Translations under genes and position numbers: made by a program | Origin: a bacterium | Lineage (GTDB): Bacteria; Vulcanimicrobiota; Xenobia; Xenobiales; JADMJV01 | Assembly (NCBI GenBank): GCA_030149525.1 | Contig: JASBRJ010000391.1 | Coordinates: forward strand, 1-64,000 | Direction of reading: 5' to 3' | Length of the DNA: 64,000 nucleotides | Part shown: positions 1 to 64,000 of the stretch, one piece after another | How the letters are laid out: each line of letters begins with the position of its first letter | Numbering within the stretch: the first letter of the stretch is position 1 | Notes under the pieces: model-generated | Databases searched by the model: none | What the model was told of the DNA's origin: nothing | Seen by the model: only the letters and a program-made list of their open reading frames with translations

Positions 1-1
1 C

Positions 2-682
2 CGGACTCTTCAAGAATCGAAACTGTTCCAACAAGCGCCGTTACCGGCCGACACCCGGATCCGGCTGAGCGGCTGCCGCGAGATCTCCTGGTCCGACTAT
101 CTGAGCCTGGAGCCTCGCTTGCTGGCCAAGCTCCAGGGAGACTCTCCCACCCGGAATTGTCTGGAGTTGGTGGCCGGATTGATCGACTTGTCCTTAAACG
201 CCAACTCCCATTGGAATCCTACGGACTGGTCTTTTCGAACTTATGAGAGAGTTCTCGAAATTTATCCCTACCTGACGGCCGCCGTCATTTCTCTTCTGGA
301 ATGCAAAGACGAACCGGCAAAGGCTGAAGGCTTTTGTCACCGCCTGCTCGAGGGAGTGACCCAGACCTCTCATCTGCTGGGAGTGGAGCTTCCGGAACTA
401 GAGTTTAAGAGGTTGGACGACCCAGGTGCCCGTGAGGTTCGGGGCCGCTTCTTGGAGAATTTTGTAAAAGGGAAGCGCCTGCTTCAGGACGGCACTGTTC
501 TCACACGACTGCTGGCTCTTGCCTGCTCGCTCTCCATCCAGAACTATTATTTCCGGATGGATGGTCAACTGGAATGGAGCTTCGATCTGATAGAGAGGCA
601 TCTTCTGGGTCACAACGACAATTTTATGAGTCTGTTCAAAGACTTTGAGAATCGTTTATTGTTGCCTGAACAAACGCAGTAG
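2..682 (+). CDS. Hypothetical protein, 5' end outside window
   Basis: The reading frame is open from the first bases of the window, so the gene starts upstream and only its last 226 codons are present. A TTG at 119 is an in-frame alternative start, but the codons before it read as normal protein, which favours a longer gene. The visible part is soluble, leucine-rich and mostly helical, with no signal peptide, membrane segment or motif I recognise. It is followed after 14 bases by the gene at 697 on the same strand, suggesting an operon. Function unknown. Confidence 0.7.
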   Translation, partial: RTLQESKLFQQAPLPADTRIRLSGCREISWSDYLSLEPRLLAKLQGDSPTRNCLELVAGLIDLSLNANSHWNPTDWSFRTYERVLEIYPYLTAAVISLLECKDEPAKAEGFCHRLLEGVTQTSHLLGVELPELEFKRLDDPGAREVRGRFLENFVKGKRLLQDGTVLTRLLALACSLSIQNYYFRMDGQLEWSFDLIERHLLGHNDNFMSLFKDFENRLLLPEQTQ

Positions 683-696
683 GGTAAAGTGAGCGA

Positions 697-1152
697 GTGA
701 CGACCTACCGGGGAAAGTTCCAGCCTCAGCTGTGCAGCTTTATCTACCGGCCCCATCCGATTCGCGGGAAGGGCAGTCTGAAAGCGTCGGAAGAAGGTCT
801 CCATCTCGAGGGGATGAGGAGCGGCGAAGAAGAACGCCCGGCTCTCATTCTCGGGGTCATTTTTTTCCTTGTCTGCGCCTCTCTTCTCAAGTTGGGGATG
901 GAGTCGGCTTTGAATTGGGTCGCTCTGTGCGGGTTTCTCTTTTTACTGGGAATCTTTGCCTACATCACCCAAAAATCTCGCCAAAAACACCAACTCATCC
1001 CTTGGGATGCCACGGCGTCCTTTCAAGCCGAAGAAGAGGATGTGGTAGAACTCTTGATCAAAGACGGAGTCCAGAAGCGCTACCTTCGCTTTAAGTTCGA
1101 CGAACCCGTCAGTACGAATTTTCTCAACGACTGCCGAAATTTTCAGCAGTGA
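697..1152 (+). CDS. Small membrane protein of unknown function
   Basis: 151 residues from a GTG start 14 bases after the preceding stop. Two closely spaced hydrophobic segments (about residues 50-67 and 70-88) form a likely membrane hairpin, followed by a short basic stretch and a charged C-terminal domain of about 60 residues. The topology recalls small bacterial PH-like or DUF membrane proteins, but no family motif is clear. It lies downstream of the partial gene ending at 682 and converges on the Hsp90-like gene ending at 1156, with only 3 bases between the stops. Confidence 0.65.
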   Translation: MTTYRGKFQPQLCSFIYRPHPIRGKGSLKASEEGLHLEGMRSGEEERPALILGVIFFLVCASLLKLGMESALNWVALCGFLFLLGIFAYITQKSRQKHQLIPWDATASFQAEEEDVVELLIKDGVQKRYLRFKFDEPVSTNFLNDCRNFQQ

Positions 1153-1155
1153 AAT

Positions 1156-4100
1156 CTACTCCATGGTGGAGAGCAGGCCTTCCAGAAAAAGTCTCTCATG
1201 CCGGTCTTCGACTTCATCGAGACCTCTGTTAATAGTGGAAAACAAAGCGCAGGCCAGGACGCCTGCCCACTGGGGATCGGATCGGTATTGATGGAGGAGT
1301 CTCGCTGCGATTTTATGAGAAGGATTGACCAGGGCTTTGCCGTTGGCCGCATCCCAACTGAGGAATCCCGCTCTCCATCGTTTCCAGAAAGAAGACTCAT
1401 CTTTCATTTTCTCCACCACATCGGGCCGCAGGAGGTTGGCTTCCGTTCCTGAGGTGACGGTGAGGAGGTCGCGCCAGGCCGAGCCCAGGAGAAGATCGAA
1501 ATCTGGGCTGGGGGCCTCTCCCTCCCAGACGGCTTGGGGAGGGAACTGCAAAGTCTCCAGAAGCTGTGGAAGCCAGTCTTCTCCGAGTTCTATAACTTCG
1601 TGGTAGGGGTCGGCAGGCAAGCTCCGCAGGCCTGGCCTGCAGACCAGTGTTTTCCCCAATCGCTGGGCCTGGGTTCGGAGTTGTCGCCAGGATAGGACGC
1701 GCTCTCCAAGGCACGGGACCAAAGGGATTTCGAGCAGGCCGGAAGCGATATTGAGATTGCTCTTTTCCCAGTGCTTATAGAGCTCACAGCTCCTGAGTAG
1801 CCAATGGCGCATTCTCTTTCGTTGGTGTTTCTCCATCGGGTCGGCCCGATAGCTGTGGATGGTTTTCAAAACGAGTTGTTCCACCGCTTCGTTCAAAAGA
1901 GATTGCCCTGAAGTCCGTTCTCCGCCGGCCACCCGCAGGAAGCCTTCCACCGGAAGCGGGTGAGCCAGCCGTTGCACCTGATCGGCGCCCAGCAGGTAGA
2001 GTTCGGCATCGCCTTTGTCAACCCATCTGGTGGCCAGATGAAAGGTGAATCGGTTTTCACGCCGCTCCACATGAACGGCTCCCGGAGTGGAACAAAAATC
2101 TTTCAGATGAGCTCGAAAATAGGCCAGGTCCTCCTCCAGGGTTGGGAGACTCGGCGGGGGCTCAGGGTTCGATTGCGGAGCGGACGTTTCGACGGAAGGT
2201 GTCGGCGACTCGATCTCGGCATTGAGATCGAAGGGAACGAACTCTTCTTCCGTTGTCAGTTCAGCCAGCGCGGAAAGTCTCTCCTTGTCGGGCCGCACAA
2301 ACAGTTCCGGTCCCTTGAGGGCGTCTCGATACTCCTTCTCCAGACGGGCCAACTCCTGAGCCTGTCTTTCCGCCTCGGTGGCAAAATTTTTGAGCGCTTG
2401 GGCAGGGGAGGGGTTCTCTTTCAAGCCCTTCATCAGTTTTTGGCGGCGAATCTGGAAGATGGTTTCGGGATTGTCCAGGAGATTTTGGCGGATCGATTCC
2501 GTGCGAACCACCTGTTGAGGTTGAAGAATTTCAGCCAGGAGCTTTTCTGCTTCCGGCATAGGGTCGAGGGCACCGGACTCTACCCCTTCGAGGAAAACCC
2601 CTCCGAGGTAAACCTTGTCGCAGTGTTCAAGATAGGTTCGCAGATCATCTACGCTGGCCAGAGTGCCGTCCTCAAGCCCCAGCAGAGGGGCGCCACTCAC
2701 CAGTTGGCCCAGGCCGTCGATGATGTCTATAAGACTTTCCCGTCGCAGCCCCTCACGATGAACAAAGAGGAGAAGTTCACAAATCAATTCCGCATAGCGG
2801 GGGACGGATTGATTCTGAGTTTGGGATTTCTCTTTCAAAAGAGAACAAAGCCTTCGTATGAGGCGCTTGGCCGGATCGCTTATATTTCTTCGCAGGTTGG
2901 CAAGATCGCCGTCGCTCATGGTGACAGGAGTTTCGATGATGAGGGTGGCCGTGACTCCGGGTAGCACGCTACCTGCAGACTCTCCCGATTTCACGACCAC
3001 GGCCTTGCCGGTGGGGTAAGCGTCGGGAACTTTCACCGACACGGTTTGAGCCCGGCCTTGCACCACCTGATGATCCACAAAGGCGGCCAAAGGTCGCTTG
3101 CGAGCCGCTTGCAGATGCTGGCGGCCGGAGCGGTTGGTCAGGTCCTTTACCTCCGACCAGCTCAAGGCGCTGAGATTAGAGAAGTACTTTTTCAGAACAT
3201 CAACCTCTTCCACTTCAAGAATCAGAAGTGTACCGTCCCAGCGCGCCAGTTGTGATCGTTCGTCGAGGGAGTAGAGGAGATAACCCTTTTGGTCGTAGTC
3301 CTCTTTGAGGTCTTGGAGGGAAACATAGGAACTGCCGGCTACCCGAAACAGCGGGAACTTGATGAGGTTGGCAAACTCTTCCCCCAGCAATTCCAGCCTC
3401 TTCGGGTCTCGGAAAACTCGCACATCGATGTAGCTTTTGAGATAGCTCTGAATGAATCGGTTGAGGGATTCTCGCTGATAGGACGGAATACGCTTTTGGG
3501 TGAGTTCCAGCCCCAGCGTTTTCATTTCGCTGCGAATGCGCCCTAGAAACTCTTCGTAGGCTTCGTCTTTCACCACATCGGTCTGAGAGACGTTCTTGGA
3601 AAGCGTGTCGTCGGTGACCCTCACAATGACGGGCGGCTGCAATGAGGCCTCCGAGCGGTTGACAAATTCGACCCCATGGCGAAGAAAAGCGATGTGGCTT
3701 GTGCTACTCCCGCCGTAGGTGGCCCCCAAACTTCCTTTGCTGGGACCGTTCTGGAAAGGCTTGTTGGGCCACGGGACCCCGCCGCCGCCACCGATACCGG
3801 AGACAAGATGCTTATTGTACATAAGTTGACAGGGCACGTCGGTGCAATGGCGGGTGATGATTTTTTCAAAAGGGTAACTCCCTTTGCCCTGGACGTAGAG
3901 GCGATGGGATAGAGAGGGGGTCTCGGCTCCGTCGAGCCGGTCGATGGTCTGAGTCGTCTCGGCTCCGCTCCTGTCGCCTGGTTTGCGACTGCGTCGAACC
4001 TGGTTGGACTCGAGGATTATCTGTCCGATGGGGAGTGAGCACGCACTCAACCATCCCAGGGCCAGTTCACGAAGCCTGTCCTGTTTGCGATCACGCCCCG

Positions 4101-4404
4101 ATTGAAAAACATGATCGTAGAGACCGTCTATCTCCGCCCGGCTGTAGCCGGGTCCGTCGAACTTGAGTTCCAGTTCGAACTCTCCCCGTAGACCGGTGTG
4201 ATTGTAACGGATTTCGATATTTTGAGCCCCCGACGCCACCAGGGCCTGAATCCATTGCAGAATGAAGTAGGTGGGGTCGGGGAGTTGAAACTTCTTGAGT
4301 TTGGCCAGAGCTTTGTCGGTGGCCAGGGTGAAGCTGCCGCGTTCGGCGGGTGTGGCATCGAGAAAAACGAAATCGTTGAACGGATTGGTGGCCTGAGTGG
4401 TCAT
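1156..4404 (-). CDS. Large Hsp90/HtpG-like protein with degenerate ATP-binding site
   Basis: 1082 residues. The N-terminal 125 residues align by eye with the N-terminus of the adjacent gene at 4405-5952: the N-box position (about 49-60) has lost the Glu, Asn and Asp needed for Mg-ATP, the DxGxG box survives only as FDGPG (82-86), and the G2 glycine loop is reduced to LALGW (114-118). A second match, NVSQTDVV at 271-278, corresponds to the Hsp90-type segment TLTRDAVI in the neighbour. The last 60 residues (LVNPSHKI and following helices) resemble the HtpG C-terminal dimerisation end. The middle 600 residues are unrecognised, with a charged segment near 700-780. Its ATG directly abuts the stop codon of the upstream gene, so the two are probably translated together. 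I infer a catalytically dead partner of the neighbour; client and role unknown. Confidence 0.85.
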   Translation of the reverse strand: MTTQATNPFNDFVFLDATPAERGSFTLATDKALAKLKKFQLPDPTYFILQWIQALVASGAQNIEIRYNHTGLRGEFELELKFDGPGYSRAEIDGLYDHVFQSGRDRKQDRLRELALGWLSACSLPIGQIILESNQVRRSRKPGDRSGAETTQTIDRLDGAETPSLSHRLYVQGKGSYPFEKIITRHCTDVPCQLMYNKHLVSGIGGGGGVPWPNKPFQNGPSKGSLGATYGGSSTSHIAFLRHGVEFVNRSEASLQPPVIVRVTDDTLSKNVSQTDVVKDEAYEEFLGRIRSEMKTLGLELTQKRIPSYQRESLNRFIQSYLKSYIDVRVFRDPKRLELLGEEFANLIKFPLFRVAGSSYVSLQDLKEDYDQKGYLLYSLDERSQLARWDGTLLILEVEEVDVLKKYFSNLSALSWSEVKDLTNRSGRQHLQAARKRPLAAFVDHQVVQGRAQTVSVKVPDAYPTGKAVVVKSGESAGSVLPGVTATLIIETPVTMSDGDLANLRRNISDPAKRLIRRLCSLLKEKSQTQNQSVPRYAELICELLLFVHREGLRRESLIDIIDGLGQLVSGAPLLGLEDGTLASVDDLRTYLEHCDKVYLGGVFLEGVESGALDPMPEAEKLLAEILQPQQVVRTESIRQNLLDNPETIFQIRRQKLMKGLKENPSPAQALKNFATEAERQAQELARLEKEYRDALKGPELFVRPDKERLSALAELTTEEEFVPFDLNAEIESPTPSVETSAPQSNPEPPPSLPTLEEDLAYFRAHLKDFCSTPGAVHVERRENRFTFHLATRWVDKGDAELYLLGADQVQRLAHPLPVEGFLRVAGGERTSGQSLLNEAVEQLVLKTIHSYRADPMEKHQRKRMRHWLLRSCELYKHWEKSNLNIASGLLEIPLVPCLGERVLSWRQLRTQAQRLGKTLVCRPGLRSLPADPYHEVIELGEDWLPQLLETLQFPPQAVWEGEAPSPDFDLLLGSAWRDLLTVTSGTEANLLRPDVVEKMKDESSFWKRWRAGFLSWDAANGKALVNPSHKIAARLLHQYRSDPQWAGVLACALFSTINRGLDEVEDRHERLFLEGLLSTME

Positions 4405-5952
4405 CTAGCTTCTCTCCAGTAAGGTCTTGAGCAGGCGAGACTCCACGGCCGGATCGAGACCATCGTTGAGAAGGGCGGCCTTGCAAATGACATAGGCGGC
4501 CAATCTTGCCCCGCCCGGGGTTTCTGCACGGGAGAGAGCCTTTCGGATCAAAGGATGGTCTATGTCGAGAAGAAGCTGCTGGGGGAGCAGATACTTGGTG
4601 GCCCAGAAGCCTCGCCGGAAGCGTCTCACCAGTCGGTCGGGTCCCAGGGCGAAAGTACACGGCTGAGACGGATTCATGGCCACCGAATCAGGATACTCCA
4701 CCGGAACGACAGCGCGAACAAGAATTCTTGCTTCTCTCAGCAGCCAGCGAATGTGTGACTCAATCTTTTTTAAGCCGGGTGGTCGCGGAACAGGGCGACT
4801 CACAGCAAGGTTTCTCTCTAGGGACACCACGGGAACCTCAAACACCGAAGAGAGCAAAGCGGCTGTTTGGCTGGTCCGACTGAAGCCAAAAACAGGGATC
4901 CCTTCGCGCGCGGCCCGGCGGGCCAGGTCGGACTCCTGTTCGGTGACGAAGAAATGGTTCTCCTCTTTGGCTGTTTGGGCAAGATCTGCCCAACTCACCA
5001 GATGATCGAAGAGACCTTTGAGCATAGGTCGCTTCTTTTGAGCAGAAGTGAGCTTTTCGGAGATCTCAACCAGATAAGGAGCGGCCACAGCGGCTGTTTT
5101 TTCCCGCAACTCCGCTCCACCTAAAAGCTGCTCACAGGTCTTGTCGAAAAGGGGACCGTGGATAATCTCGTTAAGGCGATTCATGACCTTGTGATAGTTC
5201 TCGTCCACGATAACGGCATCTCGAGTGAGGGTGTGTTCCAGGTGGTTGGAAAGGATCTTGAAGGTGATGCCGGTCAACTTTTCTTGCTCGCCTTCGGTGA
5301 GAGTCAGTCCCGTGTTGTAGAGCCCGAATCGCGAAGGTGAGTCGGTGGTGAGGCCGACGTTGAAAGTCCCCAACCCTTCCTGGACGGAAACCTGACAACA
5401 CGAGTCCACCTCCAGCGGACGGTTGATCGACTGATCGTTGAAGCTGATCTGAACATGAGAATGACGGCACCAGCGTGAGACTGTTTCGTGGCAGCGCCTT
5501 TCGAATTCTTGGAGTTCCTCGTAGGGTAGCAGTTTGAAGAGCTTGACGGAGGTTCCCTCCAGAGGCGCATGAAGCTTGAAGAGCTGAAAGTCGGTCCCAC
5601 CGTCGAAGGCGATTCTCCAATACTCCCCTTCGCGTCCGGTGTCGACGGTGACCAGTTCGGGTCGCAGAGAGAAGACGGAAACGAAACCGATCCCAAATTT
5701 GCCGATCTTGGTCAGGTCGTTCTCTTTGTCGGAGGAGAATAGGCGAGTGAGCTTGCCGTCGATGATATCTCGGCTCATGCCTTCCCCGAAGTCTCTGATT
5801 TCCAGACACACCCCGCCCGGATCAGAGAGGTACCTCGTTCTGACCTCGACGTTCTCGGTTCCGGCATCCATGGCGTTCTGCACTAACTCTCTCAGACAGG
5901 TAAAAGGGTCGCTGAACTGATCCACCAGGTTCTTGAAGACTTCCTCGACCAC
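4405..5952 (-). CDS. HtpG/Hsp90-like GHKL ATPase
   Basis: 515 residues, GTG start preceded by a GAAAGAAG stretch. Intact GHKL ATP-binding boxes: N-box LRELVQNAMDA (20-30; E22, N26, D29), G1 DFGEG (54-58) and G2 KIGKFGIGF (82-90). A middle-domain segment near 239-250 matches the Hsp90 'SRE/SRD' stretch, and the C-terminus (DIDHPLIRKAL and following helices) resembles the HtpG dimerisation end. Typical HtpG is near 620 residues, so this is a short, divergent relative rather than housekeeping HtpG. It is first in a two-gene unit with the larger degenerate paralogue at 1156-4404. A chaperone-type or defence-type role is possible; the sequence does not decide. Confidence 0.9.
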   Translation of the reverse strand: MVEEVFKNLVDQFSDPFTCLRELVQNAMDAGTENVEVRTRYLSDPGGVCLEIRDFGEGMSRDIIDGKLTRLFSSDKENDLTKIGKFGIGFVSVFSLRPELVTVDTGREGEYWRIAFDGGTDFQLFKLHAPLEGTSVKLFKLLPYEELQEFERRCHETVSRWCRHSHVQISFNDQSINRPLEVDSCCQVSVQEGLGTFNVGLTTDSPSRFGLYNTGLTLTEGEQEKLTGITFKILSNHLEHTLTRDAVIVDENYHKVMNRLNEIIHGPLFDKTCEQLLGGAELREKTAAVAAPYLVEISEKLTSAQKKRPMLKGLFDHLVSWADLAQTAKEENHFFVTEQESDLARRAAREGIPVFGFSRTSQTAALLSSVFEVPVVSLERNLAVSRPVPRPPGLKKIESHIRWLLREARILVRAVVPVEYPDSVAMNPSQPCTFALGPDRLVRRFRRGFWATKYLLPQQLLLDIDHPLIRKALSRAETPGGARLAAYVICKAALLNDGLDPAVESRLLKTLLERS

Positions 5953-6060
5953 GACGGCTTCTTTCGAATGCTCGGGGTTGCATACCTTGGCAAGGATTTT
6001 TCGCTCTTCAACGAACCGACCTTCGGGGACGCAGTGACTCGTCTATCAACGGAGGTATTC

Positions 6061-6723
6061 ATGACTTACAAGCAAGGCCTAGCAGCGCTACTTCTATCCA
6101 CCGCTATCGCGACCACAGGATGCGCTGAAAATCCTGCCGACAAAGTGCCTAGCGCGACCGTAGCTGCTCCCGCCACACCGGCTGCTGCCCAAACACCGGT
6201 GGCCCAGGCGACGACACAGCCTACGATGGAAGGTGTCGTCTTCGAATTCGGCGACGGCACAGAGGTCGGATTCGAAGGATCCAAGGTCACCGGCTCTCAC
6301 AAAGGCGGCTTCAAAACCGTCTCCGGAACAATCACGGTTCCGGGCGAGGATGTGAGTAAAGCGATGGTCGACATCAAGATGGATATGAGTTCCACCTGGG
6401 CTGATGATCCGAAGCTTGAAGGACATCTGAAAAGCGAAGACTTTTTCGATGTGGCCAAGTACCCGACTTCGACTTTCGTGAGTTCGAAAATCGAAAAGTC
6501 GGAGACAGGACATAACGTGACGGGGAATCTCACCTTCCACGGCGTCACCAAGGAGATCAGTTTTCCCGCCACCATCACCATGGAAGGTGATAATGTCAAG
6601 ACTCAGGCAGAGTTCGCTATCAACCGAAAAGATTTTGGTGTGGTTTATCCCGGCAAGCCCGATGATCTGATTCGAGACGAAGTTGTCATCAGGTTTGACA
6701 TCGCAGCGAACAAGAAGGCTTAA
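6061..6723 (+). CDS. YceI-like family lipoprotein
   Basis: 220 residues. The ATG at 6061 is chosen over an in-frame upstream start because GGAGG lies 7 bases before it and because it begins a good lipoprotein signal: a basic start, hydrophobic core and lipobox ending TTGC (about residue 20). An Ala/Pro/Thr-rich linker follows, then a YceI-type lipocalin-like domain: FEGSKVTGSHKGGF, a KSEDFFDVAKYPT stretch and FHGVTKEISFP are characteristic. YceI proteins bind long isoprenoid or amide lipids in the cell envelope. Lipidation predicts membrane anchoring here rather than free periplasmic location. HPt and M48 genes follow closely on the same strand. Confidence 0.9.
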   Translation: MTYKQGLAALLLSTAIATTGCAENPADKVPSATVAAPATPAAAQTPVAQATTQPTMEGVVFEFGDGTEVGFEGSKVTGSHKGGFKTVSGTITVPGEDVSKAMVDIKMDMSSTWADDPKLEGHLKSEDFFDVAKYPTSTFVSSKIEKSETGHNVTGNLTFHGVTKEISFPATITMEGDNVKTQAEFAINRKDFGVVYPGKPDDLIRDEVVIRFDIAANKKA

Positions 6724-6738
6724 GCGGGGAGGATAGAG

Positions 6739-7092
6739 TTGGCTGAAGACACGGCACTGGATCGAGAATTTCTGGAGGAGTTGCTGGATGGGGACGTGGA
6801 GTTCGCCCAGGAACTGTTCGAGACCTATTTTCAATCGGCCGATGCCGCCTATCTTGAAGCCGAAGAACGCCTCGCCGCCAACGACGTGGAGAATGCGTTC
6901 CGTCCATTTCATACTCTCAAAGGGGCTTCCGCATCAGTTGGCTTATTGGGAGTGCAAGAACTGGCGAAGAGCATGGAGTTGAGAGCCAAGGCCGGCGAAC
7001 TCGACTTCTGTCGAGAGCGAATGTTCAGTCTCCAAGCGGTTCTGGAAAGCGCCAAGAAAGTCTTGACCGACTATTTGGAGTCGCTATCTTGA
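6739..7092 (+). CDS. HPt (histidine phosphotransfer) domain protein
   Basis: 117 residues from a TTG start with GGGGAGGA 7 bases upstream. The whole protein is one helical HPt domain; the phospho-acceptor is the His of HTLKGASASVG (about residue 58), with the conserved Lys and Gly after it. Such proteins relay phosphate between hybrid sensor kinases and response regulators. No kinase or receiver domain lies nearby, so the partners are encoded elsewhere. It sits 15 bases after the YceI-like gene, and its stop overlaps the TTG start of the M48 protease (TTGA), so the two are probably translationally coupled. Confidence 0.85.
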   Translation: MAEDTALDREFLEELLDGDVEFAQELFETYFQSADAAYLEAEERLAANDVENAFRPFHTLKGASASVGLLGVQELAKSMELRAKAGELDFCRERMFSLQAVLESAKKVLTDYLESLS

Positions 7093-8543
7093 GCCAACGC
7101 TTGGTTGCCCTGGGGCTTGTTTTAGCCCTGGTCACTCCGGTTTTCTCCCAACCTTCCATCGAAACAAAGAGCGGTTCCGTCCAAGAACCGCTTTTTGTTT
7201 TGGTGACCGACTCCGAAGGGGCATGGAGTCCGGAGCAGCAAGCTCGCTTTGAGCCTCCGCCAGCTCTAGGCCATGCCTCTACGGTTTCCACCGATTGGAA
7301 AGAGCTTGTAGACACACGCCCCTTCAAATTTCTGAGCTACCAAAAGCGGGTTGCCCTGCTCCGCTATCCCCGACGACTTCTCGCTTCCAGTTGGGCTGAG
7401 CAGTATTTCGACGCCCGCCATGTTCTGGTGGTGAACCCCGCTGAAGATGGTCGAGTGACGGGTCGCCTGTTCGATCTCCGAGATCATCGTGTGCAGACTC
7501 TGGTAGTGGTTCATGAGACTCGGAGTGGGGCTGATGAAGCTCGGGGTGAAGCGTTGGCCGACGCGGCCGACAGAGCGGAGGTGGCCCGCTCGTCGGTAGT
7601 GGCCCATCCCGAATCCGGTCTTTTTCACCATCCCGGAGCCGAACATCTCTCACCTCGTGTTGAGTACACGACTGTGGAGACGGCTCAGCGTGCCGAAATT
7701 TACGGTTTTCAGGCTTGCCGGGTCTGCTATCCGGGAACTGACCGAGAGTCGCTCTACGATAGTATCGATCATCGCCTGGGTGTTCTGGTGGCTCAAACTG
7801 TGGAGAGTCGCTACAGATTGGCTCCGGTGGGCCCGGAGACGGAGCGGGTTCAGAACATCGGGAATCGCATTCTGAAGGAAAATCGATTTCTGGATCAGGG
7901 GTATCAGTTTTTTGTGTTGGAAACAGAGACGGTCAACGCCTTCGCGGCCCCCACCGGGCCTATCTACGTGACCACGGGAATGCTCGATATTCTTGAGTCC
8001 GACGACGAATTGGCGGCGATTCTGGGTCACGAGCTTTCCCATTCGGAGCGAAAACGTGCTCGCCGTCAGTATGAACGCTCTAGAGAGACCGGGGTTTTTG
8101 GGCTTCTGGTCACCGTGGCCACGGGAGTACCCTGGGCCCAACTGGGTTCAAGCATTCTTTCTACTGTGATGGCCCGTGGCTATTCTCGCGCTTACGAGTT
8201 GGAAGCAGATCGAGACGGAATGATGATGGCCTATGCGGCAGGTTATGCCCCGGAAGATTTTCTTCTGGTCCAAGAGAAACTGAAGGCGCTGTCCGAGCAG
8301 AAGCGAGGCGGGGGAGCGAATTGGTTGCGAACGCATCCCCGAGGCGACAAGCGTCTCAAGCAGCTCCGAGAGGTCTTGGACGATACCCGGGAACTTCGCG
8401 CTCAGCTCGATGAGCTAGAAAAAAAGGATATCGGAACAGCGCGAATGCTCAAGAGTCAGGTTCTTGACCTCCAAGAGGGCGAAGAGAATCTGCAAGATTA
8501 TCTGACTCTATATCAGGAGCTTCTCTCTCATGTTGAAAGTTAG
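7089..8543 (+). CDS. Secreted M48-family zinc metalloprotease
   Basis: 484 residues with an N-terminal signal peptide (hydrophobic segment 5-18, then VFSQP). After a long unassigned N-terminal half comes the peptidase domain: zinc motif HELSH near residues 314-318 and the third-ligand region YELEADRDG near 369-377, typical of M48 (BepA/Oma1-like) proteases involved in envelope protein quality control. The C-terminus has a charged coiled-coil-like stretch where BepA has TPR repeats. Its TTG start overlaps the HPt stop; its own stop overlaps the stop of the convergent gene at 8540 by 4 bases. Confidence 0.88.
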   Translation: MSQRLVALGLVLALVTPVFSQPSIETKSGSVQEPLFVLVTDSEGAWSPEQQARFEPPPALGHASTVSTDWKELVDTRPFKFLSYQKRVALLRYPRRLLASSWAEQYFDARHVLVVNPAEDGRVTGRLFDLRDHRVQTLVVVHETRSGADEARGEALADAADRAEVARSSVVAHPESGLFHHPGAEHLSPRVEYTTVETAQRAEIYGFQACRVCYPGTDRESLYDSIDHRLGVLVAQTVESRYRLAPVGPETERVQNIGNRILKENRFLDQGYQFFVLETETVNAFAAPTGPIYVTTGMLDILESDDELAAILGHELSHSERKRARRQYERSRETGVFGLLVTVATGVPWAQLGSSILSTVMARGYSRAYELEADRDGMMMAYAAGYAPEDFLLVQEKLKALSEQKRGGGANWLRTHPRGDKRLKQLREVLDDTRELRAQLDELEKKDIGTARMLKSQVLDLQEGEENLQDYLTLYQELLSHVES

Positions 8544-9715
8544 CTCCCGTAGTGAGTGTGAAAAACAGAGATACGGATGACCTTTCCGGCTTTGAGATGA
8601 GCTTGGATCCGGTTGTTAGAAACTTTGAGGTCGGCTACTCGAATCGCTTCCTCCAAGAGTGTATTGTCGGCCGTGAAGAGGCGGGTCTCTCGAAAAACCG
8701 GCTTGGGCCAATCGGGAGGGAGTCCGTCCAGTGAGTCTCCCGCCCTGAGCACGACCTTGGATTTATAAGTGAGTTCATCGCCGTGCACCGAGTCGACCTG
8801 ATTTTTGCCTTGAACGTAGTCCAGGGCCACACCGGGCGTGGCGAAGGTGAGCAAAGGGTACCTTCTTACGGTCCACCCATGCCCGAAGGCCGCCTCCTGT
8901 GGGCTCTTGCTTTTGGGGTTCTCCAAGCGGAGAAAGCGAAGTTCCTCGGCGTCGGAGTCGATCAACGATTGGAGTGCTTTGTTCAACTCAGGAGAGTGAG
9001 ACCCCGCCTGGACCGTGGTGACCAGACAGTTTCCTTGTTCTAACATTTTCTCAAAGTCTGACCGGCCCGCCGGATGTTCCAGCCAGCTGACCTCACCCGG
9101 ATATTTGCCGTTGGGGAACTTCTCTTTCAGGAGTTGGAGATAGGTCCCGGCCGAGAGTTCAGAATCGGCCACGAAGCGCTCTTGAGCTTTTCCATCCGCT
9201 GCCAGAGTGGCTAAGATATGACACTGATAGGCGGACATCCGCTGGATCTTAGGCTGAGTGTCCCAAGTCTTGCCGGTCGGTTCGCCCAACCGTTCTGCGA
9301 TCTGCTCCCGGGTCATCCCCGGTGACGCTCCGTGGATGGAAAAGGTGTCATCTTTCCAACTCTTTTCTCCCGTCACCGTTTGATATTTTGGGGTCTCGGG
9401 TTCGTAGTGGAAGGACATGCCAACGGCCAGCAGAGCGGCATAGAGGAGGGTGGGAAACAGGCGGAAGAAGTTGTGGTTGTCGGTGGAGTGAGAGCCGCGC
9501 GCAAAAAGTAGCAGGGCGTATCCGATTCCTACGGCGGCGCCCACAAGGCCGATGGTTCGATAGTCTGCAAGCCATGCATGCCAGCCGAAGTTCAGGGCGA
9601 TGCCGGTAGCAAAGAGAAAGCCCAGGCTTCTTAAAAGAATGGAAGCTGCGGCTTTCGCTGATTTGCTCATAGACAAGGTTTCTTCATAGCCCGGGATTGT
9701 CCGGTTGAGCGACAC
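8540..9715 (-). CDS. Membrane-anchored protein of unknown function
   Basis: 391 residues from GTG at 9715, with AAGGAGG about 12 bases upstream; an in-frame ATG at 9670 is a shorter alternative. Three hydrophobic segments lie near residues 22-45, 54-70 and 85-101, followed by a roughly 290-residue hydrophilic domain likely outside the membrane. A short stretch (TREQIAERLGEPTG, near 135) resembles the SmpA/OmlA-type motif found in small outer-membrane lipoproteins, which is only suggestive. The possible ribosome-binding site lies in a small hairpin (see 9725-9739). Confidence 0.75.
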   Translation of the reverse strand: MSLNRTIPGYEETLSMSKSAKAAASILLRSLGFLFATGIALNFGWHAWLADYRTIGLVGAAVGIGYALLLFARGSHSTDNHNFFRLFPTLLYAALLAVGMSFHYEPETPKYQTVTGEKSWKDDTFSIHGASPGMTREQIAERLGEPTGKTWDTQPKIQRMSAYQCHILATLAADGKAQERFVADSELSAGTYLQLLKEKFPNGKYPGEVSWLEHPAGRSDFEKMLEQGNCLVTTVQAGSHSPELNKALQSLIDSDAEELRFLRLENPKSKSPQEAAFGHGWTVRRYPLLTFATPGVALDYVQGKNQVDSVHGDELTYKSKVVLRAGDSLDGLPPDWPKPVFRETRLFTADNTLLEEAIRVADLKVSNNRIQAHLKAGKVIRISVFHTHYGS

Positions 9716-9724
9716 AAAACAAGG

Positions 9725-9739
9725 CCGCCTCCTTGGCGG
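9725..9739 (-). promoter_or_regulatory. Hairpin enclosing the Shine-Dalgarno of the gene at 8540-9715
   Basis: On the minus strand CCGCC-AAGGA-GGCGG forms a five-base-pair GC stem whose loop carries the AAGGA of the only good ribosome-binding site before the GTG at 9715. In the loop the site may still be reachable; the arrangement could modulate translation. This is inference from base pairing alone. Confidence 0.3.
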
Positions 9740-9757
9740 AAGTGGCCCTGCAAAGGT

Positions 9758-10747
9758 TTAAGCATTGGCTTCCGGCGATTTTTGGCCCCGAAGGTAGCTG
9801 GTCCAATCTTGAGCAGCCTCGCGTTTATCGAGAGCCTTTTCCGCGGCCTCTTGGAACAACTTCTCCTTCTTCGCCCCGTCTACCATCAGAACGGGACCGG
9901 CGGCTATCATGGCAAGGCTTGCTGAAGGAGGCAGGTAGCCCGTGACTCCTGCCGCCAAACCTCCTAGAACGAGTCCGGCCCCGAAAACCGCTTCACCGGC
10001 CGACCAGCGAGCGTCCGAAATGGAATCTGTTCGCTCGGTTTCGAACTGACCGATGAGGTTGTCCGAATGGCCTGAGTAGAGTTTTTCGAATCCGTGTTTT
10101 ACGATAGCAGCCGTTCTGTCACGCTCGGCGGGCGCCGGGTGAGGGGCGCTTGAGTGCTTCTCCAGAGCCTCCAAGAACGCTTCCCGAGGGATCGGCTCGC
10201 CGGAGCCGGTACGAGGAGGGAGCTTAGCCTCATTTTGCAGGAATTTCTCCCAGTTCTTGACATGCTCTGCACTCTGCTCAAAGCTTTCGGCTCGACGACT
10301 CAGGTACTGTTCTGCCGCACTGGTTCCCAGCAAGGTGGCCAGGCTGACCCCGCCCACCACGCCCAGAGTCTGCAGTCCTTGCATGGAAGCCGAGCCGCTC
10401 AACAGCATTCCCACTCCACCGAAGACGCTGGCAGCCATGGCTGTGTAGCTTGTGATGGCTGCGATTTCGGCGAGCTTTGCTCTGTTGCGATTCTTCTCAG
10501 CCGCCTCGAACAGCTTCGAGCCGACTTCGGAACTGTTGGTGCCTTCCGACTTCTCGGCCGCTTCCAGCGCAGCCGCGCCGCTGACTTTGACAATCTTGTC
10601 TGCGGGGAAGACGTTTTTCATATGCTCTTCGATGCCGCTTCGGAACGTGTCTAAAGCGATCGGTTGTCCCGACTCGGTCTTGGGGGCGGCCGGGCTGACT
10701 TGGGGAGCGTTCGCTCTGATAGCCGGCGCACTTGTGGGAATATTCAT
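9758..10747 (-). CDS. Unknown protein with two glycine-rich hydrophobic regions
   Basis: 329 residues. The start is firm: AAGGAGG lies 5 bases before the ATG. The N-terminal 40 residues are Pro/Ala-rich and probably disordered. Helical, charged segments alternate with two hydrophobic Gly/Ala-rich hairpin-like regions (about 119-164 and 268-308), resembling membrane-inserting hairpins of effector or translocator proteins, though no family is recognised. No signal peptide. It stands alone, divergent from the universal stress gene at 10886. Confidence 0.75.
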   Translation of the reverse strand: MNIPTSAPAIRANAPQVSPAAPKTESGQPIALDTFRSGIEEHMKNVFPADKIVKVSGAAALEAAEKSEGTNSSEVGSKLFEAAEKNRNRAKLAEIAAITSYTAMAASVFGGVGMLLSGSASMQGLQTLGVVGGVSLATLLGTSAAEQYLSRRAESFEQSAEHVKNWEKFLQNEAKLPPRTGSGEPIPREAFLEALEKHSSAPHPAPAERDRTAAIVKHGFEKLYSGHSDNLIGQFETERTDSISDARWSAGEAVFGAGLVLGGLAAGVTGYLPPSASLAMIAAGPVLMVDGAKKEKLFQEAAEKALDKREAAQDWTSYLRGQKSPEANA

Positions 10748-10885
10748 GAAGCCTCCTTGAGAGCATAGAGGAAGATTTCGACCGCAATGTACTCTCTTGG
10801 TGTCATAAATATGTTAAATCTGGACGGTAGCAAGCTTCGTCCGCCGGAGCGAAGGTTCAAAGCACGAATTTCCGAACCGAAGGAC

Positions 10886-11314
10886 ATGTACGATCGCTTT
10901 TTGGTTCCTCTCGATGGCTCTCCCCTGGCTGAATGCGCCTGTGCTCCGGCCGCCGAACTGGCTCGTCAGTGCTCAGCTGAGATTGTTTTCTTGCGAGTCT
11001 GCTCCGACAATTCGGAGCTCGCCGCAGCCGTTGACTACCTGGAACGAGTTTCCCGCGAAGCGGGGAGAGAGGGCCTCAAGGTGCGAGGCGAAGCTTATCT
11101 TGGAGAATCGACATCGCGCATCGTCCAGGCCGCTCGGGAAGAGGCTGTCGATCTCATCATTATGAGTAGCCACGGTAGAACAGGCTTAGCCAGAAGCGTG
11201 TTCGGAAGTGTGGCCGAAACGGTTATGAGGCAATCGCCTTGCCCGGTGATGGTTGTTCGTGGAGGGCTTTCCACCGGTCCGGATGGAGCCGAATCGGTTG
11301 AGGTCGCCGTCTAA
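10886..11314 (+). CDS. Universal stress protein (UspA family)
   Basis: 142 residues from ATG 10886, where the family's usual N-terminus begins (MYDRFLVPLDGS); the frame is open further upstream to 10787, but those codons do not resemble the family. A single Usp domain of normal length ends with SSHGRTGLARSVFGS and CPVMVVR, the G-x2-G-x9-G-S signature of ATP-binding Usp proteins. Such proteins respond to stress or energy limitation in the cytoplasm. It is a single gene, convergent with the beta-propeller gene ending at 11325. Confidence 0.9.
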   Translation: MYDRFLVPLDGSPLAECACAPAAELARQCSAEIVFLRVCSDNSELAAAVDYLERVSREAGREGLKVRGEAYLGESTSRIVQAAREEAVDLIIMSSHGRTGLARSVFGSVAETVMRQSPCPVMVVRGGLSTGPDGAESVEVAV

Positions 11315-11324
11315 TTGAGAGACG

Positions 11325-12665
11325 TCATTTGAGGTATTTGACCGAGCCCTTGTCGGTGATCGCGTATATCCCGCCACCGGTTGCTGATTTGAGTTCTTCG
11401 GTTCGATAGCCCTCCAGGCGGATACTTTCCGTCTGTTCCGGATCGGCTAGGGAGATCTTCTGCAGGAGTCCCTCATCAAGGGCAAGCCAAAGATGCCCGT
11501 TTTCCGACTCGTCCAGGCAGTATCCCACCACGGAATGCCCGGGAAAGCCCACCAACTCCTTTGCCGAGGGAGCGTTCTGCTCCCATCCGGAGATCCGATA
11601 AACCGAGGCGTCGGCTCCCACACTCAGAACAGTGTCCTGAAAGTTCAGCACTCCCAGAACTGCGTCGAAGTGAACTTGAAGCCCGTTGCCAAGCCTTTTT
11701 CCCTGAAGGTCGAAAAACTCTAATCGACCGTCCGCCGTCCCCACGATGTGAGTATCTTGAGCCGAAGCAAGGCAGGTGGTCACCCAGCCGGCCCACTCCC
11801 CCCCCAGGGCTACCGGTTCCTGGGAGTCGAGCTTCCAGAGCGTCCCGTTTTCATCTAGGCCCGTCATCTCGTCGCCCACGAAGCAGACAGAGACGATGGG
11901 TGTTGGAGGCGTCTCCACCGCCGTTGTTTCTCCGCCGTCGGTCACCCGGAACAAGGCCACCTCGCCATCTGCCCCCACTAAGGCCCCTTTGAGCCCTGTC
12001 TGATGAAACACAGCCCGAATCACCTGAAAGTCCAGGGCGAAGGTGAACAGTTGCTCGGCGGCCGAGAGGTCCCAACAGGAAGCTTCGCCGTCTTCTGTGA
12101 CGAGAACGGCCTGTTCCGAGCTTTGGGCCACACCGGCCCAGGAGATGGGTGGTGTTTTCGGCCAAGTCTTTAAAACCATACCGGTCTTCACATCCCGTTC
12201 TTGAACCCGCCCTCGCTCAGAGGCAAGCACCACCTTCCCGTTCTTAACAGCACAGAGGGGGAGACATTCAACAGTCCACTGTCCGGCTGTCTGCAGCGTC
12301 TGGTTGAACTCCCAACAGGTCACGGCGAAGGTATCCGTCACGGTGAGGAAGTGGTGACTTGAGACGGGGACTGTGGAGATGACTTCGTCACCGGAAAGAG
12401 GGGTTGAGGTTATGAGATTGAGGTTATGATCGAGGAGTTGCAAGTTCTCCGGCCCTGCGGCTACGATCGCTATATCGTCCGAATCCAACAGAAGACAACT
12501 GGCTGTGAGAGGAGCTAGATGTTGAGCTGCCGTTTCAAAAGTTCCGTCCGAGGTCTGGTGGAACCGGCAGAGAGCGTCTCGAAAAGTGACCACGAGGCCT
12601 CGCTTACCAGGGAGGTTCTGCAGTTGAAAAGGGGTCTCGCGACCCAGGCTCAGAGTTGTGATGGA
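11325..12665 (-). CDS. WD40/PQQ-like beta-propeller protein
   Basis: About 446 residues from ATG 12665; an in-frame GTG at 12698 is an alternative, and neither has a convincing ribosome-binding site. The protein is a run of about 40-residue blade-like repeats with recurring 'GTADGRLEFFDLQGK' and 'TEDGEASCWDLSAAE' patterns (strand, Asp, Gly, Trp/Phe-Asp-Leu), as in WD40 or quinoprotein-type propellers. There is no signal peptide, so it is probably a cytoplasmic scaffold. Its partner is not evident from the neighbours. Confidence 0.75.
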   Translation of the reverse strand, partial: SITTLSLGRETPFQLQNLPGKRGLVVTFRDALCRFHQTSDGTFETAAQHLAPLTASCLLLDSDDIAIVAAGPENLQLLDHNLNLITSTPLSGDEVISTVPVSSHHFLTVTDTFAVTCWEFNQTLQTAGQWTVECLPLCAVKNGKVVLASERGRVQERDVKTGMVLKTWPKTPPISWAGVAQSSEQAVLVTEDGEASCWDLSAAEQLFTFALDFQVIRAVFHQTGLKGALVGADGEVALFRVTDGGETTAVETPPTPIVSVCFVGDEMTGLDENGTLWKLDSQEPVALGGEWAGWVTTCLASAQDTHIVGTADGRLEFFDLQGKRLGNGLQVHFDAVLGVLNFQDTVLSVGADASVYRISGWEQNAPSAKELVGFPGHSVVGYCLDESENGHLWLALDEGLLQKISLADPEQTESIRLEGYRTEELKSATGGGIYAITDKGSVKYLK

Positions 12666-12802
12666 CATAGCTTGTGTTGCATCGCGCAGAACTCCCACTC
12701 CTGTCGGCTCGAAAGGTTAAATCGAGATTCGGGAAAATGGAGTTTCGAGATAAGGCCGTCTTGAAGGCCTTAGAACCACAACAGTGAGAGGCAGCGACGA
12801 CT

Positions 12803-13060
12803 TTGGAACAAACTCTGGGAACCCGAATTAGAACACTTCGAACCGAACGAGGGTTCACCATTCACCACTTTGCGGTGGCTCTTCTCGTTCCACCGGAAAC
12901 GATTCAGAAGCTGGAGAATGATGATTACCCGACGGTCCCTCGAAATTGGGTGGCCAAGATTTCTAGTCTTACGGGGCTTGAGCCGGGCGAACTCGTACGG
13001 GAAAGTAATGTGAAGTATTACGACCCCGGTCGTCAGGTCTACGTTCTTAACCCGTCATAA
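12803..13060 (+). CDS. Small XRE-family helix-turn-helix protein
   Basis: 85 residues from a TTG start with GAGAGG upstream. Residues 5-60 form a Cro/C1-type HTH (LGTRIRTLRTERGFTI, then PPETIQKLENDDY). The sequence resembles the cytoplasmic DNA-binding end of RodZ-like proteins but has no membrane segment. It may be a small DNA-binding regulator. It converges on the large helicase gene and shares a terminator with it. Confidence 0.75.
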   Translation: MEQTLGTRIRTLRTERGFTIHHFAVALLVPPETIQKLENDDYPTVPRNWVAKISSLTGLEPGELVRESNVKYYDPGRQVYVLNPS

Positions 13061-13096
13061 AGAAGGGGCTCATCACCAGTGAGCCCCTCCTTCTTT
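13061..13096. terminator. Bidirectional intrinsic terminator
   Basis: GGGGCTCA (13065-13072) pairs with TGAGCCCC (13080-13087) across a seven-base loop, flanked by an A-rich side on the left and T-rich sequence on the right. It lies between the convergent XRE gene and the helicase gene and can serve both strands. Confidence 0.75.
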
Positions 13097-13097
13097 C

Positions 13098-16000
13098 TTA
13101 GTCCTCTTCGGAGTCGTCGTCGCCGCTTTCCTTGTCGGCATTGAGCGGGAGGAGATTTCTCCAACCGGAGAGACGTTTGCCTCCGCCTCCACCAAGGCGA
13201 CCACGCCCTCGTCCACGGATGCGACCCCGAGGACGTTTGGCGGTCGTTTCCTCTTCCGAAGGCTTGTCCTCGTCCTTGTCTGCCTTCTCCTCCGACTCGT
13301 CGTCCTCGGAAGAGGAGGGGGAGAGGGAGCGGATCTTTTTGATTCGCTTTTCCAGCCGCGCGGCGATACTGGATTTCTTGCCTGTGGACGAAGAGGCTCC
13401 GGTTGCGGCGGGTTCCTTGCCGGTTTCTTCGCCTTCGGCCTCCTGCTCTTCATCACCGTACCATTCTCCCAGAATGGCGTTGGCGCGTTCCAGCACTCGC
13501 TGCAGAAGGTCTTGGCCTAAAGCTTCGGCGTCGGTCACCTCTCCGGGTTCGGGCGGCTCCAGTTCGAGCTCTTCTAGTCGTTCTAAAACCCACTCCACCG
13601 TTTTCTCGGGATCAAGGTAGTAACTAGAGGCACGAGCCCTCAAAAAGCGCCATCCGAGCCGTTCCAAGACGGCTTCTCGCTCAAGAGACCGGGCCAGTCG
13701 TTCGGGGGGGTGCTCATTGGCGCCGTCACAGGTGATGGCTACGCGCCCACCTCGACCCTCCACAATGAGATCGAGCTGATAATTGCCCACCACCTGATCG
13801 GTCTGAACTCGATAGCCCGCTTTCTCCAAACCCCTTCGAATTCGGTACTGATAACGAAACTCCGGATCGTCGGTAGGAATGGAGCGTTCTTGAACCTGGC
13901 TTTCGGCCAACTCGGCGATGGTCTTTTCGGGATGAAGAGAGTGTTCAATGAGTCGTCGACGAAGGTCGCCTTCCTTGAGATGCTCCTCGGGGTCAAGAGA
14001 ATGAACGGCCCACATCTGGTCACGGGCACGACTGGCGGCAACGTTGAACCTTTTGACGAAGGTCTCAGCTGTTCGCAGAGAGAGTGCTTCCCCGTCTTCG
14101 GAGTGCTCCACCAAAGACAGGAAGATCACGTCGCGCTCGTCACCCTGGAACTGAGCGGCGTTACCACACACGATGCGCCGTTCCTGATACTCTGTGAGCT
14201 CCATGTTCTTGAGGAGCACCTTGTCTACCGCGAGAGCTTGCTCTTCACCAACCATGGAAATGACTCCAAAGGTTGCTTCTTCGTATTCCGGTTGTTCGCA
14301 GCAGGCCAGAATGAGGGCGGCGATCATCTCCGCTTCCTTCTGGTTCACCCGCTTATGAGCCACGCCGTTTTCGACTCGAACCACCGCCGTCGGAGGCTTG
14401 ATAGGCAGTCGGGAGGACTCACGCAGAGGCTGAATCTCCCCTTGATAGCACAGAGCGTTGGAAAAGGCGATGATCTCGTCCACACAACGGAAGTGTTCCA
14501 ACAAGCGGATGGAGCCCGAAAAGCTTTGACGCGCCAGGTCGTAGACCGAGGTGCGACCGTCGTAGAGTTCCTTGTTGGGAATGTCGCCCATGAACTCTTC
14601 AATGAGGGCCTCGACCGCCTGGAAGGAAATGCCGACAGCTTCCGGCGAGACCTGCTCATGGTCACCCACCACTAGGGTTTCGCGCCCGAGTGCGAAGGCG
14701 AGCAAGCCGGTGACTTCGCACTGGCTGGCCTCGTCTAGAATGACCACGTCGAACATGGATTCCCCGGGATGATAGCTCTCGGCCAAACGGCTCAGAGGCA
14801 TAATCCAGACCGGTACGGCATCGCGACACTCGGCCAGCTTCTCCCGCGCCATGGCTTTCAAACGAGGCGCACGCTTGCCGCGCCCTGTCCCGATCTTGCG
14901 CATGAGATCAAGCCAGCCTACCAGAGCCTGTTGCTGCCGAACACCGGTACGGCGGAGTTGGCTTGCCCAGGTTCGGTTCTCAACGTAGTTGGCCGTACAA
15001 GCTCGAAGCTGGTGACGGAGGCGGTTGGTCTCGTGTTGTAAGCTGTCGAAATCCACCTTTTGACGACGGGCCAGTTCCTGAGACCACTGAGCGTGATTCC
15101 AGGCGTCTTTGACCGAGCCTGGAGGCTTAGGGCCGTCGTGGGGCGATGCGTGACGCCCGATCTTGTCGGCCCACTCGGGCGCGGCCGCTCGGACTCGTGC
15201 CAAAAGTTCGTTACGTCGCTTCACCGGTTCGGCTAAGACGTAAAGTTGTGACAGCCAGGCAAAAGAACGGGCATACTCTTCGATGGAGCGATGACTGGTG
15301 GCGCTGCGCAAACGCTCCAGGATACCACCGGTGTCCGTTTCGGAGCCCTGGCCAAAGGAGGCCAGGTAACGTTCTTGCTCGGTAAACTTCTCTTCGATGT
15401 TGGTGAGTTCCAGGCGTTGGCGACGAGCCCGAACGGCCTTCTCCAAAGGTTCGCCCAGGGCTTGCCTGATCCGGTTGAACTCACCGTAGAGGGAGGGATC
15501 CGGGGGCACCTTACCCAGGAGGACCTCCCAATTGAGCCCGCTTTCGGCACAGGAGGTCACCAATTCTTCGTAAGTGTTCTCGCTCCAGCCAAGAGCCTGC
15601 TTCATCGGTTCGACGTAACGAAGCGCAACATTCTCAGGCTGGTCCCCCAACTGGGAGAAGGGGTCGGCGCCTTTAGGTGTCATCTGGTTTTCCCAGCGCA
15701 CCTTGAGGGCATCCCGGAGATTGGTGATCTCGACTACCGAGAGGATGGCCTCTATGTCCTCGGCGTTTTCCGGGACACGGCCATTCACTTCAGTGTGATA
15801 GATGAAGTGTTTCCAATCGCCCTTGGTCCAAAGAGTCATCTTCCCGATACTCTTACCGGCCCGAAGGTGCTCTAAAATCTCAAGCCCGACCTGATGCAGG
15901 TATTGCACGGGGCGGTCGCTCTTGACGGCAGCCCCGGTCTCCAGAATGACGCCCTGCAGGCGAGCAATTTCCGAACTGGTAGACTCTAAGAACTCCACCA

Positions 16001-17738
16001 AGTGATCCCAGGGTTCGCGGTGGGCTCCACCCAACCGTCCCACACGCATACACTCGATGGCCCAGCCCCGGGATTCGTCGGCAATGGTCGCCACAACTCT
16101 TTCGCCGGCCTCCAGGAGCCGGTCGAGATCTTCGGAGCTTTGATCGTCTCGAGTCCACAGGTCTCCACCTCGATCATTGGCCGCCTCACTCAATTCGGCA
16201 CTCTTAGCCACTAAAGTTCGGAAGCCGCCCTCAGTGAGCAACTTGGTAACTTCAGGAAGAGGTCGACTCAAGTCTTTTTCCAGATCCATGGGTATCTCGG
16301 TGTTGAGACTATAGAGTTCTTCGAACTCCTCTTCGGTGAGGGGGAGAGCGGCTCCCGGAACGACATCGCCGGGGATCCAGGAGTGCTCGTCTTTGTGTTT
16401 TGCCACCAGTTTGGCTGCGCGAGCCGGGTGAGTGCCCTGCTCGCCCACCATGATTGGAGAGAACTCTCCTTTGCGAGCGGAAATGAGTTCTTCCTGGATT
16501 TTGTCCAGTCGCTCTTCCAGATCGCGACGGCGATCTTGATAGGTGTTGGCAAGGTTCTCCAACTCGCTGGCGTCGGAGGTGGTGAAGCGGGCCACAATGC
16601 CCTTCACAGCGGCTTCAAGCTGCTTGCGGCTTTCCTGCTCTTGCTCCAAGACCGACACGCAGAGAGGCCTCAGTTCCGGGATCACCATGTCTCGAACCAC
16701 GCGAAGGGCTTTGGTGGCGTGGGAGGTGACTAGGACGCTCTTGCCCTGGGCCAGCAGATGACCTACTAGGTTAGCAATAGTGTGAGTTTTACCCGTTCCG
16801 GGGGGGCCTTGAACCAGCACGGAGCTTGATTCTTCTAATCGTTTAGCCACCCGCTCCTGTTCGGGATTGGACGGCATCGTCATGAGGAGGTCGAAGCGAT
16901 CACCGTCGACCTCTTTCTTAGGAACTTCAATGCCTACTACTCGGAGCAGGGCCGGGGGAAAGGTGTCCAGTCTGGGAATAGCGTCTATGTAGGCTTCGAT
17001 AGCCTGAGAAAAACCGAGGTTCCGGTTACCGAGGTAGAGTAACGGACTTCTCATAAGCGTTAGGCTTTTGGTGGGCTTTTCGTTCCCTTCCGGTTCTTCG
17101 ACATAGGAGCCGTCGGGGAAGACCTTTTCCTGGAGAGCCTGGAAGAAAGCCGAAGTTTCGGCCCCGCCAAGAGGGTGACAAGCTCGGCTTGCCAGCTCAC
17201 CTCGTGCCCAGGAAATCTCGGTTTCGTCGACACCACAGAATCTCAGGAGCGGGGTGTAGAGATAGGGCTCGCGATCTGTCTCACGCACGATAAATTCGGG
17301 TGTTTCCGCATCGAATTCCAGGGTCAAGTTGACCAGGAAGAGCGGATGACTCACGGTTCCGTTTGGTCCGTTGAAAAGGATGTGACCGTCGCCCAGGACC
17401 AGTTCCACCTTCTCCGACTCTCTTTCGATAGTCGACCAGAGTTCCAGGAAGAGATCGAACAGATTCTCCCCATCGGCATTGTCCGACCCCGGCTCAGGCC
17501 GTCTCACCTTGAGAATGAAATCGTCGCCTAGGATCTCCCCGTCTTCGGTCGGCGGTAAGATTTCGCCCTTGTCGGAGGTCGGATTACCTACCGGTACGTC
17601 TGACCACTGAAGCTTCCAAGGGTAACTGTTGAGCTGAACCTTGGGGGGCGTCTTGAGTTTTTGCAACTCAGAGAGGTAGCGAAACAGTCTACCGATTCGT
17701 TCCCTTGCTATTTCCAATTGATCGGGGGAAAGGGTCAT
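13098..17738 (-). CDS. Giant SF1 (Upf1/Dna2-like) helicase with C-terminal Vsr/MTES_1575-like nuclease
   Basis: 1546 residues. Helicase motifs in order: Walker A GPPGTGKTHT (311-320), motif Ia near LVTSHATKAL, motif II ILDEAS near 1000, motif III VVGDHEQV, and motif VI VAASRARDQ near 1234. A roughly 600-residue helical insert separates motif Ia from II. Residues about 1290-1400 form a PD-(D/E)XK-type domain of the Vsr/MTES_1575 kind (QLDLIVEG then VAITCDG, followed by an LGWRFLRA strand). Residues after about 1455 are Ser/Asp/Glu-rich, then RGRIRGRGRGR, then acidic. Helicase-Vsr fusions occur in defence systems such as Hhe and in general nucleic-acid repair. No classic partner gene is adjacent. 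Confidence 0.9.
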   Translation of the reverse strand: MTLSPDQLEIARERIGRLFRYLSELQKLKTPPKVQLNSYPWKLQWSDVPVGNPTSDKGEILPPTEDGEILGDDFILKVRRPEPGSDNADGENLFDLFLELWSTIERESEKVELVLGDGHILFNGPNGTVSHPLFLVNLTLEFDAETPEFIVRETDREPYLYTPLLRFCGVDETEISWARGELASRACHPLGGAETSAFFQALQEKVFPDGSYVEEPEGNEKPTKSLTLMRSPLLYLGNRNLGFSQAIEAYIDAIPRLDTFPPALLRVVGIEVPKKEVDGDRFDLLMTMPSNPEQERVAKRLEESSSVLVQGPPGTGKTHTIANLVGHLLAQGKSVLVTSHATKALRVVRDMVIPELRPLCVSVLEQEQESRKQLEAAVKGIVARFTTSDASELENLANTYQDRRRDLEERLDKIQEELISARKGEFSPIMVGEQGTHPARAAKLVAKHKDEHSWIPGDVVPGAALPLTEEEFEELYSLNTEIPMDLEKDLSRPLPEVTKLLTEGGFRTLVAKSAELSEAANDRGGDLWTRDDQSSEDLDRLLEAGERVVATIADESRGWAIECMRVGRLGGAHREPWDHLVEFLESTSSEIARLQGVILETGAAVKSDRPVQYLHQVGLEILEHLRAGKSIGKMTLWTKGDWKHFIYHTEVNGRVPENAEDIEAILSVVEITNLRDALKVRWENQMTPKGADPFSQLGDQPENVALRYVEPMKQALGWSENTYEELVTSCAESGLNWEVLLGKVPPDPSLYGEFNRIRQALGEPLEKAVRARRQRLELTNIEEKFTEQERYLASFGQGSETDTGGILERLRSATSHRSIEEYARSFAWLSQLYVLAEPVKRRNELLARVRAAAPEWADKIGRHASPHDGPKPPGSVKDAWNHAQWSQELARRQKVDFDSLQHETNRLRHQLRACTANYVENRTWASQLRRTGVRQQQALVGWLDLMRKIGTGRGKRAPRLKAMAREKLAECRDAVPVWIMPLSRLAESYHPGESMFDVVILDEASQCEVTGLLAFALGRETLVVGDHEQVSPEAVGISFQAVEALIEEFMGDIPNKELYDGRTSVYDLARQSFSGSIRLLEHFRCVDEIIAFSNALCYQGEIQPLRESSRLPIKPPTAVVRVENGVAHKRVNQKEAEMIAALILACCEQPEYEEATFGVISMVGEEQALAVDKVLLKNMELTEYQERRIVCGNAAQFQGDERDVIFLSLVEHSEDGEALSLRTAETFVKRFNVAASRARDQMWAVHSLDPEEHLKEGDLRRRLIEHSLHPEKTIAELAESQVQERSIPTDDPEFRYQYRIRRGLEKAGYRVQTDQVVGNYQLDLIVEGRGGRVAITCDGANEHPPERLARSLEREAVLERLGWRFLRARASSYYLDPEKTVEWVLERLEELELEPPEPGEVTDAEALGQDLLQRVLERANAILGEWYGDEEQEAEGEETGKEPAATGASSSTGKKSSIAARLEKRIKKIRSLSPSSSEDDESEEKADKDEDKPSEEETTAKRPRGRIRGRGRGRLGGGGGKRLSGWRNLLPLNADKESGDDDSEED

Positions 17739-17801
17739 AAGATTTGTCGGCTTCTCCTCGAAGATAGTGAACCCTGCCTGGCACCCCGGGGCAGGTTGGC
17801 T

Positions 17802-19619
17802 TTAGTCGTTCTTTCGTCTGGCAGCAAGTTCTTGTGCCCGTTTCAGGTTGGCTCTGATCAGATCGCAGCCCCCTTGCCAGAAGCCAGGGTCGGCGGCGTC
17901 GATGCCGAGGTCTGCCAGCAAGTCTTTAGGAGCTCGGCTACCTCCGGCGGCCAGAAACTCCACATACTGGGACACGAACGACTCGCCTTGCTCTTTGTAG
18001 CGAGCATAGAGAGACAAGACCAGGAGTTCTCCGAAGGCGTAGGCATAGACGTAGAACGGGGTGTGAATCATGTGGGGGATATAGGCCCAGGTCCATTTGT
18101 GAGGCTCTCCCAAAGTGAGGGCTTCTCCAAACATTTCGCCCATGCACTCCTGCCATAATTCGTTGAACCGTTCCGTGGGAAGTTCTCCCTCCTGGCGTCG
18201 AGCTTCGTGAATCCGCCGTTCAAAACGGAACATAGAGATCTGGCGAAAGACCGTAGCAAAGGTGTCCTCCAGCTTCTCACAGAGGAGAGCCAGCCTCTCC
18301 TTATCTGTCTGCAATTCGCTGTAGAGCTTCTCGAAGGTCAGCATCTCTCCGAAGGTGCTGGCCGTCTCCGCCAAAGGCAGTACAGGATGGTAGTCCAGGA
18401 CATGATTTCGGGCCGCAAGACGGTCGTGCAATCCGTGACCGAGCTCGTGAGCCAGAGTCATAACATCTCTGGGTTTTCCGGTGTAGTTGAGCAGAATGTA
18501 GGGATGATGGTCCGGGCTCACGCCGGCACAGAACGCTCCACCACGTTTGCCTTCGGCAGGCGGCACGTCGATCCAGCCCTCTTCGAAGAAGGGAAGTGCG
18601 AGACTGTGAAGCTCGCTGCTGAAAGCCTTGTAGGCCTCCAAGACAATTTGACAGGCTTTCTCGTAGGCTATGCTCTCGTCTGTTTCTAGAAGAGGCGCAT
18701 AGCGATCAAAATGAAAGAGTTCGTCGAGGCCCAGGAGCTGAGACTTCAGCTTATAGTATTCTTCCACGATATCGAAATTCTTAACGCAAACCTCTACCAT
18801 GGTGTCGACCGCCTCTTCCGGCAATTCGTTGTCCAAATGACGTGAGGATTCAGGGCGTTTGTATCCGCGGAGTCGATCCATCACCTCCTTCTCAGCCAGG
18901 AGGGTGTTCATGATAAAAGTGAGGGTTGGGACGTTCTGTTCTAGAGCCTCTGCCAAACTCAGTGTGGCTTTCTCTCGCAGTTTTCTATCCGGATGGTAGT
19001 TGTAGGCCAGGAGGTCGGACTGATTCAACAGCTTCTCTTCTCCATCGATCTCCATCTTGTACTTGATCCGGGATACACTCTCGGTGAAGAGACGTTTGAA
19101 GGCACGACCACGACAGTTGGCAGTTTCTTCAAGAATCTGCTCCTCCGATTTCGATAGGTGATAGCGGGCATTTTCTCTCTGCACCTTCAGGTAATGCCGG
19201 TAAGGGGCCAACAGATCGGATTTCAAGTATCCGGCGAAAATGTCGTCTTCCACCTGGCCCAATTCCAGATCGAAAAAGATCATTTTGGTCGAAACGCGAC
19301 TACTCTTCTCGCGAACCTTTTGCAGAAGGGCGCCCCTCTTGGGGTCGGTGGTGTCGGTGCTGTAATGAAGAGACGCGTATGAGCCCACTCTGGTGGAAGA
19401 GCGAATCATGTCTTCGAATTCGTCCAGAGCTTTTTTCAGTTCCGCTGAACTGCATTCGCCGGTGGCGATTCGCCCCTGGTAGCTCTCTTCGAAGCTTGTG
19501 GCTTTGGCTTCCAGTTCTTCGAGATCTTGATCTATCTTGGGATCGTCGACTCCCTGATAAAGATCGGTGAGGTCCCACCTGGGAAGAGTTGACCGATCGC
19601 GTTCTTGAGTTTGGCTCAT
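17802..19619 (-). CDS. pepF: Oligoendopeptidase F (M3 family)
   Basis: 605 residues, the normal length for PepF. Zinc metallopeptidase motif HELGH near residues 393-397 within LAHELGHGLHD, preceded by the PepF N-terminal region starting with the WDLTDLY motif. It cleaves short peptides (roughly 7-17 residues) in the cytoplasm. ATG start; the next upstream gene is the divergent exonuclease III. Confidence 0.95.
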   Translation of the reverse strand: MSQTQERDRSTLPRWDLTDLYQGVDDPKIDQDLEELEAKATSFEESYQGRIATGECSSAELKKALDEFEDMIRSSTRVGSYASLHYSTDTTDPKRGALLQKVREKSSRVSTKMIFFDLELGQVEDDIFAGYLKSDLLAPYRHYLKVQRENARYHLSKSEEQILEETANCRGRAFKRLFTESVSRIKYKMEIDGEEKLLNQSDLLAYNYHPDRKLREKATLSLAEALEQNVPTLTFIMNTLLAEKEVMDRLRGYKRPESSRHLDNELPEEAVDTMVEVCVKNFDIVEEYYKLKSQLLGLDELFHFDRYAPLLETDESIAYEKACQIVLEAYKAFSSELHSLALPFFEEGWIDVPPAEGKRGGAFCAGVSPDHHPYILLNYTGKPRDVMTLAHELGHGLHDRLAARNHVLDYHPVLPLAETASTFGEMLTFEKLYSELQTDKERLALLCEKLEDTFATVFRQISMFRFERRIHEARRQEGELPTERFNELWQECMGEMFGEALTLGEPHKWTWAYIPHMIHTPFYVYAYAFGELLVLSLYARYKEQGESFVSQYVEFLAAGGSRAPKDLLADLGIDAADPGFWQGGCDLIRANLKRAQELAARRKND

Positions 19620-19742
19620 TCTATCTCCTCTAGACCCCCGTACCTTGGCTGCAAAGCAGTGTTCTGTAAGTAGCTTTGCGTCCTGTGCTTTCTTTTATCA
19701 GATCCAGGAATCCTCGCTGAGTTTCGCTTATACACGCAGCCT

Positions 19743-20540
19743 ATGAAGATCGTGAGTTGGAATGTGAACGGGATAAGGGCGTGCTGGGAGAACGGTCTGA
19801 AGGATTTCCTATACCGAGAGAATCCTGAAGTGATCGCCTTTCAAGAGGTCAAGAGCCAGAGAGCATCCCTGCCTCCTGAGATAGCCGAGCCTGAAGGCTA
19901 TTCTACTCTCTGGCACTGCGGTGGGCGCCCAGGGTACAGCGGTGTCGCCGCCTTCATTCGGGAAGATGCAGAACAACCGCTCTGGTGGGTGAAAGGGCTC
20001 GGAATCCCGGAGGTCGACGCCGAAGGTCGTGTTTTGACGCTCGAGTTTTCGGATTTTTTCCTGGTCACGGCCTATTTTCCCAATAGCGGAGCAGGGGGTC
20101 GTCGAGTGGATTTCAAGGCCTCCTTTTGCCGCCAGATGGAGACGTTCTGTCGTCATCTTCGAGATCGTGGTAAGGGCGTCATTCTTACCGGTGATTTCAA
20201 TATCGCTCCTGCCGGCATCGATCTTCACTCGGTGGAGGAAAATCGGGGGCACCCGGGGACTCTGACCGCGGAAACACAGTGGATGAACGGATTGCTTGAG
20301 CGGGGATGGGTAGATGTTTTCCGGCGGGACCGTCCTGAGCAAGAGGGGCACTTCTCCTGGTGGAGTTTTTTCGACGATGATCGCGCTCACAATCGCGGTT
20401 GGCGCATCGATCATGTTGTGGCGTCGGCCGATTTTGCCCCTCGGGTGAAGGCGGAGCTCTTGCCCGAGGTGATGGGTTCGGATCACTGTCCGGTGGTAGC
20501 CCGGGTGGAAGGAAGGGATGGGTCGGGCGCTGTCGGATGA
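19743..20540 (+). CDS. xth: Exodeoxyribonuclease III
   Basis: 265 residues of the Xth/AP-endonuclease family. Visible motifs: MKIVSWNVNGIRA at the start, AFQEVKS with the metal-binding Glu, GDFNIAP, and the C-terminal GSDHCPV. It repairs abasic sites and removes 3'-blocking groups in duplex DNA. ATG at 19743. Its stop overlaps a possible in-frame ATG for the next gene at 20537, so the two are probably co-transcribed. Confidence 0.95.
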   Translation: MKIVSWNVNGIRACWENGLKDFLYRENPEVIAFQEVKSQRASLPPEIAEPEGYSTLWHCGGRPGYSGVAAFIREDAEQPLWWVKGLGIPEVDAEGRVLTLEFSDFFLVTAYFPNSGAGGRRVDFKASFCRQMETFCRHLRDRGKGVILTGDFNIAPAGIDLHSVEENRGHPGTLTAETQWMNGLLERGWVDVFRRDRPEQEGHFSWWSFFDDDRAHNRGWRIDHVVASADFAPRVKAELLPEVMGSDHCPVVARVEGRDGSGAVG

Positions 20541-20557
20541 AGCACCCGGGAGACGCA

Positions 20558-21295
20558 ATGCAACGAAAGATAGACAGCTGGTACAGCGAAAACTTGAACA
20601 AGAAGATGGAGATCGTCACCTACGGGCATTACGGCTTTCCACTTCTTCTTTTCCCCACTGCGGCCGCCGATTTTCTCGAATACGAGCGCTTTCATCTAAT
20701 CAAGTCGATGTCAGAGCCCATCGAGCAGGGCAAGGTTAAGGTCTTTTCCATCAACTCTATCAATTCCGAGGCTTGGCTGAATCGACGGGTCCACCCCAAA
20801 TTCAAAGGGCAGCGACAGCAACAATATAACGACTACGTCTGCCGGGAGGTGGTCCCCTATATTTGGGAGTCTTGTCAGGGCCGGTTGGGGATCATCACGG
20901 CGGGAGCTAGTCTTGGAGCATTTCACGCTGCCAATCAGCTTTTCCGAAGACCCGATCTGTTCGACGGAATGATCGCGATGAGCGGCGTCTACGATATTCG
21001 CAAATACTACAACTCCTTCGGCTATCACGACGCGGACATCTATCTCAACAATCCGGTCGAGTTTCTGCCCAATCTCAACGACAACTTCTTTCTCCCTCTG
21101 CTCCAGAAGAAGGAGAGGATCTACATTCTCACCGGATTGGGTGCCTACGAAAGTCCCGACGCTTCGCGAAGCCTATCACGGCTGTTGAGAGCCAAGGGAA
21201 TTCCTCACGAGTTGGACGTTTGGGGGCACGATATGAGTCATGACTGGCCCACCTGGCGCGCTATGATGGAGTTTTATTTGAAGGCCAAATTTTGA
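20558..21295 (+). CDS. Esterase-like alpha/beta hydrolase
   Basis: 245 residues from ATG 20558, chosen because GGGAGA lies just upstream; an ATG at 20537 overlapping the xth stop is an alternative, and longer in-frame extensions run over xth and are rejected. The sequence fits the putative esterase family: an N-terminal IVTYGHYGFPLLLFP stretch, nucleophile elbow TAGASLGAFHA and C-terminal GHDMSHDWPTW with the likely catalytic His. Substrate unknown. A strong terminator follows. Confidence 0.85.
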   Translation: MQRKIDSWYSENLNKKMEIVTYGHYGFPLLLFPTAAADFLEYERFHLIKSMSEPIEQGKVKVFSINSINSEAWLNRRVHPKFKGQRQQQYNDYVCREVVPYIWESCQGRLGIITAGASLGAFHAANQLFRRPDLFDGMIAMSGVYDIRKYYNSFGYHDADIYLNNPVEFLPNLNDNFFLPLLQKKERIYILTGLGAYESPDASRSLSRLLRAKGIPHELDVWGHDMSHDWPTWRAMMEFYLKAKF

Positions 21296-21324
21296 GCAGA
21301 ACCGGGTCTCTGCGAGCTTCATCG

Positions 21325-21355
21325 AAAAAGCCACCCTTTAAAAGGGTGGCTTTTT
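21325..21355. terminator. Intrinsic terminator after the esterase gene
   Basis: Perfect inverted repeat AAAAAGCCACCC ... GGGTGGCTTTTT around a short AT loop, ending in a T-run on the plus strand and symmetrical on the minus strand. It can end the xth-esterase transcript and possibly the minus-strand transcript ending at 21496. Confidence 0.85.
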
Positions 21356-21495
21356 AGGTGTTGATTCGAAGGCGTTAACGACACCGACGACCGACCGGGG
21401 CGTATGGAGATTCAGCACTCCCTCGTCACACTCGCCCATTTCCAGAGACAGAAAATGGACCTCATGTGTCTCGAACCGCCGAATGCCCGGACGCC

Positions 21496-21879
21496 CTAAC
21501 GAATAGGTACCATCTTTACGAAGCATTCCGAACACCGGAGCCACTGGTCTCGTGGATCGGTGGCCAGAAGTTCATGAGTCTTACCGCAGGCCTGGCAAAT
21601 GTATTTACCGGGAGACAGCGGTAGAGTCGCTTCGAAAACAATTTTTTTCTTGCGTCTCGACTTTTTCTTTTTAGCTTTTTTAGCTTTTTTCTTCTTGGCT
21701 GCCGATTTTGTGACCGGTGTGTCCTCCGGCTCGGGAGGCTCGGTGAACTTGGTCTTCTCTTTCTTCACCATTTCTACACCGCAGCAGGTGAGCGGTTCTT
21801 CAACCTTTTTGGTGCGTCCGATGACCGTCAATTTTTTGCATTGAGGGCACTCGTATTCGCCTTTCTCGAGCTTAACCAT
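21496..21879 (-). CDS. Desulforedoxin-like / zinc-ribbon protein with Lys-rich linker
   Basis: About 127 residues from ATG 21879, with AGGAAGAGAGAG upstream. The N-terminal 35 residues match the desulforedoxin-type pattern: GEYECPQC, spacer, then TCCGVEMVK (CxxC ... CCGxxM), which binds one rubredoxin-like iron. The middle contains a run of Lys/Ala/Arg residues (about 60-80). The C-terminus has a second Cys pair (CQACG ... CSEC) that looks like a zinc ribbon. It could be an electron carrier or a nucleic-acid-binding zinc protein. The combination is unusual. Confidence 0.7.
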   Translation of the reverse strand: MVKLEKGEYECPQCKKLTVIGRTKKVEEPLTCCGVEMVKKEKTKFTEPPEPEDTPVTKSAAKKKKAKKAKKKKSRRKKKIVFEATLPLSPGKYICQACGKTHELLATDPRDQWLRCSECFVKMVPIR

Positions 21880-22067
21880 GTCCAAACTCTCTCTTCCTTA
21901 ACAACCGAAGCGCAAACAACGAATGGACTGTTGCTTGCGCATCTCCGGCTGGAGTTTTAACCCCACCTGAGAAGACATTTGGGGTCAACAATGCAAACCC
22001 TGTGAGAACAGAAAGTTTTTCTCCCATGGCCTTCATTACAGGCGCGGAGGCGGTTTGAGGCGTATCT

Positions 22068-22910
22068 GTGGGGGTGTCGAACTCAATCACAGATCAGGAA
22101 TTTTCCTACCCCGACGGCTCCAGAACAGTTCCCGTAAGATGCTACGAACCCACCGGCGAACCGCGAGGTTGGATCCTTTTTTCTGTCGGCTACGGTGGGA
22201 ATCGCGACGGCTACGCTTTTTTAGCCAGGGCCTGGACGGAACTGGGCCTGGCTGTTGTGGTCACAGAGCATGTGGGGAGTAATCTCGAAGTCCTGAAATC
22301 TTTTTCTCAACTCCGGCGGGCAGAGCGTAATGCCGAAGTGGTTCGTCGCGTTCATGACCCGGATGAGTTGAGGGCCAGGGTCCACGACATTCATCTGGTT
22401 TATGGCGAATTGTCGGCTTTCTATTTCGGACTTCCCTTCGGCCTGGCAGGCCATTCCTACGGAAGTTATTCGGCGCTTGCGGGCTGTGGAATGGAGTCGA
22501 ACCTTGCCCCACACTCCCTCGGGGCTCTTCCTGTCGATTCCCTCCTGGTCGTCTCGCCCCAGCCTCCAGATACACTTTTCTCCAGCCAGGAATACACCAA
22601 GGTCCATTGTCCATGTCTTGTTCTCACGGGAAGTGAAGATCATCTCCTGGACGGCAGTTCCACTTTTCGGGAAAGAATGAAGGTCTTTGAGAGCCTCACC
22701 GAAAGCGAGCGCCACTTGCTCGTGCTCAAAGGAGTAGAGCACATGACCTTTGCCGGGATCGGCCTCAAGGTGGAGGCCCAGCTTGCTGCGATTTCGTCAG
22801 CCACCAGCGTGTGGTGGGAGGATTCTCTGCTGGAGTCCGGCCACTCACGGGCCTGGCCGGAGCGACTCGGGGAAAAACTGGATTCGGATTGGATCTTAGA
22901 ATGTCGATAG
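22068..22910 (+). CDS. Alpha/beta hydrolase
   Basis: 280 residues from a GTG at 22068, 7 bases after TTGAGG. Alpha/beta-hydrolase fold with nucleophile elbow AGHSYGSYSA (near residue 127), acid-region strand CLVLTGSEDHL and a late His in GVEHMTF. No signal peptide is seen. It resembles predicted dienelactone-hydrolase-like proteins. Its end overlaps the start of the 2-oxoglutarate oxygenase gene by 10 bases, so the two may act on a related substrate. Confidence 0.85.
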   Translation: MGVSNSITDQEFSYPDGSRTVPVRCYEPTGEPRGWILFSVGYGGNRDGYAFLARAWTELGLAVVVTEHVGSNLEVLKSFSQLRRAERNAEVVRRVHDPDELRARVHDIHLVYGELSAFYFGLPFGLAGHSYGSYSALAGCGMESNLAPHSLGALPVDSLLVVSPQPPDTLFSSQEYTKVHCPCLVLTGSEDHLLDGSSTFRERMKVFESLTESERHLLVLKGVEHMTFAGIGLKVEAQLAAISSATSVWWEDSLLESGHSRAWPERLGEKLDSDWILECR

Positions 22911-23626
22911 CCGAACAACTGCAAAACTTTGATCAGGAGGGGTTTGCCGTCCTGGTGGCCTCAAGCGTCGAAGGCAGACTTTCTGCCGAGGCCCGAAAGG
23001 AGATGCCTCAGGTGGAAGCGAGTTTTCACCATCTTGTTCGAGATACTCAGATGGCCGATGGTGGAACCTACCGATTTCGACGCTACAGTCGATTTCTGGC
23101 TCGAAAGAGCGCCCACGGTTTTGATTTCACCCCTCTGTCCGGGCACTCCATCTATCAGGAAGTTCGAGACAACCCTCTCAACGGTGGTGTGACTCGTACT
23201 TTTGAACCTCTTTCCCAAGAGATCAATCGGGGACACTTTCTTCACTCTTTGATGTCGGTAGACGCCGAACTGTTAGCATCTCACGAGCCGGAGCTTTTTG
23301 ACGGGGATGTCGTGGTGGGTGTCCACCAGGTGAGGATCGTCGCCCGTCCGGAAAATCAGGGGATGCCCACCCCGGAAGGAATTCATCGCGACGCCGAACG
23401 CTACACTTTCCAGCACTTCTGGAGCCGAACCCAAGCGGACGGAGGGGTTTTTGTGGCCTACGACTCGGACAAGAAAGAACGGTTTCGCTGGCTCCAGCAA
23501 AACCGTCTCGACTCGGTTCTCTTTAAGGGGACGACCTGGCATAGCGCCACCCCCATCGTTTGTGAGTTGGGTGCTCGGGAAGGTTACCGAGACATCTTTC
23601 TCATCGACTTCGATCTCCTTGGATGA
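22901..23626 (+). CDS. 2-oxoglutarate/Fe(II)-dependent dioxygenase (PF10014-type)
   Basis: 241 residues from ATG 22901; the reading frame extends upstream to 22811, but that part overlaps the previous gene. Iron-binding facial triad His162-x-Asp164 (GIHRDAERY) and His214 (TTWHSATP), with Arg230 placed to bind 2-oxoglutarate. The family includes free-amino-acid hydroxylases such as isoleucine 4-hydroxylase; the substrate here is not predictable. Overlap with the hydrolase gene suggests translational coupling. Confidence 0.85.
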   Translation: MSIAEQLQNFDQEGFAVLVASSVEGRLSAEARKEMPQVEASFHHLVRDTQMADGGTYRFRRYSRFLARKSAHGFDFTPLSGHSIYQEVRDNPLNGGVTRTFEPLSQEINRGHFLHSLMSVDAELLASHEPELFDGDVVVGVHQVRIVARPENQGMPTPEGIHRDAERYTFQHFWSRTQADGGVFVAYDSDKKERFRWLQQNRLDSVLFKGTTWHSATPIVCELGAREGYRDIFLIDFDLLG

Positions 23627-23638
23627 GTGAGGAGGCTC

Positions 23639-24619
23639 TTACTTCTTTTCCACCACCTCGGCGGCTCGGAGCATATCCACTCGGGAAGGTATCCAGGTGG
23701 CCCAGGGGTCGGTTTCACCGGGATTCATGAATCGGTCGATCTGGGTTACCATCCAACCCTTCTTGCCCTTGTTGTCGCCGTCCGAGACGACTTCCACGTA
23801 CATCGCATCCACTTCAAAGTAGCTGTCGTCGAAGTCTGATTCGCCCGGTTTTTGGGGGAGGGGTTTTCTCCAGGATGTCAGCCCGTGGAAAAAGCGAATT
23901 TCCGAAAGCACTTTAATTTCCGTGCCTTTCTCGAGAGTGACTCGGTTGCCGCTCACCATTTCAGGGGCAACTTCGGCCTCCCACAGGTTGGCTTTTCCGT
24001 CTTTGGTAATGCGCGCTTGAATGTCGACATGGAGCGGGGTGTCGGAGGTCAGTTTGTAGGCCGTTTCTCCGTCATAGACAAAGCCGCCGTAAGAAGCCAG
24101 GGTCTTCTTGCCGTATTTGAAGTCTTCGGGGGGAGAAAACTCGGCGGCAATGAGATACTCTCGGGCTCTTGAGGCTTCATTGGTGTTGGGGGCCAACTCC
24201 AGAACCTTTTTGGCATAAGGATAAGCAGCCGAGGCTTTGGAAGCCACACCCTCCAGGGAACCGTGACTTATCATGAGATGGAAGGCGTTTTCGTAATCCT
24301 TCGGTTGCTGTTCGTAGGCTTGTTCCAGCAACGGGATGGCGTCTTTGTAATTCTTGGCAAAGACCAGATCTTCAGCCTTCTTCTGAAGTCTGTAATACTC
24401 TTTTTCCTCTTCCGTGGCCGGTTTGCCGCCCAGAGGAGAAAAATGAGGGTCGGGGGTCTTGGCGGCTTTGGGTGCCTGGGTGGCCGTAGCCTGGGGGGTG
24501 GGCGCCGCCGTGGCTGTGGCTGAGGGGGTCGGTGCCGGGTCATCTCCGGAACAGCCGGGGACAAATAGGGCTGCCGCGAGTCCGCAGGCGACCAGTCGGG
24601 ATTTCGAATTGGTGAGCAT
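23639..24619 (-). CDS. Lipoprotein with Pro/Ala/Thr linker and TPR-like region
   Basis: 326 residues. Lipoprotein signal with lipobox PGCSGDD (Cys near residue 23), a low-complexity Pro/Ala/Thr linker (about 28-60), then a TPR-like helical pair (AKNYKDAIPLLEQAYEQQP) and a beta-rich C-terminal domain of about 170 residues without recognised motifs. Probably anchored in the cell envelope. Function unknown. A second lipoprotein gene lies immediately upstream on the same strand. Confidence 0.8.
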   Translation of the reverse strand: MLTNSKSRLVACGLAAALFVPGCSGDDPAPTPSATATAAPTPQATATQAPKAAKTPDPHFSPLGGKPATEEEKEYYRLQKKAEDLVFAKNYKDAIPLLEQAYEQQPKDYENAFHLMISHGSLEGVASKASAAYPYAKKVLELAPNTNEASRAREYLIAAEFSPPEDFKYGKKTLASYGGFVYDGETAYKLTSDTPLHVDIQARITKDGKANLWEAEVAPEMVSGNRVTLEKGTEIKVLSEIRFFHGLTSWRKPLPQKPGESDFDDSYFEVDAMYVEVVSDGDNKGKKGWMVTQIDRFMNPGETDPWATWIPSRVDMLRAAEVVEKK

Positions 24620-24697
24620 GCTAATCGCTTCGGATTAACCCTTCACATTCCTATTTTTTGACGAAATCCTCGAAGACGTGCACGCTCGCAGCGCGAC

Positions 24698-25141
24698 TCA
24701 CTGTTGCCGGCGAGCGGTGAAGGAGCCGACAACGGCAAATTCGCGGCCGTCCTCGGAGGTTGTGGTCAGTTCGAAGGAGCCGTGGCAAACGTCGCCCTGG
24801 CGAGCCTGTAGAGCGATGGTTCCCTGCTTAAGGGATGTCATGGAGGCAACCTTTTCCTTCACCTGCACTCGAGCTGAAGCGATGGAAACCGTTTGACCTG
24901 TCCACTCTTCACCGGTGGATGCCCATTCAAGCTCCAGGTAGACCGGGTCGCCCTCTTTACCGGCCACCAGTCGACCCGTCTTTTCTTGAGTCTCAAAGGT
25001 GGCGGGATCGGCGGAAAAAGTGTTTCCTCCACCCCCGAAAGTGAATCCGGCAAAGGTCGAGACCTCAGAACCTTGACATCCGGTGAGGACCAGGCTGAGT
25101 ACGAGCAACACGAAGGTGAGTAAACGAGGCATCATTTTCAC
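24698..25141 (-). CDS. Small lipoprotein of unknown function
   Basis: 147 residues, GTG start (an in-frame ATG lies two codons later). Signal sequence with lipobox VLTGCQGS (Cys near residue 22), a glycine-rich segment, then a beta-rich domain. No family recognised. It is 78 bases upstream of the larger lipoprotein gene ending at 23639 on the same strand. Confidence 0.75.
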   Translation of the reverse strand: MKMMPRLLTFVLLVLSLVLTGCQGSEVSTFAGFTFGGGGNTFSADPATFETQEKTGRLVAGKEGDPVYLELEWASTGEEWTGQTVSIASARVQVKEKVASMTSLKQGTIALQARQGDVCHGSFELTTTSEDGREFAVVGSFTARRQQ

Positions 25142-25201
25142 AGGTGTGTCTTATTCTCTCTCCTGAGAGGCTCCTGCGCTCTTCTCAAGAAACCGTTCGT
25201 C

Positions 25202-25639
25202 ATGAGCCTAACTCGAGAAGAACTTGTGGCTAACTATACGCCCGAGGATAAGCGAAGTTTCTTGGCCGTCCTCTTGAGAATGGCTCGGGCCGACGAAGTC
25301 TCCGCCGCCGAGCGCAATCTTCTCCAACCCATCGCCCAGTGGATGGATGTCACCGCCGACGATCTGGAGGAGGCTGCCCGCCGCGCTTTCGATTGTTCCG
25401 TGAGTTTGGCGGAGCTTGCCCGCCAGCATCGAAGTGCCAAAAAAGGGTTGCTTCTTTTTCGGGAAGCTTGCGCCGTTGTCTGGGTGGACTCTCGAAAGAG
25501 TGAAGCCGAGGGATGTACTCTTCAGGAATTAGCCGCGCTTCTCGGTTTGTCTGCCGACGTGACCACGGTTCTCGATTCCCCTCTAGCCTGTTCTCCTGAA
25601 GGCGAACGTCGCTTTCTAGAACTCCTGGGGGGACCATGA
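25202..25639 (+). CDS. TerB-like helical protein
   Basis: 145 residues, all-helical. The pattern FLAVLLRMARADEVSAAERNL matches the TerB (tellurite-resistance-associated) fold, with an acidic first helix pair that binds metal in TerB. TerB-like proteins occur in stress and defence clusters and as membrane-linked scaffolds; no ter operon is present here. It is divergent from the lipoprotein gene at 24698 and followed by the CopG-like gene. Confidence 0.65.
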   Translation: MSLTREELVANYTPEDKRSFLAVLLRMARADEVSAAERNLLQPIAQWMDVTADDLEEAARRAFDCSVSLAELARQHRSAKKGLLLFREACAVVWVDSRKSEAEGCTLQELAALLGLSADVTTVLDSPLACSPEGERRFLELLGGP

Positions 25640-25690
25640 GAACGTTAAACGAATGAGTCATCAGCAGCGCAGGACGAAAGGACACATTCA

Positions 25691-25960
25691 ATGGCACGGA
25701 TTTCAGCTTCCATTCCTGAAGATCTCAAAGACGAACTCTACCAGGCCGCAACCGATACAGGACAACCCATCAGTCACATCATTGTAGAAGCTCTCCGGAG
25801 TCATCTCGACAGTCCGGACACGAATTCAGCTAGAGGCGGGTCGGTGAGTTTCGACACGTCCGCTCTCGAGTCCAGATTGGGTCAACTCGCTACCGAAGTA
25901 AGAGAGCTGAAAGAACAGCTGCATTCGCGCACCCCGCCCAAAGGAGTGCGATTTTTTTAA
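25691..25960 (+). CDS. Ribbon-helix-helix (CopG-like) protein
   Basis: 89 residues with GAAAGG upstream of the ATG. Residues 1-40 form a ribbon-helix-helix (MARISASIPEDLKDEL, then QPISHIIVEALRSHL). A linker and a short amphipathic coiled coil (LGQLATEVRELKEQL) follow. RHH proteins are usually dimeric DNA-binding repressors or antitoxins, but no toxin gene follows. Confidence 0.8.
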   Translation: MARISASIPEDLKDELYQAATDTGQPISHIIVEALRSHLDSPDTNSARGGSVSFDTSALESRLGQLATEVRELKEQLHSRTPPKGVRFF

Positions 25961-26012
25961 CTCATTTGCCCTGGCCTGAACCCAGAATGCCTAGACGCAT
26001 TCTCCGGCAAAG

Positions 26013-26043
26013 AAAAAGCTCCGGAACTTTCCGGAGCTTTTTT
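26013..26043. terminator. Bidirectional intrinsic terminator
   Basis: AAAAAGCTCCGGAA pairs with TTCCGGAGCTTTTT across a two-base centre (a four-to-six-base loop in practice), with A- and T-runs at the outer ends. It separates the convergent CopG-like and PBP1A genes. Confidence 0.85.
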
Positions 26044-26058
26044 GATTCACTCTTAAGG

Positions 26059-28413
26059 TTACTCCCCGTCAGGCACGTCCGCGGGTGGCGGAGGAGGGGG
26101 TTCGATAGGAATGACCACGGGTTGAGCCGGGGGCGGGGGAGGCAGTTCCACGGCTTCGGGAGCAGGCGGAGGAATGTCGACCGGCTGGGGTTGAACAGGA
26201 GGCGCCTCTCGGCCTTGATCGGCCGGAATGCTGCCGCTGCCCTGACCGGGGTCGTCGAGAGGTATCTCGATGGGGAGTTCGATCTCGCTCGGCATGGGAG
26301 CATCTGAACCGGCCTCTGCTGGGTTTTGTTGAGCGGCAGCTTCGGCTGCAGCGTCGGTGGGGCTCTTGTCTTTGGTTTTGTCTTTATCGGTGTCTTTGAC
26401 TGCGGAGCCGGGGATGAACTTGGGTGCGCCGTGGACCGCACAGAACTGTCTGGGAATCCCGTAGCGGGGGAACAGTTCACGGTAGGTGTTAGGGCACTCG
26501 GGGCCAACTCGCTGTTTGGAATCCATACACATCAAGATTCCCACTTTGGAGGGATGGGTGATGGGGAGTTTGCTCTCTTTAGTGTTCCGGTTGGCATAGA
26601 CCATGACGCTGCGCCAGATTCGAGCCGGCAGGTCGCCGCCGAAGCTTCGCCACATCTTTTCGTAATTGTCGTTTCCGCACCAGGCGGCCGTTGTGTAGTC
26701 TCTGGTGTAGCCTACGAACCAGGCGTCTCGGTAGGAGTCGGTGGTACCGGTTTTGCCGGCTGCTTCGTGGTTAGGTATGTAGGCAACGGTGGCGGTTCCA
26801 GCCTGAACCACTCCTCGCATCATCTCCATCATGGAGCTTGCAGTGGACTCGGCGATCACGTCGGTTTTGGAGGGGAACCGATTGTCGACCACAACGTTCC
26901 CGTCTCTGTCGGTGATCAGTTTGATGGGGGTGGCCGGAATTCTGACGCCTCCGTTGGGGATGGTGGAGACGGCGTCTGCCATCTCTAAGACTGTCAGATC
27001 GGTGGAACCCAGGGCAAGAGACGGAACCGGTCGCAGTTTGCCCTTGATTCCCATCTTGCGGGCCGTCTGAATGACGCGATTGACGCCGACGGTTTGGAGA
27101 ATTCTTACCGCTACAACGTTTCTCGACTGCTGCATAGCGTGGGCCATGGACATGGGGCCGTAAAACTTACCGTCGGAGTTCTTCGGTTGCCATCCATTGA
27201 TATCGATGGGCGAGTCGGGGATGGAGGTGCTCGGTGCGTAGCCGCACTCCACGGCAGAGGTGTAGACGAAGGTCTTGAAAGAGGAACCCGGCTGGCGCTC
27301 GGCTTGCCAGGCGCGGTTGAACTGGGCTTTGTCTTTCCAGCCCGTGCCGCCTACCATCGCGCGAATATAGCCGGTACCGTTCTCCACGGTCACACAGGCG
27401 CCCTGAGATACGTTGAGATACTGCCGGTCTTTGTTGACCAACTCTTTCACCGTGTCTTCCGCCTTTTTCTGCAGCTTGAGGTCCACGGTGGTGTAAATGT
27501 TCAACCCCCCTCGGAACAGCATCTCTTCGTCGAACTGTCGATAAAGTTGTTTGATCACGTAGGTGGTGAAGTAGGGAACTTTGAGAACGACGAAATCCTT
27601 CTTCTCTTTGTTCTCGTAGGTCTGCCCCTCAACTTCTTTGAGCGCTTTTTGGTATTCCGCCTCGGTGAGTTTTCCGATGGTCTTCATCCGGCCCAACACG
27701 AGCTTCTGGCGCTTTTTGGCTCGCTCCACGGAAACCAGGGGAGAGTAGTCGCTCGGGGCCTGGGGGAGACCGGCGATGAGAGAGGCTTCGGCCGGAGTGA
27801 GATCCTTCGGCTTCTTGCCAAAATAGAGATCGGAGGCGGCGTAGACTCCGTGAGCACCCGCTCCCAGATAAATTTGATTGAGGTAGAGTTCGAGAATTTC
27901 ATCTTTGGTGAAGTTCTTCTCGATCTCCACGGCGACCAGGACTTCTTTCAACTTACGGTCGAGAGTTTGCTTAGGGCTTAGGAAGAGGGCCCGGGCCAGC
28001 TGCATAGTGATGGTACTGGCACCTTGTTTCCCGCCGCTCCCGGTGGCCTTAGAGATGACGGCACGAACAACGCCTGTGGGGTCGACGCCTCGGTGAGTGT
28101 AAAAGCGGCTGTCCTCGATGGCCAGAATGGCGTCTTTTAGGTGGGGGGAAATCTGGTCCAGTTTGGTCCATGTGCGGTTTTCTCGATACAGTGTCCCGAT
28201 GAGAGAACCGTCGGAGGCGAAGATCCTCGTGGTGAGCGATGGTTCGTAGTAGGTCAGGGTGGAGACATCGGGGAGTTCTGAGCGGTAGTGATCCAGGACC
28301 GTCCTTACCGTTGAGACCCCGGTCAGGCCGATTCCGAGCACCATGAGGAACATGGTGACCACTGAACTCAGGCAGCTGCGCCTGGTTTTTATGGCTTTGA
28401 GACTTCTTTTCAC
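26059..28413 (-). CDS. mrcA: Penicillin-binding protein 1A (class A, bifunctional)
   Basis: 784 residues, GTG start with AGGGG upstream. One N-terminal membrane segment (about 17-38), a GT51 transglycosylase domain with AIEDSRFYTHRGVDP near residue 100, and a transpeptidase domain with catalytic Ser in PGSSFKTF near 375, SRN near 430 and KTGTT near 553. A Pro/Glu-rich tail of roughly 120 residues follows. It polymerises and cross-links peptidoglycan at the outer face of the inner membrane. Single gene, divergent from the DUF1015 gene. Confidence 0.95.
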   Translation of the reverse strand: MKRSLKAIKTRRSCLSSVVTMFLMVLGIGLTGVSTVRTVLDHYRSELPDVSTLTYYEPSLTTRIFASDGSLIGTLYRENRTWTKLDQISPHLKDAILAIEDSRFYTHRGVDPTGVVRAVISKATGSGGKQGASTITMQLARALFLSPKQTLDRKLKEVLVAVEIEKNFTKDEILELYLNQIYLGAGAHGVYAASDLYFGKKPKDLTPAEASLIAGLPQAPSDYSPLVSVERAKKRQKLVLGRMKTIGKLTEAEYQKALKEVEGQTYENKEKKDFVVLKVPYFTTYVIKQLYRQFDEEMLFRGGLNIYTTVDLKLQKKAEDTVKELVNKDRQYLNVSQGACVTVENGTGYIRAMVGGTGWKDKAQFNRAWQAERQPGSSFKTFVYTSAVECGYAPSTSIPDSPIDINGWQPKNSDGKFYGPMSMAHAMQQSRNVVAVRILQTVGVNRVIQTARKMGIKGKLRPVPSLALGSTDLTVLEMADAVSTIPNGGVRIPATPIKLITDRDGNVVVDNRFPSKTDVIAESTASSMMEMMRGVVQAGTATVAYIPNHEAAGKTGTTDSYRDAWFVGYTRDYTTAAWCGNDNYEKMWRSFGGDLPARIWRSVMVYANRNTKESKLPITHPSKVGILMCMDSKQRVGPECPNTYRELFPRYGIPRQFCAVHGAPKFIPGSAVKDTDKDKTKDKSPTDAAAEAAAQQNPAEAGSDAPMPSEIELPIEIPLDDPGQGSGSIPADQGREAPPVQPQPVDIPPPAPEAVELPPPPPAQPVVIPIEPPPPPPADVPDGE

Positions 28414-28658
28414 TATGCTAAACCCCTAGCAGACCTCACGCGTTTGGCCTATCTTAAGACTTTTGCGCGTAAAGTCAACGTTCATTGAGAGTTTTTCCCC
28501 CTTTGACCGGATCAAAACTTCTCACCACAGATCCATATTTCTGAGGATATTTCAAGCTTTCTTGAATTTTGTCTTTGATTTTCGTGAAACCTGCCGTTCG
28601 AAAAGGAAATCTTGGGCAAGGTACAGGACCCGCCGCGTGAGGAGAAAAAAGCAGGCCC

Positions 28659-29891
28659 ATGAGTTCTACAATAGTCAAAGCTTTTGCCGCCCTCCGACCT
28701 AAACCGGAAGTTGCTTCTCAGGTTGCTTCCGTGCCTTACGATGTGGTGAATCGTGAGGAGTCGAAGGCGTTGGTAGAGGGAAAACCTCTGAGTTTCCTGA
28801 GAGTGGGTCGTTCGGAAATCACTTTGGACGACTCGGTGGATCCGTACTCGCAAGAGGTCTACGAAAAGGCCAAGAGCAATCTGGAGGCGTTGATTGCCGA
28901 CGGTCACCTGGTAACGGAGGCGGAGCCCGCTCTCTACCTCTATAAGCTAACCTGGAAAGGTCGTTCTCAGTACGGAGTGGTGGGAGCCTACAGTGTGGAG
29001 GCTTACCGAAGCGGTCGTATCAAGAAGCACGAAAAGACCCGGAAAGCGAAAGAAGACGACCGCACCAATCACATCCTAACAACCCGGGCTCAAACCGGAC
29101 CGGTTTTTCTGGTGCACAGACCCACCGATGAGGTGAGCCGGTTGCGAGAGAAGCTTTTGCAGTCCGGTCAGGAGCCCCTGTTTGATTTTGAGGCTGAAGA
29201 CAGTGTGACCCATACCATTTGGAAGATCGCTCAGGTTGAGGACTGGGAAAAAGCTCTGGAGGCCGCAGGGGACTTCTATATCGCCGACGGCCATCATAGA
29301 GCCGCTTCGGCCGAGCGCACGGCCACCAGGTTGGACGCTAAGGAGGGAGACGAGGCCTCTCGATTTTTGGCTGTGGCGTTTCCCACCGATCAGGTGGCTA
29401 TCTTGCCTTATCACAGGGTGCTCTCGGAGTTTAACGGCCATACACCGGAAGCGATCCTCGACGAGGCGAAGAAACGGTTCGGCGCCACTGTTCTCGAGTT
29501 TTCCGGCACGGTTCCCTCCGAGCCCGCCCGTGGAACGGTGCTTATGTATCTGGGCGGAACCTGGTACAGTCTGAAGCTTCCCGACCAGGCCGGAACCGAC
29601 GGTGTTGCGGATGCTCTCGATTCGGCCGTTTTGCAAAGAGAGTTCCTTCAGCCCGTCTTCGGTATTGAAGATGTGCGAAGTGATGATCGTATCGACTTTG
29701 TTGGGGGAATTCGTGGAGTTGGTGAGTTGGTGGAGCGGGTGGACAGCGGTCGCGATGTGGTGGCTTTTGCCCTGGCCGCCACGGAACTGAGCGATCTCCT
29801 GGCCGTCTCGGATGCCGACGAGATCATGCCTCCCAAATCCACCTGGTTCGAGCCGAAGCTTCGCGACGGCCTCTTGATTCACAAAGTCTAG
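28659..29891 (+). CDS. DUF1015 family protein
   Basis: 410 residues. Conserved family features: an N-terminal VKAFAALRPKPE segment followed by VASVPYDVV, then KHEKTRKAKEDDRTNH and YIADGHHRAASA. The family is widespread but of uncertain biochemical function, sometimes near serine metabolism genes. Its stop overlaps the stop of the convergent DUF420 gene by 4 bases. The intergenic space before it (28414-28658) is AT-rich and probably holds both divergent promoters. Confidence 0.95.
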   Translation: MSSTIVKAFAALRPKPEVASQVASVPYDVVNREESKALVEGKPLSFLRVGRSEITLDDSVDPYSQEVYEKAKSNLEALIADGHLVTEAEPALYLYKLTWKGRSQYGVVGAYSVEAYRSGRIKKHEKTRKAKEDDRTNHILTTRAQTGPVFLVHRPTDEVSRLREKLLQSGQEPLFDFEAEDSVTHTIWKIAQVEDWEKALEAAGDFYIADGHHRAASAERTATRLDAKEGDEASRFLAVAFPTDQVAILPYHRVLSEFNGHTPEAILDEAKKRFGATVLEFSGTVPSEPARGTVLMYLGGTWYSLKLPDQAGTDGVADALDSAVLQREFLQPVFGIEDVRSDDRIDFVGGIRGVGELVERVDSGRDVVAFALAATELSDLLAVSDADEIMPPKSTWFEPKLRDGLLIHKV

Positions 29892-30457
29892 ACGGCGGAG
29901 GCTGGGGCAGACCCGAATATTCTCAACATAAAGAAGACCACCACTCCGGTGACGGAGACGTAGGCCCAGATGGGGAAAGTCCATCGGGCCCATTTTTTAT
30001 GGATGACAAATCGTTTGGTGAGAGAGAGCCCCACTGTGATAAGGATCAGAGGAAGGCATATAACAGATAAGAGAATGTGGCTTATCAATATGAAGAGATA
30101 GACGATTCGAACCAGCCCCTCGCCTAGAAACCGACTGTCGCCATGAAACGTGTGATAGATGATGTAGCTAACGAGAAAGAGCGCAGAAAAAACCAGGGCC
30201 GCCAGCATGAAATTGCGGTGGACCTTCCAGTTCTTTTTCTTAATGAAGGCAAAACCGGCAAACAGGCATAGCGCCGAGCAGGCGTTGAGAAAGGCGTTGA
30301 CTCCGGCCAGGTAGCTCACATCATAGGCGGTACTTCCCTCGTTACCGTAGATCAGCCAGAAAAGAACGCCGATGGCCACCGCCGAGAGGGCGAGGCTGGT
30401 GGGAATGATGTATTTCGGAATGTCGACCTTCTCGTAGGTGACGGCATCAGTACTCAT
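29888..30457 (-). CDS. DUF420 membrane protein (CtaM-like)
   Basis: 189 residues with five or more hydrophobic segments, and the DUF420 pattern KVHRNFMLAALVFSALFL ... YHTFHGD and HILLSVICLPL. Conserved histidines in membrane segments recall the CtaM proteins linked to cytochrome oxidase assembly. Nearby genes give no oxidase context. It is convergent with the DUF1015 gene. Confidence 0.9.
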   Translation of the reverse strand: MSTDAVTYEKVDIPKYIIPTSLALSAVAIGVLFWLIYGNEGSTAYDVSYLAGVNAFLNACSALCLFAGFAFIKKKNWKVHRNFMLAALVFSALFLVSYIIYHTFHGDSRFLGEGLVRIVYLFILISHILLSVICLPLILITVGLSLTKRFVIHKKWARWTFPIWAYVSVTGVVVFFMLRIFGSAPASAV

Positions 30458-30507
30458 GCCGTGTTCATTCCCAAGGTGAGAGTGGTTTATTCATGTCCTG
30501 AGGCCAT

Positions 30508-30533
30508 AAAAAAAAGACCGGGTGACCGGTCTT
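30508..30533 (-). terminator. Intrinsic terminator for the PilP-like gene
   Basis: AAGACCGG (30514-30521) pairs with CCGGTCTT (30526-30533) around GTGA. The adjoining A-run on the plus strand (30508-30515) gives a U-tract on the minus strand, directly downstream of the gene ending at 30559. Confidence 0.8.
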
Positions 30534-30558
30534 CTTCGTTTGCGGTTGCGCGAACGGC

Positions 30559-31116
30559 CTACTGACCGAATTCGGGCTCCAGGGGAACATCGAAGAACTT
30601 GTCTCCGCCGTAGCTGAAGACAACCTTCTTGTTACTGATGGAGGCGACTTTATAGTCACCCAACTTCTGGCCGGTGGAGATCATGCGAGTGCCCACATCG
30701 GTAGAGATGATGGCCTGGTTTCCAGAGCCGGACATCACGATGCCGGTCACCTTCACCTCGGGCGCGGGGATCTCTTCGACCTCCTGATTCTCGATAACTT
30801 TCGCGCTGCTGGCAACAGCTTTGCCGCTGTCACCAGAAGACGCCGCCGCAGCGGGCTTAACTCGGGGACGGCTTGGAGCCGAGCCGCCGATAACTGTTCC
30901 TGTGGTCAGTTGATTCACGAACGGGTCGCGATCAACAATCTGCGGTTTGACCGGTTTGGCGGCCGGCTTCTCCGGAGCTGCTTCGGAGGTTGCAGTAGGG
31001 GCGGCTTCTGTAATGTTGACTTCCCCTTCGGCACCGTCTTGGGCCGCTGCCCCCACAGCGAGAAGACCTGCGGTCATAATCGTGGCGACTCCTCGGCGCC
31101 AATAATCTGCTTTCAT
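30559..31116 (-). CDS. Secreted PilP-like protein
   Basis: 185 residues with a signal peptide (hydrophobic stretch 10-24, cleavage near AAAQD) and a long Ala/Pro-rich linker. The C-terminal 70 residues (VKVTGIVMSGSGNQAII, GTRMISTGQKLGDYKV, KVVFSYG) follow the small beta-barrel pattern of PilP/GspC homology regions, which link inner-membrane pilus or secretion parts to the secretin. No other pilus or secretion gene is next to it. AAGGAGG-like sequence precedes the ATG. Confidence 0.75.
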   Translation of the reverse strand: MKADYWRRGVATIMTAGLLAVGAAAQDGAEGEVNITEAAPTATSEAAPEKPAAKPVKPQIVDRDPFVNQLTTGTVIGGSAPSRPRVKPAAAASSGDSGKAVASSAKVIENQEVEEIPAPEVKVTGIVMSGSGNQAIISTDVGTRMISTGQKLGDYKVASISNKKVVFSYGGDKFFDVPLEPEFGQ

Positions 31117-31268
31117 AATGCCTCCTGTGTCATGAGTACGAAATTCCAGCCACTCGGTGGTCTTCCTCCATGGAAGAGCCGTGGCCGAAAGTCTTTTTTG
31201 TATTAGACACTTGAGGAGCTACATTTGTTCCCTGGTGCCCGCTTCCTTTTGTCGGTGACGGAAACTTT

Positions 31269-32450
31269 TTATTCCGATATGGAGAAAAAACTCGCCGGAA
31301 GGACGGAGGGATCCACCCTGAGCTCCGAGTCGATGGTGGAGATGATTCTGATGTTGGAGAGATCGGAGAGTTCGGACCAGGCGACGATGGGTAGATCCGG
31401 AAAAAGGCCTGACAGAGCTTCAGCCATCTGTTCTCGCTGGGAATGGCTCACGGCCAGGATGGGGGTTCCTGAGTTTTGCGAGGCCACGGCTTCGTGAAGA
31501 GCTTGAGTCAGGCGCCTCAGCATTCGGTGGTGTTGGTGAGATTCCACATCTTCGGGGCCCTTCCACTCCAAGACGTTCAACTCATCGTGTTCGGTCAACC
31601 ACCGGGGAACGTTGAGGGAGACCACTACTTTACGCAGAAACGGCTCCATGTTTTCCAGTGAACCTGAGTCGGCTTCGGCGAGAGCCAGAAGTATTTGCTC
31701 GCAGAACTGTTCCGGAGAAGGGAGATAAAGCCCCTCTCCCACAAGTTTCTTGACCAGAGTGAGAAGGACCGGCCCGTGTTCGGACAGCAGCCGGCAAGTG
31801 GTGGCGCCACCACTGGGGAGCGCGCCGGAAAGCCAGTGGTTGACCTCCCAGGTGCCTAGAGCGTAGGCAAATCGACTCTCGGTAAAGTTGATGGCGTGAC
31901 TCATGATGACATCGGCCGCCTCGAACAGCAGGGAGCCTTGAGAAGAGGCTCGTTCCGATTGGGAGTAGGTGACCCACTTGGCCGGAAGGCCGAAGACCGG
32001 ATCGGTGCACTCTAAACCGAGCAGGGTGGAGAGCGCGTGTTCTTCTCCTACGGCCAAGATCTTATTGGGGTGAATTACCACCGGGTTGGTTCGGTGGGGG
32101 CCCAATTGAAACCAGTAAGTCCAGTTGTCGTTCTTGGAGTCGGTTACGCTTGAGATCTGAAAACGGGGTAGCGGCCACCCTCGCTCCCGACAAGCGTTTC
32201 GAAATCCGTTGCTAAGCTTCTGTTTCACCAGGTCGGCAAGCTTCAATTGAGTGGCCCGATCAATGTCCGGCGTGGGGGCGGCCAGGTAGATCGACAAGCC
32301 GCCGTCCGAAGGCTGTTCTTCAGACCACTGCACGACCATCCAGGATTTTTCTTGATTGTCTTTGGTCAGCTCTTTGAGTTCATCCCAAAGAGTCTGATCG
32401 GACCAGTCGCCGCTTTGCAAGCGGTAACTAAAACGAAGTTGTTCAGACAT
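31269..32450 (-). CDS. Free-standing homologue of the FlhA/SctV cytosolic domain
   Basis: 393 residues with no membrane segment. It aligns by eye with the C-terminal cytosolic domain of FlhA/SctV: HPNKILAVGE, DPVFGLPAKWV (150-160), an AADVIMSHAINFTESRF helix in place of the usual 'VIATHLSEVIRRHA', LGTWEVNHWL in place of 'LLGRQEVQxLL', and at the end PILAVSHSQREQMAEAL then FPDLPIVAWSELSD matching 'PVLLVSPxLR ... LPDLPVLSYNEI'. In flagella and type III systems this domain forms a nonameric ring below the export gate. Here the transmembrane half is missing and no export gene is nearby. It follows the anchored protein at 32461-33495 by 10 bases, so they are one operon. Homology firm; function inferred. 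Confidence 0.85.
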   Translation of the reverse strand: MSEQLRFSYRLQSGDWSDQTLWDELKELTKDNQEKSWMVVQWSEEQPSDGGLSIYLAAPTPDIDRATQLKLADLVKQKLSNGFRNACRERGWPLPRFQISSVTDSKNDNWTYWFQLGPHRTNPVVIHPNKILAVGEEHALSTLLGLECTDPVFGLPAKWVTYSQSERASSQGSLLFEAADVIMSHAINFTESRFAYALGTWEVNHWLSGALPSGGATTCRLLSEHGPVLLTLVKKLVGEGLYLPSPEQFCEQILLALAEADSGSLENMEPFLRKVVVSLNVPRWLTEHDELNVLEWKGPEDVESHQHHRMLRRLTQALHEAVASQNSGTPILAVSHSQREQMAEALSGLFPDLPIVAWSELSDLSNIRIISTIDSELRVDPSVLPASFFSISE

Positions 32451-32460
32451 ACCTTATAGC

Positions 32461-33495
32461 CTACTGACCGGGATCTTGAACGAAGAAGGCCTGGCTGCCC
32501 ACATGGGTTTGATCGAAGTAGACATCCACTTTGTAGCTTCCGGCGTGGAAGCCGCCTCGAGGCGCCTGGAAGGTGAAGACCGCATCTTTGTCCGGTCCAG
32601 GCGCCGTCGTGGTACTGACGGCCACCAGTTCTCCGGCGGTGAGGTTGTCCACTTCCACAGCCGACCACACGCTTCTGATGGGTGTTCCTACGGGAACCTC
32701 TTGGGCATCCACATAAAGGAAAATTTCCTTATGATTTTTGGTGAAACTTGCTTGAGGTTCCTTGGCTTCGGGGTCGGAAAGAAGATCCATGTAACGAGGT
32801 TTGGCGAGGTTGGTTGCCGCACTCTCCTCTACGATCTCGAAACGGTCGATTCCCAATACCTGATCGGAATCTTTGACTTTGATGACCAGTTGGTACGGGC
32901 CGTTGGTCCATCCACCCTCCGGTGGGAGAAGTCGGAAGGTCTGCCTTCGCGCAGGGCCCGAACTTGTCACCGGTTCCGAGAACGAGGCGCTCTCATTCAT
33001 GACGCTACGATAGCTGGCCACCAGTTCGACCTGTTCTTTCAGGCCTTCGGGGGTGGCCGTCACGTAGATGTTGGAAGCGCTCGGAGGGAATTTCGTCTTG
33101 GATGCTCCTCCGGAAGCTTCCGAGAAGACGACGGCCTTGATGGAGCCTGAGACGGGAGGGGCCGGACGCTTCTTGGCAGAGAAAGGGTCGGACTTGGTGG
33201 GTGTCTCAGCGGCTTGGGTCTTTGCCTCCGGAGACTTGGTACTCGATGGGGGAGGACCGAATTTGGGGGCTTTCCCGTTGGACACTTTGGAGCCCGTAGA
33301 AGCGCTCGTTTCCGAGGTTGCCAGGTCGTTACCGGGGAGTTGCTCTGAAGGCGGTGTGGAGCCGGCGTCCGGAGTGGCCGCAATAGGCTCGGCTATGGCC
33401 GGAGTCGGAGTGGCCGACGGAACGGGCCTCATCTGGCTCAGCCCGTAAGCTAAGACCGCCAACAAGAGTAGAAGAAATGTAACCCACTTAGTCAT
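32461..33495 (-). CDS. Membrane-anchored/secreted protein with Ig-like beta domains
   Basis: 344 residues. An N-terminal hydrophobic segment (about 5-18) acts as anchor or signal, followed by a disordered Pro/Thr/Ser-rich region to about residue 110. Two beta-rich repeats of roughly 100 residues follow; each has a 'GPYQLVIKVKDSDQ' or 'GSYKVDVYFDQTHVG' strand near its end, typical of Ig-like domains in surface proteins. It forms an operon with the FlhA-like gene. Possible extracytoplasmic partner; unproven. Confidence 0.7.
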   Translation of the reverse strand: MTKWVTFLLLLLAVLAYGLSQMRPVPSATPTPAIAEPIAATPDAGSTPPSEQLPGNDLATSETSASTGSKVSNGKAPKFGPPPSSTKSPEAKTQAAETPTKSDPFSAKKRPAPPVSGSIKAVVFSEASGGASKTKFPPSASNIYVTATPEGLKEQVELVASYRSVMNESASFSEPVTSSGPARRQTFRLLPPEGGWTNGPYQLVIKVKDSDQVLGIDRFEIVEESAATNLAKPRYMDLLSDPEAKEPQASFTKNHKEIFLYVDAQEVPVGTPIRSVWSAVEVDNLTAGELVAVSTTTAPGPDKDAVFTFQAPRGGFHAGSYKVDVYFDQTHVGSQAFFVQDPGQ

Positions 33496-33586
33496 TGCTT
33501 AATGTTGTTCGTTTGATTTTCTGAGGTCCCCTGCCCACCCGGCCAAGTACGGAGGGGAGGTAAGGCTCCTTTGAGAAAGCCACGGC

Positions 33587-33901
33587 ATGAATTTTGACCC
33601 CAGAGATCTTATTGATGCCAACCTTGCCTTGCTGCAGGAAGCCTCCCGGCTCGATCAGCCTCAACCTGCCGTTCTCATGACGGTGGCCACCTGGGGCCGC
33701 GGGGCCGACCCCAGTCTGTTGAAGGCCCTTCAGCCCTACCGTCACGGATTAGGTTTCAACGGGTCCATCGTTGCCCGAGTCCCGCTGGATTTCGCTCGCC
33801 AGTGGCTCCCTTCCGAAGCTCAAAGGGAGTTGGAAGAGAGAGCTTATGACAAGCCGGTTTACAGTGCCGTCTTCAAGGATTGGGCGGTTGATCGCCTATA
33901 A
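33587..33901 (+). CDS. Small conserved-looking hypothetical protein
   Basis: 104 residues, soluble, no motif recognised. Acceptable as a gene because of its composition, the adjoining terminator and the lack of a competing frame. Single transcription unit between the anchored protein gene (divergent) and the POT transporter gene (convergent). Confidence 0.6.
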   Translation: MNFDPRDLIDANLALLQEASRLDQPQPAVLMTVATWGRGADPSLLKALQPYRHGLGFNGSIVARVPLDFARQWLPSEAQRELEERAYDKPVYSAVFKDWAVDRL

Positions 33902-33904
33902 ATG

Positions 33905-33936
33905 AAAAAAGCTCGGTCGTCGACCGAGCTTTTTTT
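33905..33936. terminator. Bidirectional intrinsic terminator
   Basis: AAAAAAGCTCGG and CCGAGCTTTTTT flank a seven-base loop. It separates the convergent small gene and the POT transporter gene. Confidence 0.9.
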
Positions 33937-33949
33937 GAGACAGGACCGG

Positions 33950-35974
33950 CTATTCGCTCGGTTCGTCCTGGTGCATCCATTTGACCAGGAAGAAGCTCAA
34001 GCCGAAACAGATCACGGCGCCCACCAGAGAGGCGATGCAGATCTTGTAGTACACATCGGAGTAGATGTGCAGCGTTTCCGTGGGAACAGGAATGCTGCTT
34101 TCATCCCCACCGTGAGAGACGCCCGTAAATTTCGCGATCACTGAGGAGAGGAAGTTACTGAAAGCCAGAGCGAGAAACCACGAACCCATCACCGTGGAGA
34201 CGATCTCTTTGGGGGAGAGCTTAGTGACCATGGAGAGGCCCACCGGTGATATACAAAGCTCACCTGTTGTATGGAGGAGATACCCCAACACCAACCATAC
34301 CACCCACACCATGCCTTGCTCATTAGCCTGCTGGGCACCCAGGTAGAATGCGCCGAAGCCGAGACCGAGTTGGGCCAGGCCCATGGAGAACTTTACCGGA
34401 ATGTTGGGCTCTTTGTTGTGCTTGGCTAAAAAGGTCCAGAGCGAGGAGAACAGGAGACCGAAGATGATGATGAAGGTCGGATTAAGGGCCTGGAAGAGGG
34501 AGGCGGGGGTTTCTGAGCCACCGATCTGCATATTCACGTGGCTTTTGTCCACCAGCATCTTCACTTCACCTTTTTGGAAAAGTTCGATGTGAGCTGCGTC
34601 CAGTTCACCCAGTTGTGGTATCTCCACACCCACCAGTTGATCATTGATCACGGCCACCAGACTTTTGCCCACATCGCCGCTTTCGATGGTGTAGCTCTCG
34701 TCTTCCTTGCCTTTCTCACTCTTGAGGATGGTCTTTCCCACATGACTTTCGTTCACGTTGAGAAGAAATTTCCCGGAGCGAACGGCGTCGAGTTCGTCGA
34801 TGGTGAGAACGTCGAAGCCGGGGATCTCAAAGCCGAGTTGACCCTGATTGAGCTTGATCGTGATCTCCTGGCCGACGTCGGCATCCGTGAGGATCCGTTC
34901 TTCTGCCACCCGGTCTACATTGCGATCGGTGAAGTTGGTCACCGAGGAACCGGCTTGCTCGAAGAACGCCCAAAAGAGCATGGAGAAAAACATTAAGATG
35001 AGAACCACCATGAGTCGTTCTCGCTCGATTTTGGGTCGCGTGGCGATCTGGTAGATGAGCCAACCCAGGGCGACGACGCCGAATGCGGTGAGCACGTATC
35101 CGGCCAGAGCGTCTCGGCGAAGCAGAAAGGCTATGGCCGGGACGGCAAGAGCCGTGCAAAAATAGACGGGGAGGATAGCCGACTTGCCTAGAGAGCGGGC
35201 TTCCTCGGTCTGTCGACCGGCCCAGTCCGGAAGCCCCCCGCGACTCAGGGCCGCCACGGCGACCCCTGCCGCCACCACCATCGCCACAGCGATGAAGGCG
35301 TTGAGGTACCAGAAAATTCCCGATTCGGAGACGGCCAGTAACCCACCCGAGGCGGTGAGGGCGCCGGCGGATATGGTCACCATATTGACCTGGCGTGGAG
35401 CGATGAAGATCATCAGGCCCAAGATCATGCCGATGGTCGCCAGTCCGAAGCCGTAGTGCCAGCCGTAGCGTTCGCCGATGTATCCACAGATCAAAGGAGA
35501 CATGGCCGCACCCAAGTTGATGCCCATGTAAAAGAGCGTAAATCCGGCGTCGCGTCGTTCACTTCCTGGAGGATAGAGTGAACCGACCATGGTGGAAATG
35601 TTCGGTTTAAAGAATCCGTTGCCGACCACCAGGAGCGCTAGGGCCACGTAGAATGGAGTTGAGCTTTCGACTCCCATCAGAAGGTGTCCGGCGGCCATTA
35701 GGGCGCCGCCGAGAATGACCGCGTGCCGCTGGCCGAGAAGTTTGTCGGCTACAATTCCCCCGATAAAGGGTGTTGCGTAGACGAGTGCTGTGTAAGCACC
35801 GTAAACGCCGTAGGCTTGACCATCGTTTAGTCCCAGAAAACCCTTGATCATGTAAAAGACCAAGAGACTCCTCATACCGTAGTAGGAGAATCGCTCCCAC
35901 ATCTCGGCAAAAAAGAGTGTGAAGAGACCCACTGGATGACCGAAGAGTGTTTCCTCTTGGCCCCGTTGACTCAT
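33950..35974 (-). CDS. POT/PTR-family proton-coupled peptide transporter with large insertion
   Basis: 674 residues; usual POT proteins are about 450-520. The N-terminal signature FAEMWERFSYYGMRSLLVFYM (about 20-40) with the ExxER motif and the segment GKPNIST-like FKPNISTMVGSLY identify the family, which imports di- and tripeptides with protons. A hydrophilic insertion of about 140 residues (about 345-485) follows the NFTDRNVDRV segment and contains two similar halves (FEIPGFDVLTIDELDA and VEIPQLGELDAAHIEL, each ending in SHV). Membrane segments resume at ALNPTFIIIFG. Single gene with a 260-base leader. Confidence 0.9.
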   Translation of the reverse strand: MSQRGQEETLFGHPVGLFTLFFAEMWERFSYYGMRSLLVFYMIKGFLGLNDGQAYGVYGAYTALVYATPFIGGIVADKLLGQRHAVILGGALMAAGHLLMGVESSTPFYVALALLVVGNGFFKPNISTMVGSLYPPGSERRDAGFTLFYMGINLGAAMSPLICGYIGERYGWHYGFGLATIGMILGLMIFIAPRQVNMVTISAGALTASGGLLAVSESGIFWYLNAFIAVAMVVAAGVAVAALSRGGLPDWAGRQTEEARSLGKSAILPVYFCTALAVPAIAFLLRRDALAGYVLTAFGVVALGWLIYQIATRPKIERERLMVVLILMFFSMLFWAFFEQAGSSVTNFTDRNVDRVAEERILTDADVGQEITIKLNQGQLGFEIPGFDVLTIDELDAVRSGKFLLNVNESHVGKTILKSEKGKEDESYTIESGDVGKSLVAVINDQLVGVEIPQLGELDAAHIELFQKGEVKMLVDKSHVNMQIGGSETPASLFQALNPTFIIIFGLLFSSLWTFLAKHNKEPNIPVKFSMGLAQLGLGFGAFYLGAQQANEQGMVWVVWLVLGYLLHTTGELCISPVGLSMVTKLSPKEIVSTVMGSWFLALAFSNFLSSVIAKFTGVSHGGDESSIPVPTETLHIYSDVYYKICIASLVGAVICFGLSFFLVKWMHQDEPSE

Positions 35975-36046
35975 ATATTTCCTCCAATTATTTGCGTAAG
36001 ACAGAACCTACCGGGCGGCTCACCGCACAGTCGGGTAACAGTTCTC

Positions 36047-36074
36047 GGGGCTCTTCGTTTCGAACGAAGGCCCC
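36047..36074. promoter_or_regulatory. Strong hairpin in the 260-base gap upstream of the POT gene
   Basis: GGGGC (36047-36051), a bulged T, CTTCGTT, loop TCG, AACGAAG, GCCCC (36070-36074): a 12-base-pair stem with one bulge. It lies about 70 bases before the POT start codon on the minus strand, and a T-run lies beyond it on the plus strand. It could be a leader structure or a terminator. Confidence 0.45.
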
Positions 36075-36234
36075 AAATCGCACTTTTTTAATACATTTTT
36101 CGAGAAGTGTCTAATCCGGGTGCTCCCTCTGTCTTGCTTGAGAACTGAGGAGGCACCGGAGAAGAGATTAAACCGTGACCCGAGAGAGAATGGGAAGGGA
36201 ATGTTAAAATTGGGAGAAATTCCCTCGATGACTT

Positions 36235-37785
36235 ATGACGGCTGTTTCCACATTCCCGTCTCCTCGTGAGATCGCGAGTCTTCTGGCTCGTAGTCCTGAG
36301 CCGTCTCGGCCGGCACTCGACCTCAAATCGTTGGAGACCTACTACGCCGACTGGCCCTACCCCAAGAGCCTAGATTACTGGGAAGGGTTCATTTATGCCG
36401 ATCTCTGTGAGCAGGCCGGTTGGGGATTCTTCAAGCACGAGGAGTATTCTGCCGCATTAGAGGCCTGGAGTCACTGTCCGTGGCCGTCGGCAAATCAGGG
36501 AGAGAAACAGGCCATAGCCCAGATCCTTCAGACCGCCTACGAAGAGCAAACCTTGATTCTCGCTCCTCCGGTGGGCGATCTGCTCTCTCATGACCGAGTG
36601 CCTTTGGGAGCCGTCTTGGCCACCTTAGACGATCCTGTCGCAACCTTGGGGAGAGCATCCTCGGGAGTCGGATATGTGGTGGAGTCCCGCCTGGTCCGAC
36701 CCGAGGGCATCCATCACCTGCGCTTCGAGTTCAGTGAGGAGGCCCTGTTCTATATCTCCTTTTTGCCTGCCGAGGTGCATCACAAGCTGATGATAGCCCG
36801 CACTCACTACCAGATGGGGGACCTGGAAGAAGCTGGAAGTTGGCTCTTGAGGGCAGCTTTTCACGCTGCTAACTCGGGGCTCAAGCCGGAGGCCTACTCT
36901 TTTCTCGAAAAAGCTTTGCAGATGAACCCCCACAGCGAACCTGTTCAAAAATCGCTCACAAATATGCAGGTTCAGGGGGTTGGGCCCACTCTGTTTTCCC
37001 GTGTGCTGGTGGAAAGAACTCTGTTTCAGCCCGATCCGGTGAAGCGGTGTGAGATTCGTCCGGAACAGCCACCTGAGCCGGAGCCGACCTGGCTTGAATA
37101 CGATTGGAAATCCGCGCTGGGTTATCCGATTCGAGCCTCCGAGACTCATGGTAAGATCGTCAGCCTGGGTACCATGCCGTTGGAGAAAGCTCGTGAGATA
37201 TCTTTCATGTTGGCCGACGACGGTGAGGCCTGGCCCCTTCTTTTTCCATCGTCTTGGAAGTGCCCCCAGAGCCTCGACCTTGACCGGGCCGAAAAGAGCC
37301 TATCAAGGGTAAGAGCCATGGGTCTGGAAAAGCTGGGGCTGTGGAAATTGGACTATCGGCCGGTTCTAAACGAGATGTTGGAGAGTTGGCCCGAGCCAAA
37401 CGAAATGATCGGTGGTCCGGAGGTTCTCGATTTCGCTCTTCCCAACGAGGTCCAATTGCTGGTTTTCGGTTGCGCTGAGTTGTGGCAAATTCCCACTTTA
37501 CTGCCTCTCGATGTTCCCGAGTTGGAGACGGTGGAGGTTCTGGCCGCCTGGTGGAGGCGCCTGAACAGGAACTGGGGGGCTAGACCTTTTCTAGTGGCGG
37601 AAGACGTGATCTGGTTCTTCCTCTACGAAGTGCCGGAGGAGGAGCGTCAAGAACTCTTCCTGGCCGACTTGATGACTTTTTCAAGCGATGTGGCCGAGTG
37701 TTTCGAGCCCTCCATGATTCGGTCTGCGGGACCGGGCAAGCCTTACTTGTTTCCTCTCCCTCTTCAGTTGACTCTCAGATCTTAG
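36235..37785 (+). CDS. Unknown protein with TPR-like helical region
   Basis: 516 residues from ATG 36235. The middle (about 180-245) has TPR-like helix pairs (HYQMGDLEEAGSWLLRAAFHA, KPEAYSFLEKALQMNP). Both ends are unassigned; no signal peptide or membrane segment. The N-terminal part also has the 'YADLCEQAGWGFFKHEEYSA' helix pattern. Probably a cytoplasmic scaffold. The stop is 26 bases from the stop of the convergent gene at 37811. Confidence 0.75.
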   Translation: MTAVSTFPSPREIASLLARSPEPSRPALDLKSLETYYADWPYPKSLDYWEGFIYADLCEQAGWGFFKHEEYSAALEAWSHCPWPSANQGEKQAIAQILQTAYEEQTLILAPPVGDLLSHDRVPLGAVLATLDDPVATLGRASSGVGYVVESRLVRPEGIHHLRFEFSEEALFYISFLPAEVHHKLMIARTHYQMGDLEEAGSWLLRAAFHAANSGLKPEAYSFLEKALQMNPHSEPVQKSLTNMQVQGVGPTLFSRVLVERTLFQPDPVKRCEIRPEQPPEPEPTWLEYDWKSALGYPIRASETHGKIVSLGTMPLEKAREISFMLADDGEAWPLLFPSSWKCPQSLDLDRAEKSLSRVRAMGLEKLGLWKLDYRPVLNEMLESWPEPNEMIGGPEVLDFALPNEVQLLVFGCAELWQIPTLLPLDVPELETVEVLAAWWRRLNRNWGARPFLVAEDVIWFFLYEVPEEERQELFLADLMTFSSDVAECFEPSMIRSAGPGKPYLFPLPLQLTLRS

Positions 37786-37810
37786 AGGCGCTCCCACAGG
37801 AGAGCGCTCA

Positions 37811-38410
37811 CTAAGGTCGGGGCTCGGCTTCCAACGGCAGGGTGATTTGAAAGAACTCCACTTTCTCGTTGCGCACACCGGCGTGCCAACCCCGTTTCCA
37901 ATTGTGGAGAATATAGCCGTCGGCAGTTGTGACCTTTTCGCTCTCCGAGCCCATCTGCTGGAGCACGTCACTCACGTCGCTTCCGGCTCCTACGCCGCCG
38001 CGAGTCTTGAAAAGTGGCGAGCGAACGGTCACGGAGACGATTTTGTCCTTTTCCGAGTAGATGACGATTCCTAACTCTTCATACAGATGCATGAGTCCGT
38101 TGTCGTGAGGTCGCAGGATGCCTTTGCCCAGGAGTTCATTCAACTGACCGGTGGAGAGACCGAGGGTGAGAGCCCCCACGCGTACTCCAGGGACTATGAG
38201 AGTATCTTTAGCGCTACTCTCAGTTTGGATCGGTTCCATCTCCGGAGTCGGCGGAGAGCGGTAAACCTCGGAGACGGTGGCCAACAGAAAAAGCACCAAT
38301 GAGGCGATGAGAATGAATCTGACGGCAAGACTCACCGGGGGTTTCTGTTGGCTCTGCTCAGACACTGTCTCAATATTCGCAGGTTGGAATCGAGCTCCTG
38401 GATCTCGCAT
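37811..38410 (-). CDS. Single-pass membrane protein of unknown function
   Basis: 199 residues with one hydrophobic segment near 29-46 and an extracytoplasmic C-terminal domain of about 140 residues containing a GVRVGALTLGLSTGQL stretch repeated in spirit by VGAGSDVSDVLQQMG. This pattern of 'G-x-LxLG-x-S-x-x-ELL' is seen in proteins with small repeated beta-alpha units, but no family is identified. Confidence 0.7.
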   Translation of the reverse strand: MRDPGARFQPANIETVSEQSQQKPPVSLAVRFILIASLVLFLLATVSEVYRSPPTPEMEPIQTESSAKDTLIVPGVRVGALTLGLSTGQLNELLGKGILRPHDNGLMHLYEELGIVIYSEKDKIVSVTVRSPLFKTRGGVGAGSDVSDVLQQMGSESEKVTTADGYILHNWKRGWHAGVRNEKVEFFQITLPLEAEPRP

Positions 38411-38501
38411 GCGGTCGCTTCATTCCAAGGCCTGCCTTCTTGGAAGTATACTGGTAAACCAAAACTAGTCCGAAAAGTTACAAATAGACCATTTGTCACC
38501 C

Positions 38502-38530
38502 TTGTGTTCCTGGCCGATCCCGCCTACAAT
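38502..38530 (+). promoter_or_regulatory. Sigma-70-like promoter for the 38655-42420 operon
   Basis: TTGTGT (38502-38507), 17-base spacer, TACAAT (38525-38530), four and five matches to consensus. It is followed by GGGAC-TTCG-GTCCC (38537-38550), a stable UUCG hairpin that would sit at the very 5' end of the transcript. A second weaker candidate, TATACT at 38616-38621, is nearer the gene. Confidence 0.45.
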
Positions 38531-38654
38531 GACCAAGGGACTTCGGTCCCCACCTCGGCGGATACCCCTCCCCCCCAATCCCGCCGGGGTTCTTTTGTTT
38601 TGGGGAACCTTGCGTTATACTCTTCAGGCAAAAGCCTATCCCTAGCGAGGTGTC

Positions 38655-39239
38655 ATGACTCATAAACAAGTTTTTCATAATGAAGGAAGATTTCGAAAAG
38701 GCGCGCTTCTTCTCTTTTTTGTAGCCGCCCTCAGCGCAGGTTCCACCTGGGCTCTCTACTTTGGAATCAAGGTCCCGCTTCTCTACACAACGTCTTTGGC
38801 TGTCCCGGTTGTGACCGATATCGCTCTGCAAACCTTTTTTGCCGGTTGGATCTTCATGGAGAAGGTCAGATATTATTGGTTTCTCTTCTCCATGGCGCTG
38901 GCCGCCGTTCTGGGCGCCATAGCCCTTCTGTGCGCAACCATCTCTCTCTCCGGTCATGCGTTTCGCAGCTCGTTTGCCGGTCGAAGTTTAAGCAAGATCT
39001 TCTCCGCTTTCGGAATGGCCCAGCTCATGAGCGCCCGTGCCCTCTCAGCCTTCGGCCTTCTGTTCTATCTCCTCGACGGAGTCTTCTCCGTAGCGCTCGT
39101 TCTGGCGTCACCCCAAACGTTTACGCCCTACTACTTCTTTTTGATGGGTAATCTGTTGTTGCATCTGGTGGTTCTAACCTACTTAGGGTATTCTTTCAGC
39201 GCCAGAGTGGGTCGTAGAAAAGATGGAGACGCAATCTAA
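38655..39239 (+). CDS. Multi-pass membrane protein, first gene of HTTM operon
   Basis: 194 residues, ATG with GAGGTG upstream. Four to five hydrophobic segments (about 15-38, 42-65, 75-104, 126-150, 155-180). No family recognised. Its last 17 bases overlap the start of the HTTM gene, so the two are probably translationally coupled. Confidence 0.75.
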   Translation: MTHKQVFHNEGRFRKGALLLFFVAALSAGSTWALYFGIKVPLLYTTSLAVPVVTDIALQTFFAGWIFMEKVRYYWFLFSMALAAVLGAIALLCATISLSGHAFRSSFAGRSLSKIFSAFGMAQLMSARALSAFGLLFYLLDGVFSVALVLASPQTFTPYYFFLMGNLLLHLVVLTYLGYSFSARVGRRKDGDAI

Positions 39240-40701
39240 AGCTTCAGAAAGTTTTCTGCAACGAATGTCACGGCCGGTCAGCGCACCGGTCGTCGATCTT
39301 TTTAGGATTCTTTGCGGTGCGCTCTTTGTCGTCTATTTCATCCGACTTTTTCTAGAGTATCCGCTTTATACATCAGAGTCCGGACTGCTCGATCATGAGC
39401 TGCACCGGCAGCTCTTTTGGTTCACGAAGTTCACACTTTTCTATCCCGGTTCCCCCGCCTGGTATAAGATAGGCCTTTTGGTGACCGGTTTCGTGGGAGC
39501 TCTATGCATCGTTGCGGGGATTCGGCCGAAGCTCGCCTGTATCGTCACCTGGGTGGTGGTGGTGTCGGTTCATCGTTGGAACTTCGCCGTCATCAATGTG
39601 GATGACTCGTCCATCACTCTTCTTTTGTGGTGGTTGATACTTCTCCCCATCGGTCACACTCTCACCTGGAGAACCGTCAGAGGGCTCAGCGATTGGAAAA
39701 AAGAGTGCCGAAGCGTGGTGGACGGTTTCTTTGTGAGGGCCTTCTTCGCCAACCTGTTCATCTACTACCTCACGGCGGGTCTGACCAAGTTGGGGTCCGG
39801 GTTGTGGAGAGAAGGTTTGGCGCTGTTTGTGATTCTCAATCTTCCTTTGGCTCGAACGCAAGGCATGTGGTCGCCTGAGGAGCTACCCTTTCTCTGGGTG
39901 GGGAACCATTTCACCATGGTGGCCGAGCCACTCTTTCCGTTTATGGTGTTGCTGCCTAAACATCATAAACTGAAGTATTTCGGGGGCGTTTCGCTTTTCG
40001 TCTTTCATCTAGCCATTCCCATCACTATCGGGGTGCCCTATGCCAATTTTGCTCTCATACTGGCACTCGTTCTCATCTTTCACGAAGAATTGGGCGACTG
40101 GTTTCAGGGGAAAGCGGGTGAGTATGAACTTCGCAAGATAGAGTGGTCTGCCCCACGTGGTACCCGGACCCTCGCCGTGTCCTATCTCATCATTCTCTTT
40201 CTCGCTATGCAGAAGAATGTTCCGGTGCTGGGTAAGGTGTGGGAAGCGGGAATGGGAGTTCTCTATCTCGGGGGAGTTGCCCAGGAATATCACCTTTTTG
40301 ACTGGATCGATCGGTTCAACTGGTCTATCCACCATGAGGTGGTTGTCACTAACGGAGAGGAAGAGACCGAGGTCGTCTCCACGGAACTTTTTCCAGCCTC
40401 GGTGCGCGGGTTTATCGTCCAATCCTATCTTCTTCCCATGCGATGGATGAGGGTCCCCAGGCCGCTCACGGGAGAGATGAGGAACTCCGTTTTGAGAAGG
40501 TCGGCTCAACGTTTCGTAGAGACACACCCCCAGTTGGTGAAGGAGGGAACGACGGTGACCGTACGATCTCGAGTGGGTCGCTTGGACCGCCAGGATATGA
40601 CGGGGGAGCAGTTGTGGGAGACGCAGCTCATGACGTTTTCCGTCTCCCAAGGACAAGTGGTTTTCTCCTACCCTCGCATGCCGGAAGGGAAGTCCTCATG
40701 A
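39223..40701 (+). CDS. HTTM-domain membrane protein (vitamin-K carboxylase-like fold)
   Basis: 492 residues. Begins RPVSAPVVDLFRILCGALFVVYF and continues with several hydrophobic segments, the arginine-rich loop after the third one and a His-rich HRWNFAVINVDDSS segment typical of HTTM proteins, relatives of the gamma-glutamyl carboxylase membrane domain. A soluble C-terminal domain of about 120 residues is present. HTTM proteins are of unknown activity outside the carboxylase. The stop overlaps the next start as ATGA. Confidence 0.85.
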   Translation: METQSKASESFLQRMSRPVSAPVVDLFRILCGALFVVYFIRLFLEYPLYTSESGLLDHELHRQLFWFTKFTLFYPGSPAWYKIGLLVTGFVGALCIVAGIRPKLACIVTWVVVVSVHRWNFAVINVDDSSITLLLWWLILLPIGHTLTWRTVRGLSDWKKECRSVVDGFFVRAFFANLFIYYLTAGLTKLGSGLWREGLALFVILNLPLARTQGMWSPEELPFLWVGNHFTMVAEPLFPFMVLLPKHHKLKYFGGVSLFVFHLAIPITIGVPYANFALILALVLIFHEELGDWFQGKAGEYELRKIEWSAPRGTRTLAVSYLIILFLAMQKNVPVLGKVWEAGMGVLYLGGVAQEYHLFDWIDRFNWSIHHEVVVTNGEEETEVVSTELFPASVRGFIVQSYLLPMRWMRVPRPLTGEMRNSVLRRSAQRFVETHPQLVKEGTTVTVRSRVGRLDRQDMTGEQLWETQLMTFSVSQGQVVFSYPRMPEGKSS

Positions 40702-41444
40702 GAGACTATCTTGTCTTTGTTTACCTACTGGTGATTCTTATTCAAGTGCCTTTTTATTACCAAAGCGGACGAGACCCCATTCTTTTCGACAGCAAGAGCG
40801 GGGAGGCCGAGAAGAAACTGCAGGATCCGGTTTTGCTGGAAGCCGACCTGGAGCAGGTTCAGGACTTGCTGGATAGCTCTCAAGAGATTCTTTCCGCATC
40901 GGAGGATGAGACCAGCCGTTTAGGCCGGGTAGAGATGAACCGAGCGGTTCTGGCCTGGAAGCGAGGAAAGCCTCAGCAGGCCCATGAGCTTATGGTGCGA
41001 TCCCAGGAGATTTTTCGGGAGAAGCACGGTCCGGATTCCTTTCATGTCGCAGCCCTAGACCTGCGGATCGGAGAACTGCTTCTGCTGAGCAATCGTTTCC
41101 AGGAGGCTCTGGTGCACTTCCGTCGAGGCTGGCAGACGGTGGCGGACTACCTGGGTGAGCGGAGTCCCTTCGCCGTTCGAATGCGATTTCGACAGGTGAC
41201 CTGTTTGGTCTCATTAGGACAGCTCGACGAGGCGGCTCGCCTTTGTAGAGAGGGTGCCACCGATCTTGTTCGAGTGGCTTACAAACAGGATTCGGATTTT
41301 CTGAACCGGACAGGTGGCAATCTGGAGCTGTTGTCGGCCAAAGGGCTCTTTAAACGACCTCCCGACGGTCATGAAAATTGGCGCAACTACCTCTCCGGTC
41401 TCGGTCCGCAGCCGGGAGAGTCAGCCGATATGTCCGATGAGTGA
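40698..41444 (+). CDS. Anchored TPR protein
   Basis: 248 residues from ATG 40698, chosen for the ATGA overlap with the HTTM stop and because it begins with a membrane/signal segment (LVFVYLLVILIQVPFYY). It then has about five TPR-like helix pairs (QEALVHFRRGWQTVADYLG is one). An in-frame extension upstream over the HTTM gene is not a gene. Probably a scaffold for the operon products. Confidence 0.8.
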   Translation: MRDYLVFVYLLVILIQVPFYYQSGRDPILFDSKSGEAEKKLQDPVLLEADLEQVQDLLDSSQEILSASEDETSRLGRVEMNRAVLAWKRGKPQQAHELMVRSQEIFREKHGPDSFHVAALDLRIGELLLLSNRFQEALVHFRRGWQTVADYLGERSPFAVRMRFRQVTCLVSLGQLDEAARLCREGATDLVRVAYKQDSDFLNRTGGNLELLSAKGLFKRPPDGHENWRNYLSGLGPQPGESADMSDE

Positions 41445-42420
41445 TGGCAACTTCCAATGTCTGGGAATCCTGCAGACCTTACGAGACTTCCATCTTCCGT
41501 CGGTTCCCTATCTTCAGATTCTGATCGCTCGGGTGGGTCTCGGCCTGGACTATTCGCGCCCCCATCGCCGAACCACGATATCCATCGATGGTTTGGACAA
41601 GCTAGAGGGCGACGAACCCATGATGATAGCCATGAATCATACCGACAGATTCAACTATATGCCGTTCATGAAAGAGTTGGATCGTGGCGGTTTCTGCCCC
41701 CTGGCGCCATGGGTGAAGGGCAAGTATTACCAGAGTCCGTGGCTCGGCCGCTGGCTCAATTGGTGTGCCTGTATCCCGATTCCCAGTCGCGGATTCCTCC
41801 TCACTCTGGACTGGGTTCATCGCATGGCTCGAAAACCTGCCGTGGAGGAGTATCGTCAGTTGCGACTCCTGGGCGACGGAGAGTGGAGTGGTGGGTCTTT
41901 AGAACCTGCTGTACAGGAATACCTGAAGAAGGCTCCAGGCCACGGACCGCAAGGTTTCGCCACGGCCTTTCAATCTCATTTTGAGGGTTTTTCGGGCCAG
42001 GTCGTTCGCATCAACACCGAGGCCATGCAGCGAGGTTATAGACCTTTGGTGTTCCCCCAGGGAACGCGCAGCAGGATGCTGACCAGGGGTTTCTCCGGGG
42101 TGGTTCAGATGGCGCTGCATACCGGAGTGCGAATCGTTCCCGTGGGTGTCTCCGGCTCGAACCGCCTCTATCCCGGTAACAACCCGTTCTCCTTGGGCGG
42201 GCATGTTCACTACAGTGTGGGAGAGCCTTTCGACCCCCGTGAGGAGGGCGCCCCAACGGATTTTTTTCCTTTGACTATCAGCGCCTCAAGGGCCCACGGT
42301 CAGGAGTTCGAGAGGCTCACCGGCAAGCTCATGGAGCGCATCAACTGTCTTCTTCCGCCCGAATATCAATACGCGACCGATGACTCTTCGCGTCAGCTTG
42401 GAGCCGATCGGTTCTTGTGA
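41437..42420 (+). CDS. PlsC-like phospholipid/glycerolipid acyltransferase
   Basis: 327 residues from ATG 41437, overlapping the previous stop by 8 bases. Acyltransferase block I appears as MNHTDRFNYMPF (H68; the usual HxxxxD acid is Asn73, as in some subfamilies) and block III as FPQGTRSR (near 210). It likely adds an acyl group to a lipid or a lipid-linked precursor. Last gene of the HTTM operon; stop adjacent to that of the convergent kinase gene at 42421. Confidence 0.85.
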   Translation: MSDGNFQCLGILQTLRDFHLPSVPYLQILIARVGLGLDYSRPHRRTTISIDGLDKLEGDEPMMIAMNHTDRFNYMPFMKELDRGGFCPLAPWVKGKYYQSPWLGRWLNWCACIPIPSRGFLLTLDWVHRMARKPAVEEYRQLRLLGDGEWSGGSLEPAVQEYLKKAPGHGPQGFATAFQSHFEGFSGQVVRINTEAMQRGYRPLVFPQGTRSRMLTRGFSGVVQMALHTGVRIVPVGVSGSNRLYPGNNPFSLGGHVHYSVGEPFDPREEGAPTDFFPLTISASRAHGQEFERLTGKLMERINCLLPPEYQYATDDSSRQLGADRFL

Positions 42421-43482
42421 TCAGTGGAACGATTCAGCCACGATCTCTTCCATCGCTTCTCGTTGATTGAGAACCTGCAGTGCGAGGGTGAGTTGAGAGC
42501 GCGCTCGCACCAGGTTGTGTTCAGGAAAGCTTGCCCCGAAGTATTTGTCTTCCTGGAGGTGGTCGGTGAAAAAGCGAAGAGCCAACTCGTAGGTGAGCAG
42601 AAAAACAGAATAGACCATTCTCTCTTTTTCCGCCTGTGAGATGGAGTCGCCCAAAACTTCGGCATAGCCCTCTACCAGGGCTCGGAATCGATCCAGGTCC
42701 ACCGTGATGCTGTCCAGATCATCGGTGTCCTCTGGAGAAGAGCAGATGGCCGTGCGGCAGAGATCCCCGAAATCCAGGAGCCAACTTCCTTCCATCACCG
42801 TGTCGAGATCGATCACGCAAATGACCTCTTGCGAGCCTTCTCGGAAGAGGCAATTGTTGAGTTTGGTGTCGTTATGAGAGACCGCCTGGGGCACATGGGG
42901 TGCCAGCAGCCCGTCGAGACCGAATTCCGGGAAGCCGGAACCCGCATGGCGAATGGCGTAGTAGTCGGCCACCGATTGTCGGTCCTGTGGAGCAGCTTTC
43001 CAGGCCGCCTCCATTTTTTGGAAACGCTGGGGGGTATCGTGAAAGCCCTCGATGGTGGGGTGCAACGATAAATTGGCGGTGGAGAGGGCTTTGCCGAAGC
43101 CTGCAAAGGCCCGAGCAGCGTTCTTGAGGTGGGCGGGCGAGGGGGGAGTGTCGTAGGTGACGGTATCCGGAACCAGTTCACTGCATCGCCAGGCAACTTC
43201 ATTCTCGTCGATCATGAGAGGTCTTCCGTTGCCCGCTTGAAGAAAAGTGAGGGTCGGTTCTCCGCGGGAGCGTAAGAAGCCGGTCACTTTCTCTATGTTT
43301 TCCATCACCTGGTCGAGATCCGGAAACACATGGCTATTGAGACCTTGAAAGACGTAGTTGTGAGACCCTGACTCCACCAGCAGAGTCTTATGAATGAGGC
43401 CGCTCCCCAGGGATTCAACGGTATAGTCGGTTATGTCCGGAACGAAAGACCTGATCACCGATTCGGAAAGAGTCACGACCAC
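42421..43482 (-). CDS. Aminoglycoside-phosphotransferase-fold sugar kinase
   Basis: 353 residues. APH-family catalytic loop SHNDTKLNNCLF (HxDxxxxN) and metal-binding VIDLDTVMEGSWLLDFGD. Its start overlaps the stop of the nucleotidyltransferase gene by 10 bases. Kinase plus nucleotidyltransferase pairs of this type are AmgK-MurU (recycling of cell-wall amino sugars) or NahK-like hexosamine salvage enzymes, so a sugar 1-kinase role is more likely than antibiotic resistance. Confidence 0.8.
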   Translation of the reverse strand: MVVTLSESVIRSFVPDITDYTVESLGSGLIHKTLLVESGSHNYVFQGLNSHVFPDLDQVMENIEKVTGFLRSRGEPTLTFLQAGNGRPLMIDENEVAWRCSELVPDTVTYDTPPSPAHLKNAARAFAGFGKALSTANLSLHPTIEGFHDTPQRFQKMEAAWKAAPQDRQSVADYYAIRHAGSGFPEFGLDGLLAPHVPQAVSHNDTKLNNCLFREGSQEVICVIDLDTVMEGSWLLDFGDLCRTAICSSPEDTDDLDSITVDLDRFRALVEGYAEVLGDSISQAEKERMVYSVFLLTYELALRFFTDHLQEDKYFGASFPEHNLVRARSQLTLALQVLNQREAMEEIVAESFH

Positions 43483-44384
43483 AACTCCCTGTTATAGAGG
43501 CCCTGGTCAATCCGGCTCTTGATTCCCTCGGTGACGGCCGCTTTGTCCTCGGGATAGGTGACACCGAGCCAGGACTCTTCACTCACCAGGACTTTTACCT
43601 CTCCGGAACCCTCGGCCCGCCAGTCGTCCACAGCGGCAGGCAGATAGAACTCGCCCTTTTGCAGAGTGGTCTCGTCGTCGATGCCGTCTAGGTAGCGTGA
43701 GAAGCGTTGGCCCAGGTAGTCCATGAAGTCAGGAGCGAATCCCCAGCAGTTCATGGAGACCAGGGATTGGTCGGAGAAGGTTTTCCCAGAGTCCTCATCC
43801 ATTACGGAGTCAGGACCGTTTCGCTTCAGCTTGGTTCTCTCGACGATGCCCCGCAATACGCCGTCTTCCACTTCGCAAACACCTCGGGATACGGTTCCTG
43901 AGGGGCTCAGGGTGTTGCACAGACGGAACCCCACCATGCAGGGATCCGGATCGTCTTTTCCGGCCAGGTGTTCGGCCAGTCGTTGGAAGGCTTGGGGGCC
44001 GTAATAATCGTCGGCATTGATAGCGAAGAAGGGCGACCGGACGCAAGTGCGAGCCGCCCACACGGCGTGACCGGTCCCCCAGGGGCGCTGCCGTTTTGAG
44101 GCATCGATCTTGCTCTCGTAACCGGGGGGGAGATCGCCGAATTCCTGGTAGCACAACTCCACCTCAAGCGAGTCGGGCAGACGGGACAGAATCGTCTCGC
44201 GAAAGTCTTTCTCGAAGCTTTCTCGGATAACGAAGACAACCTTATCCACACCCGCTTTCATGGCGTCGTAGATGGAGTATTCCATGATCACTTCGCCGTT
44301 GGGTCCGACACCGTCGAGTTGCTTGAGTCCACCATACCGGCTCCCCATGCCGGCCGCTAGGATTACCAGGGTCAATTTGTTCAT
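43473..44384 (-). CDS. NDP-sugar pyrophosphorylase-like nucleotidyltransferase
   Basis: 303 residues from ATG 44384, with GAAAGG 8 bases upstream; an in-frame start 24 bases earlier lacks support. The signature VILAAGMGSRYGGLKQL binds the NTP; FAINADDYYG supplies the Mg-binding Asp. It probably makes NDP-sugar from the sugar-1-phosphate produced by the kinase at 42421. The MurU comparison is inference, since MurU is shorter. Confidence 0.85.
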   Translation of the reverse strand: MNKLTLVILAAGMGSRYGGLKQLDGVGPNGEVIMEYSIYDAMKAGVDKVVFVIRESFEKDFRETILSRLPDSLEVELCYQEFGDLPPGYESKIDASKRQRPWGTGHAVWAARTCVRSPFFAINADDYYGPQAFQRLAEHLAGKDDPDPCMVGFRLCNTLSPSGTVSRGVCEVEDGVLRGIVERTKLKRNGPDSVMDEDSGKTFSDQSLVSMNCWGFAPDFMDYLGQRFSRYLDGIDDETTLQKGEFYLPAAVDDWRAEGSGEVKVLVSEESWLGVTYPEDKAAVTEGIKSRIDQGLYNRELWS

Positions 44385-44418
44385 GAGCGACCTTTCAAAG
44401 CCGCTCATGGCTACCCTG

Positions 44419-46617
44419 CTAGCTTTCGCTCATGCGCCGACCCAATTGTTCGGCTCGTTCCAGCACTTCCCGTTCGGCGGGCGAGATTCGCCCTTGCTCG
44501 CGTTGGCGATTCCAATCTCGAAGCTTGTTGTCGGAGGAGGGGAAGATCAAACGGTCTTGTTGGGGGTGGGAGCCGAATTCTTCGATGTCACGACGAACGG
44601 AGCGGGCGAAGCCGGGGTGGACCCCGCGGTTGGCGATGATGCCCTGCACCGTTTCTTCATCCACCTCGCGCCAGTCGATACCCCGTTCTTGAGGAACGCT
44701 TATCTCGAGCCGCCTCTCTTGAGGAATGTCCTGAGCCAACTGTTCGGCCAGTTGACGACCTCGAACGCTGAGCCCGGCAAGAGACGTTTCGGCCGGATGG
44801 TTAGGGAGACCGGCGGTGTTGAGATGCATCTTCTTATGGGCTTCGGGAGGGAGGTGGCGCAGAGGATGTTCTTGCAGCGATTGCTTCTGATAGCCTAGAG
44901 CCTCCACCATCACCTTGTAGTGCGAGCTTTCGAACGGCTGAGAATCGGTGGGGAGAAGGCCTTTGGATTTCATCTGTTCGTGAGATTTCTGGAGGTTCAC
45001 CCGGGCTTCGGTGTCCTTGAGTTCCACCTTGATCTGCCCGTTGCTACCGGCCTCCAGTCGAACGCTCTCCTTGTCGAAGTATCGACCCATCTCAAGAAGT
45101 CTGACCCTGCCCGCTTGTTGAAGCTCGAGGATCTCTTGCAAGCTTCGAGGTGTAATGGGAGTACCGAACAGCTTCACCCGGTCCCACGCCTTGGCGATGG
45201 CCTGTTCGTCGCTCAAGGTGTTCTCCAGCACCGCCGTATGGAAGTTCTCGTTCGGAATCTGTGTTTGAGCGGCTTCCAGGGTGTTCTTGACGAAAAGGTC
45301 CACTTTGATCCCCGGATTCAGGTGAGCCATTTCCAGAGCAGCTTTGATGGCGCTTTCCCCGCTTCCCATCACGGCTGCCCGAGAACCTTCGGGCAGAGCT
45401 AGGATCGACTGCCGAACCATCTGGGAGCCCAACTGTCGGTCGTGGACAATCAGGGCACGTTGATCTTTTCCACGACTCAATTGGGTGAGCGTCTCGGCTT
45501 GGACAGATTGATCGGAATCGTTACTCAGGATGAGGAGCTTGTCCCTATCTTCCGCCGACATGTCTTCAAACAGTCCCAGGGTGCGGGCAAGTTGGCCTTG
45601 CGGGCCGGTGAGGCCGGTGGCCAGCACGAGATTCTTGCCTTTCATCTTGTGGCCACGGCTCGAGGTGACGGTGAAAAGACCGTCTTCGAAGGTCACTTCC
45701 TCAACCGGGCTCCGTTCGCACAAGAAGGCGTCGGGGAAGTCTTGAACCAGACTGTGAGAGAGTTGGGCCAGATGCTGGAACAGCTCTCCGCGGGTGGCCG
45801 GAGCGTTGCGATCCTCAAGTTGTTCAGACTCCGGTGCCACTCCATGAGAGGGGAGACCGGTGAGGGCGGCTTCGGCTTGACGGCCCAGGTTGGCTTGTGA
45901 GCGATAGTCGGCGAGGTGTCCGTGGAGGCTGAGCGGATGCTCCAAAGTGGCTAGAGCGTGACCTTCCTGAACCAGGTTGGTTCCGTCGGCGGAGGTTCTC
46001 AAGCTGTGGACGGCTCTGGCTCCTGCGTCGGAAAATGCGGCTCCTGCAATTTCTGATTCGAAGACGACCACCCGTCCGCCGCGCCGGGCCAATTGCCAGG
46101 CAGTGGTGAGCCCACCGGGTCCGGCTCCAATGACAATCGTGTCGGCCACGGGAACGTCCTGAGAGGTCTCCCAACCACGCAGCTGAGCGGTGGCGGTAAG
46201 GGCCGCCGGGGGGATGTAGTAGTCCTGCGTTCGGTAAAGACCGTCGGCCACTTGCTGGGGATGCCGGAGCAAGCAGAACTGTTCGTTTTCGAGTTCTCTG
46301 AGCAGGGGAGAGGTGGAGGAGTGGGCCCGGGGACCCAACTTGCCAGAGACGAAGTTCTTCTCTTTCAGGGCGCTCTCTTCAGGGGTCATTCGGCCCGTCT
46401 GGACCGCCTCTTCCAGAAGCTGTCGGTAGCGGGCCTGATTGTCGGCCACCACATCACATAACAGTTTTCCCTGCTCTGACGGGCTGTAATAGGTGTCAGC
46501 GATGTTGGAAGGGAAACTCCCCGGTGGGTTTTGCCCACTCTGAAAAAGACGATCCACGGGGACCGTTTTAGGTGACAGGTCGGGGTGTCGGGGCGAGTTG
46601 TTGGACGGAACTTTCAC
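44419..46617 (-). CDS. FAD-dependent oxidoreductase with long N-terminal extension
   Basis: 732 residues; flavoproteins of this fold are usually 350-550. N-terminal about 155 residues have no recognised domain and are partly disordered. A Rossmann motif VIGAGPGGLTTAWQLARRGG (near 160-180) binds FAD, and an AVMGSGESAIKAALEMA motif (near 420) resembles a second nucleotide-binding loop. It is upstream of the nucleotidyltransferase-kinase pair on the same strand, 34 bases away. Substrate unknown. Confidence 0.8.
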   Translation of the reverse strand: MKVPSNNSPRHPDLSPKTVPVDRLFQSGQNPPGSFPSNIADTYYSPSEQGKLLCDVVADNQARYRQLLEEAVQTGRMTPEESALKEKNFVSGKLGPRAHSSTSPLLRELENEQFCLLRHPQQVADGLYRTQDYYIPPAALTATAQLRGWETSQDVPVADTIVIGAGPGGLTTAWQLARRGGRVVVFESEIAGAAFSDAGARAVHSLRTSADGTNLVQEGHALATLEHPLSLHGHLADYRSQANLGRQAEAALTGLPSHGVAPESEQLEDRNAPATRGELFQHLAQLSHSLVQDFPDAFLCERSPVEEVTFEDGLFTVTSSRGHKMKGKNLVLATGLTGPQGQLARTLGLFEDMSAEDRDKLLILSNDSDQSVQAETLTQLSRGKDQRALIVHDRQLGSQMVRQSILALPEGSRAAVMGSGESAIKAALEMAHLNPGIKVDLFVKNTLEAAQTQIPNENFHTAVLENTLSDEQAIAKAWDRVKLFGTPITPRSLQEILELQQAGRVRLLEMGRYFDKESVRLEAGSNGQIKVELKDTEARVNLQKSHEQMKSKGLLPTDSQPFESSHYKVMVEALGYQKQSLQEHPLRHLPPEAHKKMHLNTAGLPNHPAETSLAGLSVRGRQLAEQLAQDIPQERRLEISVPQERGIDWREVDEETVQGIIANRGVHPGFARSVRRDIEEFGSHPQQDRLIFPSSDNKLRDWNRQREQGRISPAEREVLERAEQLGRRMSES

Positions 46618-46810
46618 GTGTGACCCAAGGATACCGGAACAACAGTTCCGATGGAACAGATTCGTTGTAACTTTTTTGCAACTTCTCAGAAGGCAAGAAC
46701 GGTTACAGTTGGAAAAATCTTTTAGGAGCCTAAACGTGCAGATCCAAACCCTTCAACCCGAAAAATTGATTTCTATGGCACTTCGTTATAAGGGAGTCCT
46801 TAACTAGGAC

Positions 46811-47584
46811 GTGTCATCCGGTCCACGCCTTCTCGCAGCGGCCATCCAGTACCGACCCCTCTGGGGCAAAGTCGATCACAATCGTACTCGATTACTTTTT
46901 CTTGTTCATTCTGCCGCCAAATTAGGGGCAGAACTCATCGTTTTGCCGGAAATGTGCACCTCCGGCTATATCTTCGCCGACAGAGAGTCCGTGCTCAGCC
47001 ATTGTGAGCCTCGCTCCGGACCGAGCGTCCAACTGTTTCAGCGGGAAGCTGTCCGGCTCGGTGTCACCCTTTGCTTCGGCTGGCCGGAGAGAGACCCCGA
47101 GACCGACCTTCTGTACAATTCTGCGGCGGTGTGCTTCCCCGACGGAAAGACGATTTTCTATCGAAAGCGACTCCTCTACGAGGCCGATGAGACATGGTCG
47201 GCTCCCGGCGACACTCCTTATCCCGAATGGACCAGTCAACAGGGTTTGAAATGTACTCTCGGGATCTGCATGGATCTCAACGACGACGGTTTCATACAGC
47301 ATCTGAAGGAGAAAGAGTGTCGGGTGGTAGCGTTTCCCACCAACTGGATCGACCAGGGGTTCAAAGTTTGGAACTACTGGGCCTGGCGTCTCGATGGAAC
47401 AGGCTCTTGTTTGGTGGCCGCCAACCGATACGGAACCGAAGAGACGACCCGTTTTAGCGGGGATTCAGCCATTCTCGACGGCCGGACTCTTCTAGGCTGG
47501 ACCGAAGCCACCGGAGACAATGTTGTGGCCGCCTACATTCCGCTTGAGCCCACTCCTTTTCAGCCGGATGAAGATCAAGACTGA
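46811..47584 (+). CDS. Nitrilase-superfamily amidohydrolase
   Basis: 257 residues from a GTG start. The catalytic triad is visible: Glu47 in LPEMCTSGY, Lys119 in FYRKRLLYE and Cys153 in GICMDLND. Such enzymes hydrolyse C-N bonds (amides, ureido groups, NAD-related or dicarboxylate amides). Substrate not predictable from sequence. The gene overlaps the JAMM gene by 17 bases, so the two are probably translated together, and pantothenate genes follow. Confidence 0.85.
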   Translation: MSSGPRLLAAAIQYRPLWGKVDHNRTRLLFLVHSAAKLGAELIVLPEMCTSGYIFADRESVLSHCEPRSGPSVQLFQREAVRLGVTLCFGWPERDPETDLLYNSAAVCFPDGKTIFYRKRLLYEADETWSAPGDTPYPEWTSQQGLKCTLGICMDLNDDGFIQHLKEKECRVVAFPTNWIDQGFKVWNYWAWRLDGTGSCLVAANRYGTEETTRFSGDSAILDGRTLLGWTEATGDNVVAAYIPLEPTPFQPDEDQD

Positions 47585-47963
47585 TATTCTCAAGTCTTTG
47601 GAGCGGCTCGCGCATCGCTCCAAAGACCGGGAACGCTGCGGAGTTCTTTGGTACGAAGCCGGAGACTGCGTTCGCCAATACACTTTGTATCCCGGTCCGA
47701 CGGGGGAGAGCCGGTTCGAGTTTTCAGACGATTGGTGGCTTCAACAGCTTTATCAGGCGCGTGCTCGGGGTCTGAGGTTTGCCGGCCTCTTCCATTCGCA
47801 CCCGGCCCGCTGCTCGACTTTTCCAAGCCTTCTTGATCGACAAGGGCACTCTTTCTGCCGCACCCTTATCCTGAGTGCCGGGGAGGAGCCGTCTCGCTGC
47901 TTTGCGCTCGGGCCGCCGGGATCGGTCCCGCTTCAAGAGCCCCTTTTGCTGATGGAGGGTTAA
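47568..47963 (+). CDS. JAB1/MPN (JAMM) zinc metalloprotease
   Basis: 131 residues from ATG 47568. The JAMM motif is complete: Glu22 (RERCG), His76 and His78 in GLFHSHPA, Ser87 and Asp90 in the expected HxHP-x7-S-x2-D spacing. Bacterial JAMM proteases cleave ubiquitin-like or sulfur-carrier tails, as in MoaD/ThiS-type systems. No ubiquitin-like protein gene is adjacent. The overlap with the nitrilase gene makes a joint function possible. Confidence 0.85.
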   Translation: MKIKTDILKSLERLAHRSKDRERCGVLWYEAGDCVRQYTLYPGPTGESRFEFSDDWWLQQLYQARARGLRFAGLFHSHPARCSTFPSLLDRQGHSFCRTLILSAGEEPSRCFALGPPGSVPLQEPLLLMEG

Positions 47964-48134
47964 CCAGAATCATGAACCATCTGGAAAAAGTCAAAAGCGG
48001 TTCTTAAAAACACTTTCCTCCTGTCTCGGTTTTAATTATAGTGACAGCAGATGCTCCTACCAATCGGAGGAGACGTCTCTCAAAATCTACACTCAGGTGA
48101 TCCTGACTGGCCCCTACCTGAAAGGAGGGTACCG

Positions 48135-49022
48135 ATGTCGACGGTTCTCAACCCCTGCGCGCCCGCACTGACGAGGCGCAAATTCCGCTTGCAAGACTTC
48201 GCGGAACACAAACAAAAAGGCGAGCCCATTGTGATGGTGACCGCCTACGACTCCACCAGCGCGCGGCTCGCCGAGCTTGCAGGTATCGAAGTGATCCTGG
48301 TGGGCGATTCGGTGGCCATGGTGTGTTTAGGCCACGACACCACTCTCCCCGTGACTCTAGAGCAGATGCTTCACCACGCCCGTGCCGTAGCCCGAGGAGC
48401 TCGAACGCCCTTTCTCATTGGAGACCTGCCTTTTCTGAGTTATCACGGTACACCCGCCGAGGCCGTTCACAACGCCGGACTGTTCCTCAAAGAAGCGGCT
48501 ATGGATGCTGTGAAGCTTGAGGGGGGACGCGAGCGCCTCCCTGCTGTTCGAGCCATTATCGAGGCCGGAATTCCGGTCATGGGACATCTCGGTCTGACTC
48601 CTCAAAAGATTCGCCAGTTGGGTGGCTTTAAGCCTCAGGCGAGAACAGCTGCGGCCGCCCAATTTCTGACCGAAGATGCTCTGGCGCTCCAAGACGCAGG
48701 TGTGTTCAGCCTGGTTTTGGAGTCGGTTCCTCAAGAGGTGGCACTCCATGTGAGCCAGGAGCTAGAGATTCCCACCATTGGCATCGGTGCAGGACCTCAT
48801 TGCGATGGACAGGTTCTGGTCTGGCACGACCTGCTCGGCTTGGACGACACCTTTGTGCCTCCCTTTGCCAAGACTTACCGCTCGGTGGGTAAGATGATTG
48901 TAGAAGGTTTAGCCGATTACCGTCGGGAGGTCAAAGACGGTCTTTTCCCTGCCGCTCCTCAAACGCGAAGTATGGAGCCTCAAGAGTTGGATGAGTTCCA
49001 GCAGAAGGTGCGTGCTTGTTAA
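48135..49022 (+). CDS. panB: 3-methyl-2-oxobutanoate hydroxymethyltransferase
   Basis: 295 residues. ATG 48135 follows GAAAGGAGGG at a good distance; earlier in-frame codons are not family-like. Signature segments VMVTAYDSTSARL, EVILVGDSVAMV, MGHLGLTPQ and IGIGAGPHCDGQVLV define PanB, which makes ketopantoate from 2-oxoisovalerate using methylene-THF. A TATAGT-like -10 lies about 90 bases upstream. The panE gene overlaps by 7 bases. Confidence 0.95.
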   Translation: MSTVLNPCAPALTRRKFRLQDFAEHKQKGEPIVMVTAYDSTSARLAELAGIEVILVGDSVAMVCLGHDTTLPVTLEQMLHHARAVARGARTPFLIGDLPFLSYHGTPAEAVHNAGLFLKEAAMDAVKLEGGRERLPAVRAIIEAGIPVMGHLGLTPQKIRQLGGFKPQARTAAAAQFLTEDALALQDAGVFSLVLESVPQEVALHVSQELEIPTIGIGAGPHCDGQVLVWHDLLGLDDTFVPPFAKTYRSVGKMIVEGLADYRREVKDGLFPAAPQTRSMEPQELDEFQQKVRAC

Positions 49023-49879
49023 TTGTTGGGACCGGTGCGGTGGCTGCGTTTCTGTGCCGGTCCCTGAAATCCGACTTCCAAGTTTTCGGTGCACCGTCTG
49101 CCAGACTGAGTGCTCTCGACAAACTCTATTCCGCGGGTCGTGAGAGTGTGGGGGTGAGTCGGCCGGATGAGGTGGGTGCTCACGCTCTGTGGATTGTGGC
49201 GGTCAAAGCCTGGCAGAATTCTGAGAAGTTCGAGCTTCTCAAAGGGGCGCCTCGGCCTCAAGCCGTTCTGGTTCTCCAAAACGGCTTGGACCCGGAGGTG
49301 TGTTGGAGGCAGCCAGACTGGATAGTCGAGCGTGGGCTTTCCACTTACGGTGTGAGGAGTATCGGCCCGGGCGTGGTGGAGGGGGGAGAGATGGGGTGCT
49401 TGACTCTTAAGCAGCACTCTGCATTTCATGACGTCTTGGAACAGGCGGGTCTTGCGGTGGAAACGGCCGCCGACATGCGGGCCTCGGTTTGGCGCAAGCT
49501 TGCCGTCAACGCCTCTTTGAATGTGGTGGCCACGCTTTACGGCCTCACCAACGGAGAAGCGCTGGCCCATCCGGAAGGTGCGCACACGATGCTTCAGGTG
49601 TGTGGCGAGGTGGCGCGACTGGCCCGATGTCTGGGAGTGGAGGCCGAGGCCCTGGATTACTGGCAGCACACACAACACGTGGCCCGGCAGACCGGTGAGA
49701 ACATCTGCTCCACCTTGGCCGACTTTCGGGCGGGCCGACCCACCGAGTACGACTCCATCAACGGCCGACTCCTGCAGCTCGGCCGCCAATGGGGTGTTAA
49801 GATTCCGGCGCTGCAAAGTCTTGACAGACGATTCTCAAGCTTAGCAAAAAACCGAGTATCGGAGTGTCTCTTTCCTTGA
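49016..49879 (+). CDS. panE: Ketopantoate reductase (PanE-like)
   Basis: 287 residues from a TTG start overlapping the panB stop. The Rossmann dinucleotide motif is short at the N-terminus (IVGTGAVAAFL), the catalytic Lys lies in RKLAVNASLN, and a C-terminal helical domain ends the protein. It reduces 2-dehydropantoate to pantoate with NADPH. Position between panB and panC supports this role. Confidence 0.88.
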   Translation: MLIVGTGAVAAFLCRSLKSDFQVFGAPSARLSALDKLYSAGRESVGVSRPDEVGAHALWIVAVKAWQNSEKFELLKGAPRPQAVLVLQNGLDPEVCWRQPDWIVERGLSTYGVRSIGPGVVEGGEMGCLTLKQHSAFHDVLEQAGLAVETAADMRASVWRKLAVNASLNVVATLYGLTNGEALAHPEGAHTMLQVCGEVARLARCLGVEAEALDYWQHTQHVARQTGENICSTLADFRAGRPTEYDSINGRLLQLGRQWGVKIPALQSLDRRFSSLAKNRVSECLFP

Positions 49880-50718
49880 AGATTCTCCACTCCGTCGCCG
49901 AGGCACGCCGGGCCCGAGCCGATTTGACGGGAGCTGTGGGGTTCGTGCCTACCATGGGTGCCCTCCACCAGGGTCATGCCGAACTCATGAAGGTTGCGGT
50001 GGATGCCTGCGGGTCCGTCATGGTTTCGATTTTTGTCAATCCCACTCAGTTTGGACCCGCCGAAGACTTCGCCCGCTACCCCAGGACTTTGGAGGCCGAC
50101 CTTGATCTTTGCCGCGCGGTAGGAGTGGAGGCGGTCTGGGTTCCGGCGGTGGAGGACATCTATCCCGCCGGAGCTCAGACGGTGGTCGAGGTAGAGGATC
50201 TCGGCAACCGGTTTGAAGGAGAGTCGCGGCCCGGGCATTTTCGCGGTGTGGCCACCGTGGTGAGCAAACTGTTTCATGTGACAAAGCCCCATAAGGCTTT
50301 TTTTGGTGAGAAAGACCTCCAGCAGCTTTTTGTGATCAAGCGGATGGTCGAAGACCTTCTCTTCGACATCGAGATTGTGGGCGTTCCCACCGTTCGTGAG
50401 GAGTCCGGCCTGGCTCTTTCGAGTCGAAACGCCTACCTTCAGCCCGAGCAGCGTCTTAAAGCCAAGCAGATCTATGAAAGTTTGCAGGCGGTCAGGGAGG
50501 CTCACCGTAACGGTTGTCGGACGGCCTCTTTGTTGGAAGAGAAGTTCCGGAGTCGGTTGGGCTCACTGCTGGAGGCAAAAGTGGAGCGGTTCGATCTTTT
50601 CAGTCCGCATCTCAGTCATCGTTATCAAGGAGAAGAGAGGGTCGATGCCGGTTACTGCGCGGTGGTTGTGCGGTACGGAGGAGTTCGTCTTTTGGATAAT
50701 ATCAGTTTATGTTGCTAG
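49864..50718 (+). CDS. panC: Pantothenate synthetase
   Basis: 284 residues with the nucleotidylyltransferase-type motifs: PTMGALHQGHAEL (HIGH-like), VNPTQFGPAEDF and LALSSRNAYL (KMSKS-equivalent). It joins pantoate and beta-alanine with ATP. Start overlaps the panE end by 16 bases and its own end overlaps the coaX start, making a continuous panB-panE-panC-coaX unit. Confidence 0.95.
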   Translation: MSLSLKILHSVAEARRARADLTGAVGFVPTMGALHQGHAELMKVAVDACGSVMVSIFVNPTQFGPAEDFARYPRTLEADLDLCRAVGVEAVWVPAVEDIYPAGAQTVVEVEDLGNRFEGESRPGHFRGVATVVSKLFHVTKPHKAFFGEKDLQQLFVIKRMVEDLLFDIEIVGVPTVREESGLALSSRNAYLQPEQRLKAKQIYESLQAVREAHRNGCRTASLLEEKFRSRLGSLLEAKVERFDLFSPHLSHRYQGEERVDAGYCAVVVRYGGVRLLDNISLCC

Positions 50719-51488
50719 CAATCGATATCGGTAATACCAACGTGACGTTGGGTGTCTTTGAGGGGGAGGAGGTTCGTTCGGATTGGCGGCTGCGCTCTTC
50801 ACGCCACTCCTCCAAAGACGAAGTTGGAATGTCCTTGATGGGGCTTTTTCAATACGCCGGATTGAAAGTGGCGGACTTGAGAGGGGTGTGTTTGGCTTCG
50901 GTGGTGCCTCCTCTCACCGGAACCTACGTTCAAGCATGCCTGCAGTATCTTCGGATCACTCCGCTGGTGGTGGAAACGGGAGTCAAAACCGGGGTCAAGG
51001 TCCAGGTGACCGAGCCGCGTTCTGTTGGGGCAGATAGAATTGTCAACGCATGCGCTGTGAAGGCATTGGTGAACGGTCCGGCCATCGTGGTGGATTTCGG
51101 CACGGCCACAACTTTCGACGCTGTCGACCGTCACGGGAACTATATCGGTGGAGCCATCGCTCCTGGATTGGAAGTGGCCGTAGACTCCCTTTCCGGGCGA
51201 ACCGCCAAGCTGCCCAGAGTGGAACTGGTTGTGCCGCCCAGAGCGATCGGCAAAAGTACGATCGAAGCCATCCGATCAGGCGTCTTGTTCGGATATGTTT
51301 CCTTGGTAGAAGGTATGATCGCCAGAATCTCGGCCGAGATGGCGGAGGAGGAAGGTGGGGAGTGTACGGTTGTTGCCACGGGAGGCTTGGCGCCCACCAT
51401 CGCAGGTCTGACCTCGGTTATCCATAGGGTTGAGCCTAATCTTACACTGGAAGGCCTGCGACTGATTTGGAATCTTAATCGGGCATAG
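50709..51488 (+). CDS. coaX: Type III pantothenate kinase
   Basis: 259 residues. ASKHA-type motifs: AIDIGNTNVTLG at the start, SVGADRIVNACAV and VDFGTATTFDA. CoaX phosphorylates pantothenate, the first step to CoA, and usually needs a monovalent cation and resists feedback. It is the last of the pan genes. No panD (aspartate decarboxylase) gene is in the window. The stop overlaps the convergent gene at 51475 by 14 bases. Confidence 0.95.
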   Translation: MLLAIDIGNTNVTLGVFEGEEVRSDWRLRSSRHSSKDEVGMSLMGLFQYAGLKVADLRGVCLASVVPPLTGTYVQACLQYLRITPLVVETGVKTGVKVQVTEPRSVGADRIVNACAVKALVNGPAIVVDFGTATTFDAVDRHGNYIGGAIAPGLEVAVDSLSGRTAKLPRVELVVPPRAIGKSTIEAIRSGVLFGYVSLVEGMIARISAEMAEEEGGECTVVATGGLAPTIAGLTSVIHRVEPNLTLEGLRLIWNLNRA

Positions 51489-53442
51489 GGGGGATGAAGC
51501 CGATATCATCGTCTTCGTCGTTACCCGGATCCTTTCCAGCCTTATTGGCGCTTGTCCCGAAAGGCACTATCTCAAGGTCCGGTCCGTCATCGGCAGCCAG
51601 AAAAGAGGGGAGTTCCGGGATAAACGAATCGTCTTCCGTGCTGTCCTCTTCGCGATCTCTTAAAAAGGCTGGAAGAAGGTTGTCGCCGAGGCTTTCCAAC
51701 TCGTCGTCTTTGGGGGCGGTTCTCGGGGCAGACGGGGTCGTTGAAACCGGTGCCGGTCCTTTAGGCTTTTCGTCCAGAAGTTTGAGCAAGGGGTCTCCCT
51801 CTTCGGTATCGCCCGGGGGAGAAGCTTTTGAGGCGCCCGAGGGAGCGGGTGTGCTCCACCCGTCACTTTCCGGGACGGCGGTTCCCCAGTCGTCCTCGGG
51901 GGGTTGAGGTTGTGGAGCAGCTGCCTTTTTGGTCGCTCCAAAGCTGTCATCCGGGTCCCAGTCGCCCAGAGGCGCCTCCTTCTTCTCTGATTTCACAAAG
52001 GGAGGACGTTTGCCCGGTTTGGGGGCGAAAGGATCCGGGGCGGGTGAGCTCCAGCTGTCGGTTTTGGCAGCAGGTGCGGTACTGTTCCAGCTTCCAGGTT
52101 GAGGGGGAGCGGGCTTGTCCCAACTGTCGTTGTCGTTGGACTGGCCGGGTAAAGAGTTATCCCAACTGTCGGATTTGCCGGGGGCTGGTTTGTCCCAGCT
52201 GTCGCCATTGGAGTTGGACTCCTCTGTTCCCCATCCCCAATCATCGGAAGTTCCGCTAGTTTTCCGGGAGGGGGAGCTTGAGGCATCGATCTGAGGCGAC
52301 ATCCCTACCTTGGGCAGATGCGGGGACGGCTCCGGTGAGGACGGTTTGTCGGCCCAGGGGTCGCTGTCCGACTGGGGACGTTTTCGGAGCAGGGTCGGTC
52401 CGGCTGCCGGAGGTGGCGGCGGAGGAGCCGGCTCAAAATCGTTCTTGGGGGGCTCGGGTGGAAGGTCGGGAGCTGCTGCGACGGCACCTAGGAAGTCTTC
52501 GTCCACTTCGTCGTCGGGGTTCCAGGCGTCTCCGCCGGCTTCCCAAACTTCGTCGTCGGCCTCTTCGTCGACCTGAATGAACTCGTCTTCGTACTCCTCC
52601 TCAGGAGCGACTTGCTCTTCGGTGATGCTCCACTCTTCGGGGGCCTCCTGGTACTCCTGTTGCATATTGTCGATCTCACGGCCCACATCGAGATGGGGCT
52701 CGTCGATCTCTTCCATCTGGGCACGGAGAGCGTTGGCTGAAGAACTGCCTTCAAACCGTTTGGACAGTTTTTGTTGTTCCTGGGCCTCGTCGTAGTTGAA
52801 GACCTTCATGAGCATCTTGCCCAATTGGGTGCCCTTACTGAACTTCGCGAAATCGCCCACGAAGCCGAGCAGAATGGTGTGGAAAGAGAGGCCGCCGGCA
52901 CCCTGTTTGTTGGACGCGGTGATCTCTTGCCACTTCTTGTCGGCCTCATCGCACAGTCTCTCCGCCAGTTTGCAAAGGGAGCGGTGCCCTTTCATCTTGA
53001 GGATCGGGTCGTCGTTGTAGCAGGCCAGGGCGCGAAGACCCAGGTCGCGCGAGAGATCCTTCACACGATTTCGATGACTGGCCAGCTGTTGATTGACCGA
53101 TTGTCGACCCAGAAGTTTGGTGAACTTGAGCTTGAGGCGTCGTTTCGTGACTTGCGCCTGAGAAAGCTTGAGAGCCTCTTCGGCTTTCTTGGCTTCCTCT
53201 TCGTTAAGGCCGTCTAGAGCATCGCGTTCGAGCTCCTCTTCCAGTTCGGCACGAAGCGCCCTGGCCTCCGAGAACGTCTCGGAGATCTCGCGGCACAACT
53301 CCATGGAGGTGTGGTCGGTGACCAGTCCTCTGGAAAAGCCTTGGTAGACCTGTTTCCCCAGACGCGCTACCGCTTTTTCGTACTGGGCTGTGACACAGAT
53401 CCATTCATTAAACTTCTTTGTAGAAAGCCGTCCTTCTTTCAC
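51475..53442 (-). CDS. Acidic protein with helical N-terminus and Trp-containing repeats
   Basis: 655 residues. Residues 1-220 are helical and charged (coiled-coil-like). The middle is strongly acidic, then Pro-rich, then contains about eight irregular repeats of the form D(S/D)W(D/S/G)xxAP (for example DSWDKPAPGKS, DSWDNSLPGQS, GSWNSTAPAAK, DSWSSPAPDPF) between about 385 and 560. The C-terminus is acidic and disordered. No signal peptide. Repeats of this kind suggest a multivalent binding region. Function unknown. Confidence 0.75.
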   Translation of the reverse strand: MKEGRLSTKKFNEWICVTAQYEKAVARLGKQVYQGFSRGLVTDHTSMELCREISETFSEARALRAELEEELERDALDGLNEEEAKKAEEALKLSQAQVTKRRLKLKFTKLLGRQSVNQQLASHRNRVKDLSRDLGLRALACYNDDPILKMKGHRSLCKLAERLCDEADKKWQEITASNKQGAGGLSFHTILLGFVGDFAKFSKGTQLGKMLMKVFNYDEAQEQQKLSKRFEGSSSANALRAQMEEIDEPHLDVGREIDNMQQEYQEAPEEWSITEEQVAPEEEYEDEFIQVDEEADDEVWEAGGDAWNPDDEVDEDFLGAVAAAPDLPPEPPKNDFEPAPPPPPPAAGPTLLRKRPQSDSDPWADKPSSPEPSPHLPKVGMSPQIDASSSPSRKTSGTSDDWGWGTEESNSNGDSWDKPAPGKSDSWDNSLPGQSNDNDSWDKPAPPQPGSWNSTAPAAKTDSWSSPAPDPFAPKPGKRPPFVKSEKKEAPLGDWDPDDSFGATKKAAAPQPQPPEDDWGTAVPESDGWSTPAPSGASKASPPGDTEEGDPLLKLLDEKPKGPAPVSTTPSAPRTAPKDDELESLGDNLLPAFLRDREEDSTEDDSFIPELPSFLAADDGPDLEIVPFGTSANKAGKDPGNDEDDDIGFIPPMPD

Positions 53443-53608
53443 GTTGAGAAAGGTCTCCGAACCTGGTTAAATGCAAGACTGCCCTGGAGCGCCGTAGCAG
53501 ACGCCAGGGGTCTAAAGACGTTAGTTGCTCTGCGCAAGCATACGGCCGGCATTAGCTTTCGAATTCTGGTTTGGGCGGGGGGTCCCTGCGAGACCTGGAA
53601 AATGCGGT

Positions 53609-54847
53609 CTAAATGCGGGGGGTCCGCTTGGCTCTCAGCTTGTATTCTTCTTCCAGGAGCTGCTGTTGGAGGCGTCTGTCTTCGATCTCCTGTCGACTGA
53701 GCCCGCCCGACCGATACAGCTCTTCTAAAAGCTTCAGACGTCGCTGCCCTTCGTTTCGTTGCTCTTTAAGTTGAGCCAGGGTGAGAGTCGCCTGGGACTT
53801 GTCGGCTCCGTTGTCCTCACTAGAAGGTTCGGGTCGCCCCTTCATGGATTTCTTGATGAGAGCCTCCACATCCGACCAGCTGAGACCCTCCGAATGAGCC
53901 CAGGACTCCATCATAGAAAGATTGGCCAGGCTCGCATCCCTGCGTCGAGCCAGCTCGGCCGGTGTCGAGTTGTCACGTTGATCGATGTCCTTAAGAAGTT
54001 GCTCGGCCTGTCTCTTTTCCTGACGGAGTTGTTCCAGTCGACGACGGGAGATCAAAGTTTCAAACTCAGGTTGGGTGAGTTGTCCCAGGGTTTGTTCCAA
54101 GGAAGCTATACGACGCCGGGCCGCGCGCTTTTCCAATTGCCATTTCTGGGTGGCGTTTTTGGCCAGGTAGAGATCGTCGTCGGCCTGTTGGGCCGTGCTT
54201 TTGGCCACAAGCCACGCGGTCAGAATCTGATTGCGGGAAACTTGTCCTTGGGGGCGATAGGCGATCACCCCTTGACTGCCCTCACCGAAGGGAATGTAGC
54301 GGCCTTTGCCGTCTCGCATCTTGACGTCCACATGATCGGAGGCGATGGTGCCGACCGTTTGGCCCGTTAGAAGATGTTGGCCGACGGAGACGGTTGGGGT
54401 GATGTGGCCGTAAGTGACTTCGGTGCCGTCGGCGGAGGCAACCGTCACACCGTATTCGGTATCGGTCCAAGGCACGATAGCCACCACTCGGCCGGGCCAT
54501 CCGGTGGAGACTCGGGCACCGAAGGGAAGGGCGATGTCGTAGCCCAGATGGAGACCGGCCTGGCGGCGGTACTTCGAGGTGGTTCGGTAGTCGTAAAACG
54601 TGCTGGAAATCCAGGCTGCCGGCCAATTCTTCTGTTGCAGTCCCAAAAGATGCCCCAACGGGTCCTTCTGCTGGCTCACCAAGAGGTTGGAAGGAAGGGT
54701 CGCCGTTCCATAGAGTTCGGTCAAGTGTCGAACCACATCGGACGTGGGAGTCACCACGGAAGATTCAGCCAGGCTCTGGCCGCTTAGACCGAAGAGCGAT
54801 AAGAGTATAAGCGCAGGGCCGGTTATATGTTTCCAAGAGAGTGCCAT
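53609..54847 (-). CDS. Secreted M23-like protein with coiled-coil tail
   Basis: 412 residues with a signal peptide (hydrophobic 7-25, cleavage near SLAES). A LytM/M23-like domain (about 100-200) has HLGYDIALPFGARV, YGVTVAS and YGHITPTVSVGQ, but the terminal zinc site is HVDVKM where active enzymes have HLHFE-like sequence, so activity is doubtful. A long charged coiled coil (about 230-412) follows, as in EnvC-type activators. It may activate other cell-wall hydrolases rather than cut peptidoglycan itself. Confidence 0.8.
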   Translation of the reverse strand: MALSWKHITGPALILLSLFGLSGQSLAESSVVTPTSDVVRHLTELYGTATLPSNLLVSQQKDPLGHLLGLQQKNWPAAWISSTFYDYRTTSKYRRQAGLHLGYDIALPFGARVSTGWPGRVVAIVPWTDTEYGVTVASADGTEVTYGHITPTVSVGQHLLTGQTVGTIASDHVDVKMRDGKGRYIPFGEGSQGVIAYRPQGQVSRNQILTAWLVAKSTAQQADDDLYLAKNATQKWQLEKRAARRRIASLEQTLGQLTQPEFETLISRRRLEQLRQEKRQAEQLLKDIDQRDNSTPAELARRRDASLANLSMMESWAHSEGLSWSDVEALIKKSMKGRPEPSSEDNGADKSQATLTLAQLKEQRNEGQRRLKLLEELYRSGGLSRQEIEDRRLQQQLLEEEYKLRAKRTPRI

Positions 54848-54882
54848 CGTCGATATCTCACTTTCCCTATCCCCGACATAAA

Positions 54883-54898
54883 TAAACTGATCAGTTTA
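54883..54898. promoter_or_regulatory. Perfect 16-base palindrome between M23-like and clpP genes
   Basis: TAAACTGATCAGTTTA is fully self-complementary and lies in the 148-base divergent intergenic region, 36 bases from the M23-like start and about 100 bases before clpP. Such symmetric sites are typical of TetR-family or other dimeric repressors. Which regulator binds is unknown. Confidence 0.5.
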
Positions 54899-54995
54899 GT
54901 TGAACCCGCTTTCTCTCCAGGAGGTTTCCCTTTCCTTGCCTAGAACGCCCTCTCGGGCACACTCGCGTACGTCCCTATAAGGAGAATATTACCAC

Positions 54996-55595
54996 ATGAT
55001 TCGCAATACACTTGTTCCCATGGTAGTCGAGCAGACTGCACGAGGCGAACGAGCCTACGATATCTACTCGAGGCTGTTGAAAAACCGCATTATCTTTGTG
55101 GGGGACCCCATCGAGGATTCGGTGGCTAACCTCGTCATCGCTCAGCTCCTCTATCTTGAGCAAGAGGATCCCGATAAGGATATCGACCTCTACATCAACT
55201 CCCCCGGTGGCTCTGTAACAGCCGGTCTGGCTATGTACGACTGCATGCAGCTCGTCAAGCCCGACGTCAGCTGTATCTGCATGGGCATGGCGGCCTCCGC
55301 TGCTGCCGTGCTACTGGCCGGTGGGGCTGCGGGCAAGCGCTATGCACTTCCCTACAGCCGTATTATGATTCACCAGCCCTGGATTCGGGGAATCGGCGGT
55401 CAAGCCACCGATATCGACATCCACGCAAAACAGATCCTCAAAACTCGTGAGACTCTCAACAAGATTCTTGCCGACCACTGTAACCAGCCCCTGGAAAAAG
55501 TTCAGGCCGACACGGAACGGGATTACTACATGTCCGGTGAAGAAGCCAAAGAATACGGCATCATCGACCAAGTGATCACGAGCGAGTCTCGATAA
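54996..55595 (+). CDS. clpP: ATP-dependent Clp protease proteolytic subunit
   Basis: 199 residues, ATG with AAGGAG upstream. Catalytic triad Ser101 (GMAASAAAV), His126 (MIHQPW) and Asp176 (TERDYYM) in normal positions. It forms the double-ring protease that degrades proteins delivered by ClpX or ClpA. hemE begins directly after its stop, suggesting co-transcription with heme genes; no clpX follows. Confidence 0.97.
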
Positions 55596-56642
55596 GTGGC
55601 TGAGTCCTCACTAGCGCCGAACGGCGTCGGGGGTCCTTTTCTTGACGCGTGCAAGGGAGGGACCCCTTCTCACATTCCGGTTTGGCTTATGCGGCAGGCG
55701 GGCCGCTATATGTCGGAGTATCGAGAGCTTCGCTCCAAGGTGTCCTTCATGGAGCTCTGTCACACTCCGGAACTCGCCTGTGAGGTTACAGTCCATGCGG
55801 CCACCGTGCTCAATACCGACGCGGCCATTCTTTTTGCCGATATTCTCCTGATTTTGGAGTTGTTCGGTACGAAGGTCAGTCTTTTGAAGCACAAGGGGCC
55901 TCAGATCGAACCCCCTCTCCGTGACCCGGCGAAAATCGACAAGCTTCCGGAGCCTGATTTGGATGGGCTGAACGCCGTCTACAAGGCTGTTTCTTTGATT
56001 CGCAACGAGTTGCCCAAGGATAAGGCCCTCATCGGGTTTGCCGGGGCTCCCTTCACGGTGGCGTCTTACCTCATCGAGGGCGGGCCGTCGAAAAACTTCG
56101 AGAACACTAAGAAGATGATGTTCGGAGCGCCCGAGAAGTTCACGGCGCTCATGGAGAAGATCGGTCGAGCCACCGGCGAGTATCTGCGTCGCCAGGTGGA
56201 AGCCGGGGCCGATGCCGTGCAGCTCTTTGATAGTTGGGTGGGCAATCTGTCCGAGGCCGACTATCGACGTTTCGTTCTCCCCGCCAGCAAAATGGCTCTC
56301 GCGGCCGTGCCCGATCACATCCCCAAGATCCATTTTGGAAAAGGGACAGGGCATCTGCTTTTGCCCATGCGTGAAGCCGGAGCCACCGTGATGGGTGTCG
56401 ATGAGATGACTCACCTTGGCCACGCTCGAAAGCTGCTCGGTGAGACTCCCATCCAAGGGAACTTGGATCCCATCGTCCTTCTATGCGATCGGCCCACCAT
56501 CAAAGAGCGGGTTCTTCCCATTCTTGAGCAGGGTGGAAAGAGCGGCTATATTTTCAATCTTGGTCACGGTATCGTTCCTTCGACGCCGGTCGATAACGTG
56601 CGATATCTCGTCGATCTCGTTCATGAGGTGACCGGTTCATGA
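55596..56642 (+). CDS. hemE: Uroporphyrinogen decarboxylase
   Basis: 348 residues from a GTG that immediately follows the clpP stop. Signature segments VWLMRQAGRYMSEYRELR and IGFAGAPFTVASYL are diagnostic. It decarboxylates uroporphyrinogen III to coproporphyrinogen III in heme synthesis. The stop overlaps the hemG start by 4 bases. Confidence 0.97.
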   Translation: MAESSLAPNGVGGPFLDACKGGTPSHIPVWLMRQAGRYMSEYRELRSKVSFMELCHTPELACEVTVHAATVLNTDAAILFADILLILELFGTKVSLLKHKGPQIEPPLRDPAKIDKLPEPDLDGLNAVYKAVSLIRNELPKDKALIGFAGAPFTVASYLIEGGPSKNFENTKKMMFGAPEKFTALMEKIGRATGEYLRRQVEAGADAVQLFDSWVGNLSEADYRRFVLPASKMALAAVPDHIPKIHFGKGTGHLLLPMREAGATVMGVDEMTHLGHARKLLGETPIQGNLDPIVLLCDRPTIKERVLPILEQGGKSGYIFNLGHGIVPSTPVDNVRYLVDLVHEVTGS

Positions 56643-58030
56643 AGCTTGCCATCATAGGCGGGGGCATCTCCGGGCTGGCGGCCGCTTGGCAGGCTCATCA
56701 AGACGGCCTGAAGTTCGATATTTTTGAAGCCAAGGATCGCTTCGGTGGGGTTATTGAGACTCAATACACCGAGGACGACCAGGTGGTTCTGGAATGCGGT
56801 GCGGAGTCGTGTCTTCGCAGCAAGCCGGAGCTTCTCGATCTTTGTCATGAACTGGGTCTGGAAGACGAGATCATCTCCACCACTCCGGAAAACTCCGGGG
56901 CTTTTGTGGTGCGTGACGGCCAGCTTCATCCTATTCCGCAAGGCTTTCGTTTGATGGCTCCCTCGGCCTGGTGGCCGTTTCTTCGCTCCGATTTGATCAG
57001 CTGGACCGGAAAGCTTCGCGCCGGGCTCGATCTTGTTCTTCCCGTTAAAGAAAGGGGAGACGGCCCTGAAGAGTCCCTCTCCCAGTTTGTCACTCGCCGA
57101 CTGGGCGCCGAGATTCTCGATTACCTGGCCCAGCCTTTGGTCGCCGGAATCTACGGTGCCGATCCTCAAAGTCTGAGCCTTGAGGCCACGATGCCGCTCT
57201 TCCAGCGTCTGGAGCAAGAGCACGGTTCCGTTATCAAAGGGCTTCGGGCTCTGGGCACGGAGACGCGGGCCCAGGGGGCTCGATATAATCTCTTCTTCGG
57301 TCTCAAGCGTGGCTTCGGGTCGGTGATCCAGGCGCTTTGCGAGCAGTTGCCAAAGGAATCGCTCCACACCGGTGCTGCGGTAGACAAGGTGGAGAAAATT
57401 GATTCCGGATGGCAGGTCACCGTGCGCGGTCAGAAGCCCCAGAAGTACGACGCTGTCATTATCGCCTTGCCCGCTCCAAGAGCCGCTACTCTCATCGAGT
57501 CTTTTGCCGGTGATGTGGCGGCTTCTCTCAAAGAAATTTTGTACCGTGGTGCCGTTACCGTCAATATCGCCTACGACAGAGCCGAATATTTGCACTGGAT
57601 TCCCCGGGCGTACGGCTTCGTTGTGCCCGCCGGTGAGCGACGTCCGATTCTCGCCTGCACCTTCAGTTCCAGGAAATGGCTGCATCGTGGATCGGAAAAG
57701 CAAGGCATCGTGCGCACCTACTTCGGTGGTCCGACCATGGAGTGGGCCAACACCGCCTCCGATGAAGATCTCCTGGCTCTCTCTCGCTCCCAATTGGAAG
57801 AGTTGCTCGGAATCGATGCCGAGCCTCTAGAGTATCGAGTCCACCGCTGGCCGGTCGGCCTCCCCGAATACAAAGTGGGCCACCGCCAAAAAGTCCAGCA
57901 GATTCGCCAATCACTCGAATCGCACTCCGGAATCGCCCTGGTGGGCAACTACCTCGACGGCGTCGGCATGCCCGACTGTGTTCAATTGGGACGCAAAGCT
58001 GTCGGTCAGGTGAGCGCGGCTTTGGTTTAA
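56639..58030 (+). CDS. hemG: Protoporphyrinogen oxidase (FAD-dependent, HemY type)
   Basis: 463 residues, overlapping hemE by ATGA. FAD-binding IIGGGISGLAAAWQAHQDG at the N-terminus and family features (FGGVIETQ, FLEQPLVAGIYGAD-like stretch at about 160-175, VGNYLDGVGMPDCV at the end). It oxidises protoporphyrinogen IX with oxygen in the usual HemY enzymes, which suggests aerobic heme synthesis. No ferrochelatase gene is adjacent within the window. Confidence 0.93.
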   Translation: MKLAIIGGGISGLAAAWQAHQDGLKFDIFEAKDRFGGVIETQYTEDDQVVLECGAESCLRSKPELLDLCHELGLEDEIISTTPENSGAFVVRDGQLHPIPQGFRLMAPSAWWPFLRSDLISWTGKLRAGLDLVLPVKERGDGPEESLSQFVTRRLGAEILDYLAQPLVAGIYGADPQSLSLEATMPLFQRLEQEHGSVIKGLRALGTETRAQGARYNLFFGLKRGFGSVIQALCEQLPKESLHTGAAVDKVEKIDSGWQVTVRGQKPQKYDAVIIALPAPRAATLIESFAGDVAASLKEILYRGAVTVNIAYDRAEYLHWIPRAYGFVVPAGERRPILACTFSSRKWLHRGSEKQGIVRTYFGGPTMEWANTASDEDLLALSRSQLEELLGIDAEPLEYRVHRWPVGLPEYKVGHRQKVQQIRQSLESHSGIALVGNYLDGVGMPDCVQLGRKAVGQVSAALV

Positions 58031-58141
58031 GTAGCTCTTTCGGTCTATCGGGTTAAGGAAATCCCCTGGGGGACGCGGGCGGAAATTGGGGTGGGTTTGT
58101 GTTTTGGTTCTGGGGTGGTGGTCTGGATTGAGCTGAACATT

Positions 58142-58240
58142 CGCCAGGTCCGGGTCGGGGTTCGAGGAACGGCCTGTTTGTGGGATCTCTCGACAACGTG
58201 AGTTCGAAATGTGTGCCTATGATGTGCCAACTTTTTTTGA
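58142..58240. repeat. Imperfect direct repeat, left copy
   Basis: About 97 bases starting CGCCAGG and ending near GTGCCAACTTTTT. It matches the copy at 58857-58955 in the same orientation with about 16 mismatches in 90 positions by eye. The two copies flank the toxin-antitoxin pair. On the minus strand both can encode a similar short peptide (HHRHTFR ... QAVPRT). Confidence 0.75.
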
Positions 58241-58293
58241 CCAGAGAGACCGGTCTGCCAAGGTTTCGAACTCTCAGCCAAGAACATAGAATC

Positions 58294-58527
58294 ATGGCTG
58301 AACTCAACGATATTCTCCGAGAGGCTCTCTCATTAGGCTTACAAGACCGCGCTTCGCTTGCAGAGCAACTCCTCGCAAGCCTTGACCAAGTCGAACCCAG
58401 GGAACTAGATAGAATTTGGGAGGACGAGGCAGAGAAAAGACTTCGCTCTCTGAGATCCGGATCTGCCAGGACGGTATCGGCCGACCTGGTCCACGAGAAG
58501 GCCAACAAGATTTTCGATCGCTCCTAA
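58294..58527 (+). CDS. Addiction-module antitoxin
   Basis: 77 residues from ATG 58294; longer in-frame starts run into the repeat and are rejected. The pattern LREALSLGLQDRASLAEQLL then ASLDQVEPRELDRIWEDEAEKRL is that of the small 'addiction module component' antitoxins (PF09720 type) that partner RelE/ParE-like toxins. The toxin gene follows after 2 bases. Confidence 0.85.
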   Translation: MAELNDILREALSLGLQDRASLAEQLLASLDQVEPRELDRIWEDEAEKRLRSLRSGSARTVSADLVHEKANKIFDRS

Positions 58528-58529
58528 CT

Positions 58530-58826
58530 TTGGCGTTAGAAATTAGATACCACTCGGCTGCCGAGGCCGAGTTATTGAATGAAATCTCGTATCTTGAATA
58601 TCAAGCTACCGGTCTTGGGAAGAGACTCTTCGATGAGGTACTATTGGCCGAAAAGTGCATCCAAGAATTGCCTCTTTCCAGTCCGGAAGTGCGCGCAGGC
58701 ATTCGCAAGCTAGTTCTGAGGAAGTTTCGGTATTCTCTGTACTACACTGTCGAAGAGCAATCCATTGTAATACTTGCCGTTGCCCATCATCGAAGAGCAC
58801 CTTATTACTGGGAAGATCGTGCTTAG
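58530..58826 (+). CDS. RelE/ParE-family toxin
   Basis: 98 residues from a TTG at 58530 (start of the family-like sequence ALEIRYHSAAEAELL). The fold pattern continues with YLEYQATGLGKRLFDEV, a basic strand LRKFRYSLYYTVEEQSIVILAVAHHRR and a C-terminal Tyr-Tyr-Trp. Members either cut mRNA or inhibit gyrase; the sequence does not decide which. The gene is 2 bases downstream of the antitoxin gene. Confidence 0.85.
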   Translation: MALEIRYHSAAEAELLNEISYLEYQATGLGKRLFDEVLLAEKCIQELPLSSPEVRAGIRKLVLRKFRYSLYYTVEEQSIVILAVAHHRRAPYYWEDRA

Positions 58827-58856
58827 GTGGCGTAAAACCCAATGACTCCTTTCTTC

Positions 58857-58955
58857 GCCAGGAGCGAGTCGTGGTTCGAGGAACGGCTTGGTTGTGGGAT
58901 CTTTCGGATGCGAGATTTCGGAATGTATGCCTATGGTGTGCCAACTACTTTTGTA
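58857..58955. repeat. Imperfect direct repeat, right copy
   Basis: Second copy of the repeat at 58142-58240, in the same orientation, starting CGCCAGG about 30 bases after the toxin stop. It overlaps the end of the helicase gene at 58945 by about 10 bases. The offset between copies is 715 bases. Confidence 0.75.
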
Positions 58956-60378
58956 GAGTTGAGTCCTGCACCTTTACCCCCTTGTAGTTCAAAATGGTCG
59001 AATCTGAAACGATAGTCAGGGATTTGGCCCCGCGAGTTAGGGCCACGTAAAGGTCATTCGCACCCATATCATTCGGGTCCACAACGACAGCGTGATCGAA
59101 CTCTAACCCCTTCACGAGCAATGTTGTACCCATCGATCGCGTTGGCAACCGCCTACCAATTTGCCGCGTGCGATTTCTCGCGGCAAGGGCGGCTTCAGCA
59201 TAACTGTCAGTGGCGCCTTGCTCCCTAAGCTCAAGTGCACGCTCCATCTCTTGCTGAAGTTCCCGCCGATAGATCGAGACACCGCTTATAGAGAAAATTT
59301 GAGAAAGAGCGAACTGAAGGTTTGTCGGAGTAGGCCTCTCCGCAGCCTTCTCGAGTGCGACTAAGATGTTCTTATGTTTGCGCACCCGTGGGATTCGTCC
59401 ATCAACGAACGCAGACCTCAGGGACTTTAGTTCGGTTTTCAGTTTTGTCGCACAGCTGCACGCGAAGTCGATTAAACAAACCCCAATTTCGAGCCCCCGT
59501 TTGTTATCGAGAATCGCCGCATACTTCGTGAGGTCCTTCACATCAATGGGCTCAATGCAACAATACTGGCCCTTCATTCTACTAGCCAATGCGTGGCATC
59601 TTTGGTTAACGGAACGGATTATGACTACGGTTTCATTCGTCCTCGAGAGTCCCCAGCACAGTTTGGTGACGTCGTTTACGTCCGAAGACAAGATCCTGAT
59701 CGGGGCGTTGGCAAGGTCCAGAGGTTCTCGAGCCCTCAATCTTCTCCGCTGCTGAAGAAGCCAGGCGCCAAGCCTTTCGTTTACTTTGTGCCACCGCCAA
59801 GGGCAGCTAAGCTCTGGTAGAGGGGCGAAGTTCGGTGCGACGTGTTCCTCCCACTCTACAGTCTCATTCTCACCAAAATCAAAAATCCGTTGCATTGGGT
59901 CCCCTAGGACTCTGCAGGGCAGGAATCTAGCGAGACTCATAACGATCTGATGCTGAGGAACGCTGCAATCTTGGTACTCATCAACATAAACGCCGGTGTA
60001 TGATGCCTTCATGACCTCTTCGATAGGTTTCGAGGTCAACAGATTTGCCGCCGCCTGATACATCAGCTTGTATTGATCTTGGCTGGTGGGATTGGCGAAA
60101 CCCAAACTCGCCGACCGTGGGAATGCGCCGACTAGTCTCAGGGCCCACCCAGCAATTGTCTCTACGCGATATCGACTGGCTGAGACTCCCAGCTTTCGCA
60201 TACGGCACTTCAACGCGTTCACTCCCGCATGGGTATGAGTAAGGACCAATTCTCGACCCGAAGTAGTCCCCAGTGAAAGCGCCTGGCCGATAATGTGGGT
60301 CTTGCCACAGCCTGCTGGTGCAACCATAGCGCCCCGTTTGCTCGTCGATAGTTGATACGCCAGCTCCATACTATCCAA
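58945..60378 (-). CDS. gajB: Gabija-like UvrD/Rep-type helicase (GajB-like)
   Basis: 477 residues, close to GajB of Gabija (about 490). SF1A motifs: I APAGCGKTH (20-28), Ia THTHAG, II VYVDEYQD (near 134), III GDPMQRIF, V GLEFDHAVV and VI YVALTRGAKS (near 446). It starts 8 bases inside the end of the OLD-type gene. In Gabija the helicase-like subunit associates with GajA and needs it for antiviral activity. The assignment rests on gene pairing, size and motifs; an OLD class 2/helicase pair with another role remains possible. Confidence 0.8.
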   Translation of the reverse strand: MDSMELAYQLSTSKRGAMVAPAGCGKTHIIGQALSLGTTSGRELVLTHTHAGVNALKCRMRKLGVSASRYRVETIAGWALRLVGAFPRSASLGFANPTSQDQYKLMYQAAANLLTSKPIEEVMKASYTGVYVDEYQDCSVPQHQIVMSLARFLPCRVLGDPMQRIFDFGENETVEWEEHVAPNFAPLPELSCPWRWHKVNERLGAWLLQQRRRLRAREPLDLANAPIRILSSDVNDVTKLCWGLSRTNETVVIIRSVNQRCHALASRMKGQYCCIEPIDVKDLTKYAAILDNKRGLEIGVCLIDFACSCATKLKTELKSLRSAFVDGRIPRVRKHKNILVALEKAAERPTPTNLQFALSQIFSISGVSIYRRELQQEMERALELREQGATDSYAEAALAARNRTRQIGRRLPTRSMGTTLLVKGLEFDHAVVVDPNDMGANDLYVALTRGAKSLTIVSDSTILNYKGVKVQDSTLQK

Positions 60379-62050
60379 GGGCCCATTTTCTAAGAGAATT
60401 GAGCTTTACGGAGAGATCGGTCTCAGGAACCAGGGACAAATGTTTGGTGACGCAGGAGCCAAGCTCTTCAGCAAGATCAACTCTCTTGAACCAGCCCTTC
60501 TTGTGCTTTTCGGCTGTGATTCCAATTGCTCTGCGGAGCTCGAGAGAGTCTTGCCAATCAGTAATTTGGGGTGTCAAATCAATCTGCGCTCCGGAAAGTC
60601 TGCCTTTGATTGCCGAACGGACCCCGTCCAGACCGTGCATCTCTATTGCAAGCTCCACGACTTCAACTACACCACACCAAGGAAGGTCTTGGATGATTCG
60701 ACTTTCGAGTGCCAGATTGTCACCCCAGAGAAACACTTTTACACCTTCGCGTTCCATGCATTGTCTAGAGGGATTCAGCTCAACATCGCTGTCCGCCAAA
60801 AGAGCAACGTCGTAGCCTAGTTTGGAGAAATCTACCGCCATCTGAGGCCCTTCAGAGCCACCACCTATCGCGAGGCAAACGCCGGACAGCGAAAAGGAGC
60901 CCAGATTGTTCTCATACCAATGTGAGTCAAGGTGTCTGCAAAAACCCACCTCGGTTCTTCCTTCGCAAACAAGAACTTTTCGAGCAAGAAAGGCTTCGCT
61001 CGCCTTTCTGACTGTTGGCCGCAGTGACTCCGGAATCTCGCAGACTCTTGTATTCCCGTCCTGACAAATGACGACGCGAAGCTGCCTTGCTTCCAACTCA
61101 GACACTACTATCGGTGAGTGGGTTGTCATAAACACGCTCTGCGTCGGCTCTGACAACTCCCTAACTAGGTGCCTTACTCGATGAGGCTCGAGCCCTTGCT
61201 CTACCTCGTCGATAAGAATTACGCCCCCATCCTTACAGCTCTCCCTTTGCATAGCTGCAGCCAGAAGCCGTCTCGTCCCTAGTCCAAAGCGTCGTAACGG
61301 GATCTCGCCATCGTGGAGGCTAAAGGCCCCCTGCTTGAACGCTACAGATGAGCTGTCCAGATTTGGGTGATACTCGGAGGTGCACCTTACCCCGAATTTC
61401 TCTCCAACCTCGCCTGCCAACTTCGCCGAATTCTTAAGATTTTCGAAGGCTTCAGGAGATTGACGAAGTGCCTCTCTCGCGTCCCTACTTAGGCCCGCGA
61501 GAAGGCCTGATATATTTTCTATTCGGTCCGTAAGCCTTGATAGTGCCGATCCCCGGCCCCAAGAAAAGTGGCGGTCGAGAAAGTCACCAAGGCGAATGCA
61601 CCCGAGTTTCTCTCTCTCACGTGCAGAGATAGGCTTCCCGGTAGGTTCCCGGTCATTCACGATTGCCCACTTCGGTTCCAATGAGGAGTCCACCGCGAGG
61701 CGAAGCGTTAGAACGAGTTCGTCACCATCCATTGGCTCATCGTGTACTGTGTTTTCAGATGACGACCAGCCACGTGCGAGGTAACCATACTTCGTATCGC
61801 TCTTCAGCTCGACAGGGAGATCCCCCATCGTGAGCTCAATCGAGATTTCCGAACTAGTCTCACAGTTGTAGAAGTCCGAGTCATCAAGTGCAATGTTCCA
61901 CCGAGGCGATAAGGCTAACTCGATAGCATCTAGCACGGTGGATTTCGTTGAGTCGCCAGCACCAATCAAGCACGCGTAGTTGAAACCCACTGCCCAGTCA
62001 AGCCTCTTTATCCCCCGAAAATTCGTTACGGAGAGGTGATGAATTCTCAT
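60371..62050 (-). CDS. gajA: OLD-family ATPase/TOPRIM nuclease (GajA-like)
   Basis: 559 residues, near the GajA length (about 578). ABC-type ATPase with Walker A GAGDSTKST (30-38; Thr where GKST has Gly), Walker B ILIDEVEQGLE near 280 and H-loop TTHSP near 308. TOPRIM: acidic Glu in VLVCEGRTEVGF near 357 and DxD in LLADSDVE near 418. In Gabija GajA cuts DNA when nucleotides are depleted. It overlaps the helicase gene by 8 bases. Walker A variation is seen in some OLD-class proteins. Weaker: whether this is canonical Gabija. Confidence 0.85.
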   Translation of the reverse strand: MRIHHLSVTNFRGIKRLDWAVGFNYACLIGAGDSTKSTVLDAIELALSPRWNIALDDSDFYNCETSSEISIELTMGDLPVELKSDTKYGYLARGWSSSENTVHDEPMDGDELVLTLRLAVDSSLEPKWAIVNDREPTGKPISAREREKLGCIRLGDFLDRHFSWGRGSALSRLTDRIENISGLLAGLSRDAREALRQSPEAFENLKNSAKLAGEVGEKFGVRCTSEYHPNLDSSSVAFKQGAFSLHDGEIPLRRFGLGTRRLLAAAMQRESCKDGGVILIDEVEQGLEPHRVRHLVRELSEPTQSVFMTTHSPIVVSELEARQLRVVICQDGNTRVCEIPESLRPTVRKASEAFLARKVLVCEGRTEVGFCRHLDSHWYENNLGSFSLSGVCLAIGGGSEGPQMAVDFSKLGYDVALLADSDVELNPSRQCMEREGVKVFLWGDNLALESRIIQDLPWCGVVEVVELAIEMHGLDGVRSAIKGRLSGAQIDLTPQITDWQDSLELRRAIGITAEKHKKGWFKRVDLAEELGSCVTKHLSLVPETDLSVKLNSLRKWALG

Positions 62051-62337
62051 TTAACGGGATTCCCCCAAGCTCGGGCTAAGTCCCCCGTCTCCTGACTGCG
62101 AATGATATTTCTAGACTGACAACAGAGCTGTTTCATGCTTCCAAGGTGCGTGTGGCACTGCTTGTTGTAGCGGGTAGCGGGGCCGTGGACTACATGGATA
62201 AGCTCCGAACAAACCTGAGAGGGAACTGGAAAGCGAGTACCCGAAGGCTTACCCCAGGTGCCCACAGCACGACGACGGCGGCGAAGAGGAGCTACTCCAG
62301 GCCACCAGGTGCAAACTGGAACCGGGTCAGCTAGACT
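62047..62337 (-). pseudogene. Possible HNH-type nuclease remnant (361-base gap 62051-62411)
   Basis: The gap between the OLD-type gene and the integrase holds an open minus-strand frame reading CTWWPG ... ELIHVVHGP ... CHTH ... CCQSRN. The spacing of Trp, His-Gly-Pro and Cys resembles the HNH pattern found in phage and homing nucleases, but key residues are missing, so it would be a decayed fragment at best. Apart from this and the hairpin at 62392-62410 I see nothing in the gap. Confidence 0.2.
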
Positions 62338-62391
62338 TTTTTTATACTAATGGGGAAAGAAAGAACCGGGCTGACGGCCGGGAGAAGCTGG

Positions 62392-62410
62392 CTACTGGCG
62401 GAGCCAGTAG
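62392..62410. other. Eight-base-pair hairpin next to the integrase stop
   Basis: CTACTGGC (62392-62399), loop GGA, GCCAGTAG (62403-62410), directly downstream of the integrase stop codon on the minus strand. There is no T-run, so a terminator is uncertain. It could be part of an integrase recognition site. Confidence 0.35.
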
Positions 62411-62411
62411 G

Positions 62412-63746
62412 TTACTTTGGCTCGGAAGAGTACAAAAGACTCCCAACCTGGCCGGCCACTTCCCGCTGCATCGTCGGTACGACGTGGGAATACACGTCTA
62501 GAGTCATCCGCAAACTAGAATGCCCGAGCCGCTCGGCCGCGATCTTTGGATGAACCCCAGCCGACAGCAACAAAGTGGCGTGTGTGTGCCTGAGCGCATA
62601 AAGATGAATACTCTCATCAATCCCCAGCTTCCTCAGAAGAGGTTTCAGACCCCTTCTTCGAAGTTTTGAGCAGAATAGCGGCTCTCCGCCCTTGGTGCTG
62701 AAAATGATTTCATGTAACTCACCGTACCGGCGGACCTGTTCCTCTTTATGGTCTAGCAGGTCCTCCACCAGCTGCTCGGGTAGGGCGATGCTGCGAAGGC
62801 TGCCCTTCGTCTTCGGTGGCTGAAAGTTCCAGCCACCATCTCTGGGCCGATAGAGCGTCCGGCGAACCCGCACCAGACACTGGTCGACATCGATGTCGTC
62901 CCATTTGAGCGCCAGGTACTAGCTCGGCCGCATCCCGGTCCCCAGAGCAACGGCCCATAGAACACCCCACCTAGAACAACGAGCGTGATCCAGAAACTTT
63001 TGGACTCTGTCCAACGGAAAGATTTTGATCCGCTCCTCCCGCCGAGTGCTGCAGTCTTTGGGCAACTCTACCTCAGCCGCAGGATTCACCCCGAGAGTGC
63101 CCCATTTCACGGCTTGCCTGAGAGCCGAGCCCAAAACGGTGTGAACCTTCTGGATAGTGGAGGCGGCCAGGCCCTTCTTGGCCATAGCCAGATACAGCTC
63201 CTGAACATCCTCCCCCGTAATCTTCGAGATCATCTTCGACCCGAGCCCCGGCCGAACATAGCACCGCATCAACTGCTCATAGCTCCGAAAGGTACTGTCC
63301 CAAACCCGGGGATTCACCTTATTCTCCAGCCACTGGTCAAGGAACTTGTCCAGAACGATTTTCGTAGGAGGGCAAAACTTACCCAGATCCATGTCTCGCA
63401 GAACCCCGTTAATGTACCTCTGGGCGTCCCTCCTCGAACCGTGAACCGTCTTGTTGTAAGTCATGCCGCCCTGGTTCACCCAGGCGCAGAAAGCCTCGTG
63501 CTCAATCCGGACCTTCCGTCCGATCCGAACGCTGGGCAGAAGTCCCTGGCGAACGGCGTCGTAGATACTCCAATCGCTAACCCGAAGGATTTGCTGACCA
63601 GCTACCGCCCAGCACCCAGCGGGCTTGCCATCGTACAACCTCGGCCAACGTCGCCGTGATGTGGACTCCCCGCACCCAGGCCACTCCCACTGACAGTATT
63701 TGTCGCAGAGGGCGCCTACTCTCTCCTCTAGAACCGACTTCACCAT
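62412..63746 (-). pseudogene. Tyrosine recombinase/integrase interrupted by one in-frame TAG
   Basis: A 1335-base frame of 445 codons broken only by TAG at 62919-62921 (codon 276). The codon falls where 'GMRPSEYLALKW' is expected, so GAG to TAG is the simplest cause. Residues about 48-90 form an excisionase-like (HTH_17) domain (LPSVRIGRKVRI), 115-230 a core-binding domain, and the C-terminal part has ALRHTHATLL (His-x-x-Arg type box), RLGHSS and the Tyr of DVYSHV. Without readthrough the catalytic C-terminus is lost. It may also be expressed as two pieces. Confidence 0.85.
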
Positions 63747-64000
63747 GGCTTTAAAGAAGACAGAACTCTATAGCTCGCTCTGGGCGGGATGCGATGAACT
63801 CCGAGGCAGTATGGACGCCTCTCAGTACAAAGACTACGTTCTCACGCTCCTCTTCCTCAAGTACGTCTCGGACCGTTACGCGGGTGACCAGTACGCGGTG
63901 ATCGTGGTTCCCGAGGAGTGCACATTCGAGAAGATGGTGGCGCTCAAGGGAGACAAAGAGATTGGAGACAAGCTCAACAAGCTGATCGCCCGCCTGGCCG
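63745..64000 (+). CDS. hsdM: Type I restriction-modification DNA methylase (HsdM), N-terminus only
   Basis: 85 codons before the window ends. The sequence KKTELYSSLWAGCDELRGSMD then QYKDYVLTLLFLKYVSDRY is characteristic of the HsdM N-terminal helical domain, which contacts HsdS and DNA. The methylase motifs, HsdS and HsdR would lie beyond the window. The ATG at 63745 overlaps the complementary ATG of the divergent integrase by 2 bases within CCATGG. Confidence 0.9.
   Translation, partial: MALKKTELYSSLWAGCDELRGSMDASQYKDYVLTLLFLKYVSDRYAGDQYAVIVVPEECTFEKMVALKGDKEIGDKLNKLIARLA

Follow-up and report, generated by a model that had tools for sequence, protein, structure and literature searches.

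A bacterial gene pair encoding an active-looking Hsp90-type protein and a degenerate partner: a candidate asymmetric chaperone machine

Descriptions of Hsp90 present it as a homodimer, and artificial heterodimers have served to study the role of ATP in each of its arms. A locus within a 64,000-nucleotide stretch of bacterial DNA (the window) raises the question whether an unequal Hsp90 pair has also become fixed in nature. Two adjoining genes encode Hsp90-like proteins of very different length, one with all residues expected of an ATPase and the other without them. Here, we describe both proteins, their relatives and their neighbourhood, and weigh several explanations for the pair.

The gene pair and its small subunit

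Both reading frames lie on the minus strand and, as the earlier note on this DNA had read it, adjoin stop to start (TAGATG). The coordinates could be confirmed:

4405..5952, minus strand: small subunit, a 515-aa ATPase-competent-looking Hsp90-like protein with N-M-CTD order (Pfam/NCBIfam, hhalign, AlphaFold, Foldseek)
1156..4404, minus strand: big subunit, a 1082-aa pseudo-Hsp90 with N-M region, extra M-like repeats and a CTD-like end (hhalign, Foldseek)
4404..4407, minus strand: stop-start junction TAG/ATG (read from the sequence)

At the junction (...AGAGAAGC TAG ATG ACCACT...) the stop of the small gene abuts the start of the big gene. The big protein is indeed much longer than its neighbour, the exact surplus being 567 residues instead of the about 600 first estimated.

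The small subunit possesses the GHKL N-domain boxes, the M-domain Arg loop and the C-terminal dimerisation domain typical of Hsp90:

5866..5889, minus strand: N-box E22..N26..D29, intact, invariant in 90/90 relatives
5779..5793, minus strand: DxGxG nucleotide box D54-G58 (D54-x-G56-x-G58), intact, invariant in 90/90 relatives
5221..5223, minus strand: R244 in EHTLTRD, presumed M-domain catalytic Arg (identified by alignment), intact, invariant in 90/90 relatives
4408..4665, minus strand: Hsp90 CTD, aa 430-515 (HtpG C-terminus P 5e-6; a second domain hit, to TRAP1 437-603; AlphaFold model)

The G84-x-F-G87-x-G89 box and GT134 are kept as well and are equally invariant in 90/90 relatives, so that every Hsp90/GHKL nucleotide box claimed for the 515-residue protein is present. 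Its alignment with the HtpG profile is colinear over N, M and CTD (hhalign, E 4e-20, 468 columns), and its Pfam/NCBIfam matches are HATPase_c_3 (2e-9), SACS (8e-9) and HtpG NF003555 (4.5e-10). Since it reaches only 38.7 bits against the equivalog cut-off of 371 bits of NF003555, it is considered a relative of HtpG and not HtpG itself. The AlphaFold model (pLDDT 85.8) finds exclusively Hsp90, TRAP1 and HtpG structures among its top 50 Foldseek matches, with E down to 1.4e-21. From this set of motifs the small protein is predicted to hydrolyse ATP.

The big subunit as a pseudo-Hsp90

The big protein matched no Pfam or NCBIfam family at E<=1 and no PDB entry by sequence. Its relationship to the small subunit, which had been claimed for the N-domain and the middle segment, is nevertheless borne out by pairwise phmmer (E about 1e-5) and by comparison of the dead-domain profile with the active one (hhalign, E 1.1e-20, 264 colinear columns from N through M). 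The structure model is weak overall (pLDDT 61.6, pTM 0.42) and fairly confident for the N-M part alone; all 49 PDB matches with E<=0.001 in Foldseek are members of the Hsp90 family, MORC appearing only at E 1e-3. Both N-domains thus fold as Hsp90 in the models, and the N-terminus of the big protein does not model as an unrelated fold. The following regions were assigned:

3985..4323, minus strand: dead GHKL N-domain, aa 28-140, with Q50/A54/A57 for E/N/D
3583..3585, minus strand: Q274 in KNVSQTDVV, substituting for the catalytic Arg of the M-domain
3145..3354, minus strand: first M2-like alpha/beta module, aa 351-420 (hhalign against small M2 P 1.4e-5; model secondary structure)
2485..2688, minus strand: second M2-like module, aa 573-640 (hhalign against small M2 P 2.6e-5; model secondary structure)
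1540..1725, minus strand: third and weakest M2-like module, aa 894-955 (hhalign P 2e-4)
1159..1377, minus strand: Hsp90 CTD-like end, aa 1010-1082 (61-protein profile)

The HtpG-like C-terminus asserted for this protein depends on the depth of the profile: six orthologues gave no significant match to HtpG, whereas a profile of 61 diverse big proteins aligns over 59 columns with the C-terminal end of HtpG (P 5e-6) and also matches the C-terminus of the small protein (P 7e-6). The CTD and M2-repeat matches are short.

The big subunit retains the Hsp90 N-M fold and order but not the ATP-binding residues. Besides the N-box replacements, F82 stands for the adenine-binding (G1) Asp, R and A occupy the first two glycine positions of the third box, and Q274 is invariant among six orthologues. 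In a set of 192 related domains (90 active and 102 dead) all 11 motif residues checked are kept in 90/90 actives. The dead domains lack family-wide the N-box Asn and Asp, the G1 Asp and the first two third-box glycines; the Mg-binding Asn and the nucleotide-binding Asp are kept in 0/102 and the catalytic Arg in at most two. Because none of the 102 keeps the Asn or the G1 Asp, we file the big subunit as a pseudo-Hsp90 and not as an Hsp90 ATPase. The reported loss of N-box Glu, Asn and Asp therefore holds in full for the 1082-residue protein, while the Glu persists in 49 of its 102 dead relatives.

All dead proteins form one clade (support 100/99) and carry conserved new residues. The dN/dS values of 0.11-0.26 (0.04-0.09 for the small gene) show purifying selection on the dead gene. 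A chance or artefact ORF is ruled out by these values together with conservation at phylum level. The same two observations refute a decaying duplicate without function, to which we assign practically no probability: the loss of all catalytic motifs would suit decay, but the long stop-free ORFs across the family, the purifying selection, the single ancient origin, the newly conserved residues and the persistence across phyla all contradict it.

Could both genes represent a lineage of sacsin-like giant chaperones split in two and closer to sacsin than to Hsp90? Pfam SACS and HATPase_c_3 are matched by 32/32 small homologues, the M-like modules repeated in the big protein are reminiscent of sacsin repeats, and the third box follows closely after the lid, which is reported to be short in sacsin (PMC9880540). 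No DnaJ (J-domain) or HEPN Pfam match was found, and the likeness is confined to the GHKL part. Moreover, the full-length colinear HtpG match includes the CTD, which the abstract of PMC9880540 does not describe for sacsin repeats. This origin therefore appears very improbable.

Distribution and neighbourhood

Leaving aside actives at contig edges, 74/87 active genes are directly flanked by a dead partner in the same orientation, usually with the active gene first and the two overlapping or abutting. Such pairs occur in Eremiobacterota and Myxococcota. Both genes are present in 39 of 290 genomes, a single one in three and neither in 248; for the own phylum the numbers are 13, 0 and 136, and for a Myxococcota-centred sample 26, 3 and 112. 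Far from being rarely found together, the genes co-occur and adjoin in nearly all genomes with either of them, as the earlier note had anticipated. Their sequences also diverge in parallel (Mantel r 0.80, against 0.12 at most in 500 permutations), and in one case (L072) the pair is fused into a single 1901-aa ORF. The pairing of the two genes is strongly supported, and its description as an active/inactive pair is upheld by the conserved dead state, the single-clade origin, the purifying selection and the gene fusion.

The stoichiometry is not uniform. Clusters L106, L121, L143 and L159 combine one active gene with two or three dead ones, and one active subfamily of about ten members has no adjoining dead partner, so an active protein is able to function with no dead gene beside it. 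The host genome encodes five active Hsp90 subunits and about 70 dead ones, of which about 65 are not located beside an active gene. The same genome also has a canonical HtpG, encoded by a gene of its own. Roughly half of 41 host pseudo-subunits examined contain a hydrophobic segment, and a count of such segments on big proteins (43/73) was judged unreliable and set aside. Single dead homologues carry a kinase or TPR domain.

When 502 neighbour ORFs were clustered all against all, no third gene proved to be widely common across subfamilies. A cyclophilin gene lies directly upstream in one subfamily, and also upstream of the fusion, which hints towards protein folding. A chaperone devoted to one client, as first proposed, found no support.

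The other initial suggestion was a defence sensor; in an anti-phage or conflict system the big protein would sense and the GHKL subunit would switch. Weak similarity between the N-domain of the small subunit and TmtA of Tiamat (PADLOC, E 2e-11, ~90 of 1486 positions), a patchy occurrence, the higher evolutionary rate of the big subunit and a large lineage-specific expansion would fit such a role. However, the small protein does not match the TmtA model over its full length, and for the big one PADLOC has no matching model. PADLOC on 94 neighbour ORFs gave scattered matches only, the neighbours being varied housekeeping genes without a recurrent effector. No related copies were found in the plasmids and phages searched, and the viral contigs searched yielded only weak N-domain matches and no convincing relative. 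The sensor proposal found no support, and we consider a defence function unlikely.

An asymmetric Hsp90-type machine and its known counterparts

The best explanation, and in our opinion a fairly probable one, is a heteromeric Hsp90 clamp that pairs an ATPase arm with a pseudo-arm. It would act as a dedicated asymmetric machine beside the ordinary HtpG of the cell. The small protein, a compact Hsp90 of N-M-CTD order, would bind and hydrolyse ATP. The big one would be an ancient pseudo-Hsp90 with preserved N-domain fold but without Hsp90-style nucleotide binding, with an M-domain devoid of the catalytic Arg, additional M-like modules that make its arm longer and an end of the same CTD type. Most likely both would join via their C-terminal elements (and N-domains), the small arm alone burning ATP and the big arm offering a fixed, client-specific surface. 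Physical heterodimerisation, which the earlier note imagined as obligate, chaperone activity and client choice by the big arm are all presumed here. The genomic data are equally compatible with separate homodimers, and the solo dead copies of the host genome and the active subfamily lacking an adjoining partner speak against the clamp. That unequal arms can assemble is known from engineered proteins: TRAP1 heterodimers with one ATPase-dead arm (+/E115A) form and close (PMC5550277), and E33A or D79N arms are incorporated equally well into Hsp82 heterodimers (PMC5018835), though yeast was not viable on a heterodimer whose D79N arm does not bind ATP, according to work cited in PMC5018835.

Alternatively, the small protein could be an ordinary homodimeric Hsp90 on which the big one docks as an Hsp90-derived co-chaperone or adaptor (Aha1- or Hop-like) without replacing an arm. 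This would account equally well for adjacency, co-occurrence and co-divergence, and the unpaired active subfamily, the 1:2 and 1:3 gene ratios of some clusters and the TPR or kinase domains of some dead homologues suit adaptors. Yet the whole N-M order plus a CTD-like end exceeds what an adaptor needs, and one pair is fused into a single chain; we regard docking as conceivable but clearly the weaker proposition. Somewhat more doubtful still is a combinatorial asymmetric network, in which few active subunits would serve many pseudo-subunits, each directing them to a different client or site.

Altogether the data suggest a naturally lopsided Hsp90 machine that travels together across distant bacterial groups; no description of a bacterial active/dead Hsp90 pair was found in the open-access literature. 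The family of the dead subunit has no entry in the Pfam and NCBIfam releases searched, and some genomes contain dozens of its members. A fixed, ancient natural pair in at least two phyla would offer an evolutionary test of the degree of asymmetry tolerated by Hsp90, as well as a ready-made system in which ATP is burnt by one arm only.

Among GHKL clamps, unequal or degenerate subunits exist in MLH1-PMS2 and TOPOVIBL. These belong to other families with DNA-directed C-terminal domains, in contrast with the Hsp90 fold matches obtained here. Tiamat is a single-gene system; its TmtA shares ~90 residues of the GHKL N-domain with the small subunit, which leaves the large C-terminal part of TmtA unmatched. 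HtpG (NF003555) resembles the small subunit in colinear N-M-CTD order, all ATP motifs and the catalytic Arg, but the small subunit is ~110 residues shorter, falls far under the cut-off and is paired with a dead partner. Sacsin (Pfam SACS, NF047352) shares the GHKL N-domain with the small homologues and, with the big subunit, multiple Hsp90-like modules in one chain; its repeats are argued in PMC9880540 to keep their ATPase residues, which the big subunit has lost. The closest parallel in combining one active with one dead Hsp90 arm are the engineered TRAP1 and Hsp82 heterodimers (PMC5550277, PMC5018835), but those are laboratory point mutants, whereas the pair described here is natural, ancient and genetically fixed, with a dead arm twice as long.

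Two adjoining Hsp90-like genes

The host genome (G000) has 8.27 Mb and is fragmented, with the window lying within contig G000:C83; its relatives appeared in the searches as Candidatus Eremiobacterota or bacterium UBP9 records. The earlier note described an active-looking Hsp90-like gene adjoining an ATPase-dead one, and this observation is confirmed. As read from the sequence, the stop codon of the small gene abuts the start codon of the big gene (TAG/ATG).

Genes of the pair
5952-4405, minus strand: small (active) subunit, 515 aa
4404-1156, minus strand: big (dead) subunit, 1082 aa

The small subunit matches the Pfam families HATPase_c_3, SACS and HATPase_c above curated cut-offs, and its single-sequence match to HtpG is weak (38.7 versus a cut-off of 371 bits). 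A profile of 17 relatives matches structures of TRAP1 (over the N-domain and C-terminal domain), Hsp90 and HtpG, and profile alignment with canonical HtpG is colinear over 468 columns (E 4e-20). Every one of the best 50 PDB fold matches of its AlphaFold model (pLDDT 85.8) is an Hsp90-family chain. By these matches the protein is a compact Hsp90 of complete layout. The host genome and most of the relatives checked carry a canonical HtpG at another locus.

The big subunit matches no Pfam or NCBIfam family at E<=1, and searches with 20 further big homologues gave no meaningful Pfam match. The profile of the dead N-M domains aligns with the active profile over 264 colinear columns (99.3% probability, E 1.1e-20) and matches HtpG directly (E 8e-6). 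The structural model is weak overall (pLDDT 61.6; mostly 75-90 in the N-M part), and all 49 of its PDB fold matches with E<=0.001 belong to the Hsp90 family. Three short segments resemble the middle-domain module M2 of the small subunit (P 1.4e-5, 2.6e-5 and 2e-4). In a profile of 61 diverse big proteins, C-terminal residues resemble both the C-terminal end of HtpG (P 5e-6) and the C-terminus of the small subunit (P 7e-6).

Constancy of the dead state and frequency of the pairing

Eleven catalytic positions were checked in 192 distinct N-M domains. All are intact in 90 domains, and no intermediates between active and dead motif states occur among the 192. The N-box Asn and the G1 Asp are kept in none of the 102 dead domains; at most three still have one or the other of the two leading third-box glycines, and at most two the catalytic Arg. 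Since 49 of the 102 retain the N-box Glu, the lack of it in the window protein is a lineage detail. In a tree including HtpG the dead domains form one clade (support 100/99, 100% of bootstrap trees). Compared between orthologues, the small subunit has a dN/dS of 0.04-0.09 and the big one of 0.11-0.26. These ratios are approximate because several of the comparisons involve nearly saturated synonymous sites; the big subunit is constrained, yet evolves faster than the small one.

Scanning a single genome for each species yielded 80 loci, mainly from Eremiobacterota and Myxococcota, together with Bradymonadales-type and Elusimicrobia records. Of 90 distinct actives, 87 were scored for adjacency after removal of three at contig edges. 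A dead gene lies directly adjacent on the same strand in 74 of these 87, a count that describes the active-protein clade only since the query was the active protein; 73 were found by script and one (L041), whose dead domain scored below the script threshold, was added by eye. Among the 74, locus L072 carries both parts fused in a single ORF of 1901 aa. The active gene nearly always precedes the dead one. Within the host's own phylum the dead domain is found in 13 of 149 genomes and the active protein in the same 13, and a Nannocystis-centred sample of 141 genomes contains 26 with both, two with the dead only, one with the active only and 112 with neither. Distances among small subunits go with those among their big partners (Mantel r 0.80, against 0.12 in the best permutation), which partly reflects shared species history.

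Tandem clusters of one active and two or three dead genes occur at L106, L121, L143 and L159. An active subfamily without adjacent dead partner (L051, L052, L056, L122, L130; L044, L076, L086, L088, L090) adjoins an unrelated protein of 552-586 aa or a conserved protein of ~130 aa starting with MEPVL. In-frame TAG codons within the active-homologue matches at G006:C409 (L056) and G017:C22 represent broken copies or sequencing errors.

Further dead copies and neighbouring genes

The dead-domain profile gave 80 matches in the host genome, corresponding to ~70 distinct ORFs after second matches and matches to actives were removed by eye, versus five active proteins. These extra copies (examples L177-L216) are mostly solo, 330-830 aa long and away from any active gene. 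Of 41 that were examined, all lack the Asn and at least 39 the Arg, and most have short tails. In 19 of the 41 a hydrophobic segment lies past residue 250, usually close to the tail; added domains are a protein kinase in one copy and TPRs in another. Two of 120 sampled Elusimicrobia genomes (G062 with L150, and G386; also L169) contain at least ten dead copies. This abundance in the host and in two Elusimicrobia genomes, a matter apart from the pair itself, suggests that the pseudo-Hsp90 domain is a reusable module. Several Elusimicrobia copies are clustered on one contig. Five relatives possess an extra dead homologue with a TPR-looking tail near the orthologous pair; no copy of it was found in the window.

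Extra TPR-tailed dead homologues
L062:8037-9716, opposite strand to pair
L063:12260-13945, opposite strand to pair
L064:3957-5636, opposite strand to pair
L065:3747-5426, opposite strand to pair
L066:15791-17467, opposite strand to pair

The genes around the pair vary from subfamily to subfamily. Their Pfam matches (transporters, histidine kinases, acetyltransferases and others) show no recurrent class, PADLOC matches among them are scattered, the plasmids and phages searched contain no relative of the system, and the viral contigs searched gave weak N-domain matches at most. The defence role suggested in the earlier note is therefore unsupported. A cyclophilin gene (PF00160) lies directly upstream on the same strand in one subfamily (L055:8048-8497, L141, L144, L148) and likewise before the fused gene (L072:11966-12412), which hints at protein folding but is no proof.

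The window encodes an M48 peptidase (7089-8543, plus strand). At the same divergent spot upstream of the orthologous pair, L065 and L066 encode a signal-peptide protein with a similar start, and a neighbour cluster joins all three loci, so some synteny may have been kept. At 13098-17738 (minus strand) lies a helicase of 1546 aa (AAA_11/AAA_12) that ends in an MTES_1575-type nuclease domain at its C-terminus.

A proposed heteromeric clamp and a rival adaptor

By their sequences the two genes encode an ATPase-competent and a pseudo-ATPase Hsp90, and they are inherited as a unit; the interpretation in the earlier note is partly supported, in that the pair stands, the physical heterodimer is putative and the defence role finds no support. 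Small and big subunits would be joined into a single clamp via their putatively common C-terminal elements, with ATP hydrolysed by the small arm only and specificity supplied by the longer big arm. In the main rival explanation the big subunit is an adaptor on a homodimer of small subunits, and genomics alone fits this adaptor and the heteromeric clamp alike. For the heteromeric clamp, engineered heterodimers offer a comparison. TRAP1 with one dead arm shows normal closing rates and poor reopening (PMC5550277). Hsp82 heterodimers with an E33A or D79N arm form equally readily (PMC5018835), and the D79N heterodimer did not support yeast viability (cited in PMC5018835). Since such TRAP1 and Hsp82 heterodimers form, they show by analogy that an Hsp90 clamp with one dead arm would be physically possible.
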